A DNA stretch of 64,000 bases from Mycobacterium barrassiae (GTDB lineage: Bacteria; Actinomycetota; Actinomycetes; Mycobacteriales; Mycobacteriaceae): assembly GCF_025822765.1 (NCBI RefSeq), contig NZ_JACKUK010000016.1:562486-626485 (forward strand), read 5' to 3'. Below are positions 1 to 64,000 of the stretch, piece after piece. The notes beneath the pieces were generated by a model. It ran no database searches, was not told the DNA's origin, and saw only the letters and a program-made list of their open reading frames with translations. A program made the position numbers and the translations under genes. Numbering within the stretch: the first letter of the stretch is position 1; each line of letters opens with the position of its first letter.

Positions 1-174
1 GGCGACGACGGGGTGATCGAGCTGACGTACCAGATCGGTGTGGAGAACATGCGGGCGCGGATGTACTCGGCACTGGGCATCACCGAGCAGGGCTTCAGCT
101 CCGGCGACGCGTGCCGGGTGCCGTGGGCTTCAGAGGACTCGGACGCCGCCGAGGACGCAGCGGCGAAGCGGTGA
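1..174 (+). CDS. Carboxymuconolactone decarboxylase/AhpD-family protein, 3' end only
   Basis: Only the last 57 codons are present; the gene enters from the left edge. The readable tail (VIELTYQIGVENMRARMYSALGI region) resembles the C-terminal helix of carboxymuconolactone decarboxylase/AhpD-type small oxidoreductases. The catalytic CxxC region would lie outside the window, so activity cannot be judged. The gene converges on an ECF41 sigma-factor gene and overlaps it by 80 bp. Genes of this family are the best-known genomic partners and targets of ECF41 sigma factors, which supports the call. Family assignment is moderately sure; the substrate is unknown. Confidence 0.65.
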   Translation, partial: GDDGVIELTYQIGVENMRARMYSALGITEQGFSSGDACRVPWASEDSDAAEDAAAKR

Positions 175-1060
175 ACTTGTCGGGGTTGGCGATATCCCAG
201 ATCGCGCAGACCTTTCCGTCGCGCACCGTCATCGCCGTGACGCGCGGCATCACCTCGGGGTAACCGTCGTTCGCCGGTGATCCGACGAGGTAGCTGCCCA
301 GCTGGCCGTTGATGTTCGCCAGCTGACTCGACGACAGGAAACCCGGCCCGTAGCGAGCGGCCAGCCCGAACAGGAACCGTGCGACCTTGTCCGGACCTCG
401 GATGACCCGCGCGGCGGTTGGCGCTTTGCGATTCGAGTCGCCGGTGAACGTCACCTCCGGATGCAGAAGGCGCACAACGGCTTCCATGTCGCCGGCGGCG
501 AGGGCGAGCATCAGCGCGCCGGCCACCTCGTTGTGCATCTCGTCGCTCACCGGCGGGGGCGCCGTCGCCACCGCCCGTCGCGCTCGCGATGCCAGCTGAC
601 GCGCGGAGGCCTCGCTGACGCCCAGCACCGAGGCGATCTCCCCGAACGGCACGGCGAAACCGTCGTGCAGCACGAACGCCACCCGTTGGTCGGGGTTCAG
701 CTTCTCCAACACCACCATCGCGGCGAAGCGCGCGTCCTCCCCCGCTACGACCGCCGCCAGCGGGTCGTCGCTGTCGAGGGGTGTCACGACCGGTTCGGGC
801 AGCCATTCGCCGTAATACGTTTCGCGGCGATGCGAGGCCGAACGCAACCGGTCCAGCGCCAGCCTGCTGACCACCGTCGTCAGCCAGGCCCGCAAGTCGG
901 TGATCTCTGCGGTGTCCGATCGGTCCCACCGCAACCACGCGTCCTGGACGACGTCCTCCGCGTCGACGACGGTTCCCGCCAACCGGTAGGCGACAGACAG
1001 CAGGTACGGCCGCAACTCCTCGAACTCGTCAATGCGCGTGCTTCCCGGGGACCGGGTCAT
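95..1060 (-). CDS. sigJ: ECF41-family RNA polymerase sigma factor (SigJ-like) with SnoaL-like C-terminal domain
   Basis: A 321-residue extracytoplasmic-function sigma factor. Region sigma2 is at about residues 10-75 (LRPYLLSVAYRLAG, then DAEDVVQDAWLRW). Region sigma4 is at about 110-165 (LNPDQRVAFVLHDGFAVPFGEIASVLGV). From about 175 to 290 there is a SnoaL/NTF2-like domain that in ECF41 proteins replaces an anti-sigma factor. Two ECF41 hallmarks are visible: a WLPEP motif in the linker and an NPDK(L/F) motif near the end (IWDIANPDKF). After it runs a basic, proline-rich tail that is antisense to the neighbouring gene. ATG start at 1060. M. tuberculosis SigJ belongs to the same group. Its likely target is the convergent gene at the window edge or a promoter outside the window. 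Confidence 0.88.
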   Translation of the reverse strand: MTRSPGSTRIDEFEELRPYLLSVAYRLAGTVVDAEDVVQDAWLRWDRSDTAEITDLRAWLTTVVSRLALDRLRSASHRRETYYGEWLPEPVVTPLDSDDPLAAVVAGEDARFAAMVVLEKLNPDQRVAFVLHDGFAVPFGEIASVLGVSEASARQLASRARRAVATAPPPVSDEMHNEVAGALMLALAAGDMEAVVRLLHPEVTFTGDSNRKAPTAARVIRGPDKVARFLFGLAARYGPGFLSSSQLANINGQLGSYLVGSPANDGYPEVMPRVTAMTVRDGKVCAIWDIANPDKFTASPLRPRRRPSPLKPTAPGTRRRS

Positions 1061-1160
1061 ACGCCAAGTCTAGAACCGCACCACGCGTGACTGATTTCGT
1101 TGCGATGAAGCCCGGATGAGTCGATTCCCGCGTTGAACCCACACAGAAACCACGGAACCG

Positions 1161-1166
1161 TATATT
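1161..1166 (+). promoter_or_regulatory. Candidate -10 element for leaderless permease transcript
   Basis: TATATT ends 6 nt before the ATG of the permease gene at 1173. No Shine-Dalgarno sequence is visible, so transcription probably starts at or within a base of the ATG, giving a leaderless mRNA as is common in mycobacteria. No good -35 at standard spacing was seen (TTGAAC at 1133-1138 is too far). Inference from position only. Confidence 0.45.
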
Positions 1167-1172
1167 CCGCAC

Positions 1173-2681
1173 ATGGCAATCAAGGAACCCGACGCCCCGG
1201 TCGTCGGTGACAAGGGCCTGCAGGCGGGTGCCCTCGGTCTCGTGGGCAACATCGTTATCGGCCTCGCCGCCGTGGCCCCTGCGTACAGCCTGGCCGCCAC
1301 GCTCGGCTACGTCGTGCTCGCCGTCGGCGAGAAGGCACCCTCGATGTTCGTCCTCGCGTTCATCCCGATGCTGCTGGTCGCATTCGCCTACAAGGAGTTG
1401 TCGCAGGACACTCCGGACTGCGGCACCACGTTCACCTGGGGCACCAAGGCATTCGGGCCGTGGATCGGCTGGATCGGCGGCTGGGGCCTGGCCGTGTCCG
1501 CGATCATCGTGCTGGCCAACGTGGCCGAGATCGCGGCGATCTATCTGTTCAGGTTCCTCGGCCTAGACGATCTCGCCGACAGCATTCTCGCCAAGGTGCT
1601 GCTCGGCGCGTTCTTCATCATCGCAATGACGCTGATCAGCGCTCGCGGCATCGTGGTTTCCGAGCGGTTTCAGAACGTGTTGATCGCCATCCAGTTCGGC
1701 GTGCTGATCGTCGTCAGCATCATCGCGCTGGTGCGGGTGTTCTCCGACACCGCGGGCGCGCAGGCGGTCATGCCGCAGTGGTCGTGGCTGTGGCCCAGCG
1801 GTCTCGACGTGTCCTCGATCGTGCAGGCGATCATTCTGTGCATCTTCATCTACTGGGGCTGGGACGCCTGCCTAGCGGTCGGCGAGGAGACCAAGGACCC
1901 CGGCCGTACTCCGGGCATCGCCGCCGTGATCACCACGCTGATCCTGGTGTGCACCTATGTGCTCGTCGCCTATGCGGTGCAGTCGTTCTCCGGCTTCAGC
2001 GATGTGGGCATCGGCTTGAACAACCCGATGAACACCGACGACGTGCTGACCGTGCTCGGCAAGCCGGTCGCAGGCACCATCGCCGCGTCGCTGCTGTTGC
2101 TCACCGTCTCGATCTCGGCGCTGTCGTCCACCCAGACGACGATCCTGCCGACCGCACGCGGCACGCTGTCGATGGCGGTGTACGAGGCTATTCCGAAGCG
2201 CTTCGCCCGCGTGCATCCGCGTTACATGACCCCGGCTTTCGGCACCATCGTGATGGGGCTGGCGGCGCTGTTCTTCTACATGCTGCTGACGTTCCTTTCG
2301 GAGAATGCGCTCGCCGACTCGGTGGCATCGCTGGGGCTCGCGGTCGCGTTCTACTACGGCATCACCGCGTTCTCGTGCGTCTGGTACTTCCGGCGGACGT
2401 TGTTCGCGTCGGCCCGAAACCTGTTCTTCCGCGGCATTTTCCCGCTGGTGGGTGGGCTGGCGATGACGTTCGCCTTCGGTATCAGCGCCAAGGACATGAT
2501 TGCTCCCGATTACGGGTACACCGCGTTCGGACCGGTCGGCGGGGTGTTCGTCCTCGGCGTCGGCATGCTCGTGCTCGGCATACCGCTGATGCTGGCGTGC
2601 TTCGCATTCGGCACCAAGCGGTTCTTCCGCGGCGAGACGCTCACTGCCGAAACCGAAGTCAAGGTGCTCGACGTCTACTGA
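1173..2681 (+). CDS. APC-superfamily amino-acid/amine permease
   Basis: A 502-residue integral membrane transporter with about 12 predicted hydrophobic segments. The N-terminal part holds the APC signature (GLVGNIVIGLAAVAPAYSLA, then PDCGTTFTWGTKAFGPWIGW at about residues 90-110). The family imports amino acids, polyamines or related amines with protons or cations. The gene is followed 16 nt downstream by a two-domain universal stress protein, very likely in the same operon. A paralogous permease/USP couple lies at 47.9-50.3 kb. The nearby aldehyde dehydrogenase and class III aminotransferase suggest an amine or amino-acid substrate, but this is inference. Confidence 0.85.
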   Translation: MAIKEPDAPVVGDKGLQAGALGLVGNIVIGLAAVAPAYSLAATLGYVVLAVGEKAPSMFVLAFIPMLLVAFAYKELSQDTPDCGTTFTWGTKAFGPWIGWIGGWGLAVSAIIVLANVAEIAAIYLFRFLGLDDLADSILAKVLLGAFFIIAMTLISARGIVVSERFQNVLIAIQFGVLIVVSIIALVRVFSDTAGAQAVMPQWSWLWPSGLDVSSIVQAIILCIFIYWGWDACLAVGEETKDPGRTPGIAAVITTLILVCTYVLVAYAVQSFSGFSDVGIGLNNPMNTDDVLTVLGKPVAGTIAASLLLLTVSISALSSTQTTILPTARGTLSMAVYEAIPKRFARVHPRYMTPAFGTIVMGLAALFFYMLLTFLSENALADSVASLGLAVAFYYGITAFSCVWYFRRTLFASARNLFFRGIFPLVGGLAMTFAFGISAKDMIAPDYGYTAFGPVGGVFVLGVGMLVLGIPLMLACFAFGTKRFFRGETLTAETEVKVLDVY

Positions 2682-2697
2682 AAGCGCGGGAAAAGCA

Positions 2698-3558
2698 ATG
2701 CATTTGACAGTCGGATACCTCGCCACCAGCACCGGTGACGACGGCGTCGCACTGGCCAGCGCCCTCGCCAAGACCTTCGATGCGGATGTCGACGTCTTAC
2801 TGGTTGTGCGACAAGAACTTCCGGATGGCCACCCGGGGCGAGCCGAGTACCAGCAGTTGCTCGTCGAACGCGGCGAGGAATGGATCTCCCGCGCGATCGA
2901 CCGGCTCACGGCCAACGGGGTCAGCGCATCGTCGACCGTACTGGTCGGCGAGTCGTTCGCCCAGTCGCTCATCGACTTCGCCCAAGAAAAGAACTCCGAC
3001 CTCATCGTCGTCGGTGGCGCGCGCGACGGATTCTTCGGCGGCCACACCATCGGGCCGGTTACCGGTGCGCTGCTGCACTCTTCGCCGATTCCTGTCGCGC
3101 TTGCTCCGCGCGGATACGCCGACGACCCCGACGAGTTCTTCTCCGCAGTGACCGCCGCCGTGCCGACCCGGCCCGGCGACGACAACCCGCTACCGTTCGC
3201 GATCACCCTCGCCAGCGCAGGCAACCTCGCCATCCGGATGCTGTCACTGGTGTCGGCCGAGAACCTCGCAGAAGCCGACAGCGCGCGCGAAGTACGCCAA
3301 CTCCAGGTGCAGGCCGCCGAGGAGAATCTTCAGGTCGCCGCACGGGCACTGCCGGACGCACCCGACATCGAATCGCTTGTCGCAGGCGGCATGACGCTGG
3401 AGTCGGCCCTGAAGAAACTTCGGTGGAACGACGGCGACCTACTTGTCGTGGGGTCGAGCAGATTCGCCGCACCCCGGCGCATCTTCCTGGGTTCCACGGC
3501 CGCCCGCATCCTGGCGGGCGTCGACGTCCCGGTGATCGTGATCCCGAGAGCTGACTAG
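2698..3558 (+). CDS. Tandem-domain universal stress protein (UspA family)
   Basis: A 286-residue cytosolic protein with two Usp domains (about 1-145 and 155-286). Both carry the nucleotide-binding loop: VVGGARDGFFGG in the first and VVGSSRFAAPRRIFLGSTAA in the second, the latter matching the G-x2-G-x9-G-S/T pattern of ATP-binding Usp proteins. It follows the permease gene with a 16-nt gap, so the two are probably co-transcribed. Its stop codon overlaps the stop of the convergent permease gene by 4 nt (3555-3558). It may sense nucleotide state and modulate transport; this is inferred only from the repeated permease/USP pairing in this window. Confidence 0.85.
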   Translation: MHLTVGYLATSTGDDGVALASALAKTFDADVDVLLVVRQELPDGHPGRAEYQQLLVERGEEWISRAIDRLTANGVSASSTVLVGESFAQSLIDFAQEKNSDLIVVGGARDGFFGGHTIGPVTGALLHSSPIPVALAPRGYADDPDEFFSAVTAAVPTRPGDDNPLPFAITLASAGNLAIRMLSLVSAENLAEADSAREVRQLQVQAAEENLQVAARALPDAPDIESLVAGGMTLESALKKLRWNDGDLLVVGSSRFAAPRRIFLGSTAARILAGVDVPVIVIPRAD

Positions 3559-4937
3559 CGTCGCGCCTCCGCTTTGTGGCGACGCTCCACGAAACGCTTG
3601 CCGACGACGAACAGCACCAACACCACACCCCACGAGAGCAGGCTCAACAGCAGTTGCGAACGCAGCTTGTCGTCGAAGAACATCTGCACCAGGATCGCCA
3701 GCATCGCAAGAGTTGTCAGGATCGACAGCACAGGGAACAGCCACATCTTCAGCGTCAGTTCGGAATCGCGATTGCGGTAGCGAAGCACGATGTGCGACAC
3801 GGCGATCAGGATGTATACGAACAGGATGATCGCGCCGCTCGAGTTGAGCAGGAACGCGAAGATGGTGTCTTCGGCGAACGCGGCGGCGATGACGCAGGCG
3901 AAGCCGACGATGGACGAGAACAGGATCGCGTTGGCGGGCACCCCTCGACGGTTGAGGTGCATCAGCCGGTCCGGCGCCTCGCTGCGCGCCGAGAGCACGA
4001 AGAGCATGCGCGATGCCGTGTACATGCCCGAGTTGAGACAGCTCAGCACGGCGGACAGCACCACGGCGTTCATGATGTGGTCCGCGTAGGGGATTCCCAT
4101 GTGATTGAACGCAGCGACGAACGGGGAGCCCTCGAGCTCGTCGTCGTTCCACGGCACGATCGTCACGAGCAGGAACACCGAGCAGACGTAGAAGATCAGG
4201 ATGCGCCAGATCACCGAATTGGCGGCTTTGGCCACCGCCTTCTCGGGGTCCGACGACTCGGCTGCGGCGATCGTCGCGATCTCCGGGCCGACCATCGAGA
4301 AGATCACCGTGACGATGCCGACGGTGATGACACCGGCGCCCAGCGGCAGGAACCCGCCGTGACGGGTCAGGTTGGAGAAGTCCATCGACGTACCGGGCCA
4401 CAGCCCGAGCACGAAGCACGCACCGATCGCGATGAAGGCCAGAATCGCGGCCACCTTGATGCCGGCGAACCAGAACTCGAACTCGCCGTAGGACCTGACC
4501 GAGAAGAGATTCGTCGCGGTCATCAGGACCATGAAGATCAAGGCGCACAACCACAATGGGATATCGATCCAGTACTGCACGATCTTCGCACCTGCGATCG
4601 CCTCGAAGCCCACGACGATCACCCAGAAGTACCAGTAGAGCCAGCCCACCGAGAAGCCCGCCCACGCGCCCAGTGCATCGCGCGAGTAGTCGGCGAAGGA
4701 CCCGGTCGACGGCCTGGCCACTGCCATCTCGGCCAGCATCCGCATGACCATGATGATCAGCACGCCCGACAGCGCGTAGGTGAGGAAGGCGCCGGGACCC
4801 GTATCTGCCATCACCACGCCGGAGCCGACGAATAGACCGGCGCCGATCACACCGCCGATCGCGATCATTCGCAACTGCCGTTGGCTGAGCGCCCTCTTGA
4901 GTTGCGGGCCGGTGGATTCAGATGACGTCACGCTCAT
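3555..4937 (-). CDS. APC-family amino-acid permease (GABA/aromatic-type, LysP/GabP-like)
   Basis: A 460-residue, 12-segment permease of the AAT/LysP-GabP subgroup: LKRALSQRQLRMIAIGGVIG followed by GLFVGSGVVMADTGPG at the first membrane segment, then PSTGSFADYSRDALG. I chose the ATG at 4937 because a strong Shine-Dalgarno (GGAGGGGG) lies about 5 nt upstream; an in-frame start 54 nt further out has none. The gene is convergent with the USP gene, sharing 4 nt of stop codons. It differs in subgroup from the other two permeases in the window. Proximity to the aldehyde-dehydrogenase/aminotransferase module suggests GABA or a related amine, which is not proven. Confidence 0.85.
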   Translation of the reverse strand: MSVTSSESTGPQLKRALSQRQLRMIAIGGVIGAGLFVGSGVVMADTGPGAFLTYALSGVLIIMVMRMLAEMAVARPSTGSFADYSRDALGAWAGFSVGWLYWYFWVIVVGFEAIAGAKIVQYWIDIPLWLCALIFMVLMTATNLFSVRSYGEFEFWFAGIKVAAILAFIAIGACFVLGLWPGTSMDFSNLTRHGGFLPLGAGVITVGIVTVIFSMVGPEIATIAAAESSDPEKAVAKAANSVIWRILIFYVCSVFLLVTIVPWNDDELEGSPFVAAFNHMGIPYADHIMNAVVLSAVLSCLNSGMYTASRMLFVLSARSEAPDRLMHLNRRGVPANAILFSSIVGFACVIAAAFAEDTIFAFLLNSSGAIILFVYILIAVSHIVLRYRNRDSELTLKMWLFPVLSILTTLAMLAILVQMFFDDKLRSQLLLSLLSWGVVLVLFVVGKRFVERRHKAEARR

Positions 4938-5007
4938 GAGACCCCCTCCGTCGCAGGACAGAGACGGGATACCCGTTTTGCGAGGCGGCACTACCTCGGC
5001 TCAGTTG

Positions 5008-5069
5008 CGCCGAGACTACGGTTATTGACGGATTTCGGGCGATTTCCGTCAACAACCGTAGTCTCGGCG
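5008..5069. repeat. 62-bp palindromic repeat, copy 1
   Basis: Two 25-nt arms (5008-5032 and 5045-5069), each beginning or ending with CGCCGAGACTACGGTT or its complement, pair with a single mismatch (a possible G-T wobble) around a 12-nt loop TTTCGGGCGATT. The element lies in the 259-bp divergent intergenic region between a permease gene and the secreted-protein gene. A second copy with the same arms and an inverted loop lies at 6814-6876. The two copies bracket the secreted-protein/PrsW gene pair. Confidence 0.9.
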
Positions 5070-5196
5070 AAACGGGCATCGCCGAACCGCCCCGAAACGC
5101 CCTCCGCGGCAACACTTCCAGCGGACACCCACCCCCGCCACACCGCGCACTGCTTGCTAGGGTTCGACCTCGTCAGAGACGGAGGGGAGCAGTCGG

Positions 5197-5718
5197 TTGA
5201 TCGAGAAACGGGCGGCGATGCTGCTGGCCGCGGGGCTGATCGGGGTGCCGGGCATCCCGATGGCCGCGGCCTCGATGGTGGACGACGACGCCTGGCAATC
5301 GGCGTCCGAAACGGCGCTGGTGGCCAGCGAGAACGGTAACCAGATCGTCGTCGCCGGTCCGCCCGGCTGGGATGAACGCGAGTTCGGCAACGGGATCAGC
5401 TACCGCAACGGCGATGAGCTCGTCATCGTGCAGGTCTTCGACCGCGACGGCCGAGATGTGGGCGCGGTCGCGCAACGGCTCATGCGCGCCGACCGCATCA
5501 CCGGCGCCAGCGCCGCGCTGACCGGCGAAGATGTCGCGACCGCCGACGGAAGCCTGATCGGGCAGGCGTGCGAACTCGTGGCTGGTGACCGGTTGGGCGA
5601 ATGCGCATTCCTGGCCGATGACGACGTGATCGTGTGGGTTCAGACCCTGGGATCGGTCGACCAGCCCGCGCCGCCATTGGACGTCGTTTTGGCGCCGATC
5701 GGAAGGGAGCAGCAGTGA
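5197..5718 (+). CDS. Secreted or membrane-anchored protein of unknown function, upstream of PrsW-like protease
   Basis: A 173-residue protein I do not recognise. The N-terminus has a charged start (MIEKR), a hydrophobic stretch (AAMLLAAGLIGVPGI) and an AAA-like cleavage region, so it looks exported; no lipobox cysteine is evident. The mature part has a GPPGWDEREFGNGISYRNGD segment and two cysteines (in GQACELVAG and GECAFLAD) that could form a disulfide. The TTG start at 5197 is supported by GGAGGGGAG 7 nt upstream. The stop overlaps the GTG of the next gene (GTGA), indicating translational coupling with the PrsW-like protein. It may be a substrate or partner of that protease (inference). Confidence 0.7.
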   Translation: MIEKRAAMLLAAGLIGVPGIPMAAASMVDDDAWQSASETALVASENGNQIVVAGPPGWDEREFGNGISYRNGDELVIVQVFDRDGRDVGAVAQRLMRADRITGASAALTGEDVATADGSLIGQACELVAGDRLGECAFLADDDVIVWVQTLGSVDQPAPPLDVVLAPIGREQQ

Positions 5719-6803
5719 CCGAGCAGACGCTGCGAACGCCGCGCCCCGTGGTGTATCGCCCTGAGTCGGCGGTGTTCTGGGTGTTCGTGGTTTCGCTGAT
5801 CGTCGGCACGTTAGCGCTGCTCGACGACTCCGGCCCGATCATCCGCGCAACCCTCGACGCCCACCTCGACCTGGCGTGGCTCTGGCTGCTGTTCATCGTG
5901 TTCATGGTGTGGCTGATCTTCCGCTTCGACCCGTTCCGCGCCGGCAGGCAGTATCCGCAGGCACTTGTGGCGGGCTTCGCGCTCGGCGGCACCACAGCGA
6001 TCGCGATGGCGATGAACGGCAATGGTGGACTCGGCCAACTGTGGAGCCTGGTGCTCTCACCGGAGACGTTGACCGACTGGTCGGCCTCCCTCACCGCCCC
6101 GTTCATCGAAGAGGCGTCCAAGGCGGTGTGCGCAGCGGTCATCCTGGTGCTGGGCGCGCATGCGCTGCACCGGATTTCGCACGCGTTGATGGTCGGCATG
6201 TTCGTCGGGTTCGGATTCGACCTGATGGAGGACCTGTCCTACGCCGCCAACAGCGCACTGCAGGATCTTGATTCCGATGTGACCGGTGCGGGCGGCAACC
6301 TGCTCCTGCGGTTCTTCACCGCCGTGCCGGCGCACTGGACCTATACGGCGTTGACGACGGTGGGCGTCTTGCTGTTACTGCCGTCGTTCAGCGACCGTGC
6401 CCGCTGGTCGACGGGGCGGCGGCTGGCCGTCGCGGCCGGGTTGCTGCTCAGCGGGCCGCTGCTGCATTTCATCTGGGATGCACCGGGTCCGCTGTGGCTG
6501 ATGCCGGTGAAGATGCTGGGCAGCCTGGCGTTCTTCCTCGTCATCGCGATCCTGCTGCTACGCGACGAGCGGCGCTGGGTGATCGCCCGCATCGAGGCGG
6601 GCCGCGTCACCGGCGAGTTCTCCGCTATCCCGGACGACGTGCTGGAATCGCTGACCACCGGTCGCCGGCGTCGTGCCCTGCGCAAGTCGGCGAAACGGAC
6701 CGGTGGCCGCGCCGCCGCCAAAGCGGTCAAAGCGCAGCAGCGCGCGGCACTCGACCGTATCCAGGGGGCGACGGCGCCACCGGTTCCGGCGCTGAATCAC
6801 TGA
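5715..6803 (+). CDS. PrsW-family intramembrane metalloprotease
   Basis: A 362-residue multi-pass membrane protein. The PrsW motifs are visible: EEASKA (the EExxK-type catalytic motif), then HALMVGMFVGFGFDLMED (HxxxxGxxxGxGF...E) and a later HFIWD histidine motif. PrsW proteases in Bacillus and Clostridioides cleave anti-sigma factors at the membrane. The basic C-terminus (RRRRALRKSAKRTGGRAAAK) should be cytoplasmic. The GTG start at 5715 overlaps the preceding stop as GTGA and has GGGAG upstream. It ends 81 bp before a convergent aldehyde dehydrogenase gene, with a 62-bp palindrome between. No sigma/anti-sigma pair sits beside it; the ECF41 gene is 5 kb away. Confidence 0.85.
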   Translation: MTEQTLRTPRPVVYRPESAVFWVFVVSLIVGTLALLDDSGPIIRATLDAHLDLAWLWLLFIVFMVWLIFRFDPFRAGRQYPQALVAGFALGGTTAIAMAMNGNGGLGQLWSLVLSPETLTDWSASLTAPFIEEASKAVCAAVILVLGAHALHRISHALMVGMFVGFGFDLMEDLSYAANSALQDLDSDVTGAGGNLLLRFFTAVPAHWTYTALTTVGVLLLLPSFSDRARWSTGRRLAVAAGLLLSGPLLHFIWDAPGPLWLMPVKMLGSLAFFLVIAILLLRDERRWVIARIEAGRVTGEFSAIPDDVLESLTTGRRRRALRKSAKRTGGRAAAKAVKAQQRAALDRIQGATAPPVPALNH

Positions 6804-6813
6804 CTCGAGCGCT

Positions 6814-6876
6814 CGCCGAGACTACGGTTCTTGACGGAAAATCGCCCGAAACCCGTCAACAACCGTAGTCTCGGCG
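6814..6876. repeat. 62-bp palindromic repeat, copy 2 (opposite orientation)
   Basis: Same arms as the element at 5008-5069 (left 6814-6838, right 6852-6876; two arm mismatches), but the loop (AAATCGCCCGAAA) is the reverse complement of the loop of copy 1. The copy is therefore inserted in the opposite orientation. It lies between two convergent genes (PrsW stop 6803, aldehyde dehydrogenase stop 6885), where such a long hairpin could serve as a bidirectional terminator. Copy 1 sits between divergent starts, so termination cannot be its general role. Confidence 0.9.
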
Positions 6877-6884
6877 CGCACCAG

Positions 6885-8390
6885 CTAGCGCTTGGCGAAA
6901 ACCGTGCGGTGCCATTCCTTTTCGGCCACGCCGGTGATGTCGCTCATCACGTGCTTGATGGTGAGGTACTCCTCGAGCGAGTACTGGCTCATGTCCTTGC
7001 CGAATCCGGACGCACCGACGCCGCCGTGCGGCATTTCGCTGATGATCGGAATGTGATCGTTGATCCACACGCAGCCCGCGTTGATCTCGCGCGACGCGCG
7101 CTGCGCCCGATACACGTCACGAGTCCACGCCGACGCCGCCAGCCCGAACGCGGTGTCGTTGGCATGCCGCAGCGCGTCGTCATCATCGGTGAACGACCGC
7201 ACCGTCAGCACCGGTCCGAAGATCTCGTCGCGATACACCTCCGATTGCTCGTCGACGTCGGCGATCACCGTCGGCAGATAGAACGAACCGGGTAGATCGG
7301 GTGCGGCCCCGCCGGCCACGACGCGGCCACCCTGACCCGGCGCACGCTCCACCATGCCCGCGACCTTGGCGCGGTGTGCCATCGAGATCAGCGGGCCGAG
7401 GTCGGTGTTCGGATCCTGCGGGTCGCCGACGACGACCTTCGAGAACAACTCGCCGACACCCGCAACGAAGTCGTCGTACAACTCGCGCGCCACGATCGCG
7501 CGCGTCGCCGCCGTGCAGTCCTGACCCGTGTTGATCAGCGCCCCGGCCACCGCGCCCTGAATCGCGGCATTCAGATCAGCGTCATTGAAAACCACGAACG
7601 GCGCCTTACCGCCCAACTCCAACTGGGTGCGATGTCCGTGCACCGCGGCCGCGGCCATCACCTTGCGACCCACCGGCGTCGAGCCCGTGAACGTCACCAC
7701 GTCGACGTCGGGGTGTCCGGCCAGCGCCGTGCCCACGTCTCCCCCCGCACCCGTGACGACGTTGAACACTCCATCTGGCACGCCCGCCTCGCTGGCCAGC
7801 CGCGCCAACGTCAGCGTCGTGAGCGGCGTCAGCTCGGCGGGTTTGATCACGACGCTGCACCCAGCGGCCAACGCGGGCAGCACTTTCCACACCGCCATCT
7901 GCAGTGGGTAGTTCCACGGGGTGATCGTCGCGACGACGCCGACGGCCTCGCGCCGAATGCTCGACGTGTGGTCACCGGAGTACTCCGCGGTGGCCTTGCC
8001 CTCGAGATGGCGTGCCGCTCCGGCGAAGAACGAGATGTTGTCGATGCTGCCAGGCACGTCGAACTCGGTGGCCAGCCGCACCGGCTTGCCGGTCTGGCTC
8101 ACCTCCTCGGCAACGATCTGCTCGGCGTTGGCGTCGACCAGTTCGGCGAGTTTGGCGAGCACTCCCGCGCGGTCGACGGGCGTGGCCGTCGCCCAGTCGC
8201 GCAGCGCAGCGCGGGCGGAGGCGACCGCCCGGTCGACGTCGGCAGGCGTGGCCAGGGTCATCTCGGCGACCGTCGCGCCGTTGGCAGGATTGATCACCTG
8301 ATGCGACGCTCCGCCGGTGACTACCGGGGCCCCGTCGATCCAGCTGCTCGCCACCTTCGTGGACACAGTGTTGGGAGAAACCACAGTCAT
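6885..8390 (-). CDS. NAD-dependent aldehyde dehydrogenase (gamma-aminobutyraldehyde/betaine-aldehyde type)
   Basis: A 501-residue ALDH-superfamily enzyme, full length. Visible motifs: ITPWNYPLQMAVWKVLPALAAG (substrate/cofactor region), FTGSTPVG (Rossmann), LELGGKAPFVV with the general-base Glu, and GQDCTAATR with the catalytic Cys. The subgroup and the neighbours (divergent Lrp regulator, class III aminotransferase, permeases) suggest oxidation of an omega-aminoaldehyde such as 4-aminobutanal, as PatD does in putrescine breakdown. The exact substrate is inferred. ATG start at 8390. It is divergent from the Lrp gene, so the 122-bp gap between them is the probable shared control region. Confidence 0.87.
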   Translation of the reverse strand: MTVVSPNTVSTKVASSWIDGAPVVTGGASHQVINPANGATVAEMTLATPADVDRAVASARAALRDWATATPVDRAGVLAKLAELVDANAEQIVAEEVSQTGKPVRLATEFDVPGSIDNISFFAGAARHLEGKATAEYSGDHTSSIRREAVGVVATITPWNYPLQMAVWKVLPALAAGCSVVIKPAELTPLTTLTLARLASEAGVPDGVFNVVTGAGGDVGTALAGHPDVDVVTFTGSTPVGRKVMAAAAVHGHRTQLELGGKAPFVVFNDADLNAAIQGAVAGALINTGQDCTAATRAIVARELYDDFVAGVGELFSKVVVGDPQDPNTDLGPLISMAHRAKVAGMVERAPGQGGRVVAGGAAPDLPGSFYLPTVIADVDEQSEVYRDEIFGPVLTVRSFTDDDDALRHANDTAFGLAASAWTRDVYRAQRASREINAGCVWINDHIPIISEMPHGGVGASGFGKDMSQYSLEEYLTIKHVMSDITGVAEKEWHRTVFAKR

Positions 8391-8512
8391 GGGCCAAATT
8401 TAGTCCACCGCGACCGCCGAGGCTACGTATTCCCGCAGCCCGAAGGGTCCCGAACGCGTGATTTCGGGGTTGTAGTTGCCTGCCACGACGGATTCCGTGC
8501 ACAATCTTGGGC

Positions 8513-9022
8513 ATGGCTAACCCGGGTCTCGGACCCGTATCGTTCCGCGTCAACCAATCCCGGCCTGGCGCGGCGTTCCAGCTTGACGACTTGTCGAAGC
8601 AGATCATCGAGAAGTTGCAGCAGGACGGCCGCCGCTCGTATGCCGGCATCGGCAAGGCGGTCGGACTCTCCGAAGCCGCGGTGCGTCAGCGGGTCCAACG
8701 GATGGTCGATGCGGGCGTCATGCAGATCGTGGCGGTCACCGATCCGATGCAGTTGGGATTCGCCCGCCAGGCGATGATCGGCATCAAATGCACCGGGGAC
8801 ACCACCCGCGTCGCCGAGAAACTGGCCGCCATCGAATCCGTCGACTACGTCGTGCTGACCGCGGGCTCGTTCGACGCCATCTGCGAAGTCGTCTGCGCGG
8901 ATGACGACGACCTACTCGACCTCCTCAACACCCAGATCAGAGCACTGCCGGGAGTGATATCCACCGAGACACTTGTTTACCTGAAACTCGTTAAACAGCA
9001 ATACAATTGGGGTACAAGATGA
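8513..9022 (+). CDS. Lrp/AsnC-family transcriptional regulator
   Basis: A 169-residue regulator. N-terminal winged helix-turn-helix (LDDLSKQIIEKLQQDGRRSY, then GLSEAAVRQRVQRMVDAG) and C-terminal RAM/ligand-binding domain (MIGIKCTG, ESVDYVVLTAGSFDAICEVVC). I start at the ATG at 8513; a TTG 6 nt earlier is in frame but less likely. Its stop overlaps the ATG of the aminotransferase as ATGA, so the two are co-translated. It is divergent from the aldehyde dehydrogenase gene. It probably senses an amino acid or amine and controls both flanking catabolic genes, as Lrp-type regulators commonly do with adjacent genes. Confidence 0.88.
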   Translation: MANPGLGPVSFRVNQSRPGAAFQLDDLSKQIIEKLQQDGRRSYAGIGKAVGLSEAAVRQRVQRMVDAGVMQIVAVTDPMQLGFARQAMIGIKCTGDTTRVAEKLAAIESVDYVVLTAGSFDAICEVVCADDDDLLDLLNTQIRALPGVISTETLVYLKLVKQQYNWGTR

Positions 9023-10404
9023 CCGCTACCGATATCACCACCGATTTGTCTACCGATCTCGGCGCCAAGGCCAACCGTCACCTGTGGGGGCACTTCGCCC
9101 GCCACGGCGCAGGCATCACGCCGCCGATCATCACCCGCGGCGAAGGCGTCACCATCTGGGACGACAAGGGCAAGAGCTACATCGACGGCCTGTCCGGGCT
9201 GTTCGTCGTCCAGGTCGGCCACGGCCGCAAGGAACTCGCCGAGGCCGCCGCGAAGCAGGCCGAGACGCTGTCCTTCTTCCCGCTGTGGTCCTATGCCACG
9301 CCTCCTGCGATCGAGCTGGCCGAGCGGATCGCGGGTTACGCACCCGGTGATCTCAACCGCGTGTTCTTCACCACCGGCGGCGGTGAGGCCGTCGAGTCGG
9401 CGTGGAAACTGGCCAAGAACTACTTCAAGCTGACCGGCAAACCCAGTAAGTACAAAGTGGTTTCGCGGTCGATCGCCTACCACGGCACGCCGCAGGGTGC
9501 GCTGGCGATCACCGGCCTGCCCGTGTTCAAGCAGCCGTTCGAGCCGCTGACCCCCGGCGGTTTCCGGGTGCCGAACACCAACTTCTACCGCGCACCTGCG
9601 CCGTACGACACCGACATCAAGGCGTGGGGCGAGTACTGCGCGGACCGCATCGCCGAGGCGATCGAGTTCGAGGGCCCCGACACCGTCGCGGCCGTCTTCC
9701 TCGAGCCGGTGCAGAACGCGGGCGGCTGTTTCCCGCCACCGCCGGGGTACTTCGAACGCGTCCGCGAGATCTGCGACGAGTACGACGTGCTGCTGGTGTC
9801 CGACGAGGTGATCTGCGCGTACGGCCGTATCGGCTCGATGTTCGCCTGTGACGACTTCGGCTACGTGCCCGACATCATCACGTGCGCAAAGGGTTTGACG
9901 TCGGGCTACTCGCCGATAGGTGCGATGATCGCCTCCGATCGCCTGTTCGAACCGTTCAACGACGGCAAGACGACGTTCGGCCACGGCTACACGTTCGGCG
10001 GCCATCCGGTGTCGTCGGCGGTGGCGCTGGCCAACCTCGACATCTTCGAGCGGGAAGGTCTCAACGACCACGTCAAGCAGATGGCTCCGGCGTTCCGCGC
10101 GACGCTCGAGAAGCTCTACGATCTGCCGATCGTCGGCGACGTCCGCGGCGAAGGGTTCTTCTACGGCATCGAGCTCGTCAAGGACAAGACCACCAAGGAG
10201 ACCTTCAACGACGAGGAGAGCGAGCGGCTGCTGCGCGGCTTCTTGACCCCCGCGCTGTTCGAGGCCGGTCTGTACTGCCGCGCCGACGACCGTGGCGACC
10301 CGGTCGTGCAGTTGGCGCCGCCGTTGATCAGCGGACAGAAGGAATTCGACGCCATTTACGACATCCTGCGCGGCGTCCTCGAGGAAGCGAGCCGGCTGCT
10401 TTAG
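9019..10404 (+). CDS. Class III PLP-dependent aminotransferase (putrescine/omega-amino-acid type)
   Basis: A 461-residue fold-type I aminotransferase. Class III signatures: FFTTGGGEAVESAWKLA (PLP phosphate cup), AYHGTPQGAL, FLEPVQNAGG, VSDEVICAYGRIG and the PLP lysine in CAKGLTSGYSPIG. The family moves amino groups from diamines, GABA, beta-alanine or taurine to pyruvate or 2-oxoglutarate. Paired with the aldehyde dehydrogenase it would convert a diamine to the aminoaldehyde and then to an amino acid such as GABA. The ATG at 9019 overlaps the regulator's stop (ATGA). Donor and acceptor are not deducible from sequence alone. Confidence 0.88.
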   Translation: MTATDITTDLSTDLGAKANRHLWGHFARHGAGITPPIITRGEGVTIWDDKGKSYIDGLSGLFVVQVGHGRKELAEAAAKQAETLSFFPLWSYATPPAIELAERIAGYAPGDLNRVFFTTGGGEAVESAWKLAKNYFKLTGKPSKYKVVSRSIAYHGTPQGALAITGLPVFKQPFEPLTPGGFRVPNTNFYRAPAPYDTDIKAWGEYCADRIAEAIEFEGPDTVAAVFLEPVQNAGGCFPPPPGYFERVREICDEYDVLLVSDEVICAYGRIGSMFACDDFGYVPDIITCAKGLTSGYSPIGAMIASDRLFEPFNDGKTTFGHGYTFGGHPVSSAVALANLDIFEREGLNDHVKQMAPAFRATLEKLYDLPIVGDVRGEGFFYGIELVKDKTTKETFNDEESERLLRGFLTPALFEAGLYCRADDRGDPVVQLAPPLISGQKEFDAIYDILRGVLEEASRLL

Positions 10405-10415
10405 GCGGTCGAGCG

Positions 10416-11432
10416 GTGACTTCCAAACAGCGCAAGCCGCCGATCGACCCTGTTCGCTGGAACCCGCCTCCGGTCGATCCGTTGCCGGAGTTTCCGGCTG
10501 CGGAACTGACGTTGGTTCCGGTTCCCGGCGATGCGCCCGAGGATGTGGTCGTCGACAGTGACGGCCACATCTGGGCGGGCCTGATCGACGGCAAGATCGT
10601 GCGCATTGCCCCGGACGGCGGCGATGTGGTGGTGGTCGCGCAGATCGCCGGTCGACCGCTAGGCATGCACGTCGCCCGCGACGGCCGCATCTTGGTGTGC
10701 AGCAGTCCGGGCGGCCTGCTGGCGCTCGATCCGGCGACCGGTGCCGTGGAGACGTTGGTCGCAGAGGTCGATGGCCGGGCGTTGCAGTTCTGCTCGAATG
10801 TCACCGAATTGGCCGACGGCACAATCTATTTCACTGAGTCAACCAGCGCGTTCACCTACCAGCATTTCCTCGGGCCCATCTTCGAGGCACGCAACCGCGG
10901 CAGCGTGTTCCGCCGGGATCCCGACGGAACCGTGCTGACCGTCGTCGCCGGGCTCTACTTCGCCAACGGCATCACGCCAACGGCGGACGGGTCGGCGCTG
11001 GTGTTCGCCGAAACTCAGGCGCGTCGCCTGTCGAAGTATTGGCTCACTGGCGACAAGGCGGGCACGGTGACGGCGCTGGCGGTCAATCTGCCGGGCAGCC
11101 CGGACAACCTGTCGACGGGCGCCGACGGCCGCATCTGGTGCGCGATGGTGACGGCCACCAATCCCGTCGCGGAGTTGCTGCCGAGGACTCCGCCAGCGCT
11201 GCGCAAGCTGTTGTGGCGACTGCCTGATCGGCTGCAGCCGAAGATCAAGCCGGTGGTGTGGGCGGTGGCGTTCGACCCGGACACCGGAAACCCCGTCGCC
11301 GGCGTGCGCACCGACCATCCCCACTTTGGCTTGGTGACGGGACTGGTCGAAGCCGGCGGCAAGCTGTGGCTGGGCTCAATCGGCGCCGCGGCCGTGGCAT
11401 ACGTCGACCTGGCGGCGACAGCGCTGCGCTGA
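10416..11432 (+). CDS. SMP-30/gluconolactonase-like (strictosidine-synthase-type) beta-propeller protein
   Basis: A 338-residue protein beginning with GTG 11 nt after the aminotransferase stop, so probably the distal gene of that operon. Repeated blades are recognisable (DAPEDVVVDSDGHIWAGLIDGK, PDGTVLTVVAGLYFANGITP, GSPDNLSTGADGRIWCAMV), typical of the six-bladed SMP-30/strictosidine-synthase fold with a central metal or lactone site. No signal peptide is apparent. Members include lactonases and arylesterases. A role in hydrolysing a lactam or lactone formed in the amine pathway is possible but speculative. Confidence 0.78.
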   Translation: MTSKQRKPPIDPVRWNPPPVDPLPEFPAAELTLVPVPGDAPEDVVVDSDGHIWAGLIDGKIVRIAPDGGDVVVVAQIAGRPLGMHVARDGRILVCSSPGGLLALDPATGAVETLVAEVDGRALQFCSNVTELADGTIYFTESTSAFTYQHFLGPIFEARNRGSVFRRDPDGTVLTVVAGLYFANGITPTADGSALVFAETQARRLSKYWLTGDKAGTVTALAVNLPGSPDNLSTGADGRIWCAMVTATNPVAELLPRTPPALRKLLWRLPDRLQPKIKPVVWAVAFDPDTGNPVAGVRTDHPHFGLVTGLVEAGGKLWLGSIGAAAVAYVDLAATALR

Positions 11433-11441
11433 ATCATCGCT

Positions 11442-11490
11442 ATCCACGAAATGCAGGCGTCTACTCGCACTTCTTCTGCATCTCGTGGAT
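11442..11490. repeat. Inverted repeat with 15-nt arms downstream of the SMP-30 gene
   Basis: Arms 11442-11456 (ATCCACGAAATGCAG) and 11476-11490 (CTGCATCTCGTGGAT) pair with one mismatch across a 19-nt loop. A further ATGCAG at 11495-11500 could compete for the CTGCAT of the right arm, giving two alternative hairpins. No T-run follows, so it is not a canonical intrinsic terminator. It starts 10 nt after the SMP-30 stop and lies about 110-155 nt upstream of dacB1. Confidence 0.75.
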
Positions 11491-11516
11491 ACCGATGCAG
11501 CCCCCTGCCCGCTTTA

Positions 11517-11552
11517 GTCACATTTGAAACATCAATCACATCTGTCACAGCG
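11517..11552 (+). promoter_or_regulatory. Array of four 9-bp direct repeats, MtrA-box-like, upstream of dacB1
   Basis: Four consecutive 9-mers are GTCACATTT, GAAACATCA, ATCACATCT and GTCACAGCG, ending 45 nt before the dacB1 start. The last equals, and the others resemble, the GTCACAGCG-type direct repeats that I recall as the binding motif of the essential response regulator MtrA (described at oriC and the antigen 85B promoter). MtrA controls several peptidoglycan-acting genes, which fits a D,D-carboxypeptidase target. The repeats are seen directly; the regulator is inferred. Confidence 0.5.
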
Positions 11553-11597
11553 CGCCTCCCGAGAAACCCGCTCGTGAAGCCCTAATCTGCGCTCACC

Positions 11598-12818
11598 ATG
11601 GGGATTGTTCGAACCTCGTCTCGCGCTGCGGCTCTGATGGCGGCACTGTTCCTTTTCGTGTCCCCCGCGATGGCGTCCGCGCAGCCCGACGCCGCGCCGG
11701 ACACCAACGCGTGCCCGTACAAGGAGACGACGCCGCCGGCCGTCGATGCGTCCGAGGTTCCCAAGCCGGGCGAGAGTCCGCCCGCTCCGCTACCTGTCCC
11801 GGCCAAGCCGATGGGCGGTGATGCGCTCGCGGGCTGCGGCGTCATCACCGCGCCCGGCACCCCGCCGGTGCCCAACGACATCTCCGCCGAGGCGTGGTTG
11901 GTCGCCGACCTGGACACCGGCGAGGTCATCGCCGCCAAGGATCCGCACGGCAGACATCGCCCCGCCAGCATCATCAAGGTCCTCGTCGCGATGCAGGCCA
12001 TCAAGGACCTGCCGATCCACAAGGTCGTGCCCGGCACCGCCGACGATGCCGCACAGGAGGGCACCAAGGTCGGCGTCGGCGAGAACGGCCACTACTCCAT
12101 CAACGACCTGCTTCACGGGCTGCTGATGTACTCGGGCAACGACGCGGCGTACGCACTCGCGAGACAGCTCGGCGGGTGGGACGCCACCCTGGTCAAGCTC
12201 AACGACCTCGCGAGGAAGCTCGGCGGCCACGACACGCGGGTGGCGACGCCGTCCGGACTCGACGGCCCCGGCATGAGCACGTCGGCGTACGACATGGCGC
12301 TCTTCTACCGATACGCCTGGCAGAACCCGATTTTCGCCGACATCGTCAGTACCCGTAGCTTCGACTTCCCCGGCCGCGGCGACGCCGGCTATCCGATCGA
12401 GAACGACAACAAACTGCTCCTCAACTACCCGGGGGCCCTCGGCGGCAAGACCGGCTACACCGACGACGCGGGCCAGACGTTCGTCGGGGCGGCCGAACGC
12501 GACGGCCGCCGCCTGGTGGCGGTGCTGCTGCACGGCACCCGCCAGCCGATCGCGCCCTGGGAGCAGGGGGCGCATCTGTTGGACTACGGCTTCGCGACGC
12601 CGCCGGGCACCCAGATCGGCACACTGGTCGAACCCGACCCATCCCTCGTCGCGCCGAAGCCGGAGACCGCCGCAGGCGCCCCCGGCATCAACGCCGCACC
12701 GATGCTGTCCGACATCGATGCCACCCCCGTGCGCGTCGGGGTCGGCATCGTCGGTTCGATCATCGTGTTCGGGCTCATCATGGCTGCTCGCTCGGTGAAC
12801 CGCCGACCCCAGCACTAG
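11598..12818 (+). CDS. dacB1: D-alanyl-D-alanine carboxypeptidase (class C-type low-molecular-weight PBP)
   Basis: A 406-residue exported penicillin-binding protein that trims the terminal D-Ala of peptidoglycan pentapeptides. It has an N-terminal signal ([19 protein letters not shown]) and a proline-rich linker to about residue 90. The catalytic domain carries the S-x-x-K tetrad (S124, K127 in RPASIIKVL), SGN at 179-181 and KTG at 284-286. A C-terminal membrane helix ([18 protein letters not shown]) is followed by a short basic tail, as in periplasm-facing DacB proteins. Orthologous in position to Rv3330. ATG start at 11598. It converges on yhjD with a 4-nt stop overlap. Confidence 0.93.
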
Positions 12819-13858
12819 TGCTTACGTAGCCGCGAAAGGCTCAGCGCACCAAGGGCTCCCACCGCCATGGCGGCGAGCGCAGCACCGACACCCAAACCCT
12901 CGCGGAACTGGACGCGTGGAGCGATCTGCGCAGGACCGGGCGGGTCGACGGGCGCGGCCTCCAGGTTGTCCTTCGACGTCGCGGCCCATGCGGTGGCGAA
13001 CAGGATGAGCCGCGCGGTGATGTAGGCGAACACCATCAGACCAAGCACCGGGCCGAACGTCGCTCCGGCGGGACCGGTGACCACCGACCGCAGGTAGATA
13101 GACGCCACCTGTTTGAAGATCTCGAAGGCCACCGCGGCCATCAGCCCTGCCCGCAGCGCGCTGCGGAAACTGACCGACTCCCGGGGCAACCGCGCGATGA
13201 TCCAGGTGAACAGCAGCCAGGTGATGAGCACGGACACCACGAACGACACCACCCGCAGCGCGATACCCACGCCCGGAACACCCTGCAGTCCAACCCATTC
13301 CAGCACCTGCTCCATCGGCTTCGCACCGCTGAGCACCGTGAGCCCGATGGTGAAGACCAGCGCGACGAACAGGCCGACCATGGCCGTCAGATCCGACAGT
13401 TTGGTGAGGACGAACCCTTTCGTATCCCGCCGGGCCAACCCCCACATCTGACTCAGCGCCTCGCGCAGGTTGGCCATCCAGCCGAGGCCGGCCCAGGCGG
13501 CGGTGGCGAGGCCGATGATGCCGACCGAGGTGCGCGAGCTGATCGCAGAGTCCATCAGCTCGACGAGTTGGTTTCCGATCTCGCCGGTCACCGACGTCTT
13601 GATCCGGTCCTGGATATCGGCGAGCAGCTCGGGCTGACTCACGAGGATGAAGCCGCCGATCGCGAAGCCGACCATCAGCATCGGGAACAGCGCGAAGATC
13701 GTGAAGTACGTGATGCCCGCGGCGTAGAAGTCGCCCTTGCTGTCCTGATACCGCTCCTGGGCGCGCATCACGTGGTCGAACCAGTGATATTTCGCGCGAT
13801 AGCGATCGAGAATCCCGGGTTTGGTCTCCGAGGTGTCCGGCTCGACCGGAGCTGCCAT
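12815..13858 (-). CDS. yhjD: YihY/YhjD-family inner membrane protein (UPF0761)
   Basis: A 347-residue membrane protein with about six transmembrane segments. The family core is visible: [23 protein letters not shown] near residue 45 and [30 protein letters not shown] near 115-145. It matches the position of Rv3335c, beside trpS. The family was once called ribonuclease BN by mistake; a transport role (LPS-related in enterobacteria) has been suggested, but the mycobacterial function is unknown. The start lies 9 nt after the trpS stop on the same strand, so the two are probably co-transcribed, with trpS first. Confidence 0.85.
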
Positions 13859-13867
13859 TCACGCCCC

Positions 13868-14884
<1,017 letters not shown>

Positions 14885-14900
14885 TCAATCTTGACACGCG

Positions 14901-16265
14901 TCATCCAATGGATTTTTCGGCGCTCTGGTCCCGTGACTGCTCCAGCGCCCTGCGGGCAAACACCCACCGTTCGGTGATCGCCAGCTGGGCGCGGCCTCTG
15001 CCCAGGAAGGTGATGAACCAGGAGTACACGGCGACGATACGGTTTCGGCTGCCCACGAGGTAGTACAGGTGCAGCCCCAGCCACGCGAGCCAGGCCAGGA
15101 AGCCGCCGAACTCGATCTTCCCGATCTGGCACACCGCACTGAACCGCGAGACGGTGGCCATGCTGCCTTTGTTCAAGTACTTGAACGGCTTCCGGTCCGC
15201 CGGTTGCGAGCCCTTGAGTTCCGCCTTGATCTGCTTGGTGGCGTACACCGCACCCTGGATCGCCCCCTGGGCCATCCCCGGCACGCCGGGCACGCTCATC
15301 AGGTCGCCGATGACGAAGACGTGAGGGTGGCCCTTGACGGTGAGGTCGGGCTCGACGACCACCCGGCCGGCCCTGTCCACCTCGGTGCCGTCGGACTGGT
15401 CGGCGATCAGCTTGCCGAGCGAGCTGGCCTGCACGCCGGCGGACCACACCTTGACCGCGCATTCGATTCTGTTTTCTTCGCCGTCTGCACCACCTTCTTT
15501 GACCGTCAGGCCCATGTAGTCGACGTCGGTGACCATCGTGTTCAGCTTGACCTCGACGCCCATCTTCTCCAGCCGGCGCTGCGCCTTGAGCCCGAGCTTC
15601 GGCCCCATCGGCGGCAGGACCGCAGAGGCGGCCTCGATGAGGATCACCCGGGCGTGGGTCGGGTCGATGCTGCGGAACGCCCCCTTCAGGGTCCGGTCCG
15701 CGAGCTCGGCGATCTGACCGACGACTTCGACGCCGGTCGGTCCCGCACCCACGACGACGAACGTCAACCGGCGCTTGCGCTCCTCGTCCGACATCGTCAC
15801 CTCGGCAGCCTCGAAGGCGCCGAGGATCCGGCCCCGCAGCTCGAGGGCATCGTCGACGGTCTTCATGCCGGGCGCGAAGGCCTCGAAGTGGTCGTTGCCG
15901 AAATAGGACTGCTGCGCACCCGCTGCCACGATCAGGCTGTCGTACGGCGTGACCCGCTCCCAGTCGAGCAGCTTGGAGGTGACGGTCTTGTTCGCCAGGT
16001 CGATTCCCACCACGTCACCGAGCAGCACTTGGGCATTGCGCTGCTTACGCAAGATGATTCGCGTTGCCGGAGCGATCTCGCCGACCGAGAGGATGCCCGT
16101 GGCGACCTGGTAGAGCAGCGGCTGGAACAGATGGTGGGTCGTCTTCGCGATCAGTGTGACGTCGACGTCGGCGCGCTTGAGATTCTTGGCCGCGAAGAGC
16201 CCGCCGAAACCGGACCCGATGATGACGACGCGATGACGCCGCCCAGCGTTGTTCTCGACGGTCAT
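14901..16265 (-). CDS. ndh: Type II NADH dehydrogenase (NDH-2)
   Basis: A 454-residue membrane-associated flavoprotein that oxidises NADH and reduces menaquinone without proton pumping. It has two Rossmann motifs: VVIIGSGFGGLFAAKNL (FAD) near residue 15 and FVVVGAGPTGVEVVGQIAEL (NADH) near 170-190. The AQGAIQGAVYATKQI quinone-site region and a hydrophobic C-terminal stretch (FLAWLAWLGLHLYYLVG) used for membrane attachment are also present. In M. tuberculosis the ndh genes are elsewhere, so its place between trpS and exonuclease III differs from H37Rv. Whether it is the sole NDH-2 cannot be told from this window. Confidence 0.93.
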   Translation of the reverse strand: MTVENNAGRRHRVVIIGSGFGGLFAAKNLKRADVDVTLIAKTTHHLFQPLLYQVATGILSVGEIAPATRIILRKQRNAQVLLGDVVGIDLANKTVTSKLLDWERVTPYDSLIVAAGAQQSYFGNDHFEAFAPGMKTVDDALELRGRILGAFEAAEVTMSDEERKRRLTFVVVGAGPTGVEVVGQIAELADRTLKGAFRSIDPTHARVILIEAASAVLPPMGPKLGLKAQRRLEKMGVEVKLNTMVTDVDYMGLTVKEGGADGEENRIECAVKVWSAGVQASSLGKLIADQSDGTEVDRAGRVVVEPDLTVKGHPHVFVIGDLMSVPGVPGMAQGAIQGAVYATKQIKAELKGSQPADRKPFKYLNKGSMATVSRFSAVCQIGKIEFGGFLAWLAWLGLHLYYLVGSRNRIVAVYSWFITFLGRGRAQLAITERWVFARRALEQSRDQSAEKSIG

Positions 16266-16274
16266 TTACGGACC

Positions 16275-17084
16275 TTAGCCCGAAAATTCGACCGTCACCG
16301 GGGCGTGGTCAGACCAGCGCAGCGCATAGGCCGCTGCCCGCTCGACCCGAGCCGACACCGCCCGCGCCGCCAACCCCGGCGTCGCCAGGTGGTAGTCGAT
16401 GCGCCAGCCGGCGTCGTTGTCGAATGCCCGACCGCGCCAAGACCACCAGCTGTACGGCCCTGCGACGTCGGGGTGCAGCACGCGGACCACGTCGACCCAG
16501 CCGGACGCCAACAGATCCGACAGCCAGGCCCGCTCGCTGGGCAGGAACCCCGACTTCTTGACGTTGCCCTTCCAGTTCTTGATGTCGGCCTCGGTGTGCG
16601 CAATGTTCCAGTCGCCGCACAGGACCGCGTCGCGGCCCGCTGTGTGCAGCGCCGCCATCCGCGCCCCGAGGGTGGCCATGAACCGTTCCTTCTCCAGCTG
16701 GCGCGGGGTGTCCGCCTCGCCGGTCTGGATGTACAGGCTGGCGACGGTCACACCCGCGGTGTCGGCCTCCAGATACCGTCCGTGCGAACCGAATTCGCCG
16801 GATTCCATCAGTCGGGTCGCTTCGATCGGATGGCGCGAGAGGACCGCGACACCGCTGCGTCCCTTGATGTGTGGTTCCGCCGACGCCAGGTGCCAACCGT
16901 CGGCCAGGGCCGGCGCCAGCGCGGTGGCGAGCTGCTCGTCGTCGGCCCGCGTCTCCTGCAGGCACACCACGTCGGCGGTGGTGGCGGCGAGCCACGGCAG
17001 CAATCCGAGGTTCTCCGCCGAGCGTTGTTTGATCGCCGCGCGGATGCCGTTGACGTTGATGGTCGAGACGATCAGCGAAGACAC
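16275..17084 (-). CDS. xthA: Exodeoxyribonuclease III / AP endonuclease
   Basis: A 269-residue Exo III-family base-excision-repair enzyme. Catalytic blocks are visible: LQETRADDEQ (metal-binding Glu), DWNIAHTEADIKNWKGN, an aspartate-containing RIDYHLA and SDHAPVTVEF with the catalytic Asp-His pair. It cuts 5' to abasic sites and degrades DNA 3'-5'. GTG start at 17084. It lies 9 nt upstream of ndh on the same strand. The M. tuberculosis orthologue (Rv0427c) lies in another locus, so synteny is broken here. Confidence 0.92.
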   Translation of the reverse strand: MSSLIVSTINVNGIRAAIKQRSAENLGLLPWLAATTADVVCLQETRADDEQLATALAPALADGWHLASAEPHIKGRSGVAVLSRHPIEATRLMESGEFGSHGRYLEADTAGVTVASLYIQTGEADTPRQLEKERFMATLGARMAALHTAGRDAVLCGDWNIAHTEADIKNWKGNVKKSGFLPSERAWLSDLLASGWVDVVRVLHPDVAGPYSWWSWRGRAFDNDAGWRIDYHLATPGLAARAVSARVERAAAYALRWSDHAPVTVEFSG

Positions 17085-17158
17085 GGGGTCAGACCCTATC
17101 GAGCCACTTCACGGGTAGGCGCTTGCGGTACCGGCGGTATCACCTTAGTGTCGGGCAG

Positions 17159-17988
17159 ATGATCGAGCGCGCACCGATACACCTGGGGTCAGGCGAGCCG
17201 ATGCTTTTGCTGCATCCGTTCATGATGTCCCAGAACGTCTGGAAAGGCGTCGCCCCACTGGTTGCTGACACGGGTCGCTACGAGGTGCTTGCACCCACCA
17301 TGCCCGGCCACAACGGCGGCATCAAAGGCAGGTTCTTCCTGGACACCCCAGAGCTGGCCGACGACATGGAACGCCGGATGGACGCGCTGGGCTGGGACAC
17401 CGCCCACATCGTGGGCAACTCCCTGGGCGGCTGGGTGGCGTTCGAACTGGCGCGCCGGGGCCGGGCCCGCACGCTGACGGGTATCGCCCCGGCCGGCGGC
17501 TGGACCCGCTACACCCCGGTCAAGTTCGAGATCGTGTTCAAGTTCGTCGCGGGCCTGCCCGTCTACCTGGGCGCCAAAGTGCTCGGCCGGCGTGCATTGA
17601 AGCTGCCCTACGTCCGGCAGCTCGGCTTCGTGCCGATCAGCGCGACCGCGGACCGCCTCAGCGACGAGCAGTGGTTCGACATCATCGACGACGTCACCCA
17701 CTGCCCGGCCTACTACCAGCTACTGGTCAAGTCGCTGTTGATGCCCGGCCTGATGGAACTGGCCGAGGCCAAGACACCCACGCATCTGGTGATCTGTGAG
17801 AAGGACCGGGTGTTGCCGCATCCGCGGTTCACCCGGCACTTCATGACACACCTGCCGGAGTCCACCGAGGTGACGCATCTCGACGACGTCGGGCACATCC
17901 CGATGTTCGAGGCGCCACGCAGGATCGCCGATCTGATCGTCGAGTTCACCGACCGCTACGCGACGCCTCCCCCGAGCGAAGCCATCGG

Positions 17989-17992
<4 letters not shown>
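17159..17992 (+). CDS. Alpha/beta-hydrolase-fold protein
   Basis: A 277-residue alpha/beta hydrolase. The catalytic triad is readable: nucleophile Ser in IVGNSLGGWVA, Asp in ICEKDRVLPHPR and His in LDDVGHIPMFE. The substrate is unknown (esterase, lipase or C-C hydrolase are all possible). I chose the ATG at 17159; an in-frame TTG at 17123 would add 12 residues that look untranslated. In H37Rv this position holds Rv3338/Rv3337, which I recall as two fragments of one hydrolase; here the gene is intact. It converges with the isocitrate dehydrogenase gene, sharing 4 nt (CTAG) of stop codons. Confidence 0.82.
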
Positions 17993-20226
<2,234 letters not shown>

Positions 20227-20432
20227 ATGTCGTCTCCCGGCGTAATGGATCTAAAGTCGGCTATCAGTATCGCGTCGCCTATGACGCTACGCCCGGGGTG
20301 GGGTTCAAATCAGGGCTCCCACCGCCGCATCCGGGCCTCGCTGCGACCACAAGTTAGGTACATCCACCCCATGTCCGGCGTGCCCCGATCGGGCGACCAT
20401 TCCAGGTGACCGGCGAGGGGTAAAACACCCGG

Positions 20433-20462
20433 TGGCAGCCTGCCAGCCGCGTGCGCTAAGCT
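20433..20462 (+). promoter_or_regulatory. Candidate promoter of the metC-metX operon
   Basis: TAAGCT at 20457-20462 is a fair -10 and would place the transcript start at about 20469-20470, exactly the 5' base of the riboswitch aptamer. TGGCAG at 20433-20438 is a weak -35 with an 18-nt spacer. From 20227 to about 20430, upstream of icd2, I see no gene, repeat or other clear signal. Confidence 0.45.
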
Positions 20463-20469
20463 TCGTCTC

Positions 20470-21978
<1,509 letters not shown>

Positions 21979-21979
<1 letters not shown>

Positions 21980-23103
21980 TGACGGTTTTGGACGTGCGAA
22001 CCGCGACGCTCCCTGCCGAGGGAGAAGTCGGTTATGTCGACATCGGCGATCTGACGCTGGAGAACGGCGCGGTCATCGACGATGTCACGATCGCCGTGCA
22101 GCGGTGGGGCGAGCTCTCCCCCAACCGCGACAACGTGGTCGTCGTGCTGCACGCGCTCACCGGCGACTCGCACATCACCGGCCCCACCGGTCCCGGTGAC
22201 GAGACCGAAGGCTGGTGGGAAGGTGTCGCCGGACCCGGCGCGCCGATCGACACCACCCGCTGGTGCGCTATAGCCACCAACGTGCTCGGCGGCTTCCGCG
22301 GCTCGACCGGTCCGAGCTCGCTGCACCCGGACGGGAAGCCTTGGGGCTCACGGTTTCCCCTCATCTCCGTGCGCGACCAGGTGGAAGCCGACATCGCCGC
22401 ACTGAAGGCGCTCGGCATCACCCGGGTCGCCGCGGTCGTCGGCGGGTCGATGGGCGGCGCCCGGGCACTGGAGTGGATCGTCGGCCATCCCGACACGGTG
22501 CGCGCGGCGCTGGTGCTGGCCGTCGGGGCGCGTGCGACGGCCGATCAGATCGGCACCCAGAGCACGCAGATCGCGGCGATCAAGTCCGACCCGAACTGGT
22601 GCAACGGCGATTACTACGGCACCGGCCTCTCACCGGATATCGGGATGCAGATCGCTCGCCGGTTCGCGCACCTGACCTATCGCGGCGAGACCGAGCTCGA
22701 TGACCGCTTCGGCAACGACCCGCAGGGTGACGAAGACCCGGCGCGGGGCGGCCGTTACGCGGTTCAGAGCTACCTCGAGTACCAGGCGCGCAAGCTGTTG
22801 GCGCGGTTCGATGCCGGCACCTATGTGGCCCTCACCGAATCACTGTCCAGCCACGACGTGGGCCGTGGCCGCGGCGGTGTGGCGGCGGCGTTGAGCGGCT
22901 GCCACGTGCCCGTGGTCGTCGGCGGCATCACCTCAGACCGGCTGTACCCGTTGCGGCTGCAGGAGGAATTGGCGGCGCTTTTGCCGGGTTGTACCGGATT
23001 GAACGTGGTCGACTCGATCTACGGCCACGACGGATTCCTGGTCGAGACGGAAGCGGTGGGCGAATTGATCCGCAAAACGTTGGAGTTGGCGTCACGCTCA
23101 TGA
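21979..23103 (+). CDS. metX: Homoserine O-acetyltransferase
   Basis: A 374-residue alpha/beta-hydrolase-fold acyltransferase that activates homoserine with acetyl-CoA, the first committed step to methionine (annotated metA/Rv3341 in M. tuberculosis). Visible: LHALTGDSH oxyanion region, nucleophile Ser in [14 protein letters not shown], Asp in the [11 protein letters not shown] segment and catalytic His in YGHDGFLVE. The ATG overlaps the metC stop (TGATG), and its own stop overlaps the next start (ATGA), so all three genes form one translationally coupled operon under the riboswitch. Confidence 0.95.
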
Positions 23104-23828
23104 CTCGTAGCCAGCAGCGCTCTCTGTCCTTCGGTGCAGAAGCCGCGGCGTACGAGCGCGGTAGACCGTCGTACCCACCGGAAGCAATCGACTGGCTGCT
23201 CCCTGCCGGCGCCCGCGATGTCCTCGATCTCGGGGCGGGAACCGGCAAGTTGACGACGCGGTTGGTCGAGCGCGGGCTGGATGTCGTCGCCGTCGATCCG
23301 ATTCCGGAAATGCTTGAGCTGCTAAGCAATTCGCTGCCCGACACCCCTGCGCTGCTGGGCACCGCCGAGGAGATTCCGCTGCCCGACGACAGTGTCGACG
23401 CGGTGCTGGTCGCGCAGGCCTGGCACTGGTTCGATACCGGACGCGCCGTCAAGGAGGTGGCGCGGGTGCTGCGGCCAGGCGGCCGGCTGGGCCTGGTGTG
23501 GAACGCGCGCGACGAGCGGATGGGCTGGGTCAAGGACCTTGGCAAGATCATCGGCCACGAGGACGCCCACTTCAACGAGAAGACCACGCTTCCGGACGTG
23601 TTCACCGACGTCGAACACCACCGTGTCGACTGGACGAGCTACCTCACGCCGCAGGCACTCATCGATCTGGTTGCCTCGCGCAGTTACTGCATCACCTCGC
23701 CGGAGAAGGTGCGCACCGTCACCCTCGACCGGGTCCGTGAGCTATTGGCGACCCACCCGGCGCTGGCCAACTCCAACGGTTTGGCACTGCCGTATGTCAC
23801 GGTGTGCACGCGCGCCACGCTGTCCTGA
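23100..23828 (+). CDS. Class I SAM-dependent methyltransferase (Rv3342-like)
   Basis: A 242-residue methyltransferase of the UbiE/type-11 group. The SAM-binding motif I is [20 protein letters not shown] near residues 40-60, followed by acidic VVAVDP and a [17 protein letters not shown] motif typical of type-11 enzymes. The substrate is unknown. The ATG at 23100 overlaps the metX stop (ATGA), tying this methyltransferase to methionine synthesis and the SAM riboswitch, the same order as Rv3340-Rv3342. Its stop codon overlaps the presumed erm promoter. Confidence 0.87.
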
Positions 23829-23864
23829 AATTCGGTTGAGCGCCGTCGCCACGTCTGGAATCGT
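23828..23864 (+). promoter_or_regulatory. Candidate WhiB7-dependent promoter of the erm transcript
   Basis: AAATT (23828-23832), 3 nt, TTGAGC (23836-23841) as -35, a 17-nt spacer and AATCGT (23859-23864) as a weak -10. An AT-rich block 3 bp upstream of the -35 is the arrangement known for WhiB7-activated promoters. A start 7-8 nt after the -10 would fall on the ATG of the leader ORF at 23872, giving a leaderless leader peptide. The weak -10 suggests dependence on an activator. Inference from pattern. Confidence 0.45.
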
Positions 23865-23871
23865 GGCCGCC

Positions 23872-23907
23872 ATGTTGACTTCTTCGATGAGGTTGCGCAC
23901 CGCCTAG
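23872..23907 (+). CDS. Short leader peptide MLTSSMRLRTA upstream of erm (macrolide attenuation leader candidate)
   Basis: An 11-codon ORF (ATG...TAG) reads MLTSSMRLRTA. It contains SMRLR, the segment in which macrolide-bound ribosomes stall in ErmDL-type (RLR-class) leader peptides. It lies 71 nt upstream of erm, in a transcribed leader with no other gene, and its stop codon is immediately followed by a perfect 9-bp hairpin. Together these match the architecture of inducible erm attenuators. It may be translated from a leaderless transcript. The match of motif and position is direct; stalling activity is inferred. Confidence 0.65.
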   Translation: MLTSSMRLRTA

Positions 23908-23943
23908 CGGCGGAATCGACTTCACGCTCGACACTTCCGCCGC
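23907..23943 (+). promoter_or_regulatory. Hairpin in the erm leader
   Basis: GCGGCGGAA (23907-23915) and TTCCGCCGC (23935-23943) form a perfect 9-bp stem with a 19-nt loop. The left arm begins on the last base of the leader-peptide stop codon. A ribosome stalled on the RLR codons would cover or destabilise this stem. The erm ribosome-binding site (GCGGAG at 23968-23973) lies 25 nt further on. Whether the stem acts by translational or transcriptional attenuation is not clear; there is no T-run. Confidence 0.6.
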
Positions 23944-23978
23944 CGCAGCGACTTATCCCCTGCTACCGCGGAGTTGTA

Positions 23979-24737
23979 GTGTCCTCCCCTCATCGCGGCC
24001 GGCACGAGGCCGGCCAGAACTTCCTGCGCGATCGCCGCGCCATCGCCGACATCGTCGAGATCGTCGCGGCCACCGACGGACCCATCGTCGAAGTGGGCGC
24101 GGGCGACGGCGCGCTGACGCTGCCCCTGCAGCGATTGAACCGTCCGCTGACCGCCGTCGAAGTGGACGGACGCCGAGCGGCTCGGCTCGCTCGCCGCACC
24201 ACCGCGCGCACCCGCATCGTGCACGCGGACTTCCTGCGTTACCACCTGCCCCGCTCACCGCACACCATCGTCGGGAACCTGCCGTTTCACCTGACGACGG
24301 CCATCCTCCGGCGGATCCTGCATGCGCCGGGCTGGACCGACGCGGTGCTACTGGTTCAGTGGGAGGTCGCGCGGCGACGGGCCGGCGTCGGCGGTGCGAC
24401 GATGATGACCGCGCAGTGGTGGCCGTGGTTCGAATTCGGTTTGGTGCGTAAGGTTTCCGCCTCCGCGTTCCAACCCCGCCCCAGCGTCGACGCCGGTCTG
24501 ATGACGATCCGGCGGCGCACCGAGCCGTTGGTCGATGCACGCGACCGTCGTCGATATCAGGCGCTGGTGCACGCGATGTTCACCGGTCGCGGGCGCGGCA
24601 TCGCCGAGATTGCGTCGCGACAGATGCCAGCCGCCGTGACTCGCCTGTGGCTGGTGGACAACGGCATCCCCGCCAAGGCCCTGCCCCGCGACCTGAGCGC
24701 GACGCAGTGGGCGGCACTGTTCGCGGTCGCGGACTAA
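23979..24737 (+). CDS. erm: 23S rRNA adenine-N6 methyltransferase (Erm, macrolide resistance)
   Basis: A 252-residue Erm protein that methylates 23S rRNA (A2058, E. coli numbering) and confers macrolide-lincosamide-streptogramin B resistance. It starts SSPHRGRHEAGQNFLRDRR, with the GQNFL motif of Erm/KsgA proteins. It then shows SAM motif I (VEVGAGDGALTLPLQRL), the NLPFHLTTAILRR motif IV and ASAFQPRPSVDAG. It resembles the intrinsic mycobacterial family Erm(38)/Erm(39)/Erm(40). The GTG at 23979 has GGAG 5 nt upstream. GC content is like its neighbours, so there is no sign of recent transfer. Its stop overlaps the convergent DUF3017 gene by 4 nt. Confidence 0.93.
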   Translation: MSSPHRGRHEAGQNFLRDRRAIADIVEIVAATDGPIVEVGAGDGALTLPLQRLNRPLTAVEVDGRRAARLARRTTARTRIVHADFLRYHLPRSPHTIVGNLPFHLTTAILRRILHAPGWTDAVLLVQWEVARRRAGVGGATMMTAQWWPWFEFGLVRKVSASAFQPRPSVDAGLMTIRRRTEPLVDARDRRRYQALVHAMFTGRGRGIAEIASRQMPAAVTRLWLVDNGIPAKALPRDLSATQWAALFAVAD

Positions 24738-25027
24738 CTCGTCCCCAGCGGGTCGATCGTCCAGGCGATGTACAGGATCGTCGCGCTGACGCTGGCGGTG
24801 GTTGCGACGTCGATGGCGCGGCTGCGTACCGCGAGCAACCCGGCCCGGTCCTGGGGCAGGGTGAGCCGGAGCACCGAGGCGACGGCCACCCCGATCGCCA
24901 GCACCAGCGCCCCGCGGCGCCAGTACCCGGCGATCACCAGGGCGAACGCCACGATCAGGATCACGCCGGGCAGCAGGATCGGCCACTGCCCGCCGAAGAC
25001 CTTGCGCGCGAACTCCCGCAGTGTCAC
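24734..25027 (-). CDS. DUF3017 small membrane protein (Rv3355c-like)
   Basis: A 97-residue protein with three hydrophobic segments: [39 protein letters not shown] and the C-terminal [16 protein letters not shown]. Length, layout and position directly after folD match the actinobacterial DUF3017 family. Function unknown. The GTG start overlaps the folD stop as GTGA (25024-25027), so it is translationally coupled to folD. A longer in-frame extension upstream lies antisense inside folD and is not real. Confidence 0.8.
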
Positions 25028-25881
25028 GTGGCTGCCAGCGCCTCTGCCCGCTCGACGACGTTGGTGAGCAGGAACGCGCGGGTGAGCGGTCCGACCCCAC
25101 CGGGATTGGGCGAGACGTGGCCCGCGACGTCCCACACGTCGGGGTGGACGTCGCCGACCAGCTTGCCGTTCTCGTCGCGGCTCACGCCGACGTCGATGAC
25201 GGCGGCCCCGGGACGAACCATCTCGGCGGTCACCATGTGAGGCACGCCCGCGGCGGCGATGATGATGTCCGCCTCGCGGGTGTGCTGCGGCAGATGCCGA
25301 GTTGCAGTGTGGCACAACGTGACTGTGGCATTCTCGGAGCGACGGGTGAGCAACAGCCCGAGCGGCCGACCGACGGTCACGCCACGACCGATGACGACGA
25401 CCTCGGCGCCGGCAATCTCGACCTCGTAGCGGCGCAGCAGGTGCACGATGCCGCGCGGCGTGCACGGCAGCGGCGCGGGCTCGTTGAGCACCAGCCGGCC
25501 CAGATTCGTCGGGTGCAGCCCATCGGCGTCCTTGCCGGGATCGACCCGTTCCAGCGCCGCGTTCTCGTTGAGGTGCTTGGGCAGGGGCAGCTGCACGATG
25601 TAGCCGGTGCACTCGGGGTTGGCGTTGAGCTCGTCGATGGTTTCGTCGAGCTTGGCCTGGCTGATGTCGGCGGGCAGGTCGCGTCGGATCGAGTTGATGC
25701 CCACCTTCGCGCAGTCGGCGTGCTTGCCCCGCACATACGCGTGTGACCCGGGATCGTCGCCGACCAGCACCGTTCCCAGTCCCGGCGTGTGGCCGGCGGC
25801 GGTCAGTGCCGCGACCCGCTCCTTGAGGTCGACGAAGATCTCGTCGCGCGTGGCCTTACCGTCCAAAGTGATCGCACCCAC
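25024..25881 (-). CDS. folD: Bifunctional methylenetetrahydrofolate dehydrogenase/cyclohydrolase
   Basis: A 285-residue enzyme interconverting 5,10-methylene-, methenyl- and 10-formyl-tetrahydrofolate in one-carbon metabolism. Signatures: [18 protein letters not shown] with the catalytic Lys, [43 protein letters not shown] (NADP site) and [20 protein letters not shown]. It corresponds to Rv3356c. GTG start at 25881. It lies close upstream of DUF3017 and is divergent from the OYE-family gene with a 39-nt gap. Confidence 0.96.
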
Positions 25882-25920
25882 GGCAGCCAGTCTGTCATGT
25901 CATATGGCAGGCTCCCCGAT

Positions 25921-27117
25921 ATGAACACACAGCCCAATGTGTTCACCCCGGCCAAACTCGGCCCGGTGACGCTGCGGAACCGCATCATCAAGGCCGCGAC
26001 GTTCGAGGCGTCATCGCCGAACGCGCTCGTCACGGATGACCTGATCACCTACCACCGCCTGCCCGCCGCGGGCGGTGTCGGGATGACGACCGTCGCCTAC
26101 CTGGCGGTGACGCAGGGCGGCCGGACCGAGGGCAACGCGATCTGGTGGCGTCCCGAGGCCATGCCAGGTATGAGGAAGCTGACGGAGGCCATCCACGCCG
26201 AGGGTGCGGCGATCAGCGCCCAGATCGGCCATGCCGGCCCGGTGGCCAACGCGCGCTCGACCAAGGCGACGGCGTACGCCCCGGTGCGATTCTTCAACCC
26301 GATGTCGATGCGCTTCGCCAGGAAGGCGTCGCGGGATGACATCAACAACATCATCGGCGCGCACGCGAACGCCGCCCGCCTCGCGATCGAGGCCGGCTTC
26401 GACGCCGTCGAGATTCACTTGGGGCACAACTACTTTGCGAGCTCGTTCCTCAGCCCACTGATCAACCGGCGAACCGACGAGTTCGGCGGATCACTCGAGA
26501 ACCGCGCCAAGGTGGCGCGCGGCATGGTGATGGCGGTGCGGCGCGCGGTGGAGAAGGAGGGCAACCCGATTGCCATCACCGCGAAGCTGACCATGGCCGA
26601 CGGCGTGCGCGGCGGCATCACGGTCGAGGAGTCGTTGCAGACCGCGAAGTGGCTCGAGGAAGACGGCGGTCTGGACGCCATCGAACTCACCGCGGGCAGC
26701 TCGCTGGTCAACCCGATGTACCTGTTCCGCGGCGACGCGCCGATCAAGGAGTTCGCGGGCGCCTTCAAACCGCCGTTGCGGTGGGGTATCCGGATGACCG
26801 GCAAGAAGTTCCTCCGCGAATACCCGTACCGGGAGGCGTATCTGCTCCGCGACGCGAAGCTGTTCCGCGCCGAACTCAAGATGCCGCTGATTCTGTTGGG
26901 CGGCATCACGAGTCGCGAAACGATGGACCTGGCGATGGCCGAGGGTTTCGACTTCGTCGCGATGGGGCGCGCGCTGCTCGCCGAGCCCGATCTGATCAAC
27001 CGCATCAAGGATGACGGTGACGCACACTCGATCCGATCGGTCTGCAACCACTGCAACAAGTGCATGGCCACGATCTACAGCCACACGCACTGCGTCGTGA
27101 CGGGCTCGCCCGGTTAG
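25921..27117 (+). CDS. Old-yellow-enzyme-family NADH:flavin oxidoreductase (Rv3359-like)
   Basis: A 398-residue FMN-dependent TIM-barrel oxidoreductase. Motifs: LGPVTLRNRIIKAAT at the N-terminus, AQIGHAGPVANA, GFDAVEIHLGHNYFASSFLSP, NRRTDEFGGSLENR and FVAMGRALLAEPDLINR. The C-terminus has a cysteine cluster (SVCNHCNKCMATI), reminiscent of the iron-sulfur-binding loop of 2,4-dienoyl-CoA reductase-type members, though the extra flavodoxin and NAD domains of those proteins are absent. Substrate unknown, likely an activated alkene or enoyl-thioester. ATG start at 25921. It shares 4 nt of stop codons with the next gene. Confidence 0.88.
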   Translation: MNTQPNVFTPAKLGPVTLRNRIIKAATFEASSPNALVTDDLITYHRLPAAGGVGMTTVAYLAVTQGGRTEGNAIWWRPEAMPGMRKLTEAIHAEGAAISAQIGHAGPVANARSTKATAYAPVRFFNPMSMRFARKASRDDINNIIGAHANAARLAIEAGFDAVEIHLGHNYFASSFLSPLINRRTDEFGGSLENRAKVARGMVMAVRRAVEKEGNPIAITAKLTMADGVRGGITVEESLQTAKWLEEDGGLDAIELTAGSSLVNPMYLFRGDAPIKEFAGAFKPPLRWGIRMTGKKFLREYPYREAYLLRDAKLFRAELKMPLILLGGITSRETMDLAMAEGFDFVAMGRALLAEPDLINRIKDDGDAHSIRSVCNHCNKCMATIYSHTHCVVTGSPG

Positions 27118-27575
27118 GTGGGCGGGGTCGGCATCTCGATGGGCAGCAGCGGCTGGGCCCCGAACTGCACAACGGGCTCGGTGCGCATCCACTCGTCGGT
27201 CTTGATGACCAGCGCCTTGCTGCTCACGGTGTAGGTGGCGCCGTCCTTCTGGGCGAAGAACTCGCCGGGCACAGTGGGCTCGGCGACCACGGTGAGCACC
27301 GCTTCCGGATCGGCCAGCCGCGCGCCGCGGTACTCGTAATGCCCGGCTTCGTCCACGCAGATCGCCACGATCGACTGCTCTGTACGACTGAACGCCACCG
27401 CCGTCTGTGGCGCATCGCAGCGGATCTGGGTGCCGATGAAGCCCCGATCATCAGTGGGATACGTCGGTTCTGCGGCGGCCACCGGCGACGTGATCGTCAC
27501 CGCCAGACCCACGGTCACCGCGGCACTCGCCACCAGGCCTGCAGGCGCCAAAGACACCATGATCAACGACACCAC
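27114..27575 (-). CDS. Secreted protein resembling the extracellular domain of a mycobacterial Ser/Thr kinase (PknF type)
   Basis: A 153-residue protein with an N-terminal hydrophobic export signal (LVASAAVTVGLAVTITSPVAAAE). The mature domain begins YPTDDRGFIGTQIRCDAPQTAV and continues with AICVDEAGHYEYRGARLADP and YTVSSKALVIKTDEW; the two cysteines could pair. From memory this pattern recurs as the extracytoplasmic C-terminal domain of PknF-like kinases. No kinase domain is present here. The divergent neighbour is an Rv1747-type FHA-ABC transporter, which in M. tuberculosis sits next to pknF. The start is uncertain: GTG at 27575, or ATG at 27560. Confidence 0.6.
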   Translation of the reverse strand: MVSLIMVSLAPAGLVASAAVTVGLAVTITSPVAAAEPTYPTDDRGFIGTQIRCDAPQTAVAFSRTEQSIVAICVDEAGHYEYRGARLADPEAVLTVVAEPTVPGEFFAQKDGATYTVSSKALVIKTDEWMRTEPVVQFGAQPLLPIEMPTPPT

Positions 27576-27725
27576 GAACGCGGCTGCGACACCGCACGAC
27601 TCGCCGAACGGACCGGCAAATATTTGTCTTCTTGCGCCGGGGTGCGGTGTCAGCCCGCGCCGGCCGAACGGGCAACCACCGAGACGTACGCCGCGATTGG
27701 GGTCCTACCGATAGAGTTGGTCGCG

Positions 27726-30377
27726 ATGAGCCGACCAGCCCCGCCCGCGCTGACCGTTCGCTACGACGGATCGACCCGAACCTTCGCGCCGGGGAACGAC
27801 GTAGTCGTCGGTCGCGACCTCCGCGCCGACATCCGCATCGCACATCCCCTGATCTCCCGCGCACACCTGGTGCTGCGGTTCGATCAGGGCCGGTGGGTCG
27901 CCATCGACAACGGCAGCCTCAACGGGATGTACGTCAACAACCGGCGGGTCCCCTCCGTCGATCTGCAAGACGGTCAGCGCATCAACATCGGCAATCCCGA
28001 CGGTCCGCAACTGAGTTTCGAGGTCGGGCGCCACCAGGGCGTCGTCGGCCGGACGCCGACCCAGTCGGTGCCCATCAGCACCCATCGTGCGGGGGCGGAC
28101 ACGTCGTACCCCACCACCCAGGGGCCGCCACAGCCCCAGATCTCCCGGCCGCAAGCAGTGCCGCCGACCGGCCCGCGCCCGCCGGCCTACCCCTCCGGAC
28201 CACAGCCGCGCTATCCCTCGGCGCCGCAACCGGCCGCGTACAGCGGCGCGCCCGGGTATTCGTCGAACCCGTCCGCCCCGGTGCGGCCGCCTCAGGTTTC
28301 GCAGCCGATGTCCCAGCCGGCGCTCGAGTCGGTCACGGCGCTGGGCCCGACGGCCGCCCCGCGTACGCCCGAGGGCAACCTCGCAACGAGCATGCTGAAG
28401 ATCCTGCGGCCGGGTAAGCCCGCCGCCGCGGGCGTCCCGGGCGCCATCAAGATCGGCCGCGCGACCGACAACGACATCGTCGTCCCCGATGTGCTTGCAT
28501 CGCGGCATCACGCGACCCTGGTGCCCGTCGCGGGCGGAACCGAGATCCGCGACAACCGCAGCATCAACGGCACATTCGTCAACGGTGCGCGCGTCGACTC
28601 GGCGGTTCTGCACGAGGGCGACACCGTCACGATCGGCAACATCGACCTGGTGTTCACGGGCGGCACCCTGACCCGCCGCACCGAGACCGCCGCGGCCACC
28701 CAGACCGGTGGCCTCGAAGTGCACTCGGTCACCTGGACGATCGAGGGCAACAAGACGCTGCTGGACAGCATCTCGATCGCGGCGCGCCCTGGCACGCTGA
28801 CCGCCGTCATCGGTCCGTCCGGTGCGGGCAAGTCGACGTTCGCGAAGTTGGTCGCCGGCTACACCCATCCGACGACCGGCACGGTGACCTTCGAGGGCCA
28901 CAACATCCACGCCGAGTACGCCTCGCTGCGCTCCAGGATCGGCATGGTCCCGCAGGACGACGTGGTGCACGGTCAGCTGACCGTCCGGCAGGCGTTGATG
29001 TACGCCGCGGAGCTCCGGCTGCCGCCGGACACCACGAAGGCCGACCGCGAGCAGGTGGTCATGCAGGTCCTCGAGGAACTCGAGATGACCAAGCACCTCG
29101 AGACCCGTGTCGACAAGCTCTCCGGCGGCCAGCGCAAGCGCGCCTCGGTCGCCCTCGAGCTGCTGACCGGTCCGTCGCTGCTGATCCTCGACGAGCCCAC
29201 CTCCGGCCTGGACCCGGCGCTGGACCGGCAGGTCATGACGATGCTGCGCCAGCTGGCCGACGCCGGCCGCGTCGTCCTGGTGGTGACGCACTCGTTGACC
29301 TACCTCGACGTCTGCGATCAGGTCCTGCTGCTGGCGCCCGGCGGTAAGACCGCGTTCTACGGGCCGCCGAGCGAGATCGGTCCGTCGATGGGCACCACCA
29401 ACTGGGCCGACATCTTCAGCACGGTCGCAGGCGACCCGGATGGGGCCAAAGCGCGCTACCTCGCTCAGCACGGGCCGCCGCCGCCACCGCCACCGTCAGA
29501 GAAACCGTCCGACCTCGGCGAGCCGACGAAGACGAGTCTGCGCAGACAGTTCTCGACGATCGCGCGGCGTCAGGTCCGGCTCATCGTGTCGGACCGCGGC
29601 TACTTCATCTTCCTGATGTTCCTGCCGTTCATCATGGGTGTGCTGTCGCTGTCGGTGCCCGGTGACGTCGGCTTCGGTGTGCCGATCCCCGCCATCAAGG
29701 GCGGCCCGGCACCGAACGAGCCCGGCCAGATCCTGGTGATGCTCAACGTCGGCGCCATCTTCATGGGCACCGCGTTGACCATCCGGGCGCTGATCGGCGA
29801 ACGGGCGATCTTCCTGCGTGAGCAGGCCGTCGGCCTGTCGACCACCGCGTACATGCTCGCGAAGATCGCCGTCTTCACGGTGTTCGCGGTCATCCAGTCG
29901 GCCATCGTGACGTCGATCGCCGTGTGGGGTAAGGGCTGGGGACCGGGCGCCACCGAATCGGGTGTGGTGATTCCCAACCGCAGCCTCGAGTTGTTCATCG
30001 ACATCGCGGCGACCACCATCGCCGCCGGCATGGTCGGGCTTGCACTCTCGGCGCTGGCCCGGTCGCAGGAACAGATCATGCCGTTGCTCGTGGTGGCGAT
30101 CATGTCGCAGCTGGTGTTCTCCGGCGGCATGATCCCGGTGACCGACCGGATCGTGCTGGACCAGCTGGCCTGGTTGACGCCCGCCCGATGGGGCTTCGCC
30201 TCGTCGGCGTCAACGATCGACCTCACCAGACTCGTGCCGAGTCCGCTATCGCCGAACGACTCGCACTGGCATCACACCACTGGTGCGTGGCTTTTCGACA
30301 TGGCGATGCTGCTCGTGATCTGCATCGGCTACACCAGCTTCGTGCGGTGGAAGATCCGGTTGGCCGCCGCCAACTGA
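27726..30377 (+). CDS. ABC exporter with two FHA domains (Rv1747-like)
   Basis: An 883-residue single-polypeptide half transporter. Order: FHA1 (about 8-100; VVVGRDLRADIRIAHPLISR, NGSLNGMYVNN), a Pro/Thr-rich linker (about 105-220), FHA2 (about 225-310; IKIGRATDNDIVVPDVLASR, NRSINGTFVNG), an ABC ATPase (about 330-570; Walker A GPSGAGKSTF, signature LSGGQRKRASVALELL, Walker B LLILDEPTSGLD) and an ABC-2 membrane domain of six segments to the end. FHA domains bind phosphothreonine; in M. tuberculosis PknF phosphorylates the Rv1747 linker, a cell-envelope lipid exporter. ATG start at 27726. The linker here contains TPTQ and PTTQGP candidate sites. Confidence 0.92.
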   Translation: MSRPAPPALTVRYDGSTRTFAPGNDVVVGRDLRADIRIAHPLISRAHLVLRFDQGRWVAIDNGSLNGMYVNNRRVPSVDLQDGQRINIGNPDGPQLSFEVGRHQGVVGRTPTQSVPISTHRAGADTSYPTTQGPPQPQISRPQAVPPTGPRPPAYPSGPQPRYPSAPQPAAYSGAPGYSSNPSAPVRPPQVSQPMSQPALESVTALGPTAAPRTPEGNLATSMLKILRPGKPAAAGVPGAIKIGRATDNDIVVPDVLASRHHATLVPVAGGTEIRDNRSINGTFVNGARVDSAVLHEGDTVTIGNIDLVFTGGTLTRRTETAAATQTGGLEVHSVTWTIEGNKTLLDSISIAARPGTLTAVIGPSGAGKSTFAKLVAGYTHPTTGTVTFEGHNIHAEYASLRSRIGMVPQDDVVHGQLTVRQALMYAAELRLPPDTTKADREQVVMQVLEELEMTKHLETRVDKLSGGQRKRASVALELLTGPSLLILDEPTSGLDPALDRQVMTMLRQLADAGRVVLVVTHSLTYLDVCDQVLLLAPGGKTAFYGPPSEIGPSMGTTNWADIFSTVAGDPDGAKARYLAQHGPPPPPPPSEKPSDLGEPTKTSLRRQFSTIARRQVRLIVSDRGYFIFLMFLPFIMGVLSLSVPGDVGFGVPIPAIKGGPAPNEPGQILVMLNVGAIFMGTALTIRALIGERAIFLREQAVGLSTTAYMLAKIAVFTVFAVIQSAIVTSIAVWGKGWGPGATESGVVIPNRSLELFIDIAATTIAAGMVGLALSALARSQEQIMPLLVVAIMSQLVFSGGMIPVTDRIVLDQLAWLTPARWGFASSASTIDLTRLVPSPLSPNDSHWHHTTGAWLFDMAMLLVICIGYTSFVRWKIRLAAAN

Positions 30378-30381
30378 CCCG

Positions 30382-31218
30382 ATGTTCTGCAGCACGGCGT
30401 TGGCCGAGCGCATCGAGCGCGCGGAAGCCGGTCTCATCACCGCGGGCACCAAGGCCGCCGATGACCGCGGCATCGCGGGCTTCGTGATCCCGGTTGCGGG
30501 TGGCGCGGCGTGCTTCGCCGGCGAGAACTCACCGTTCAACAAGGTCGTCGGGCTCGGCTTCGACGGCGTACCCGACGAATCCGCGATGATCGAGGTCGAA
30601 CGGACCTACTCAGCGGTGGGCAGCGATACCCAGGTCGAGTTGTCGCATCTCGGCGATCCCGAGCTCGGCGCGATGCTGACGGACCGCGGGTATCGGCTCG
30701 TCGGCTTCGAGAACGTGCTCGGCCGCAGCGTGGATGACGCGGTGGAGCGGATCTCGCCGCCGGGGGTCGAGATTCGGCGCTGCGACGATGACGAGTTCGA
30801 GACGTGGCTGGACGTAGTGGTCGACGGATTCGCCAACCCCGACACCCAGGGCGTCGCGCCGCACGAGGACTTCCCGCGCGATGTGATCGCCTCTGCGACA
30901 CGCGATATGGCCGCCGCGGGCGCGACCCGGTACGTCGCGCTGCACGACGGCGTGATCGCGGGGGCGGCGAGTGTGCGCATGGCCGACGGCATCGCCCAGC
31001 TCACCGGTGCCGCCACGTCGCCCGCGCATCGAAGGCACGGCATTCAGACGGCGATACTCGCGGCCCGGCTCGTCGACGCCGTAGCGGCGGGCTGCGACAT
31101 CGCCGTCGTCACCACCGCACCGGGGTCGAAATCGCAGGAGAACGTGCAGCGGCGCGGATTCGAATTGTTTTATACCCGCGCGATCCTGGTCAAACCCGCG
31201 CCGGCGCAAGCCGTTTGA
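30382..31218 (+). CDS. GNAT-family N-acetyltransferase
   Basis: A 278-residue protein beginning 4 nt after the FHA-ABC gene, thus probably in its operon. The C-terminal half is a GNAT domain: AGAASVRMADGIAQLTGAATSPAHRRHGIQ (beta4, then the acetyl-CoA pyrophosphate loop, RRHGIQ), then NVQRRGFELFYTRAILVK. The N-terminal half (residues 1-120) is a diverged, possibly second GNAT-like region (FDGVPDESAMIEVERTY). Acceptor substrate unknown. The last 29 nt overlap the convergent amidohydrolase gene. Confidence 0.8.
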   Translation: MFCSTALAERIERAEAGLITAGTKAADDRGIAGFVIPVAGGAACFAGENSPFNKVVGLGFDGVPDESAMIEVERTYSAVGSDTQVELSHLGDPELGAMLTDRGYRLVGFENVLGRSVDDAVERISPPGVEIRRCDDDEFETWLDVVVDGFANPDTQGVAPHEDFPRDVIASATRDMAAAGATRYVALHDGVIAGAASVRMADGIAQLTGAATSPAHRRHGIQTAILAARLVDAVAAGCDIAVVTTAPGSKSQENVQRRGFELFYTRAILVKPAPAQAV

Positions 31219-32464
31219 GCGCGAGCCCGCCCTCGAACGGCCGGTAGCCGAACGCCGGTGGCGAGACATAGCCCGTGTCGCCCAGCGGTGTGTTGACCTC
31301 CTCGACCGTCGGGCCGATCTTGGCGGCCACGGGTGTCAGCGCCTCGAGATCGAAGCGGTAGAGACGGGCCGCGTTGCCGCCGAGGATCTTTCGGCAGTTC
31401 TCCTCGGACTGGCCGTGCAGCGCCCACCGGATCGCCAGTTTCGAATGCGGCGTGAAGCCCTCCTCGTGGGGATAGTCGCTGCCCCACATCATGTGGTCGG
31501 CGCCCATGTAGTCGATCATCGACTTCTCGTACGGCGTGAGCTCGGAGGCCAGATAGCAGTTGTGCTTGGCGTACTCGCTCGGCGCCATGGTGAGCGCGTC
31601 GATCGACGAACCGCCGAACATGCCGTAAGTCCGGTTGCCCGCTTCGGATTTCATGCTCGGCACCATGACGTCGAGCAGCATCATCTGGTCCTGAAGCCAC
31701 ATGGTGCCCTGCTCGGTCGGCACGAAGCGCAGCGTCGGGTAGCGCTCGAACACCCCCGCGAGGATGAGGTGGTTGACCGTTCGCTGTGCCCAGATCGCCA
31801 TCTCGGTCACGAGGACGGCGTTGGATGCCGGCTGATCCATCGGCATGGCGGGACTGCCCGCGCCGGCGTGCTGGACCAGCGTCAGGTCGAGTTCCGCGCA
31901 CGCCGCCCAGATCGGTTCGTAGCGGGTGTGAAAGAGCGGGGCGACGTTCGGGTCCCCAGGCGAGACGGCGGGCAGCAGTACGCCGCCGAAACACTTCTGC
32001 TCTGCACCCCAGCGGATCTCATCGAGCGCCTGGTCGATGTCGTTGGGGAAGATCTGGATCAGGCCGCGACGGCGCTCAGGTGCCAGTGCGCAGAAGTCGA
32101 CCTGCCACCGGTTGTGCGCCTGCACTCCCGCCCACCGATGTTCGAACTCCTCCCGCGTGCGCGGCAGGCTGATCGTGATGTTGGGAGACGTCGGGAAGAA
32201 CGGCGGCACCGTGTTCGGCAGCAGCACCTCGGCCGCCACCCCGTCGGCGTCCATCTCCGACATCCGGAGGTCGGAATCCCAGTTGCGCTTCGCGGTGGCG
32301 ATGATCAGGTCGTCGAACGGGCTGACATAGGTCTTCGCCCACGCGTCGAAATCGTCGTGTAGCCGCTTCGGCAGGTACGCCTTGTAGTCGTAGAGGTCCG
32401 CGCCTGCGTGCGTGTCGGTCGAGATGACCACGTATCGATCGATCGTGTCCCAGGTGGCTGCCAT
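31190..32464 (-). CDS. Amidohydrolase-2-family metal-dependent hydrolase (ACMSD-like)
   Basis: A 424-residue TIM-barrel hydrolase. It starts with VISTDTHAGADL (D-x-H metal motif) and continues with ADGVAAEVLLPN, a middle LVQHAGAGSPAM histidine, and the DHMMWGSDYPHEEG motif with the catalytic Asp, typical of amidohydrolase_2/ACMSD-like decarboxylases and hydrolases. Substrate unknown. I prefer the ATG at 32464, with GGAG 9 nt upstream; an in-frame GTG at 32479 is the alternative. Its end overlaps the GNAT gene by 29 nt, and its start is close behind the flavohemoprotein stop on the same strand. Confidence 0.8.
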   Translation of the reverse strand: MAATWDTIDRYVVISTDTHAGADLYDYKAYLPKRLHDDFDAWAKTYVSPFDDLIIATAKRNWDSDLRMSEMDADGVAAEVLLPNTVPPFFPTSPNITISLPRTREEFEHRWAGVQAHNRWQVDFCALAPERRRGLIQIFPNDIDQALDEIRWGAEQKCFGGVLLPAVSPGDPNVAPLFHTRYEPIWAACAELDLTLVQHAGAGSPAMPMDQPASNAVLVTEMAIWAQRTVNHLILAGVFERYPTLRFVPTEQGTMWLQDQMMLLDVMVPSMKSEAGNRTYGMFGGSSIDALTMAPSEYAKHNCYLASELTPYEKSMIDYMGADHMMWGSDYPHEEGFTPHSKLAIRWALHGQSEENCRKILGGNAARLYRFDLEALTPVAAKIGPTVEEVNTPLGDTGYVSPPAFGYRPFEGGLALKRLAPARV

Positions 32465-32514
32465 ACCTCCATACTCCACTTCGACCGCGCCGGATTACGG
32501 CACTTTGCGCGAGT

Positions 32515-33741
32515 TCACGACAGCAGCCAGTCGTTGGGAGAGAACAGCTCGCAGTGCACCTGGGCGGTCGGAATCCCGGCCGCGACCAGCTGCGTGCGTA
32601 CCGCCTGCACGAAGCCGTTGTTCCCGCACAGGTAGACCTGCGCGGCATCCGGCAGTTCGATGCCACTCAGGTTGAGCAGCCCGGGATGCACGTCGGCCTG
32701 GCCGCCGGTGACGCCGTCCTCATACCAGATGTCGAGGCTCGCGTTGGGCAGTGCGTCCAGCAGTTCGCGCTGCCGTTCGCGCAGCGGGTGACTCTGGTCG
32801 CTGCGGTCGGCATGCATCACGTGCACCGTGGTGTCCGGGACCTCGACGACGAGGTACTCCAGGATGCCGATCATCGGCGTGACTCCGATACCCGCGGAGA
32901 TCAGGACCAGCGGCTCGTCGCCGGCAGGCGCGGGCAGGTCGCCGAACGGCACGGTGACATCCAGGATGTCGCCCACGCACACATTCGTGGTGATCCACGA
33001 GGACACCTCACCTGCCGGTTGGCGGTCCGTTGCGGCGACCGGCTTGACCGCGAACGTGATCTCCTCGCTGCCGGGCGCGTTCACGAGGCTGTACTGGCGC
33101 AGCTGGCGCGCTCCGTCGGGCATCGTGACGCCCACCGAAACATACTGTCCCGGAGCGAAATTCGGGAACGATCCGGAGGTGGGGCGGACGGTCAGCAGCA
33201 CCGCGCCCGACGGATCGTCGACGCGGGCGACGACGCGCGCGCGGCGGTAGACGTCGCCGTCGGCGACACCGGCGGCCGCATAGAGATCGTGCTCCATGTC
33301 GATCAGCGTCTGCGCCATGATCCAGTACACCCGGTCCCATGCGCCGGCCACCTCATCGGTGACGGTGTCGGCGCCGAGCACCGCGACGATCGCGGCAAAC
33401 AGGTGCTCGTGGACGATCGGGTACTGGTCGGCGGTGACGCCCAGCGACGCATGCTTGTGCCCGATCCGGGACAGCAATTCGGTCGGATGCGGCAGTGCGG
33501 GGTCGACGAGATGGGCGGCGAAGGTGGCGATCGATGCCGCCAGCGCACGCTGCTGCGCCCCCTGGGCCTGGTTGCCGCGGTTGAACAGGTTGCGGATCAA
33601 CTCCGGGCGGCTTTCGAACATCCGCCGATAGAACTCGGCGGTGATCTCGTCGATGTGCGCGCCGATCGCCGGCAGCGTCGCGGACACGATCTCCGCGTGT
33701 TGGGCGTCGAGTTCGACGGGGGCAGCGGCGATGGCGGTCAT
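32515..33741 (-). CDS. hmp: Flavohemoprotein, nitric oxide dioxygenase
   Basis: A 408-residue three-domain enzyme that oxidises NO to nitrate with O2 and NADPH. The globin domain covers about 1-145 (EFYRRMF distal region; proximal His at about 97 in IGHKHASLG). The FAD domain covers about 155-265 (RQLRQYSLVNAPG). The NAD domain covers about 275-408 (LVLISAGIGVTPMIGILEYL and a C-terminal CELFSPNDW). The ATG at 33741 overlaps the stop of the upstream Rrf2 regulator gene (ATGA). It is therefore regulated together with an NsrR-like repressor, a classic NO-detoxification unit. Confidence 0.94.
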   Translation of the reverse strand: MTAIAAAPVELDAQHAEIVSATLPAIGAHIDEITAEFYRRMFESRPELIRNLFNRGNQAQGAQQRALAASIATFAAHLVDPALPHPTELLSRIGHKHASLGVTADQYPIVHEHLFAAIVAVLGADTVTDEVAGAWDRVYWIMAQTLIDMEHDLYAAAGVADGDVYRRARVVARVDDPSGAVLLTVRPTSGSFPNFAPGQYVSVGVTMPDGARQLRQYSLVNAPGSEEITFAVKPVAATDRQPAGEVSSWITTNVCVGDILDVTVPFGDLPAPAGDEPLVLISAGIGVTPMIGILEYLVVEVPDTTVHVMHADRSDQSHPLRERQRELLDALPNASLDIWYEDGVTGGQADVHPGLLNLSGIELPDAAQVYLCGNNGFVQAVRTQLVAAGIPTAQVHCELFSPNDWLLS

Positions 33742-34220
33742 TGGACAATCCCTTCGTTGGGTTGGCGTCCGGACGGATGCCCGGCACGAGACGGTGGTCC
33801 AGAGATCACGAGTAGCCCTGTGTCCCTGGTCAAGTCGCTGATCGTGTAGCGGTCGAGTTCGCGGTAGAACGCTTCCTTGGCCTCCGACAGGGCGCGGCGC
33901 AGTCGGCATGCGGGCACGAGTGGGCACGGATCGGAGCCGTCGCACTCGATGACTTCCCGGTCGCCCTCCAGGCTGCGCACCAGCCAGCCGACCGAGGCAT
34001 GCCGGCCCGCGTCGGTGAGTGTCAGCCCGCCGACGCGGCCGCGCCGCGCGTGCACCATGCCGAGATCGGCCAATCGGGCGACCGCCTTGGCGACGTGGTT
34101 TTCCGAGGCGTTGGCGCCGATCGCGATCGACCGGGTGGTGACCCGCTGGTCGTCGGCTTCACCCGCGGCCAGCAGCATCATGGTGCGCAAGCCGAGATCA
34201 GTGAAGCGGGTTAGCTGCAT
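33738..34220 (-). CDS. nsrR: Rrf2-family NO-sensing repressor (NsrR-like)
   Basis: A 160-residue winged-helix regulator. The Rrf2 N-terminus is clear (MQLTRFTDLGLRTMMLLA; HTH near 28-60). Three cysteines at residues 93, 99 and 105 (ECDGSDPCPLVPACR) have the C-x5-C-x5-C spacing of NsrR, where they hold a [4Fe-4S] cluster that reacts with NO. It is translationally coupled (ATGA) to hmp and preceded by two dyad-symmetric elements, so it probably represses its own operon until NO destroys the cluster. ATG start at 34220. Confidence 0.9.
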   Translation of the reverse strand: MQLTRFTDLGLRTMMLLAAGEADDQRVTTRSIAIGANASENHVAKAVARLADLGMVHARRGRVGGLTLTDAGRHASVGWLVRSLEGDREVIECDGSDPCPLVPACRLRRALSEAKEAFYRELDRYTISDLTRDTGLLVISGPPSRAGHPSGRQPNEGIVQ

Positions 34221-34259
34221 ACTACGGACGGTAGTAATTCCGTATCTCAGATGCGAATT
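34220..34259 (-). promoter_or_regulatory. Candidate NsrR operator region upstream of nsrR-hmp
   Basis: Two dyads lie directly before the nsrR start. On the plus strand TACTAC (34220-34225) and GTAGTA (34231-34236) flank 5 nt and touch the start codon. The 24-nt AATTC...GAATT element at 34236-34259 has an ATCTcAGAT core and 11/12-nt imperfect arms. The latter resembles the AT-rich, roughly 23-bp dyads bound by NsrR dimers. Symmetry is seen directly; the binding protein is inferred from context. Confidence 0.6.
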
Positions 34260-34319
34260 TTCCGGCTGTGGGCTTTAACACCCCGTGACGTGCGGCTTTT
34301 TGATCAGCGGTAACCGGCT

Positions 34320-35147
34320 TCAGCGGGAGACGACCGACTCGATCGCCAGGCTCACGCGCCGCCCGGTGCCGCCGTCGATGTCGCTGGGCGCCACCCATTC
34401 GACGGTCGCCTCGCCCGAAACGTGCAGTGTCGCGCCGGTGTCGAAGTCGATGAACAGCAGCGCGGCGCTCGGGTCGACGGCAAGATTGCCGAAGCTGTTG
34501 AACATGTTGTTGCCCGGGTAGTCCGGCCACCACAGTCTGTCGCCGTCGACGTGGACGAATCCCGGTGGGCCGCCGCGATGAGAGGCGTCCGCGCCCCGGG
34601 TCGGGTGGATGGTGCCGAGGAAGAAAGTGTCGGCGTTCGCGATGAGCGTCTGGTGTTCGGGAAGCAGCGTTGCGGAACGTTCGACGCGCTGCTCCGCGCT
34701 GCCCACCCGGTCGATTTGGCGTGGATGAATGTATTTGGGGCAGTTGCCGTATGCCTGGTCGACAGCGATGGTGAGCCCGGTGTCGCTGTCGGTGAGCGTG
34801 CCGTTGACCCGCACCCTGCGGCGGGTGGCGAACTCGATGGCGAGCATGCCGACGGGCTGGCCGGCAGCGAGGCCCTCCAACGGATCGCCGGGCCCCGGCG
34901 CGGCATGAACTCGTAGTTCGCGGTCGTGCGCCTCAAGGAAGCCCGGCGACGAGAACAGCGGCGAGGTCCACAGGCGACCGTCGGCATCGCGCGCGGTGAG
35001 CACGGCGAAGGCACGGTGGGCGAGGAAGCGGCCCATGCCGCCGTCCAGATCCGGGGCGGCGAGCATGGCGTCGCCGAGCCGGGCCGCCTGCGCGCGAACG
35101 CCCGCGCGGTCCTGAATCGCGAGCTCGCCCTCGTGAAACGCCGTCAT
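34320..35147 (-). CDS. FMN-binding split-barrel (pyridoxamine-5'-phosphate-oxidase-like) protein
   Basis: A 275-residue protein with a PNPOx-like split barrel. FLAHRAFAVLTARDADGRLWTSPLFSSPGF lies near residues 40-70. AYGNCPKYIHPR near 130-145 is a motif common in this long PNPOx subfamily. DRLWWPDYPGNNMFNSFGNLAVDPSAALLF forms the second half. The substrate and whether it uses FMN or F420 are unknown. It lies 99 bp upstream of nsrR on the same strand, with the presumed NsrR operator between, so it may belong to the neighbourhood of nitrosative-stress genes, but no direct link is visible. Confidence 0.75.
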   Translation of the reverse strand: MTAFHEGELAIQDRAGVRAQAARLGDAMLAAPDLDGGMGRFLAHRAFAVLTARDADGRLWTSPLFSSPGFLEAHDRELRVHAAPGPGDPLEGLAAGQPVGMLAIEFATRRRVRVNGTLTDSDTGLTIAVDQAYGNCPKYIHPRQIDRVGSAEQRVERSATLLPEHQTLIANADTFFLGTIHPTRGADASHRGGPPGFVHVDGDRLWWPDYPGNNMFNSFGNLAVDPSAALLFIDFDTGATLHVSGEATVEWVAPSDIDGGTGRRVSLAIESVVSR

Positions 35148-35174
35148 GTTGCTCTAAACGGGACTCTACGGCGG

Positions 35175-35738
35175 TTATTCCCCCGATATGTCGAGTCCGT
35201 GCGCAACGGCGTAGGCGAGCGCCTGATCGACGTCGATCTTCGCGCCCCGCAATGTGGCGGTGGTCCAGAACGTCGCATCGGTGCGCGCGCCGCGCAGGTC
35301 GGCCTCGTCGAGTCGCGACTTCTCCAGTCGCACACCGCTCAGGTCGGCGCCGCGCAGCACTGCCTTGCGCAGGTCGGCTTCGACAAGGCTGGCTTCGCGC
35401 AACCGACAGCCGGACAGGTCGACACTCCTCAGGTCGCAACCGCCCAGAACGGCGAGCGTCAGGTCGACTTCCACCAGCTTCAGTGGCCGCAGCCGGGATT
35501 CGGTGAATATCGATCCCAGCATGCTGCACTGTCGAAAGGTGCTGTGGTGCAAGGTGGCCCGCTCGAAACGACAGTTTCGGAAGGCGGACCCGACGTGTTC
35601 GGACTCGGTGAGGTCGACGCCACGGAAGTCGCACTCGTCGAACACCACGCGCTCGGTGCGCAACCGGCTGAGATCCTCGTCGCGGAAGTCGCGGTTGACG
35701 AATTCCCTTTCGGTCCAGACTTCTTCGTCATTACCCAC
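35175..35738 (-). CDS. mfpA: Pentapeptide-repeat DNA-gyrase-protecting protein MfpA
   Basis: A 187-residue right-handed quadrilateral beta-helix protein. Pentapeptide A(D/N)LXX-type repeats run almost throughout (for example CDFRGVDLTES, CDLRSVDLSGCRLREASLVEA, ADLRKAVLRGADLSGVRLEKS). Length and position match Rv3361c MfpA, a DNA-shaped protein that binds gyrase and lowers fluoroquinolone susceptibility. GTG start at 35738, 3 nt after the mfpB stop. It is the last gene of a five-gene conservon, in the same order as in M. tuberculosis. Confidence 0.94.
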   Translation of the reverse strand: MGNDEEVWTEREFVNRDFRDEDLSRLRTERVVFDECDFRGVDLTESEHVGSAFRNCRFERATLHHSTFRQCSMLGSIFTESRLRPLKLVEVDLTLAVLGGCDLRSVDLSGCRLREASLVEADLRKAVLRGADLSGVRLEKSRLDEADLRGARTDATFWTTATLRGAKIDVDQALAYAVAHGLDISGE

Positions 35739-35741
35739 GGA

Positions 35742-36341
35742 TCAGCCGGCGAGGATGCTGAGCGCGTATTCGGTGACCTCGATCAGTGCGGCGCGTGCCG
35801 AGTTGCGGTCGCGGGCGTCGATCGACATCACCGGGATGTGATCGGCGAGCGCCAGCGCCGTTCGCACCGCCTGTGCGGAATATCTTGGCGCTCCCTCGAA
35901 TTCGTTGATCGCGATGAGGAAGGGCAGACGACGCGCCTCGAAGAAGTCGACCGCCGCGAAGCTGTCCTGTAGGCGCCGGACATCGACCAGGATGATCGCG
36001 CCGATGGCGCCGCGGATCAGGTCGTCCCACATGAACCAGAACCTGCGCTGGCCGGGCGTGCCGAACAGGTAGAGCACCAGGTCCTCGTCGAGGGTGATGC
36101 GGCCGAAGTCCATCGCCACCGTCGTGGTGGTCTTCGACGGCGTCGCCTCCAGGCCGTCGACGCCGGCGGACGCGTTGGTCACCAACGCCTCGGTCCGCAG
36201 CGGCATGATCTCACTGACCGCGCCGACGAACGTCGTCTTCCCCGCGCCGAACCCGCCGGAGATGACGATCTTCGTGGAGGCAGCGGCCCGTCGCGCCGCA
36301 GGGTGCGTCGAGGCGTGCCGCTCAGAGTGCCTTGAGACCAC
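35742..36341 (-). CDS. mfpB: MfpB, conservon Ras-like GTPase
   Basis: A 199-residue small GTP-binding protein. Walker A is SGGFGAGKTTFVGAVSEI near residues 28-45, the switch II/G3 region is LYLFGTPGQRRFWFMWDDL, and the usual NKxD (G4) is degenerate (LIAINEFEG), as in other actinobacterial conservon GTPases. In M. smegmatis MfpB modulates MfpA action on gyrase. The GTG at 36341 overlaps the end of mfpC by 20 nt. It should act with the roadblock protein MfpD, a putative GTPase regulator of MglB type. Confidence 0.93.
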   Translation of the reverse strand: MVSRHSERHASTHPAARRAAASTKIVISGGFGAGKTTFVGAVSEIMPLRTEALVTNASAGVDGLEATPSKTTTTVAMDFGRITLDEDLVLYLFGTPGQRRFWFMWDDLIRGAIGAIILVDVRRLQDSFAAVDFFEARRLPFLIAINEFEGAPRYSAQAVRTALALADHIPVMSIDARDRNSARAALIEVTEYALSILAG

Positions 36342-36723
36342 GCAGGGTCCTTCCTATGAGATCTCGACGTTCGTCGTTGCTCGCCGAATCGCCGAGTGTC
36401 GTGTGCACCTGCAGATATCCCTGCGTGACGAGGTCGCCGATCAGCACCCGGGCCACGCCGAGCGGTAAGGCCAAACCCGCGGCGATCTCGGCGACGGACG
36501 GGAGATCGGCACTCATGCTGAGGATCTGGCCGCGCACGTCGTTACCCGGCCACCGCGGCGGTTTGTCCGCGGCCGGCTTGCCGATCGGGGCCTCCAGCGG
36601 CAGCGGGATCTCCGGTTCGGTGCGACCGGCGGTCAGCGTGTACGGCCGGACCAGGCTAGGCTCGTCCGAGACGTCACGCTCCCACAGCGGTTTCCCGCTC
36701 GCCCTGTCCTCCGGATGGTCCAT
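36322..36723 (-). CDS. mfpC: MfpC, DUF742 conservon protein
   Basis: A 133-residue DUF742 protein. The C-terminal winged-helix-like core is readable: ILSMSADLPSVAEIAAGLALPLGVARVLIGDLVTQGYLQVH near residues 70-110, with a typical LVRPYTLTAGRTEP segment before it. I start at the ATG at 36723, 7 nt after the mfpD stop; an upstream extension would overlap mfpD. It is probably a DNA- or protein-binding adaptor of the conservon; its function is unproven. Confidence 0.9.
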   Translation of the reverse strand: MDHPEDRASGKPLWERDVSDEPSLVRPYTLTAGRTEPEIPLPLEAPIGKPAADKPPRWPGNDVRGQILSMSADLPSVAEIAAGLALPLGVARVLIGDLVTQGYLQVHTTLGDSASNDERRDLIGRTLRGLKAL

Positions 36724-36730
36724 CGGCCGC

Positions 36731-37150
36731 TCACGAGTGCTGAGGTGCACGCCGTCGTGAGGACTGCACCACGGTGCCCACCCGTTCCACCAGAATCGCC
36801 ATCTCGTAACCGATTTGGCCGATGTCGCAATTGCGCGAGGCAAGCGTCGCCAGGTTCGATCCGTCGCCGACCCGCATCAACAGCAGATACCCGTTCTCCA
36901 TCTCGACGACTGACTGCAAGACGTAGCCGCCGTCGAACAGCTGCGCGGCGCCGGTCGACAGGCTGGCCAGACCCGAGGCCACCGCAGCCAGTTGGTCGGC
37001 ACGCTCGACAGGGATGTGCTCACTGGACGCCATCAACAGCCCGTCGGCGGAGACGAGGACCGCGTGGGTGACGCCGGATACCTCGCGGGCGAACCTGGAG
37101 ACCAGCCAGTCGAGCGAGTCACGCTGCGTCGAACGTGGCGGGTAGGTCAT
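36731..37150 (-). CDS. mfpD: MfpD, roadblock/LC7-domain protein
   Basis: A 139-residue roadblock/LC7 protein: [31 protein letters not shown] near residues 13-43, [19 protein letters not shown], and [20 protein letters not shown] toward the end. Such proteins act like MglB as GTPase-activating or regulatory partners of MglA-like GTPases, here MfpB. It corresponds to Rv3364c. It starts 14 nt after the mfpE stop, within one operon. Confidence 0.92.
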
Positions 37151-37164
37151 TGGCTATCGATTCC

Positions 37165-40023
37165 TCATGTCTCTCGCGGTGTCTCTCGCGCGTGCGAGCG
37201 GCCCGCGTGAACACCATCGAAATGGCTGCTGATACTCGCGCGGACGGCATCGGGGTCGCGCCGCGGTTGGGCCCCGCCTGCGGATGATGCGTCCGGCTCT
37301 GCGGAGCCGAACTCAGCCGCCGATGCTACCTCGTCGTCGCCGTCTGCGCTCCGGTGAGCGCCGCCGTTACGGCGATGCTCGCCGCCGCTACCTGCAGGTT
37401 CAGCCGCACCGGGCACCAGCCGGGCGCCGGGCTCGCGGACCGGTAGGCCCTCTTCGGTGTGCTGCTGAACCGGAGCCTTGGCGGCCGCCTCTGCCGCTGA
37501 CCAACCGCTGTCCCACACCGACTCCCAGTTGAGGTCCGAACTGTTGGCCAGTTCGGTGGGGTCGACGAGCCACTCGGAGAGCATCCGCTGGTAGATGGCA
37601 TCGTCTGAACCTGCCGTGTCTGAACCGGCCGTGTCTGAAGGTTCGGGTGCGGGGCGCTGGGGTGCAGGTTGCGGTTCAGGTTCCGGCGGCGCGGGCGGTT
37701 CGGCCGCCACCTGCCGCCGTGCCGCGAAGAAGCCCGACGTATCGGTGGGCCGGTCGGCCGGCGCCGCACCCCGTTCGTCTTCGACGGCCGGGAACTCGAT
37801 CGTCTGGGCCGGCATGGAGTCGTCGGGCCAGTCGTCCTCCGGCCAGTCGTCTTCGACATCGGCCTGTTGCGGGGTGGCAGGCGGCGCCAAGGACACGGGA
37901 ATGTCCGATATGCCGCTGGCACCGGGGCGACGTTGGGGCAACAACGCGACGGGAATCTCGGCGGTGCTGTGGTCCTCGAAGTCTTCATCGGCGTATTCGT
38001 CGGCGGAGTCGTCGGCGGAGTTGTAGTCACCCCAGGCATCGCCGTGGTCTTCGTCGAGCGCCAGAGCGGTCGCGATGCCTGCGTGCGCGTCGGCGGGCGA
38101 GGCGGGTTCGCCGAATTGGTGGGGTGCATCCGTTCCGCCGAGCAACTCCTTGGGCACGTAGACGCCCGCGGTGGTGCCCGAGTTCGGCTCCCCCGCAATG
38201 GTGCTGCGCAACCTGACTACGAGGCCGTGCTGCGCCGCCAATCGGCCGACCACGAACAGACCCATGTGCCGCGCGGTGTAGGCGTTAACCTCGCCGCCGG
38301 ACTGCAGACGCGTGTTGGCCACGCGCAGATCCGATTCGGTCATGCCGAGTCCGATGTCGCTGACCTCGATGACCAGTCCGCCGTTGCCGGTGTGCACCGC
38401 AGACACCCGCACCTGTGCGCCCGGCGGTGAGTAGCGCAGTGCGTTGTCGAGCAGCTCGGCCAGCAGGTGGACCAGGTCGCCCGCGACGGAGCCGGCGATC
38501 TCGCTGTCGGGCACCGTCGCGGTGACCACGCGCGCGTAGTCCTCGACCTCGGAGGCCGCCGCATTGATGACCGCCGAAACCGGAACCGGGTCGGCCTGCT
38601 CGCGGGGAACCTTCGCGCCCGCGAGCACCAGCAGGTTGGCGCCGTTGCGGCGCATCCGAGCGGCGAGGTGGTCGAGGCGGAACAGGCTCTCCAGCCGCTC
38701 GGGATCCTCCTCGTTGCGCTCGAGGCGGTCGATGAGCGAGAGCTGCTGGTCGACCAGTGAGCGACTGCGCCGCGACAGCGTCTCGAACATGTCGCCGACC
38801 TGCAGCTGTAGCCGCGACTGCTCGCCGGCCAGCAGCACCGCCTGCTCATGCAGTTCGTCGACGGCGTGCGCGACCTGACCCACTTCCTCGGACGTGTACA
38901 CGGGAATCGGCGCAACGGGCCCCGGGTCGCCACCCGCGCGCACCTGCTCGATCTCGCGGGCAAGGTCGTCGTGAGCGACCTTCAATGCGCTGTCACGCAG
39001 CCGTCGCAGCGGCCGCACGAGCGACATCGCCACCACAATCACCACGATGAGCGCCAGTAGGATCGCGCCGCCGACGATCGCCGCGTCGCGAATCGCGGTC
39101 GAACGCTGCGCGGCAGCGCGCTCCGCCACTGTGGTCGTCACCGACTCGGTGGTGTCGGTGATGATCTGACCGGCGATCCGGTCGGTGACCGCTTCGGAGG
39201 CACGCAGGTCCGGGTTGTTCACCAGCACCGCGGCGGGGTCCGACATGATTGCCAACCGCTTGACCATCTCGCCTTGTAGCTGCTGGGCCTCGGCCGAGCC
39301 GACACCGAGCACCTGACTCATCCCGAACAACGTCGAGGGCTCCGTGCCCGCGAGCGCGATCATCCTGGTCCGCAGTTCGGGCTCGGGCAGTTCGGCGCCG
39401 AGATTCACCAGGAGCTGCTGCATCATCATCTGGCCGCGGGCACCGACCGCGCGGGACAGCCCGAGGGTTTCGGCGGTGATGCGCTCGTCGTCCACCCGCA
39501 CCGAACCGTTGATGGCGTCCTCTGCGGACAGCAGGATCGGCGCGTAGGTGGTGATGCGGTCGAACAGGCTGATGCTGTTGGACGCGACCTTGTCCATCAG
39601 CGCCTGACCGCTGGAGATCATGCTCGTGACGCCCTTGCTGACGTCGGCCGCGACGTCGGTGTCGGACAGCCGGCGCTGCAATTCCCGCTTGCTGGAATCG
39701 AACTCGGTGAGCGCGCCCTGCGGATCGCCTCCGGTGGAGCTCGCCAGCATGGCACCGTCGAGGGCGGCCATATAGTTCACGATCGCCGGCACCATCTCGG
39801 TGCGGTCGGCGGCGCGGCGCAAGTCGGTGGCCTCGGTGAAGCTGCTGTAGATGCGCAGACCGCCGAAGGCCCCGGCCAGCACAAGTGGCACCAGAACGAT
39901 GGCGAAGACTTTCCAGCCGACGGGCCAGTTGGACACCGCCCACCGGCTCGGCCGCTTGGGTGGCGGCGCGGCTTTGGATTCGAAACTGTCAGGCGTGCTG
40001 TCGAGCTGCGAGAAGGCGCTCAT
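37165..40023 (-). CDS. mfpE: MfpE, conservon nitrate/nitrite-sensor-type histidine-kinase-like protein
   Basis: A 952-residue membrane sensor. A first membrane segment (VFAIVLVPLVLAGAFGGLRIY) lies near residue 45. A large extracellular NIT-like sensor follows to about 345, then a second segment (AAIVGGAILLALIVVIVVAMSL) and a HAMP linker. The ATPase domain at about 500-610 has N box LLDNALRYSPPGA and G boxes DIGLGMTES and HMGLFVVGRLA. A long acidic, Pro-rich tail has no known fold. A canonical HisKA phospho-acceptor is not evident, and no response regulator is adjacent, as in conservons. I start at the ATG at 40023; an in-frame extension of 50 residues upstream looks non-coding. Confidence 0.9.
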   Translation of the reverse strand: MSAFSQLDSTPDSFESKAAPPPKRPSRWAVSNWPVGWKVFAIVLVPLVLAGAFGGLRIYSSFTEATDLRRAADRTEMVPAIVNYMAALDGAMLASSTGGDPQGALTEFDSSKRELQRRLSDTDVAADVSKGVTSMISSGQALMDKVASNSISLFDRITTYAPILLSAEDAINGSVRVDDERITAETLGLSRAVGARGQMMMQQLLVNLGAELPEPELRTRMIALAGTEPSTLFGMSQVLGVGSAEAQQLQGEMVKRLAIMSDPAAVLVNNPDLRASEAVTDRIAGQIITDTTESVTTTVAERAAAQRSTAIRDAAIVGGAILLALIVVIVVAMSLVRPLRRLRDSALKVAHDDLAREIEQVRAGGDPGPVAPIPVYTSEEVGQVAHAVDELHEQAVLLAGEQSRLQLQVGDMFETLSRRSRSLVDQQLSLIDRLERNEEDPERLESLFRLDHLAARMRRNGANLLVLAGAKVPREQADPVPVSAVINAAASEVEDYARVVTATVPDSEIAGSVAGDLVHLLAELLDNALRYSPPGAQVRVSAVHTGNGGLVIEVSDIGLGMTESDLRVANTRLQSGGEVNAYTARHMGLFVVGRLAAQHGLVVRLRSTIAGEPNSGTTAGVYVPKELLGGTDAPHQFGEPASPADAHAGIATALALDEDHGDAWGDYNSADDSADEYADEDFEDHSTAEIPVALLPQRRPGASGISDIPVSLAPPATPQQADVEDDWPEDDWPDDSMPAQTIEFPAVEDERGAAPADRPTDTSGFFAARRQVAAEPPAPPEPEPQPAPQRPAPEPSDTAGSDTAGSDDAIYQRMLSEWLVDPTELANSSDLNWESVWDSGWSAAEAAAKAPVQQHTEEGLPVREPGARLVPGAAEPAGSGGEHRRNGGAHRSADGDDEVASAAEFGSAEPDASSAGGAQPRRDPDAVRASISSHFDGVHAGRSHARETPRET

Positions 40024-40277
40024 CGGCGCGTGTCCGCATCTCCGGTCACGTGTCGACAATTCACTTTTGGAGAGTGATTCATACGTTTCCTGCTCATTCG
40101 CCGGCAGCCGCAAGCTGCGTTGTGCGCCTGGCAATTGGTCGAGTATGCCAGTCCTGCTCGACCGACTCCACAATTCTTACTAACCAGACAGCCCCCGCAG
40201 CAGCTGCAACGCGTCCCATTGTGGTAACGGAGCAAACACGTTTTGGATCGCTACCCCGCCGACGGGATGATCTACGG

Positions 40278-40742
40278 ATGTTCCGCGTGCTCTTCTATTC
40301 GCCACGCATCGCACCCAACACCGGTAACGCCATCCGGATGGTCGCCGCAACCGGTTGCGAACTGCACCTCGTCGAGCCGCTCGGATTCGATCTGTCCGAA
40401 CCCAAACTACGTCGCGCGGGTCTGGACTACCACGACCTCGCGTCGGTCACCGTGCACCGCGATCTGGCCACGGCATGGGAGGCCTTGGCACCGCAGCGGG
40501 TGTACGCGTTCACGGCGCACGCCACCACGCGATTCGACGAGATCAACTACGAGCCGAACGACGTCGTGATGTTCGGGCCGGAACCGACCGGGCTGGACGC
40601 GGCGACGCTCGCCGACCCGCATATCACCGCTCAGCTGCGGATCCCGATGCTCGCCGGTCGGCGGTCTCTGAACCTGTCGAACGCCGCCGCGGTCGTCGTC
40701 TACGAAGCGTGGCGCCAGCACGGCTTCAGCGGCGCTGTCTGA
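40278..40742 (+). CDS. trmL: tRNA 2'-O-methyltransferase of the SpoU/TrmL family
   Basis: A 154-residue SPOUT methyltransferase, the length of TrmL, which methylates the wobble nucleotide (C34/U34) of leucine tRNAs. Motif 1 region: RVLFYSPRIAPNTGNAIRMV; motif 2: VVMFGPEPTGL; motif 3: SLNLSNAAAVVVYEA, forming the SAM-binding trefoil knot. It corresponds to Rv3366 (spoU). The ATG at 40278 is the first sensible start. The 254 bp between it and the divergent mfpE start hold the promoters of both; I see no clear operator there. It abuts the convergent nitroreductase gene with no gap. Confidence 0.9.
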   Translation: MFRVLFYSPRIAPNTGNAIRMVAATGCELHLVEPLGFDLSEPKLRRAGLDYHDLASVTVHRDLATAWEALAPQRVYAFTAHATTRFDEINYEPNDVVMFGPEPTGLDAATLADPHITAQLRIPMLAGRRSLNLSNAAAVVVYEAWRQHGFSGAV

Positions 40743-41381
40743 CTACCACGAATTCCAGTGCGTCAGCTCCTCGGCGGGCAGCCGCTTGGCGGGCCGGAAG
40801 TCGGTGCCCTTCGTATAGGCGATCGGGAACAGCCCGCCCTGCCGATATCCGTCGGACGGAATGCCCAGGACGTCCGCGGCCAGCTTCTCGCCCTTGCCGA
40901 CGAGATGCAGCGTCGTCCACGCCGAGCCGAGGCCGCGCGAGCGCAGCGCCAGCATGAAACTCCACACGGCGGGCAGCAGTGAGCCCCAGAAGCCGGCACT
41001 GCCCGCGACCGCGTCGTCGGGGCTGCCTGCCAGGCACGGAATCAGCATCACCGGCACCTCGTGGAAGTGATCGTTGAGGTACATCGCGGAGTCGATGACG
41101 CGTGGGCGCTGCGTGTCGCGAACGTCGCCGTATTCGGGTTTGGGTTGGGCGAGGTATTTCGACGCGTTGTGCCGGTAGATGTCGGCGATCGCCTTCTTCT
41201 TGTCCGGATCGTCGACGAACACCCACTGCCAGCCCTGGGCGTTGGACCCTGTCGGGGCTTGGAGCGCCAACTCCAGACACTCCATCAGCACCTCGCGCGG
41301 TACCGGCTTCTCCAGATCCAGCCGTTTGCGCACCGATCGCGTGGTGGTCAGCACTTCATCGACAGACAAATTCAAGGTCAT
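40743..41381 (-). CDS. Nitroreductase-family FMN oxidoreductase (Rv3368c-like)
   Basis: A 212-residue nitroreductase-fold protein: TTRSVRKRLDLEKPVPREVL (FMN-contacting Arg-Ser-x-Arg segment near residues 13-20), LALQAPTGSNAQGWQWVFVDD, and the C-terminal LLGIPSDGYRQ-like LGIPSDGYRQGGLFPIAY. Enzymes of this family reduce nitroaromatics or quinones with NAD(P)H; the natural substrate is unknown. I chose the ATG at 41381 (MTLNLSVDEVL); 28 residues of in-frame upstream sequence look untranslated. It is divergent from the flavoprotein gene at 41416, with a short shared promoter region. Confidence 0.88.
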   Translation of the reverse strand: MTLNLSVDEVLTTTRSVRKRLDLEKPVPREVLMECLELALQAPTGSNAQGWQWVFVDDPDKKKAIADIYRHNASKYLAQPKPEYGDVRDTQRPRVIDSAMYLNDHFHEVPVMLIPCLAGSPDDAVAGSAGFWGSLLPAVWSFMLALRSRGLGSAWTTLHLVGKGEKLAADVLGIPSDGYRQGGLFPIAYTKGTDFRPAKRLPAEELTHWNSW

Positions 41382-41415
41382 AACCAAGAGACTAGGCGAG
41401 ACTAGATTTGGAACG

Positions 41416-41832
41416 ATGACAGCCGAACTGACACAAGAAGTTTCCGACCGCCTGACCTCCGACAAGTACGGCTGGCTGACGACGGTCGCGAAATCCGGGC
41501 AGCCCGTCCCGAAGCTGGTCTGGTTCTACTTCGACGGTTCCGACGTGTTCATCTACTCCGAACCCGGCGCCGCCAAGGTCAGACACATCCGCAACCATCC
41601 GCGGGTCAGCCTCAACCTGGACTCCGACGGCAACGGGTCGGGGATCATCGTGGTCGGCGGCGTCGCGACGGTCGACGCGGAGAACGCCAATCCCCTCGAG
41701 GACGAGCGGTATGCGGCCAAGTACGGCGAGTACGCCGAAAGCCTCGGCTTCACCGCCGAGTTTCTCTCCGCGTACAACCTGCGGCTGAAGATCAGCGTCG
41801 ACAAGGTCTGGACCACACCGGCCGCGGGTTAG
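41416..41832 (+). CDS. PPOX-class split-barrel flavin/F420-dependent protein (Rv3369-like)
   Basis: A 138-residue split-barrel protein: GWLTTVAKSGQPVPKLVWFYFDG near residues 18-40, KVRHIRNHPRVSLNLDSDGNG near 55-75 and GIIVVGGVATVDAENA. This is the pattern of the actinobacterial PPOX-class F420-dependent oxidoreductases. It probably uses F420 or FMN; substrate unknown. Divergent from the nitroreductase gene, as Rv3369 is from Rv3368c. Its stop codon overlaps the convergent MFS gene by 4 nt. Confidence 0.85.
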   Translation: MTAELTQEVSDRLTSDKYGWLTTVAKSGQPVPKLVWFYFDGSDVFIYSEPGAAKVRHIRNHPRVSLNLDSDGNGSGIIVVGGVATVDAENANPLEDERYAAKYGEYAESLGFTAEFLSAYNLRLKISVDKVWTTPAAG

Positions 41833-42965
41833 GCCGGCTTTCGATCAGTCGGCGGACGTAGCGCAACGGCACACAATCCGGCCGCTGCGATCACCACGAA
41901 CGACAACCTCGGTCCCACCGCATCGATGAGCGCGCCCGCTGCTGGCGCTCCTAGTGCCTGGCCCGCTGCGATCGTGAAGAACGCGATGCCGACCCCGAAC
42001 GACGTCCGGTCCGGATAGAGACGCGTACTCCACAACAGGACCAGGCCGGTCAACGTGATGTAGGCGGCGCCGAACAGCGTGGCGGCCAGGATCACTGCGA
42101 CGAACTGGGCGGGGGCCGCGGCAAGCACCAGGGTCGCCGCGGCCATCGTCGCGGTGGCGGCCACCCATGCCCAGTGCAGTCCGATCCGTTGCACCGCATC
42201 GCCGGCGAACGCCCCGGCGATGCCGGCAGCGCCCAGCACGATCCACATGATCGACGAGCGTGTCCCGTCTGCAGCCCCGACCGTGGTGATCAGATCGCGG
42301 CCGAATGTCCACACCGCGACACTGCCGACGCCGGTCAGAAGCGCAGCGGTCAACAGCGTGACAGTTCCTGGGCGCCAGAACGATTCGGCTGAATCCACAG
42401 GGCGCGGCCGCGTTGTCGATCCAACGGAGCGAGCGACCCATAGCGTCACCGCCGCCGCGATCAACGCATACACCGCCCAAGCCGCGCGCCACTGGTCCAG
42501 CAGCAGAAGGGCGATCGGGGCGGACAGCACCACGCCGATGCCCGTGCCGCCGTTGACCACCGTCTGCGCCCGGTCCGCCTTCTCGCCGGGAACGTATTGT
42601 GCGACGGCCGCGGCCAACGGCGGCGACGCGATGCCGGTGCTGACACCGGCGACCAGCACGCCGAGCGCCAGTACCCACGCCGACGGTGCCGCGGCGACGA
42701 TCGAAAGGCCCACCGTCGCAACCACTCCGGCAAGGACGGCGACCCGCCGGGCACCGATTCGGTCCGTCAGCACCAAGCTGAGGATGATGGCGGCGCAGTA
42801 TCCGATGTAGCTTCCGCCGCCGATGACGCCGGTGAGGGTGCCGTTGAGCGTAAAGGCGTCGGCGAAGACCGGAGTGAACAGTCCGTAGGCGAATCGGGCG
42901 AATCCGTAGCAACAGGCGATGAGTGCGGTTCCCGCGCCGACGAGGAAGTACACCGAGCGGGGCAC
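41829..42965 (-). CDS. Major facilitator superfamily transporter
   Basis: A 378-residue membrane protein with about 12 hydrophobic segments. MFS features: GGGSYIGYCAAIILSLVLTDRIGARRVAVLAG (motif A-like D-R-x-G-R/A-R loop between segments 2 and 3) and a repeated half near AGIAGAFAGDAVQRIGLHW. The first segment (YFLVGAGTALIACCYGFARFAYGLF) resembles YbfB-type transporters. Substrate unknown; efflux is likely. GTG start at 42965. Not in the H37Rv order, so an insertion between Rv3369 and dnaE2. The dnaE2 stop is 23 nt upstream on the same strand. Confidence 0.82.
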   Translation of the reverse strand: MPRSVYFLVGAGTALIACCYGFARFAYGLFTPVFADAFTLNGTLTGVIGGGSYIGYCAAIILSLVLTDRIGARRVAVLAGVVATVGLSIVAAAPSAWVLALGVLVAGVSTGIASPPLAAAVAQYVPGEKADRAQTVVNGGTGIGVVLSAPIALLLLDQWRAAWAVYALIAAAVTLWVARSVGSTTRPRPVDSAESFWRPGTVTLLTAALLTGVGSVAVWTFGRDLITTVGAADGTRSSIMWIVLGAAGIAGAFAGDAVQRIGLHWAWVAATATMAAATLVLAAAPAQFVAVILAATLFGAAYITLTGLVLLWSTRLYPDRTSFGVGIAFFTIAAGQALGAPAAGALIDAVGPRLSFVVIAAAGLCAVALRPPTDRKPA

Positions 42966-42988
42966 CCCACCACAGTAGCGAGCCGCAG

Positions 42989-45900
42989 TCAGCGGAAGTC
43001 GCGGGACTTCGACGCCACTCGCATGTCGAGCTTGCCCATCCGCTCGGCGACCACGGTGACCGCCCCGGTGGCGTTCTGCACCTGACCGCGCACCAACAAC
43101 GCCGACGCCGTCTGCGCCAGCTTGCGGTGCCGCGCCCAGACGCCGCGCGAACACAGCACGTTGACCATCCCGGTCTCGTCCTCGAGGTTGACGAACGTGA
43201 CACCCTGGGCCGTCGCCGGCCGCTGGCGGTGAGTCACCGCCCCGGCCACCAGCACGCGGGTCCCGTCGGGCACCTCCAGCAGCTTGTTGGCCGCAATCAC
43301 GCCGAGCGCATCGAGGTTCTCGCGCAGGAACTGGGTGGGATAGCTGTCGGTCGAGATACCCGTCGCCCACACGTCGGCGGCGGCCAACTCGAGCTCGGTC
43401 ATGCCGGGCAGCGAGGGGATCTGCGATGACGATCCGACCCCGGGCAGCCGGTCCGGACGTTGGGTGGCGGCCGCGCCTGCGGCCCACAGCCCTTCGCGTC
43501 GGGTGATCCCGAAGCAGCCCAACGCGCCCCCGGTGGCCAGCGCCTCGGTTTGCGGGATGCTCAGCTGGATCCGCTGGGTCAGGTCCAACAGAGAAGCGAA
43601 CGGGCCGTTGGCTTCTCGCTCATCGACGATGCGCTGCGCCAAATCGTCACCGATATGGCGAACGCTGCCGAGACCAAGCCGGACTTCGGTGCCCACGTTC
43701 TCCAGGGTCGCGTGCGCGAGGCTCGCGTTGACGTCCGGCCCGTGGACGGTCACCCCGTGCCTGCGGGCGTCGGCCACCAGCGACTGCGGCGAGTAGAAGC
43801 CCATCGGTTGGGCTCGCAGCAGCGCGGCGCAGAACGCCGCGGGATGGTGCAGCTTGAACCATGACGAATAGAACACCAGCGATGCGAACGACAGCGAATG
43901 GCTCTCCGGGAAACCGAAATTGGCGAATGCCTCCAGCTTCTCGTAGATCCGGTCGGCGACCTCACCCGTGATGCCGTGCCGTTCACGCATACCGTCATAG
44001 AACCTGCCCCGCAGCCGTCGCATCCGCTCGGTGGAACGTTTGGATCCCATCGCGCGGCGCAACTGATCGGCCTCGGCGGCGGTGAAGCCCGCGCAGTCCA
44101 CCGCCAGCTGCATGAGCTGCTCCTGAAACAGCGGTACGCCCAACGTCTTTCGCAGGGCGGGTTCCATCGACGGATGGTCATAGGTGACGGGTTCTTCCCC
44201 GTTGCGGCGTTTGATGTACGGGTGCACCGATCCGCCCTGGATCGGGCCGGGGCGGATCAACGCGACCTCGACCACCAGGTCGTAGAACACTCGCGGCTTC
44301 AGCCGGGGCAGTGTGGCCATCTGGGCGCGGGACTCCACCTGGAACACTCCCACGGAGTCGGCGCGCTGAAGCATCTCGTAGACCGCGGGCTCGGACAGGT
44401 CCAGTTTGGCCAGGTCGACGTCGATGCCCTTGTGTTCACGCACCAGGTCGATGCAGTAGTGCAGCGCCGAAAGCATGCCGAGCCCCAGCATGTCGAACTT
44501 CACCAAACCGATTGCCGCGCAATCGTCTTTGTCCCACTGCAGCACGCTGCGGTTCTCCATGCTCGCCCACTCCACCGGACAGACATCGGCGATGGGGCGG
44601 TCGCAGATCACCATGCCGCCGGAATGGATGCCCATATGTCGCGGCAGGTTGGAGATCTGCACGGCCAGGTCGATCACCGAGTCCGGGACGTCCTCGACGT
44701 GGGTCTCTTCGGTCAGGTTGCCCCACTGGCCGATCTGCTTACTCCAGGCGTCCTGCTGCCCCTGGGAGAAGCCCAGCGCACGGGCCATGTCGCGTACAGC
44801 GCTGCGGCCCCGGTAGGTGATGACGTTGGCCACCTGGGCGGCGTAGTCCCGGCCGTAGCGGTTGTACACGTACTGGATCGCGTCCTCGCGCAGATCCGAT
44901 TCGATGTCGATGTCGATGTCCGGCGGCCCGTCACGCGCCGGCGACAGGAAACGCTCGAACAGCAGCTCGTTGGCGATCGGGTCGACGTTGGTGACCCCAA
45001 GGGCGTAGCAGACCGCCGAATTGGCCGCCGATCCCCTGCCCTGGGCCAGGATGTTGTTCTCCTTGCAGAACCGGGTGATGTCGTGAACGACCAGGAAGTA
45101 GCCCGGAAAGGTCAGCTGCTCGATGATTTTCAGCTCATGTTCGATCTGCGCGTATGCCTGCGGTGCGCGCTCGGGAGGGCCGTACCGGTTACGCGCACCC
45201 TCCATCACCAGATGCCGCAGCCAGCTGTCCTCGGTGTGGCCCTTCGGGACGTCGAAGGGTGGCAACTGTGGGGCGATCAGGGCCAGCTCGAACGCGCACT
45301 GCTCACCGAGGTCGGCCGCCGCCGTCACGACTTCGGGATTGTGCGCGAAGAGCTGCGCCATCTCCACCCCCGACCGCAGGTGCGAACCTCCCAGCGGGGC
45401 AAGGTAACCGGCGGCTTCGTCGATGGAGTGCCTCGCCCGGATCGCACCCATGGCCATCGCCAGCCTGCCGCGGGACGGCTCCGCGAAGTGAGCGCCGGTG
45501 GTCGCGACGACGCCGACACCGAACCGGGGCGCGAGGCCGGCAAGGAGTTCATTGCGTTCGTCGTCGCCGGGATAGCCGTGGTGGGTGAGCTCGATGCTGA
45601 CCCGGTCGCGGCCGAACCGGTCCACCAGGTCGGCAAGCGCCGCGGCCGCCGCTTCCGGACCGCCCTCGGAAAGCGCCTGGCGGACATGACCTTTGCGACA
45701 TCCGGTCAGGATGTGCCAGTTCCCACCGGCCGCCTCGGTCAACGTGTCGTAGTCATAGCGCAGCTTGCCCTTCTCGCCGCCCGCCAGATGTGCCCTCGCG
45801 AGCTCGCGAGACAGTCGCCGGTATCCCTCGGGGCCGCGGGCCAGCACCAGCAGATGCGGTCCCGGCGGGTCAGGATCCTCGGTTCTGTCTCCCCCGCCCA

Positions 45901-46282
45901 GCGACAGTTCGGCGCCGAACACCGTCGACATCTTTAGCTCCTTGGCGGCCTCGGCGAAGCGCACCACTCCGTAGAGGCCGTCGTGATCGGTGAGCGCGAT
46001 CGCGCGCAGATCGAGGCGGACGGCTTCTTCGACGAGTTCCTCCGGCGTGCTGGCCCCGTCGAGGAAGCTGTACGCCGAGTGCGCGTGCAGTTCCGCGTAC
46101 GGCACGGCGGAGGCGGGTCGATCGATACCCTCCGCTTGGTAGGCCCCCCGCTTGCGCGACCAGGCCGGACTATCCCCGCCGTCGCCTACCTGCTCGTCGA
46201 TGGGCCAACCGGCACGGCGCGGCTTGCCGTTGAGCACCCGCTCCATTTCCGTCCAGCTCGGTGGCCCCGTATGCCAGCCCAC
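42989..46282 (-). CDS. dnaE2: Error-prone DNA polymerase III alpha subunit DnaE2
   Basis: A 1097-residue C-family polymerase for damage-induced mutagenesis. PHP domain at about 60-310 (ELHAHSAYSFLDGASTPEEL, LTDHDGLYGVVRFAEAA). Polymerase palm with the catalytic acidic motif PDIDIDIESDLREDAIQYV near residue 450, fingers region RRAMGSKRSTERMRRL, and a C-terminal OB domain (VLVAGAVTHRQRPATAQGVTFVNLED). It corresponds to Rv3370c and works with ImuA' and ImuB (56.2-58.5 kb here). The GTG at 46282 lies 7 nt after a -10-like TACATT and 13 nt from a LexA box, so its mRNA is probably leaderless. Confidence 0.94.
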   Translation of the reverse strand: MGWHTGPPSWTEMERVLNGKPRRAGWPIDEQVGDGGDSPAWSRKRGAYQAEGIDRPASAVPYAELHAHSAYSFLDGASTPEELVEEAVRLDLRAIALTDHDGLYGVVRFAEAAKELKMSTVFGAELSLGGGDRTEDPDPPGPHLLVLARGPEGYRRLSRELARAHLAGGEKGKLRYDYDTLTEAAGGNWHILTGCRKGHVRQALSEGGPEAAAAALADLVDRFGRDRVSIELTHHGYPGDDERNELLAGLAPRFGVGVVATTGAHFAEPSRGRLAMAMGAIRARHSIDEAAGYLAPLGGSHLRSGVEMAQLFAHNPEVVTAAADLGEQCAFELALIAPQLPPFDVPKGHTEDSWLRHLVMEGARNRYGPPERAPQAYAQIEHELKIIEQLTFPGYFLVVHDITRFCKENNILAQGRGSAANSAVCYALGVTNVDPIANELLFERFLSPARDGPPDIDIDIESDLREDAIQYVYNRYGRDYAAQVANVITYRGRSAVRDMARALGFSQGQQDAWSKQIGQWGNLTEETHVEDVPDSVIDLAVQISNLPRHMGIHSGGMVICDRPIADVCPVEWASMENRSVLQWDKDDCAAIGLVKFDMLGLGMLSALHYCIDLVREHKGIDVDLAKLDLSEPAVYEMLQRADSVGVFQVESRAQMATLPRLKPRVFYDLVVEVALIRPGPIQGGSVHPYIKRRNGEEPVTYDHPSMEPALRKTLGVPLFQEQLMQLAVDCAGFTAAEADQLRRAMGSKRSTERMRRLRGRFYDGMRERHGITGEVADRIYEKLEAFANFGFPESHSLSFASLVFYSSWFKLHHPAAFCAALLRAQPMGFYSPQSLVADARRHGVTVHGPDVNASLAHATLENVGTEVRLGLGSVRHIGDDLAQRIVDEREANGPFASLLDLTQRIQLSIPQTEALATGGALGCFGITRREGLWAAGAAATQRPDRLPGVGSSSQIPSLPGMTELELAAADVWATGISTDSYPTQFLRENLDALGVIAANKLLEVPDGTRVLVAGAVTHRQRPATAQGVTFVNLEDETGMVNVLCSRGVWARHRKLAQTASALLVRGQVQNATGAVTVVAERMGKLDMRVASKSRDFR

Positions 46283-46294
46283 TCCGACAATGTA

Positions 46295-46310
46295 TCGAAC
46301 AAGTGTTCGA
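46295..46310 (-). promoter_or_regulatory. LexA (SOS) box of dnaE2
   Basis: TCGAACAAGTGTTCGA is a perfect match to the mycobacterial SOS box TCGAAC-N4-GTTCGA. It lies 13 nt upstream of the dnaE2 start, overlapping the space between the candidate -10 (minus-strand TACATT at 46289-46294) and the -35 position, so LexA binding would block the promoter. It is 6 nt from the stop of the upstream DUF222/HNH gene. Confidence 0.93.
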
Positions 46311-46315
46311 CACCG

Positions 46316-47698
46316 CTACTCGTCTTCGTCCGGTGGATCGGGGTCGCTGCGCAGCAGTTCCTCGGGATGGTGGGCATGGTTGATCTCGGGCGGTCGGGTT
46401 CCATCGGTCCAGGCCAGTCGCCCGCTGTCGGTGACCGTCGTCTGCAATCGCCCGTTGGTCACCGCCGCATGGTCGGGTCCGCAGGCGAAGAACAGCACGT
46501 CGGCATTGGTGGCGCCACCGGCGGCCCAGTCCGTGCTGTGATGCACCTCCGCGTGATACCCGGGCTCCGTGCAATTCGGCCGGGTGCATCCACCGTCGCG
46601 GGAGTAGCAGATGATCCGCTGATCGGCGGTCGCCACCCGCTTCTGACGACCCAAATAGATCGGCCGGTCGCTGTGGTCCTCGAACACCGCCAGATAGTGG
46701 ATCCCGTCGGTGGCCATCCGGATCAGGTCGCGCATCGGCAGCGCGGTGTCGCCTCCGGTGCGCGCAGCCGTGGGCATCGGAATGCTCGGGTCGGCCACGG
46801 CGTGGGCGGACTGGTTGAGTTCCGCCAATGTGGTGCGCGCGATGACCGTGACGGCATGCCCACGGTGTGAACCGAACTGCCCCGACGCGATGCCGGCTTT
46901 CAGCCCGAGCTTGATGCCGTCGTGGCAGCGTTGCGATGGGCTGCGGTCATCACGCTCCTCGGCGACGGTGCCGTCGGGCAGATGCCGGCCCGGTCGCACC
47001 GCCGCAGTCGTCGCCTCGACATAGCAGCGGGTCTCCGGATCGATCCATCCTGACACCCGAGACATCCCGTCAGGACCCTGTGGTCCCACCACCACGCCGC
47101 GTCGACGTGCACGATCGGCTTCGTCGAAATCGCCGTCGGGATTGAAGATTTCGTCGATGCGGCGTCCGGCAGATTTGACTATGTCGGCGTCGTTCTTGAC
47201 CGCCTCGCGGACCAGACTGCGTTCGACCTCAACCCGGTCATCCGCCGACACACATGACGGCAGTCTGTCCATCGCTTTCCCGATTTCCCGCAGATGATCC
47301 TCCCCGATCGCGCCTGCGGCAACGGCGTCGGCCACCAGCGGCAGTTCAGGCGGCAGCGGCGGACCGGTGAGCTGGCGGCGCGGCTGAATACGCTTAGCCA
47401 CCTTCATCCGTCGCTTGATCTCATTGGGCGGTATTCGCAACCGCGCGCATAGCTTGTCGATGAGCCCGTCGATCAAGCCGACCTCATCGGGCGGGTCCGC
47501 GATCTGGCCGAACACCCGGTACATCAACCCTCGGTTGGTGCGCTCCTGCGTTTCGAGGTGCTCGGCCATCTCCACCCGAAACTCGCTGCCCACATTGTCG
47601 GAGGACAGTTCCCGCATTTCGGCGTAGGCGCCATCGACCACGTTCAGCAGCGCGCGAAACCTCTCGCGTGCCGCCGCTCCGGTGATGAATTCGCCCAT
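46316..47698 (-). CDS. DUF222/HNH-endonuclease protein (13E12-repeat family)
   Basis: A 460-residue protein. The N-terminal DUF222 helical region covers about 30-300 (RGLMYRVFGQIADPPDEV, RRMKVAKRI, DIVKSAGRRIDEIFNPDGDF), and the C-terminal HNH motif is at about 365-420 (ICYSRDGGCTRPNCTEPGYHAEVHH, then DWAAGGATNADV). Zinc-binding cysteines and the HNH histidines are present. The family is multicopy in mycobacteria (REP13E12) and serves as integration target for phiRv1; its own activity is unclear. It is absent at this place in H37Rv. I see no flanking inverted or direct repeats, so active mobility is not supported here. ATG at 47698. Confidence 0.85.
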   Translation of the reverse strand: MGEFITGAAARERFRALLNVVDGAYAEMRELSSDNVGSEFRVEMAEHLETQERTNRGLMYRVFGQIADPPDEVGLIDGLIDKLCARLRIPPNEIKRRMKVAKRIQPRRQLTGPPLPPELPLVADAVAAGAIGEDHLREIGKAMDRLPSCVSADDRVEVERSLVREAVKNDADIVKSAGRRIDEIFNPDGDFDEADRARRRGVVVGPQGPDGMSRVSGWIDPETRCYVEATTAAVRPGRHLPDGTVAEERDDRSPSQRCHDGIKLGLKAGIASGQFGSHRGHAVTVIARTTLAELNQSAHAVADPSIPMPTAARTGGDTALPMRDLIRMATDGIHYLAVFEDHSDRPIYLGRQKRVATADQRIICYSRDGGCTRPNCTEPGYHAEVHHSTDWAAGGATNADVLFFACGPDHAAVTNGRLQTTVTDSGRLAWTDGTRPPEINHAHHPEELLRSDPDPPDEDE

Positions 47699-47850
47699 AC
47701 CACAACGCTAACGACATTCATCACAACCAACGCTTTCCCAGACGCCACCCCAGCACAAACTGTGGATCAATCCCCGGTTGGGGACAAAGTCGCCAAGTTG
47801 TCGGTCCCAAGTGCTAGGGCCAGGCGCGGCGTGTCAGTGTCAACCGCCGA

Positions 47851-49386
47851 CTAATCCCCAGTCTCCGCCCGCATGGTGCGCCGCTCGAAGAATTCGGGGC
47901 TTCGGCCCCGCCATATGACCATCAGCACTACACCGAGCAACAGGATGCCGAAGCCCATGTAGAAAACCAGCCCGATACCACCGATCGCCGCACCGCTGCC
48001 GTTCTCCGGGTTCATGCTCTCGCGTACCGAGATGACGAAGACCAACGCGAGAATGATCCCGCCGAGTATCGGGAACAGGAACTTGAAGACCACGTTGTGG
48101 ACGTTCTTGAATAGCTCGTTGCGGAAATACCACACGCAGGCGAACGCAGTGATGCCGTAGTACCAGCAGATCATGATGCCAAGCGCCGCAATGGTATCCA
48201 ACAGCACGCGCTCCGAAAGCAGGCTCACGACGGTGTAGAACACGCCCGTCACGATCCCGGCGACCACCGTGGCATATGCCGGCACCAGGAATCGGGGGCT
48301 GACACTGGCGAATCGCTTCGGGAACGCTCCGTAGGCGCCCATCGCGAGCATGGTGCGCGCCGCTGGCAGGAACGTGGTCTGCAGACTGGCCACCGACGAG
48401 GCGAAGATCGCCAGGTACAGCACCGGACCGCCGATGCCACCGAGTATCGGATCGGCAAGTGCACCGAACACATTCTCCGAGTTTTCCGGATTGCCAAGGC
48501 CCAGACCCTCTTCACCGACGCCGGCGTACATCATCACCGCCACCGCGACCAACAGATAAGTCAGCAGGATCGTCAGTACGCACAACAGCCCGGCCCGGCC
48601 AGGCACCCGCGTCGGATCCTTGCTCTCCTCGCCGAGGGTCAGGCACGTGTCCCATCCCCAGAAGGCGAAGATGGAACCCGTCACGCCGATGATGAAGGCG
48701 CCCATCGCAAGTCCCGTGAAGGGATCGAACCAATCAAAGCTGAAGGACAGGCCGGCGGGGGCCTCTCCGCGACCGACGTGCACGACGGCCATCACTGCGA
48801 ATGCCAGTAGCACCACCATCTGGAAGCCCACGAGCACGTACTGCACGTACTCGCTGGTGGTGATGCCACGGCTGGCGATGAATGTGGCGATCGCAATGAA
48901 CGCCAGCGTCGTCAGGATGTTGATGAGTATGTTGTCGGCCAGGTCAGCGATATCCGGGTTGTTGAAGACCCGCGCGACGAACAGGTAGAAGAATTCCACC
49001 GCGATCGCCGCGAGATTCGACAACACGATGATGGTGGCGATCACCATCCCCCAGCCGCACATCCAGCCGACGTACGGACCGAATGCCTTGGTGGACCACG
49101 TGAACGAGGCACCGCAGTCGGGTGCACGGGAGTTCAATTCGCGGTAGGCGTACGCGGTGAGGAACATCGGGATGAATCCGGCGATGAAGATCGCCGGCAT
49201 CTTCAGCCCGACCGCGGCGACGATGAGTCCGATACTCGCGGTGAGCGTGTATCCGGGTGCGACGGAGGCGATACCGAGAATCGCGCCGGAGAAGGTGCCG
49301 ACCTTCCCGCTGGCGAGTCCTTTGGAGACGAGCCCGGCAGACTCTTCGGCTAGTTGCAGTTCCTTTTGCGGATCGGCTTCGCTCAC
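47851..49386 (-). CDS. APC-superfamily permease, paralogue of the gene at 1173
   Basis: A 511-residue permease with about 12 membrane segments. Close resemblance to the permease at 1173-2681: PDCGASFTWSTKAFGPYVGW here against PDCGTTFTWGTKAFGPWIGW there, and a shared FIPM...AYAYREL / FIPM...AFAYKEL block. The GTG at 49386 overlaps the stop of the USP gene as GTGA; a longer upstream frame runs antisense-free but inside the USP gene and is not the start. Together with the USP it forms the second permease-USP couple of the window, here with the USP gene first. Substrate unknown. Confidence 0.87.
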   Translation of the reverse strand: MSEADPQKELQLAEESAGLVSKGLASGKVGTFSGAILGIASVAPGYTLTASIGLIVAAVGLKMPAIFIAGFIPMFLTAYAYRELNSRAPDCGASFTWSTKAFGPYVGWMCGWGMVIATIIVLSNLAAIAVEFFYLFVARVFNNPDIADLADNILINILTTLAFIAIATFIASRGITTSEYVQYVLVGFQMVVLLAFAVMAVVHVGRGEAPAGLSFSFDWFDPFTGLAMGAFIIGVTGSIFAFWGWDTCLTLGEESKDPTRVPGRAGLLCVLTILLTYLLVAVAVMMYAGVGEEGLGLGNPENSENVFGALADPILGGIGGPVLYLAIFASSVASLQTTFLPAARTMLAMGAYGAFPKRFASVSPRFLVPAYATVVAGIVTGVFYTVVSLLSERVLLDTIAALGIMICWYYGITAFACVWYFRNELFKNVHNVVFKFLFPILGGIILALVFVISVRESMNPENGSGAAIGGIGLVFYMGFGILLLGVVLMVIWRGRSPEFFERRTMRAETGD

Positions 49387-50270
49387 GGCAGGTCCGCAGC
49401 TTCGAACTGATCCCTCGGAACAACCACCATCGGAACCTCCAATACTCGCAACATCTTGGCGGCCGTGGAACCGAGGAACAGCCGCTTGGGTGCACTCAAC
49501 CGGCTCGATCCCACCATGATCAGATCGCCGTCGTGCCACTCCAGCTTGCTGACGGCCTCTTCGACCGTGTGGCCGTCGACAATTGTCGACGTCACCGGAA
49601 AGCCCTCGGGCAGATTGCCTTTCGCCGTCTCGAGCGTATGTTGCGCGTGTGCCAGCGCACGCTGACGTACTGCGTCGTCATCCCCGCGAAGCGTGCCGAA
49701 CATCGGATCCAGCGCAACCAGCGACACCAGCCGCAGCGGCGTTCCCGCGGCCCGGCTGAACCGCACAGCGGTAGCGAGCAGCAGGTCCGCCCCGGCGCGT
49801 TCACCAAGCGCGCACGTCACCTCGCGGACACGTTCGATCGACGACTCACGGGTCCCTCTCGGTGCCACGGCGACGGGCACCGGCGACGAATGCAGGAGCT
49901 CGTTGACGACCGAACCCAACGAGTAGCTTCCCGCGAGCCCACCGCCCGAACCTCCGACGACGATGAGATCGGCTTCCACCCTGGCCGCCTCTTTGATCAG
50001 CCCGTCGGCGTACGAGTCGTCGAAGCTGACGTGGGTGCCGGCGGTTATATCGGCGGGGATGTTGGCGCGCGCCTCGGCGAGCCAACGCTCAGCCTGTTCG
50101 GCGAGGTGCTCGTCGTATCCACCCACCGGCACCAGCGCGGCCCCCGCGCGGTCCGGCGGCAGGATGATGCTCACTCCCAGCTCGGCGTCGAGCGTGCGGG
50201 CCAGCCGCACGCCGAGTGCCAACGCGTCGGCGCCTCCCGGCGTCGCCAGATAACCAACGACCAGCTTCAT
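49383..50270 (-). CDS. Tandem-domain universal stress protein, paralogue of the gene at 2698
   Basis: A 295-residue two-domain Usp protein. It starts MKLVVGYLATPGGADALALG (compare MHLTVGYLATSTGDDGVALA at 2698). The first domain has VVGGSGGGLAGSYSLGSV, and the second ends with MVGSSRLSAPKRLFLGSTAAK, the G-x2-G-x9-G-S/T ATP-binding signature. Start ATG at 50270. It is translationally coupled by GTGA to the permease downstream. The coupling implies near-stoichiometric production and perhaps a regulatory contact between the two proteins (inference). Confidence 0.87.
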   Translation of the reverse strand: MKLVVGYLATPGGADALALGVRLARTLDAELGVSIILPPDRAGAALVPVGGYDEHLAEQAERWLAEARANIPADITAGTHVSFDDSYADGLIKEAARVEADLIVVGGSGGGLAGSYSLGSVVNELLHSSPVPVAVAPRGTRESSIERVREVTCALGERAGADLLLATAVRFSRAAGTPLRLVSLVALDPMFGTLRGDDDAVRQRALAHAQHTLETAKGNLPEGFPVTSTIVDGHTVEEAVSKLEWHDGDLIMVGSSRLSAPKRLFLGSTAAKMLRVLEVPMVVVPRDQFEAADLP

Positions 50271-50368
50271 CGCCCAACCACCCATCGATCTCGCACAACG
50301 TTGTACGGACGTCGTGAGGTGATCCTGTCAACGCCTGGCCGCGGTTATCCGCGCTTCGGAGAAATTGA

Positions 50369-51238
50369 TCAGGCGCTGTACTCGGCGGTGCCGTCCTCGA
50401 GCACCAGGCGCGCGTTCGATCCGTCCGGATTGGACGCTTCGGTACGGAAGACGGCATGCCCCGGCTCGGTCCGCCAGATGGACGTCGTCAGGGTCTCGCC
50501 AGGAAACACAGGTGATGTGAATCTGGAAGCGATGGCACTGACTTTCGTCGCGTCGCCTCCGCCGAGCTCGGCAACCAGGGCCCGGCCCGCGACCCCGTAG
50601 GTGCACAGCCCGTGCAGGATCGGCTTCGGGAAGCCGGCCAGCTCGCGCGCGAACCAGGGATCGCTGTGCAGCGGATTGCGATCGCCGGACAGCCGATAGA
50701 TCAGCGCCTGATCCTCGCGGGTAGGAAGCGCGATCGTCGAATCCGGTTCGCGGTCAGGGATTTCCGGCGCCGACGGCCGCTGTCCGGGTTGGCCGCCGAA
50801 CCCACCCTCGCCGCGGATGACCGCAGTGGTGTGAGTTTCAGCGATCACTTCGCCGGACTCCGGATCGGTGCCCGTCGCCTTGAGCATGACGACCGCGTTC
50901 TTGCCCTCGCCCTTGTCCTGGATGTCGTCGACTTCGGCAACGACGCTCAGCTTTCCCGCCGGCGGCAATGGCTTGAACAACCGGATGCCCTGGGACCCGT
51001 GCAGCAACATGGCGAAGTTGAAGCTGCCGATCAACCCGGCCGCCGCGAACGGCAGACACGCAATCACCGCATAGGTCGGTAGCACCTGTTGCGGGATGTC
51101 GTGACTGTTCTCTGTGGTGAACGCCAGATCGTCGACACCAGCGCCGACGCCCAGCGCGTAGAGCATCGTGTCCCGGTCAGTCCACGTGAAAAGTTGCGGC
51201 TCTGTCTTCGCGCCTATCGCATTCGGGTCGAGTGGCAT
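50369..51238 (-). CDS. htdY: MaoC-like (R)-3-hydroxyacyl-thioester dehydratase (HtdY)
   Basis: A 289-residue double-hotdog hydratase. The C-terminal hotdog carries the hydratase-2 motif YRLSGDRNPLHSDPWFAREL with the catalytic Asp/His pair, preceded by LPTREDQAL; the N-terminal hotdog (FTTENSHDIPQQVLPTYAVIA) lacks it, as in eukaryote-like MFE-2 hydratases. It matches Rv3389c HtdY (290 residues), which hydrates trans-2-enoyl-CoA/ACP in fatty-acid metabolism. ATG at 51238. It is divergent from acrA1 with 87 bp between. Confidence 0.9.
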   Translation of the reverse strand: MPLDPNAIGAKTEPQLFTWTDRDTMLYALGVGAGVDDLAFTTENSHDIPQQVLPTYAVIACLPFAAAGLIGSFNFAMLLHGSQGIRLFKPLPPAGKLSVVAEVDDIQDKGEGKNAVVMLKATGTDPESGEVIAETHTTAVIRGEGGFGGQPGQRPSAPEIPDREPDSTIALPTREDQALIYRLSGDRNPLHSDPWFARELAGFPKPILHGLCTYGVAGRALVAELGGGDATKVSAIASRFTSPVFPGETLTTSIWRTEPGHAVFRTEASNPDGSNARLVLEDGTAEYSA

Positions 51239-51325
51239 CGCGGCTCCCTTCGCTGATGTTCGGACCATACACAGCACCTTCGCCGAGCCGACCAGCCATT
51301 GACGTTTCCCCCGCCAGGGGTGACC

Positions 51326-53359
51326 ATGGCTCGCATGCGTTATGTCGTTACCGGCGGTACCGGGTTTATAGGCCGGCGCGTGGTCTCGCAGATTCTGGCG
51401 ACTCGCGATGACGCGGAGGTCTGGGTGCTTGTGCGGCGCGAGTCGCTCGAGCGATTCGAACGGCTGGCCACCGCGGGTGAGCACGCATGGGGTGAACGAG
51501 CGAAACCGCTGGTCGGCGACCTCACCGCACCTGGCCTGGGGCTGACCCACGACGCGATCGTCGAGCTCGGGCCCGTCGACCACGTCGTGCACTGCGGCGC
51601 GATCTACGACATCACCGCCACCGAGGCCGATCAACGGGCGGCCAACGTCGACGGCACCCGCGCCGTCGTCGACCTCGCGTTGCGCCTCGACGCGACCCTG
51701 CACCACGTGTCCTCGATCGCCGTCGCCGGCACGCACCGCGGCGAGTTCACCGAGGACGACTTCGACGTCGGTCAGGACCTGCCGACGCCGTATCACCAGA
51801 CCAAGTTCGAAGCCGAACAGCTGGTGCGCGCGGCGCCGGGCCTGCGCTATCGCATCTACCGGCCCGCCGTCGTCGTCGGCGACTCCCGTACCGGCGAAAT
51901 GGACAAAGTGGACGGGCCGTATTACTTCTTCGGCGTCCTGGCCAAGCTCGCGCGTCTGCCCAGAATCACGCCGATGGCACTGCCGGACACCGGACGGACG
52001 AACATCGTTCCGGTCGACTTTGTCACCGAAGCGCTTGTCACACTGATGCACACACCCGACCGCGATGGGCAGACATTCCACCTCACAGCACCGAAAACGA
52101 CTGGGCTGCACGGGATCTACCGCGGGATTGCCAAAGCCGCCGGACTGCCGCCGCTGATCGGCTCACTGCCCCGCAGCGCCGCGACTCCGATCGTGCGCGC
52201 CACGGGGCGCGTCAAGGTCCTGCGCAACATGGCTGCCACGCAATTGGGTGTACCCGGCGAAGTGCTCGATGTCGTCGACCTGTTCCCCACGTTCACCTCC
52301 ATCAACACCGACGACGCTCTGCGCGGCACCGGCATCACGGTGCCGGAGTTCGCCACCTATGCACCGAAACTCTGGCGCTACTGGGCCGAACAGCTCGATC
52401 CTGACCGCGCACGTCGCGGCGACCCCGCCGGACCTCTGGTGGGCAAGCACGTCATCATCACCGGTGCGTCCAGCGGGATCGGGCGGGCCTCGGCCATCGC
52501 GGTCGCCGAACGCGGTGCGATGGTATTCGCCTTGGCGCGCAACGCCGAAGCGCTCGACGAACTGGTCGCCGAGATCCGTGAAGCCGGCGGACAGGCCCAC
52601 GCGTTCACCTGCGACGTGACCGACTCGACATCGGTCGAGGCGACAGTCAAAGACATTCTCGGCCGGTTCGACCACGTCGACTATCTGGTGAACAACGCGG
52701 GCAGGTCGATCCGCCGCTCGGTGTCGGCGTCCACCGATCGCCTGCACGACTACGAGCGCGTGATGGCGGTCAACTACTTCGGGGCGGTGCGGATGGTGCT
52801 CGCCCTGCTACCGCATTGGCGGGAGCGGAAGTTCGGCCACGTCGTCAACGTGTCCAGCGCAGGCGTGCAGGCCAGGAATCCGAAGTACAGCGCGTACATC
52901 CCGACCAAGGCAGCGCTGGATGCATTCGCCGAAGTCGTTGGCAGCGAGACACTTTCCGATCACATCACGTTCACCAGCATCCATATGCCGTTGGTGAAGA
53001 CGCCGATGATCGTGCCGTCGCGTCGGCTGAACCCGATACCACCGATCACCGCCGAGCACGCCGCGGCGATGGTGGTCCGCGGGCTCGTCGAAAAGCCGAC
53101 GAGGATCGACACGCCGATCGGGACGCTGGCCGACGCCGGTATGTATTTCACGCCCAAGCTGTCGCGGCGTGTACTGCACCAGCTGTATCTGGGGTATCCG
53201 GATTCGGCCGCCGCCCGCGGAATCGAGACCACCGAGCCGGCAACGGAACGTCACCCGCGACGTCCTGCGCGCACCACGGCGCACCGGGTGCGAGTCCCGC
53301 GGGCCGTCACCCGCCCGGCCAAGCGCGCGATGCGCCTGGTGCCCGGCGTGCACTGGTGA
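51326..53359 (+). CDS. acrA1: Multidomain fatty-acyl-CoA reductase/SDR protein AcrA1
   Basis: A 677-residue two-domain reductase. The N-terminal extended-SDR/NAD-binding-4 domain at about 1-360 has YVVTGGTGFIGRRVV and the YHQTKFEAE catalytic Tyr-Lys. The C-terminal classical SDR domain at about 375-640 has VIITGASSGIGRASAIAVAE, NNAGRS and SAYIPTKAALDAF with YxxxK. It corresponds to Rv3391, thought to reduce long-chain acyl-CoA to aldehyde or alcohol for wax-ester synthesis. ATG at 51326, with AGGGG 5 nt upstream. The basic tail (RRPARTTAHRVRVPRAVTRPAKR) is unusual but also typical of the family. The H37Rv neighbours lpqD and cmaA1 are absent here. Confidence 0.9.
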   Translation: MARMRYVVTGGTGFIGRRVVSQILATRDDAEVWVLVRRESLERFERLATAGEHAWGERAKPLVGDLTAPGLGLTHDAIVELGPVDHVVHCGAIYDITATEADQRAANVDGTRAVVDLALRLDATLHHVSSIAVAGTHRGEFTEDDFDVGQDLPTPYHQTKFEAEQLVRAAPGLRYRIYRPAVVVGDSRTGEMDKVDGPYYFFGVLAKLARLPRITPMALPDTGRTNIVPVDFVTEALVTLMHTPDRDGQTFHLTAPKTTGLHGIYRGIAKAAGLPPLIGSLPRSAATPIVRATGRVKVLRNMAATQLGVPGEVLDVVDLFPTFTSINTDDALRGTGITVPEFATYAPKLWRYWAEQLDPDRARRGDPAGPLVGKHVIITGASSGIGRASAIAVAERGAMVFALARNAEALDELVAEIREAGGQAHAFTCDVTDSTSVEATVKDILGRFDHVDYLVNNAGRSIRRSVSASTDRLHDYERVMAVNYFGAVRMVLALLPHWRERKFGHVVNVSSAGVQARNPKYSAYIPTKAALDAFAEVVGSETLSDHITFTSIHMPLVKTPMIVPSRRLNPIPPITAEHAAAMVVRGLVEKPTRIDTPIGTLADAGMYFTPKLSRRVLHQLYLGYPDSAAARGIETTEPATERHPRRPARTTAHRVRVPRAVTRPAKRAMRLVPGVHW

Positions 53360-53384
53360 GCGGGAAGGCCCTATCGTTTCAGGC

Positions 53385-54419
53385 GTGACGCTGCCTGTGT
53401 TCGTCGACGTCGATACCGGCGTCGACGACGCGATGGCGTTGGTCTATCTGTTTGGCAGTGACGACGCCGACGTTGTCGCGATCGCATCGACCGCAGGAAA
53501 CGTTCCCGTACAACAGGTCTGCCGAAACAACCTGGGCCTGTTGAAACTCTGCGGCGTGGACATCCCGGTGTCCAAAGGATCCGAGCAGCCGATCTCTGCA
53601 CCCTTACGTACCGCCGAAGACACCCACGGACCCGAGGGCATCGGCTACGCGCGGCTGCCTGCGACCGACCGGAAACTCACCACATACGATGCCGCGGAGG
53701 CGTGGGCGCTTGCCGCGCAGGCCTATCCGGGAGAGTTGATCGGGGTGGCCACCGGCCCGCTGACCAATCTGACACTGGCACTACGGCGGGAACCGGCGCT
53801 GCCCACGTTGTTGCGCCGCCTCGTGATCATGGGCGGCGCCTTCGACTACCGCGGCAACACCACGCCCGTCGCGGAGTGGAACATCAGCGTGGACCCCGAG
53901 GCGGCGGCAGAGGTCTTCGCCGCCTGGGGTTCGGCGTGGGGGTCGTCAGCACCGACCCACCTTCCGATCGTGCTGGGCCTGAATCTGACCGAGAACATCG
54001 CCATGACGCCGGCGCTGTTGAACCGCCTCGCGACGACAGCTGAATCCTCGTCGATTCCGATGAGCGTGTTGGACGACCGCGGCACAAGGTCGGTCGCGTC
54101 CAATCCCCTGATCGCGGTGCTCGAGGACGCGATGCGGTTCTACTTCGAGTTCCATTTCGACCAGGACGAGGGCTACCTGGCGCATCTGCACGACCCACTG
54201 GCCGCTGCGGTGGCGCTGGACCCCGACCTGGTCATGTGCCGGCCAACCACGATCGACGTCGAGCTGACCGGCACATTGACCCGGGGTATGACGATCGCGG
54301 ACTGGAGCAACCGCTGGGGCCGGGAACCCAACGCGCTCATCGGTGTTGGCGTCGATCCGAAGGCGTTCTTCGACCGCTTCATCGCCCGAGTGGGCGCCTT
54401 TGCCCGACGCCTGAGCTGA
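53385..54419 (+). CDS. iunH: Inosine-uridine-preferring nucleoside hydrolase
   Basis: A 344-residue N-ribohydrolase of the IunH family that splits nucleosides to base and ribose for purine salvage. The calcium-binding motif DVDTGVDDAMAL is at residues 7-18. Others are VIMGGAFDYRGNTTPVAEWNISVDPEAA (the NxxxDPEAA site) and HDPLAAAVALDPDL with the catalytic His/Asp. It corresponds to Rv3393. GTG start at 53385, 25 nt after acrA1 on the same strand. A gap of 9 bp separates it from the convergent ohr gene. Confidence 0.92.
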   Translation: MTLPVFVDVDTGVDDAMALVYLFGSDDADVVAIASTAGNVPVQQVCRNNLGLLKLCGVDIPVSKGSEQPISAPLRTAEDTHGPEGIGYARLPATDRKLTTYDAAEAWALAAQAYPGELIGVATGPLTNLTLALRREPALPTLLRRLVIMGGAFDYRGNTTPVAEWNISVDPEAAAEVFAAWGSAWGSSAPTHLPIVLGLNLTENIAMTPALLNRLATTAESSSIPMSVLDDRGTRSVASNPLIAVLEDAMRFYFEFHFDQDEGYLAHLHDPLAAAVALDPDLVMCRPTTIDVELTGTLTRGMTIADWSNRWGREPNALIGVGVDPKAFFDRFIARVGAFARRLS

Positions 54420-54428
54420 CGCCGACGC

Positions 54429-54851
54429 TCAGTCGTCGGTCACGACGATCTTGACGTCGATGTTCCCGCGGGTGGCGTTCGAGTACGGGCACACCTGATG
54501 CGCCTTGTCGGCGAGCTGCTGCGCGGCATCGTGTTCGAGATTGGGCAACGTGACCTCCAGCTCGACGGCAAGACCGAACCCGCCGGTGTCGAGCTGTCCA
54601 AGCGAAACCCGGGCTCCAACAGACGAATCCGACACATCCGCCTTGTCCTGGCGCCCGACAAGCCGGAGCGCGGAGTGGTAGCACGCGGCGTATCCGACCG
54701 CGAACAGCTGCTCGGGGTTGGTGCCGTTGCCACTGCCGCCCATTTCCTTGGGGATGGCAAGGTCGAGATCGAGCTTGCCGTCGGAGGTGCGGCCGTGGCC
54801 GTCGCGTCCCTCGCCGGTCGCCAATGCCTCAGCGGTGTAGACGGTCTTCAT
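54429..54851 (-). CDS. ohr: Organic hydroperoxide resistance protein (Ohr/OsmC fold)
   Basis: A 140-residue thiol peroxidase that reduces organic hydroperoxides. Both catalytic cysteines are present: GYAACYHSALRLV near residue 56 and HQVCPYSNATRGNIDV near 120, with the conserved Arg/Glu pair in KEMGG...NPEQLFAVG. Length is normal for Ohr. ATG at 54851, overlapping the ohrR end by 23 nt on the same strand, so it is co-transcribed with and controlled by its own MarR regulator. Confidence 0.94.
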   Translation of the reverse strand: MKTVYTAEALATGEGRDGHGRTSDGKLDLDLAIPKEMGGSGNGTNPEQLFAVGYAACYHSALRLVGRQDKADVSDSSVGARVSLGQLDTGGFGLAVELEVTLPNLEHDAAQQLADKAHQVCPYSNATRGNIDVKIVVTDD

Positions 54852-55293
54852 GGATTTCCTTTCCTAGTGATGCTTTGAGCGCATCGGTGAGGTTCATGAC
54901 CGCCTCTTGCAGATCTGCGGCCTCTTGCTCTGACAAACCCGTCGCGGCGAACAATTCTTCCGGGATGCACTGGGCCTTGCGTTCGAGTCGTCGCCCGGCG
55001 GGCGTGAGGGTCACCTCGACGAGACGCTCGTCAGCCTGCGACCTTTCGCGGCGGACAAATCCGTTGGCCTCCAGGCGCTTCAACAGCGGGGAAAGCGTGC
55101 CGGAGTCGAGTTGGAGTCGCTCACCCAACCTGCCGACGGATACGCGCCCTTCCTCCCAGAGCACGAGCAGCACCAGGTACTGCGGATAGGTGAGGTTCAG
55201 CTCGGACAGCAGGGGCCGGTACGCCGCCGTCATCGCCCGCGACGCCGAATACAGAGCGAAGCAGAGGTGTCGATCCAAGCGCATCATGGCCAT
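54829..55293 (-). CDS. ohrR: MarR-family organic-peroxide sensor OhrR
   Basis: A 154-residue winged-helix repressor. The peroxide-sensing N-terminal cysteine is in LDRHLCFALYSASRAM (residue 11), the usual OhrR position. The winged helix follows: LNLTYPQYLVLLVLWEEG, GRLGERLQLDSGTLSPLLKRLEANG and RSQADERLVEVTLTPAGR. ATG at 55293 (two more ATG codons follow within four residues). Upstream overlapping palindromes built on CACAATT fit OhrR autoregulation. It forms an operon with ohr. Confidence 0.93.
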   Translation of the reverse strand: MAMMRLDRHLCFALYSASRAMTAAYRPLLSELNLTYPQYLVLLVLWEEGRVSVGRLGERLQLDSGTLSPLLKRLEANGFVRRERSQADERLVEVTLTPAGRRLERKAQCIPEELFAATGLSEQEAADLQEAVMNLTDALKASLGKEIHEDRLHR

Positions 55294-55308
55294 AGCAGAA
55301 CTATAGCC

Positions 55309-55330
55309 CACAATTCAATTGTGCACAATT
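55309..55330 (-). promoter_or_regulatory. OhrR operator with two interlocked palindromes
   Basis: CACAATT-C-AATTGTG (55309-55323) is a perfect 7-bp dyad, and AATTGTGCACAATT (55317-55330) is a second perfect palindrome sharing the central arm. The motif resembles known OhrR boxes (TACAATT/AATTGTA). It lies 16-37 nt upstream of ohrR and touches the stop codon of the upstream SnoaL-like gene. Confidence 0.8.
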
Positions 55331-55895
55331 AATCTATGCGTGCCGCGATGTAGTCGCGGAATTCCTGCGGCACCTCAGATTCGTCGATCTTGGTTAAAAA
55401 GTCCGGCGTCGCGATGGCGGAGTATGTCTCTTCGCCTTTGATGTAGCCCTTTTCGTCGAACGGCCAGAGGATCAGCATGCGTAATTTCAGGATGTAGAAG
55501 GCCGTCGGATCATCGGCGGGAAAGCCTCTTTTGAGCGCGTCAGCACCGTAGTAGAGCGAACGGAAATTGCCTTCGGTGACTACGGTTTCGTCGTCGACGA
55601 CGATCCGGTCCATGTCCAGCTCCAGGCAGAACTGACCGCCATGGACGATGGTTTCTTCGTAGAAGTTCCTGACCGCTTGCGTCCCCACCGGACTGAAGTC
55701 CTCGGGTGCGCCCCAGGCGATGTAGCGCGGATTCGGGCACAGCGTCGACATGACCTGATCGAGATCCGGTTTCGCCTCACCGATGGCATGCTGCAGCACT
55801 CGATTCAACATGAGCAGGTGACGCGGGTTGGTCGTCGTGGTGATCCGCTTCTCGAGCAAGCGCCATGTCTTGGTCTGGTCGATGATGTCGGTCAA
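55329..55895 (-). CDS. SnoaL/NTF2-like protein
   Basis: A 188-residue protein of the NTF2-like/SnoaL superfamily: ITTTTNPRHLLMLNRVLQHA, then PRYIAWGAPEDFSPVGTQAVRNFYEE and VVDDETVVTEGNFRSLYYGA. Such cone-shaped folds act as isomerases, hydratases or small-ligand binders. I start at the TTG at 55895 because GAGGAGGA lies about 5 nt upstream; an in-frame TTG at 55919 would lie before that ribosome-binding site. Function unknown. It is in the same orientation as ohrR, but the OhrR operator separates them. Confidence 0.7.
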   Translation of the reverse strand: MTDIIDQTKTWRLLEKRITTTTNPRHLLMLNRVLQHAIGEAKPDLDQVMSTLCPNPRYIAWGAPEDFSPVGTQAVRNFYEETIVHGGQFCLELDMDRIVVDDETVVTEGNFRSLYYGADALKRGFPADDPTAFYILKLRMLILWPFDEKGYIKGEETYSAIATPDFLTKIDESEVPQEFRDYIAARID

Positions 55896-55977
55896 CTTGT
55901 CCTCCTCACGGGCGGACAAATTTTTACACGCGCGTCAGCGTCTGGTGCCGCAATTCGTAGACGCCAAGATCGCCCGA

Positions 55978-56205
55978 TTAGTCGACGAGCACCAGCACGG
56001 TCGCGGCGAACAACAGGATGAAGACGGCGAGCGCGATGAGGCTCACGACGACCGTCGGCGTGAACTTTCGGGTGGCGCGCGGCTGTCGGGCCGAGAGGCC
56101 GGAGGTCTGCGCCGAATCCGGTGGCGTGGATCCCGGCGCGACACCACCGCCGGGTTCGAGACCCGATGTTTGCGCCGGGTCGGGATCTGGGGGCTGAGCG
56201 GTCAT
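55978..56205 (-). CDS. Small single-pass membrane protein (DUF6480-like)
   Basis: A 75-residue protein: a Pro/Gly-rich hydrophilic N-terminal half with a repeated AQTSGL (PDPDPAQTSGLEPGGG and PPDSAQTSGLSARQP), then one C-terminal membrane helix (PTVVVSLIALAVFILLFAATVLVLV). This is the layout of the actinobacterial DUF6480 family. Function unknown. ATG at 56205, 30 nt after the imuB stop on the same strand. Confidence 0.7.
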   Translation of the reverse strand: MTAQPPDPDPAQTSGLEPGGGVAPGSTPPDSAQTSGLSARQPRATRKFTPTVVVSLIALAVFILLFAATVLVLVD

Positions 56206-56235
56206 GTCATACGCGCGTACCCCGTTTGGTCGCTC

Positions 56236-57816
56236 CTATTCATAGATCCCCTCGAGGTACCACCTCCTCTGCCGGTAGCACAGCAGCAGCGCCCGTCCCG
56301 GCTTCCCATCGACGAGCACCTGCGCCCTGGCCGTTCGGCCGACCTTGGCTTGTTCGGGGTCCCACCATCGTTCGTCGACCGGCCACGGCCCGGCCCACCA
56401 GGCCAGGCGCGAATCGGTGGAGCCCGGCGCCACCAGACGCGACGGGTCCGCGGAGAACAGTCCGCGACCGGTCACCCGCACCGGGTTCCCACCCGCGTCG
56501 AACAGTTCGACCGGATCATCGAGCAGCACCGTCGGCGATGGCTCGGGCAGTTGGCCCGGCCATGGCTGAGAAGGATCGGCGCGCGGCACCTGCTCGTCAC
56601 CCAGCGGGGTGAAGGTGATGCGTTCGGCAGGTCCGCGACCACCGCTGAGCATCGGCACCTGTACGGCCTCGGGCCCGAGCAGGCCCTGCACCCGAACCAG
56701 CGCGCGACGAGCCCGCAGCCGGTCCTCCTCGCCAATGCCTCCCCACAACGGCAGCTGCAACGCCTCGGCCGAAACCAGTTCCACCGGACGCAGCCGGATC
56801 ACAGTGACCGGCGCGGACGGCCGATCGTCCCGGTTGCGTCTGTTCAGCCAGCCATCCAACTGCCAGCGCACCCTGTCGGCGGTGGCATCCTCGGTCAGCG
56901 GTTCCGCGCAACGCCAAACCCGTTCCAACTCTTCACCATTGGCGGTGATGGCGTGGATGGCCAGTCGGGTGCACCCCACCCCGGACGCCTGCAGCGTGCG
57001 GTGCAGTGCGCCGGCCAGCGAGCGACCGGCGAACGCAGCGGCATCCACCCGGTCGATCGGCGGGTCGCAGTCCATGACCGCGTCGAGTTCGGGCTCAGGC
57101 TCGCGGCCCGACGGACCCCGGGCGGACTCACCACGGGCGAACCGGTGCGCGGCCACCGCGTCGGCGCCGAACCGCGAGGCCACATCGCTGCGAGACAGGG
57201 CTGCGAACTGTCCGATGGTGCGGATTCCCATGCGCCACAGCAGGTCTGCCAAGTCCTCCCGCCCGGGCGCAGCCAGACTCGGCTCGGCGGCCAACTGCCG
57301 GATGGACAACGTCGACAGGAACTGCGCATCGCAGCCGGGCTCGATGATCCGTCCCGCCCGCGCAGCGAAGACGGCGGTGGGGAGTTGGTCGGCGATGCCC
57401 ACCTGGCATTCGGCTCCCGCCGCGGCCACGGCGTCGACCAGCCGCTCGGCGGCAACCTGCTCGGAGCCGAAGTAACGGGCCGCCCCGCGCACCGGCAGCA
57501 CCAGCAGGCCTGGCCGCAAGACCTCGGCCCGCGGCACCAAGTCGTCCACCGCGGCCGTCACATCCTCGAAATGCCGGGCATCGCGGGCCGGATCGGCGGC
57601 GACGACATGCAGATCCGGGCACCTGGCCTGCGATTCCCGTCGGCGCAACCCCCGTCGGACACCCACCGCACGGGCCGACGCCGAACAGGCGATGACCCGG
57701 TTGGCCAACGTCACCGCGACCGGAGCCGTGGGTGTCAGACCAGCCGCCGCCGCGGCGGCGACCGCGGGCCAGTCCATGCACCAGATGGCCAATACGCGCG
57801 ACGACGAAGACGACAC
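56236..57816 (-). CDS. imuB: ImuB, inactive Y-family polymerase-like mutasome scaffold
   Basis: A 526-residue Y-family-related protein of the mycobacterial mutasome (Rv3394c). It keeps the fold (VLAIWCMDWPAVAAAA; little-finger and C-terminal regions) but lacks the catalytic acidic residues: the usual D-x-D-x-F-F is IWCMDWPAV, and the S-x-D-E motif is absent. A beta-clamp-binding motif QLPLWGG is intact near residue 350. It links ImuA', DnaE2 and the sliding clamp at lesions. I prefer the GTG at 57816, which gives the usual length; a TTG at 57837 overlaps the imuA' end. It is second in the SOS operon. Confidence 0.92.
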   Translation of the reverse strand: MSSSSSRVLAIWCMDWPAVAAAAAAGLTPTAPVAVTLANRVIACSASARAVGVRRGLRRRESQARCPDLHVVAADPARDARHFEDVTAAVDDLVPRAEVLRPGLLVLPVRGAARYFGSEQVAAERLVDAVAAAGAECQVGIADQLPTAVFAARAGRIIEPGCDAQFLSTLSIRQLAAEPSLAAPGREDLADLLWRMGIRTIGQFAALSRSDVASRFGADAVAAHRFARGESARGPSGREPEPELDAVMDCDPPIDRVDAAAFAGRSLAGALHRTLQASGVGCTRLAIHAITANGEELERVWRCAEPLTEDATADRVRWQLDGWLNRRNRDDRPSAPVTVIRLRPVELVSAEALQLPLWGGIGEEDRLRARRALVRVQGLLGPEAVQVPMLSGGRGPAERITFTPLGDEQVPRADPSQPWPGQLPEPSPTVLLDDPVELFDAGGNPVRVTGRGLFSADPSRLVAPGSTDSRLAWWAGPWPVDERWWDPEQAKVGRTARAQVLVDGKPGRALLLCYRQRRWYLEGIYE

Positions 57817-57826
57817 CGCAGCCCGC

Positions 57827-58504
57827 TCACTGCGCAACCGTCGTCAGCCCGGCCCGGCCGCTGACCGAGTAGGTCAGCTGCACCTTGCCGATTCGACCGA
57901 ACCCCGGCCGAGCGTGTCCGGTGATCTCATAACCGCAGACCCTGGCGTCCAGCCGGGCGGACGCACCCTGCCAGTCCCCGTTGGTGACCAGCAGGGTGCA
58001 GCCCTTCTGCCGCGCCCGGGCAACGACCGCCCGCGCGCGGGTGGCGGGCACCGAACGCCCACCCAGCCCGAGCACCACCATGTCCATGCCGTCCATCAGG
58101 ACCGCGGCCACCTCGACCGGATCGCTTCCGGGGTCGGGGATGACCGCGATCCTGCTCAGATCCGCCCCCATCTCCACGGCGGCCAGGAGACCGGCCTCGG
58201 GGTGGCCGACGATCGCGGCATGCCCACCCTCCGCTGTCACCGCCGCCACCATGCGCAACGGCAGCGACCGGGCACCCGACAAGACCGCGACCGTCCCGCG
58301 CGGCAACGGCGCGAGGGAGGCATCGCCCAGCTCTTCGGGTATCGGCAGCAAACTTTCCGAGTCCGAAAGACGCTCACCGGCAGGCACTGCCCCGCGGCGC
58401 CCGACACCCACTTTTCCCGATACTGCCGCCATCTTGCGACGCAGGTGTTCCAGCTGTTCAGCGCGGTTTGGGCGGCGCTGATCCAGGCTCACGGCAGCTG
58501 TCAC
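57827..58504 (-). CDS. imuA': ImuA', RecA-like mutasome accessory protein
   Basis: A 225-residue protein of the ImuA' group (Rv3395c), required with ImuB and DnaE2 for damage-induced mutagenesis. It has a degenerate RecA-like core ([23 protein letters not shown] in place of a Walker [19 protein letters not shown] as the Walker B region) and the typical [19 protein letters not shown]-terminus. GTG at 58504, with GGAGG 7 nt upstream. A LexA box lies 37 nt upstream. The imuB start follows within about 10 nt. Confidence 0.9.
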
Positions 58505-58540
58505 AGCAGCACCTCCTGCATCACCAGAATCATTCGATGT

Positions 58541-58556
58541 TCGAATGTATGTTCGA
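58541..58556 (-). promoter_or_regulatory. LexA (SOS) box of imuA'-imuB
   Basis: On the minus strand TCGAACATACATTCGA matches TCGAAC-N4-GTTCGA with one mismatch. It lies 37 nt upstream of the imuA' GTG. A further TTCGA half-site adjoins it at 58534-58538. Together with the perfect box before dnaE2, this puts the whole mutasome under LexA. Confidence 0.88.
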
Positions 58557-58613
58557 TGCCCCGAGTAAACACCGGGGCACCGACAACCGTCAAGCGATCA
58601 GGAGCTGGTCAGC

Positions 58614-60173
58614 TCATTCCCATTCGATGGTGCCCGGCGGCTTGCTGGTGATGTCCAGCACCACGCGGTTGACCTCGCGGACCTCGTTGGTGATGCGCGT
58701 GGAGATACGCTCCAGCACCTCGTAGGGCACCCGCGTCCAGTCCGCGGTCATCGCATCCTCACTGGACACCGGGCGCAGCACGATCGGATGACCATAGGTG
58801 CGGCCATCGCCCTGCACCCCCACCGAACGTATTCCGGCGAGCAGCACGACGGGGCACTGCCAGATCTGGTTGTCCAGGCCGGCAGCGGTCAGTTCCTCCC
58901 GCGCGATCGCGTCGGCACGCCGCAACGTCTCCAATCGCGCAGCGGTCACCTCGCCGACGATCCGGATGCCCAGGCCCGGGCCCGGGAAGGGTTGGCGCGC
59001 AACGATTTCCTCGGGTAGGCCGAGTTCGCGACCCACCGCGCGCACTTCGTCCTTGAACAGCAGTCGAAGCGGTTCGACGAGTTTGAACTTCAGATCGTCA
59101 GGCAGGCCGCCAACGTTGTGGTGGCTCTTGATGTTCGCGGTTCCGGAGCCGCCGCCGGACTCCACCACGTCGGGATACAGCGTGCCCTGCACCAGGAAGT
59201 CGACCTCAGAACCGCTGTCGCCCACAATATCTCGGACCGCACCCTCGAAGGCACGGATGAACTGCCTACCGATGATCTTGCGCTTGCCCTCCGGATCGGT
59301 CACCCCGGAAAGCGCCTCCAGAAAACGGTCGGCGACGTCGACGGTCACCAGATTGGCGCCGGTGGCGGCGACGAAATCGCGTTGCACCTGTGCCCGCTCG
59401 CCGGCCCTCAGCAAACCGTGGTCGACGAACACGCACGTCAGCCTGTCGCCGATGGCCCGCTGCACCAGCGCCGCAGCCACCGCGGAGTCCACCCCGCCCG
59501 ACAGCCCGCAGATCGCACGCCCATCGCCGATCTGCTCGCGCACCTGCTCGACAAGCGCGTCGGCAATGTTCGCCGGTGTCCACGTCGAGTCGATACCGGC
59601 AAATTCGTGCAGGAAGCGGCTGAGGATCTGCTGCCCGTGCGGGGTGTGCATCACCTCGGGGTGGTACTGCACGCCCGCCAATCGCTTGGCCCGGTTCTCG
59701 AACGCCGCGACGGGCGCACCGGAGCTGGTGGCCACGACGTCGAAGCCGTCGGGCGCGACGGTCACCGCATCACCGTGACTCATCCACACCGGCTGCATGC
59801 TGGGCAGGTCGGAATGCAGCTCTCCCCCAGTCACTTTCAACTCGGTGCGGCCGAATTCGCTGGTGCCGGTGCGGGCAACCGTTCCGCCCAGCGCCTGCGC
59901 CATCGCCTGAAAGCCGTAGCAGATGCCGAACACCGGAACCCCGAGGTCAAACACCTCGCCGTTCAGTTGCGGAGCGCCCTCCTCGTAGACGCTCGCCGGG
60001 CCACCCGACAGCACGATGGCCTGCGGATCTCGCGCCTTGATCTCCTCTACGGTCGCGGTGTGCGGGATCACCTCGGAGTAGACGCGCGCTTCGCGGACAC
60101 GACGGGCGATCAACTGCGCGTACTGCGCTCCGAAGTCGACGACCAACACGGGACGAGGAGAAGCTGTTGTCAC
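58614..60173 (-). CDS. guaA: GMP synthase (glutamine-hydrolysing)
   Basis: A 519-residue two-domain enzyme converting XMP to GMP. The class I glutamine amidotransferase domain at about 1-200 has nucleophile Cys in [12 protein letters not shown] and the His-x-Glu pair in [11 protein letters not shown]. The ATP-pyrophosphatase domain has the P-loop [14 protein letters not shown] near residue 220. The C-terminal dimerisation domain ends [12 protein letters not shown]. It corresponds to Rv3396c. GTG at 60173. It shares the orientation of imuA'-imuB, but a LexA-controlled promoter separates them. Confidence 0.97.
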
Positions 60174-60182
60174 CCGGCCAGT

Positions 60183-60461
60183 CTAGTCGCGCCGCCAGAC
60201 CACCGACGAGCCATCGTCGCTGGTGGCCATGGCCCGGATGAACGCCTCATTTTCGAATCCGGGCATCGCCTGCAGCCGCGGCAGGAGCTGATCGCTGTCG
60301 CCGAGTCCGATCGCGATACGGGTGCCGTCGTCGTAGGTGAAGACGAAGAAGACGTCCTCTTCGGCCGGACCGCGCGCGGTGGTCCGCACCGAGACCTCAC
60401 TGACCGCGTCCCAGCGCACTCCGGTCAGATCCATCCATGTCCAAGTATGCCCGCGGAGCAT
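60183..60461 (-). CDS. Small conserved hypothetical protein upstream of guaA
   Basis: A 92-residue soluble protein that I do not recognise. It reads as a compact beta-rich domain: [42 protein letters not shown], then a helix [21 protein letters not shown]. It ends 9 nt before the guaA start on the same strand and is probably co-transcribed with it. The start is uncertain: ATG at 60461 or ATG at 60434; neither has a clear ribosome-binding site. In H37Rv, phyA, idsA1 and another gene lie in this interval and are missing here. Confidence 0.6.
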
Positions 60462-60524
60462 ATTGGGAATGGTGGAGTAAAGGCACGAACCGACGATCGC
60501 GGTGAGAGCAAAGCGAGGTACCCA

Positions 60525-61265
60525 GTGCTCGGTCTACCCGAACAGATCCGTGCCACCCTTTTCGACCTCGATGGAGTCCTGACGGACACCGCCAGCGTCC
60601 ACAAAAAGGCCTGGAAGGCGATGTTCGACGACTTCTTGAAGACGGAGGCGGAGCGAGCGGGAACCCCCTTCCTGCCGTTCGACATCGACGCCGACTACCT
60701 GAAGTACGTCGACGGCAAGAAACGGGAGGACGGGGTCCGGTCGTTTCTCGCCAGCAGGGGCATCGAACTCCCCGAGGGCGCGCAGGACGACGGAACCGAT
60801 GCCCGCACGATTCACGGCCTCGGGAACCGCAAGAACGAGATGTTCCAGCAGACCCTGCACACCGACGGGGTCGAGGTCTTCGAAGGCTCCCGCCGCTACC
60901 TCGAGGCGGCAGTCAACGCGGGGTTCGGCACCGCGGTGGTGTCATCGAGCGCGAACACCCGCGAGGTGCTCGAACTGACCGGACTCGACAAATTCGTCCA
61001 ACACCGCGTGGATGGAGTGACGATTCGGGAGCAGAACATCGCGGGTAAACCGGCACCCGATTCGTTTCTGCACGCCGCGCAGCTGCTGAACGTCACTCCC
61101 GCCGAGGCCGCTGTGTTCGAGGACGCGCTCTCAGGCGTCGAGGCGGGACGTGCAGGCAACTTCGGGTACGTCGTCGGGGTCGATCGCGTCGGCCACGCAG
61201 AGGCTTTGCGGCGCAAGGGCGCCGACGTGGTGGTCACCGATCTCGCAGAATTGATGTCGCGATGA
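60525..61265 (+). CDS. Beta-phosphoglucomutase-type HAD phosphatase
   Basis: A 246-residue HAD-superfamily protein. Motif [19 protein letters not shown] holds the nucleophile and acid/base aspartates; motif II is [12 protein letters not shown]; the motif III Lys is in [11 protein letters not shown]; motif IV is [13 protein letters not shown]. The cap domain has the [16 protein letters not shown] signature of beta-PGM. It interconverts beta-glucose 1-phosphate and glucose 6-phosphate. The GTG at 60525 has GAGG about 6 nt upstream. It is coupled by ATGA to a GH65 phosphorylase, which releases beta-glucose 1-phosphate. It corresponds to Rv3400. Confidence 0.9.
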
Positions 61266-63616
61266 TCACTGGAGACAACTTCACCATCGAACCGTGGCAT
61301 ATCCGCGAAACCTCCCTCGATCTAGACCTTTTGGACGAATCCGAGTCACTGTTCGCCCTCTCGAACGGTCACATCGGCATGCGCGGCAACCTCGACGAGG
61401 GTGAACCGCACGGGTTGCCCGGCACCTACCTGAACTCGTTCTACGAGGTTCGCCCCTTGCCGTACGCCGAGGCGGGCTTCGGTTATCCGGAAGCCGGCCA
61501 GACGATCGTCAACGTCACCAACGGCAAGCTGATACGCCTGCTCGTCGACGACGAGCCCTTCGATCTGCGCTACGGCGACCTTCTCGAACATGAACGCGTC
61601 CTCGATATGCGGGCGGGCACGCTGACCCGCACCACACAGTGGCGATCCCCGGCGGGCAAGCAGGTCAAGTTGGTGTCGACCCGTCTGGTGTCGCTGGCGC
61701 AGCGCAGCGTCGCGGCGATCGAGTACACGGTCGAAGCACTCGACGAGTTCGTCCGCGTCACAGTGCAATCCCAGTTGATCGCCAACGAAGAGGTACCCCT
61801 TTCCTCACGCGATCCCAGAGTGGCCGCCGTACTCGACAAGCCGTTGGAGGCCGTGCAGCACGAACATTCCGAGACCGGCGCGATCCTGCTGCACCGGACA
61901 AGGGCCAGTGGGCTTCTCATGGCCGCCGCCACGGACCACGACGTCGACGTACCCGGACGCGTCGAAGTGAGCACCGGTGCGGGAGAGGACTGGGCGAATA
62001 CCACCGTGATCTGTGGTCTGCGCCCCGGACAACGCCTACGCATCGTCAAGTACCTCTCGTACGGGTGGTCCAGCCTGCGGTCCCGTCCCGCCCTGCGCGA
62101 TCAAGTCGCCGCAGGGCTCAGCAGCGCGCGCTATACGGGATGGGAGGGCCTGCTCAAATCGCAGCGTGAATACCTCGACAAGTTCTGGGACTGCGCCGAT
62201 GTGGAGGTCGAGGGCGATCCCGACAGCCAGCAGGCGGTGCGGTTCGGTCTGTTCCATGTCTTGCAGGCCAGCGCGCGCGCCGAACGCCGCGCGATCCCCG
62301 GAAAGGGATTGACCGGCACCGGTTACGACGGACACGCCTTCTGGGACACCGAGGGTTATGTGCTGCCGCTGCTCACCTACACCGCACCGCACGCGGCGGC
62401 CGACGCATTGCGGTGGCGGGCCTCGACGCTGGACCTCGCCAGGGAGCGGGCCGCCCAACTCGACCTGACGGGTGCCGCGTTTCCGTGGCGTACCATCCGC
62501 GGCGAGGAGTGTTCGGCGTACTGGCCGGCAGGCACGGCCGGCTGGCACGTGAACGCTGACATCGCAATGGCGTTCGAGCGCTACCGCATCGTCACGGGAG
62601 ACGAGTCACTCGAGGCTGAGTGCGGACTCGAGGTCCTCGTCGAAACCGCACGGTTGTGGCTGTCGCTGGGACATCATGACAGGCACGGGGTTTGGCACCT
62701 CGACGGAGTGACCGGACCGGACGAGTACACCGCGATCGTGCGGGACAACCTGTTCACCAATCTGATGGCGGCGCACAACCTTCGGACGGCGGCGGAAGCG
62801 TGCCTGCGCCATCCCGACCGGGCAGACGAGTTGGGTGTCACCGCCGCGGAGATGGCCGACTGGCGCACCGCGGCCGACGACGCGCATATCCCGTTCGACG
62901 ACGAACTCGGAATCCACCCGCAGTGTGAGGGATTCACGACCCTTCGGGAGTGGGACTTCACATCCAACACCTCCTATCCCCTGCTGTTGCACGAGCCGTA
63001 TGTGCGGCTGTATCCGGCACAGGTGCTCAAACAGGCGGATCTCGTGTTGGCCATGCATTGGCAGAGTCACGCGTTCACGCCGGAACAGAAGGCCCGCAAC
63101 GTCGACTACTACGAGCGCCGCACCACGCGCGACTCGTCGCTGTCGGCATGTACGCAGGCGGTGATGTGTGCCGATGTCGGCCATCTCGAACTCGCACACG
63201 ACTACGCGTATGAGGCGGCGCTCATCGATCTGCGCGATCTGCACCACAACACCCGCGATGGTCTACACATGGCGTCGCTGGCGGGCGCCTGGACGGCGCT
63301 GGTGGCCGGCTTCGGCGGGCTGCGCGACGACGACGGCGTGCTGTCGCTCGACCCGCAGCTGCCGACCGGCATCACCCGGCTGCGATTTCGATTGCGGTGG
63401 CGCGACTTCCGGCTCACGGTGGATGTCAACCACGAGAACGTCACCTACACCGTCCGCGACGGACCACACCACGGTCTGACGATCCGGCACGCCGGGTCGG
63501 ATCTGAAGCTCAACACAGATGAGCCGTCGACGGTGGCGATCCACCCTCGACGGCCCCTGCTGCCTGAGCCGCAGCAGCCCCCCGGCCGGGAGCCGCTGCG
63601 GCGCAGGCCACTTTGA
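61262..63616 (+). CDS. Glycoside hydrolase family 65 disaccharide phosphorylase (Rv3401-like)
   Basis: A 784-residue GH65 enzyme. The N-terminal beta-sandwich ([20 protein letters not shown] to about 260) leads into an (alpha/alpha)6 barrel with [20 protein letters not shown], the catalytic acid Glu in [19 protein letters not shown], and the phosphate-site motif [21 protein letters not shown]; a C-terminal beta-sheet domain follows. GH65 members phosphorolyse trehalose, maltose or kojibiose to beta-glucose 1-phosphate and glucose. The ATG overlaps the beta-PGM stop (ATGA), so the two enzymes form one catabolic step pair. Trehalose is the likely substrate in a mycobacterium, but this is inferred. 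Confidence 0.92.
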
Positions 63617-63620
63617 GTTG

Positions 63621-64000
63621 TCAGACCTTTCCGGCGAGCCAGGCTTGCTCCTGGCCCGGATCCGGCAGCACCCGGCCGCCCTCGATGGCGAACCGCGCCG
63701 GGCTGTTACCGATCACGACGAGCACCCGCTCGGCCGGGATCCCGGTCACCCGCGTTGCCGCCTCGGCGACTTCGGTGACCAGACGACTGGTCTCGTCGTC
63801 GGGATGTCCGCTCCGGACCCACCCGTTGATGATCAACGGGCGGGCCGGACGGCCGGCGGTGTAGACGTCTTCGGTCGGCAACTCGTTGAACACCACATTG
63901 ATGTAGGTGCTCGGCACGTGGTTGACCGTGGAATGGATCCGGGTCACCTCCGCGGCGAGTTCCGCCTTGTCCTCGGGTCGCAACGTCCCCTTGGCAGTGG
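63621..64000 (-). CDS. Tautomerase-family protein, 5' end beyond the window
   Basis: The frame is open to the right edge. The visible 126 codons include the AKGTLRPEDKAELAAEVTRI helix and TYINVVFNELPTEDVY, then GWVRSGHPDDETSRLV and VTGIPAERVLVVIGNSP, the layout of larger 4-oxalocrotonate-tautomerase-like (tautomerase_3/cis-CaaD-like) proteins. The catalytic N-terminal Pro would lie outside the window. A TTG within the frame at 63983 is not the real start. It converges on the GH65 gene with a 4-bp gap. Substrate unknown. Confidence 0.7.
   Translation of the reverse strand, partial: TAKGTLRPEDKAELAAEVTRIHSTVNHVPSTYINVVFNELPTEDVYTAGRPARPLIINGWVRSGHPDDETSRLVTEVAEAATRVTGIPAERVLVVIGNSPARFAIEGGRVLPDPGQEQAWLAGKV

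What the first reader, a model, noticed from the sequence alone, without database searches (positions are those of the whole stretch)
23872..23978. RLR-type macrolide-stalling leader peptide and hairpin ahead of a chromosomal erm gene
Seen: an 11-codon ORF, MLTSSMRLRTA, 71 nt before erm; a perfect 9-bp stem starting on the last base of its stop codon; then GGAG and the erm GTG. Known: in RLR-class leaders such as ErmDL (MTHSMRLR...) the ribosome with bound macrolide stalls at Arg-Leu-Arg, refolding the mRNA and inducing the methyltransferase. Inference: this erm is drug-inducible by attenuation in addition to WhiB7. I cannot tell whether this leader has been described for mycobacterial erm genes.
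Basis: partly seen in the sequence, partly recalled or inferred. Interest (0 to 1): 0.75.

Follow-up and report, generated by a model that had tools for sequence, protein, structure and literature searches.

The report
Leaderless drug-sensing switch before erm
A tiny peptide gene in front of a mycobacterial antibiotic-resistance gene looks like a drug sensor shared across actinobacteria, and it appears to begin at the very first base of the messenger RNA.

Summary
In detail: MLTSSMRLRTA* (23872-23907), a perfect 9-bp stem, GGAG, then an Erm(38)-like gene.

It is conserved. Of 84 distinct actinobacterial upstream regions, 76 have a short ORF ending in Arg/Lys-X-Arg/Lys. X is four codons before the stop in 21 of 21 erm(38)-type and 53 of 55 other leaders. 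The rule is R/K-X-R, not RLR: an Erm(38) proper has RPR, M. wolinskyi RIR.

New: the leader looks leaderless. In 68 of 71 regions an in-frame start lies 6-7 nt after TANNNT; the window is one of the three exceptions (AATCGT, 7 nt). SD-like words precede 2 of 76 leaders but 70 of 76 erm genes. The mycobacterial promoters resemble WhiB7 promoters, so one start point may serve transcriptional and translational drug sensing.

Folding of 21 orthologs predicts the erm SD easiest to open when a ribosome sits at R-X-R, but this is weak for the window and parameter-sensitive.

RLR-class leaders are known (ErmD; ErmX leader is annotated), so this is a new variant of a known kind. Arrest, induction and transcription start are untested, and the original mycobacterial erm papers could not be read.

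The parts
23828..23832 (+). AT-rich box (AAATT) just before the -35 element, as at WhiB7 promoters
   Evidence: Sequence; same place in the orthologs listed; motif description from PMC10727445 passages
23836..23841 (+). -35-like TTGAGC, 17 nt before the -10-like hexamer
   Evidence: Sequence; spacer 16-18 nt in the 21 orthologs (read from its gap column). The generic sigma-70 scan found no promoter here
23859..23864 (+). -10-like AATCGT, 7 nt before the leader ATG; departs from TANNNT at the first base
   Evidence: Sequence; TANNNT 6-7 nt before an in-frame leader start in 68 of 71 relatives, the window not among them
23872..23907 (+). Leader ORF MLTSSMRLRTA*, predicted to start at the transcription start
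23890..23898 (+). Arrest motif codons AGG TTG CGC (R7-L8-R9); X four codons before the stop
23907..23915 (+). 5' arm of stem A (GCGGCGGAA), begins on last base of the stop codon
23935..23943 (+). 3' arm of stem A (TTCCGCCGC); its UCCGC can also pair with the erm SD
23968..23973 (+). erm Shine-Dalgarno region GCGGAG
23979..24737 (+). erm gene, 252 aa, Erm(38)-like 23S rRNA methyltransferase, GTG start
   Evidence: broad Erm model 293 bits (cut-off 212); Erm(38) model 420 bits (cut-off 800)

Best explanation
A WhiB7-type promoter starts transcription at the A of the leader ATG, so a ribosome loads directly on a leaderless 11-codon uORF. With a macrolide or ketolide bound, the ribosome arrests with X in the P site and the second Arg in the A site, four codons before the stop. 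There it masks the leader codons but lets most of stem A form; stem A keeps the strand UCCGC away from the erm SD (GCGGAG), and erm is translated. Without drug the ribosome runs to the stop, covers the 5' arm of stem A and frees UCCGC to pair with the SD. In many orthologs the Arg codons also pair with the SD in free RNA. Seen in sequence: the ORF, the motif and its fixed distance to the stop and stem, the promoter spacing, the lack of an SD. Predicted by folding: the RNA switch. Inferred: the transcription start, arrest and induction.
For: 76 of 84 distinct upstream regions carry the uORF. X at codon -4 in 21 of 21 and 53 of 55, though leaders of the erm(38)-type set are 10-18 codons long; the first basic codon is CGC 14, AGG 4, CGG 2, AAG 1 and X varies, so the peptide is kept rather than the DNA. 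68 of 71 regions have an in-frame start 6-7 nt after TANNNT, which otherwise occurs 21 times in 29,716 nt. SD-like words: 2 of 76 leaders, 70 of 76 erm genes. The SD opening energy is lowest in the stalled state in 19 of 21 orthologs (means 10.7 free, 7.5 stalled, 11.9 at stop), beyond shuffled leaders (2.75 vs -0.62, sd 1.45). Telithromycin stalls ErmDL at Arg-Leu-Arg with Leu in the P site (PMC8298421 passages). A 5'-terminal ATG suffices for translation in mycobacteria (PMC4633059 abstract). erm(38) is in the WhiB7 regulon (PMC13393426 passages).
Against: No TSS, toeprint or expression data were seen. The window has AATCGT, not TANNNT. For the window the stalled and free energies barely differ (6.6 vs 6.9; 9 of 40 shuffles reach its value), and with 30 or 75 nt of erm the stalled state is not lower. 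Set-wide, the stalled state is lowest in 15 to 21 of 21 by ribosome edge and 14 to 20 of 21 by RNA length. Even in the stalled model the SD bases are 67-97% paired, only more weakly. Positions upstream of the arrest site open the SD as well. Stem A shows no covariation beyond shuffles. In ErmDL, RLR is dispensable for erythromycin stalling. A TTG -35 was found in 19 of 21 erm(38)-type but only 16 of 55 other regions.
Confidence: 0.72

Rival explanations
1. Induction is by WhiB7 alone; the uORF is a relic of an ancestral erm attenuator and no longer acts.
For: PMC4128351 (passages) calls erm(37) an exception to uORF control because WhiB7 drives it; erm(38) is in the WhiB7 regulon (PMC13393426 passages). 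M. deserti (L003) keeps promoter and leader start but lacks the stop, hairpin and SD. An erm(41)-like gene has no hairpin leader.
Against: A relic would not keep X at codon -4 in 21 of 21 leaders while codons, leader length and X change.
Confidence: 0.15
2. The leader controls transcription (attenuation by termination) or RNA stability rather than access to the erm SD.
For: The whiB7 uORF works through a terminator (PMC4128351 and PMC10727445 passages). Macrolide stalling can also act on mRNA stability (PMC5118997, abstract start in a listing).
Against: No terminator-like site at 23780-24000; the folding model gives SD control. Rho-dependent termination and decay cannot be excluded.
Confidence: 0.1
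3. Short basic ORF and GC-rich stem are chance features of GC-rich DNA.
For: Similar stop-plus-hairpin words occur elsewhere in the genus (63 of 396 genomes, many places not at erm).
Confidence: 0.02

Closest known systems
ErmD leader (ErmDL), RLR class
   Same: Short uORF with Arg-Leu-Arg ahead of an erm gene; drug-dependent arrest there is established (PMC8298421 passages).
   Different: Here X varies (L, I, P), X is four codons before the stop and the stop overlaps the stem; the leader has no SD and probably no 5' UTR. Arrest not tested here. Whether ErmDL has an SD is from my own knowledge (it is a Bacillus gene), not from a call.
ErmX and Erm(36) leaders (actinobacterial plasmids)
   Same: ErmX leader MLISGTAFLRLRSNR is annotated as 'erythromycin resistance leader peptide'; erm(36) has MGSPSIAVTRFRRF. 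Both starts lie 7 nt after a TANNNT hexamer, so they share the geometry.
   Different: Not chromosomal mycobacterial genes; in ErmX the motif is one codon further from the stop. I found no statement that they are leaderless. That the Erm(36) leader was described before is recalled, not from a call.
Leaderless polycysteine attenuators of mycobacteria
   Same: Leaderless short ORFs controlling downstream genes (Canestrari et al. 2020, seen only as cited in PMC9031893 passages).
   Different: They sense cysteine supply, not a ribosome-bound drug.
whiB7 uORF attenuator
   Same: Antibiotic-responsive uORF in the same resistance network.
   Different: SD-led, with a rho-independent terminator (PMC4128351 passages).

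Membership tests
RLR (+X+) class erm leader attenuator | Short uORF with Arg/Lys-X-Arg/Lys directly upstream of an erm gene | tested here: met
RLR (+X+) class erm leader attenuator | RNA structure between leader and erm that can hide the SD and change with ribosome position | tested here: inconclusive
   19 of 21 orthologs at edge 16, weak for the window and parameter-dependent; no covariation support for stem A
RLR (+X+) class erm leader attenuator | Drug-dependent ribosome arrest at the motif and induction of erm | not testable with these tools
   needs toeprinting and reporters
Leaderless uORF | Start codon at the transcription start; -10 hexamer about 7 nt upstream and no SD | tested here: inconclusive
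   Sequence geometry fits in 68 of 71 regions; window has AATCGT at 7 nt; SD-like in 2 of 76. No TSS data seen
WhiB7-dependent promoter | AT-rich box 3 nt before a -35 element (PMC10727445 passages) | tested here: met
   Window AAATT-CGG-TTGAGC and orthologs; by sequence only. A [GA]TTG -35 was scored in 19 of 21 erm(38)-type, 16 of 55 other regions
Erm(38) proper | NCBIfam NF012218 score at or above 800 bits (386-position profile) | tested here: not met
   Window protein 420 bits; L012 meets it with 850 bits
Erm methyltransferase | NCBIfam broad Erm model NF000499 above its cut-off of 212 bits | tested here: met
   293 bits

The most novel reading that the evidence does not exclude
Across Actinobacteria, erm genes are controlled by leaderless arrest peptides: the transcript begins with the sensor's start codon, a ribosome loads at the 5' end, meets the drug test at a fixed distance from a stem that overlaps the stop, and so decides erm translation, while WhiB7/WblC sets the amount of RNA from the same start point. 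One minimal promoter-leader unit would join a transcriptional and a translational drug sensor, in mycobacterial chromosomes as well as on plasmids.
Probability: 0.55. Interest if true: 0.72.

Novelty: new variant of a known kind. Interest (0 to 1): 0.6.

Why it matters
Mycobacterial erm genes are discussed as WhiB7-controlled, and erm(37) is described as an exception to uORF control (PMC4128351 passages). [quoted passage not shown] Leaderless arrest leaders would also make it possible to ask how drug-bound ribosomes initiate at a 5'-terminal ATG, and the natural set (RLR, RIR, RPR, KLR) offers ready variants to compare.

Tried and rejected
Rfam: only a sub-threshold SAH riboswitch match on the opposite strand (16.8 bits, gathering 37); rejected. 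Terminator: none found. Covariation: stem A nearly invariant and not beyond shuffles. Pairing of leader codons with the SD: covariation score reached by 5 of 500 shuffles, but one slid control scores as high (0.056 vs 0.054), so I do not lean on it. Other WhiB7-type promoters in the genome: 3 places, none with ATG or GTG 4-11 nt after the -10 hexamer; the strict pattern did not match the erm promoter itself, so this says little. Erm(41) profile: 1 of 396 genomes at E <= 1e-40; its ATG 28 nt before the GTG overlaps erm out of frame, without hairpin. Four ~35% matches fetched: L096-L098 exceed the ksgA cut-off; L099 was not scanned and was set aside as the same kind. Synteny with the upstream methyltransferase was not tested: that query was translated in a wrong frame; only folD was tested.

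Counting notes. Before the counts I dropped L001 (duplicate of the window), L096-L099 and L103 (pattern duplicate); 97 loci collapse to 84 distinct regions. The 8 regions without a +X+ uORF: L003 (region with stop and hairpin missing), L054 and L069 (leader present, first basic residue absent), L065 (disrupted), L070 (106 nt available), L087 (match covers part of the gene), L095 (40% identity, no leader seen), L102 (broken gene). One search printed wrong long frames for L002 and L100 and preferred starts near a -10 box; the count to trust is that, which listed every in-frame start (exceptions L002, L059, L100). Five of the 76 (L077, L080, L082, L083, L085) are outside the 71 because they lack GGCGG after the stop. 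Two of 55 leaders miss codon -4: L074, and L100, which was scored on its wrong long frame. The 21-ortholog set includes L101, whose erm is broken, and leaves out L003. The binomial figure ignores relatedness and is not used. Six plasmid erm loci (L104-L109) are not in the 84: erm(36), ermX and erm(55) have the motif near the leader's end; erm(46), erm(50) and erm(51) do not.

Literature. Ten searches answered. In them and in the passages read I saw no leader described for mycobacterial erm(38)-(40) and no leaderless erm leader. But names with brackets such as erm(38) cannot be searched, no supplementary file was read, and two original mycobacterial erm papers tried are not held. Novelty is provisional.

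Full report
Check of the observation. The sequence at 23872-23981 is as described: an 11-codon ORF with Arg7-Leu8-Arg9, a stop whose last base begins a perfect 9-bp stem, GGAG, and a GTG 71 nt after the stop. The protein is an Erm methyltransferase (broad model 293 bits, cut-off 212), nearest to the Erm(38) profile but below its cut-off and without that protein's C-terminal part. The hairpin alone has z -5.4. The ORF-stop-CGGCGG pattern occurs once in the 5.9-Mb genome.

Relatives. Searches of 396 genus genomes (up to 30 loci were kept), of named genomes (57 loci) and of 119 genomes around one relative, with seven stretches taken out by hand, gave 84 distinct upstream regions. Of these, 76 have a short ORF ending in +X+ and at most four more residues. 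M. wolinskyi reads MSAATFFIRIRIA; M. houstonense, M. septicum and M. setense MSVTYIRLRIT; M. porcinum MSVTYLRLRTT; M. senegalense MSVTYLRLRTQ; M. frederiksbergense MLVDAAFFIRPRIA; M. hubeiense MLVSGMRLRTA. PMC11878018 (passages) gives erm(40) to M. wolinskyi and erm(39) to the M. fortuitum complex; which of the named species belong to that complex is my own knowledge. Three loci at 47-49% Erm identity still end in RLRTA (L092-L094).

What is conserved. In the 21 erm(38)-type leaders X is four codons before the stop in every one, although they are 10 to 18 codons long; the first basic codon is CGC (14), AGG (4), CGG (2) or AAG (1), X is TTG (16), CCC (3), ATT (1) or ATC (1), and the last Arg codon is CGC in all 21. 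Among the other 55 leaders X is there in 53. The pattern points to selection on the peptide and on the distance from arrest site to stop. The stop runs straight into CGGCGG in 56 of 76 regions and close variants fill most of the rest.

The leader looks leaderless. Listing every in-frame start of 71 uORFs defined by stop, GGCGG-like word and +X+, 68 have a start 6 or 7 nt after TANNNT (14 and 54 starts). The exceptions are the window (AATCGT at 7 nt), L059 (TAGCCT at 10 nt) and L100. TANNNT otherwise occurs 21 times in 29,716 nt of these regions. An SD-like word precedes 2 of 76 uORFs but 70 of 76 erm genes, in a crude window. In the erm(38)-type set a TTGA-like -35 with an AT-rich box stands 16-18 nt before the -10, the WhiB7 arrangement given in PMC10727445 (passages). 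Outside that set a [GA]TTG -35 was scored in only 16 of 55 regions, though an AT-rich stretch is often visible. [quoted passage not shown] The same geometry stands before the annotated ErmX leader and before erm(36). I saw no transcription-start data, so this is an inference.

How it may work. I folded the 21 orthologs from the ATG to 45 nt inside erm and computed the energy needed to open SD and start codon with a leader ribosome at each codon. With the front edge 16 nt from the P-site base the means are 10.7 (free), 7.5 (X in P site) and 11.9 kcal/mol (last sense codon in P site); the stalled state is below both others in 19 of 21. At edges of 15-16 nt the SD begins to close once the P site passes codon -4, so the arrest codon is about the last open position; codons further upstream are open too. 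Shuffled leaders do not show the effect. With the ribosome at the stop, the SD bases pair with the 3' arm of stem A (probability 0.55-0.95). In free RNA of the seven MSVTYIRLRIT leaders they pair mainly with leader codons in five.

Results against this model. For the window the stalled and free values hardly differ (6.6 and 6.9; 9 of 40 shuffles reach its difference), and with 30 or 75 nt of erm the stalled state is not lower. The set-wide count runs from 15 to 21 of 21 with the assumed edge and from 14 to 20 of 21 with RNA length. Even when stalled the SD bases remain 67-97% paired, more weakly. Covariation gives no support for stem A and little for the other pairing.

Natural exceptions. M. 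deserti keeps promoter and leader start but lacks stop, hairpin and SD. Two Streptomyces leaders (L054, L069) and one plasmid erm(46) leader (L107) lack the first basic residue, and erm(50) and erm(51) have RLR in mid-peptide only (read). An erm(41)-like gene has an overlapping ATG ORF and no hairpin. folD lies beside erm in 17 of 19 loci L003-L021 and 0 of 10 loci L022-L031; of the latter, L022, L026 and L027 score best with Erm(46)/Erm(55) models.

Known or new. RLR-class leaders, WhiB7 control of erm(38) and leaderless attenuators in mycobacteria are each known. ErmDL passages warn that erythromycin stalling there does not need RLR while telithromycin stalling does (PMC8298421), so the kept +X+ may point to ketolide-like inducers. 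A survey of erm genes found annotated uORFs in 14 of 35 known erm genes and small ORFs in 21 further homologs, and no universal pattern; its main text names mycobacteria only in the reference list (PMC11264731, section 15 and passages; its supplement was not read). The combination described here, a leaderless +X+ leader at a fixed distance from stop and stem under a WhiB7-type promoter, did not surface in my ten searches, which do not cover the original mycobacterial erm papers.

Noticed in passing
L003/L033 (M. deserti), upstream of erm: Promoter and leader start are kept, but the stretch with leader stop, hairpin and SD is missing; the leader ATG lies 31 nt before the erm GTG in another frame.
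   Followed up: partly
L110, about 1473-1503: An erm(41)-like gene has an ATG 28 nt before its GTG, 6 nt after TACGTT; the short frame overlaps erm out of frame and contains Arg-Val-Arg.
   Followed up: partly
L107, upstream of 483: A plasmid erm(46) leader reads MGNTNIAVTEFRRF: the first basic residue of the motif is Glu, so its response may differ.
   Followed up: no
L106 and L109, upstream of 486: erm(50) and erm(51) leaders have RLR in mid-peptide and a longer tail, with an ATG that again follows a TANNNT hexamer by 7 nt (read by eye).
   Followed up: no
L101 and L102: Two genus members hold broken erm copies; L101 still has an intact-looking leader (MSGATFFIRIRIS).
   Followed up: partly
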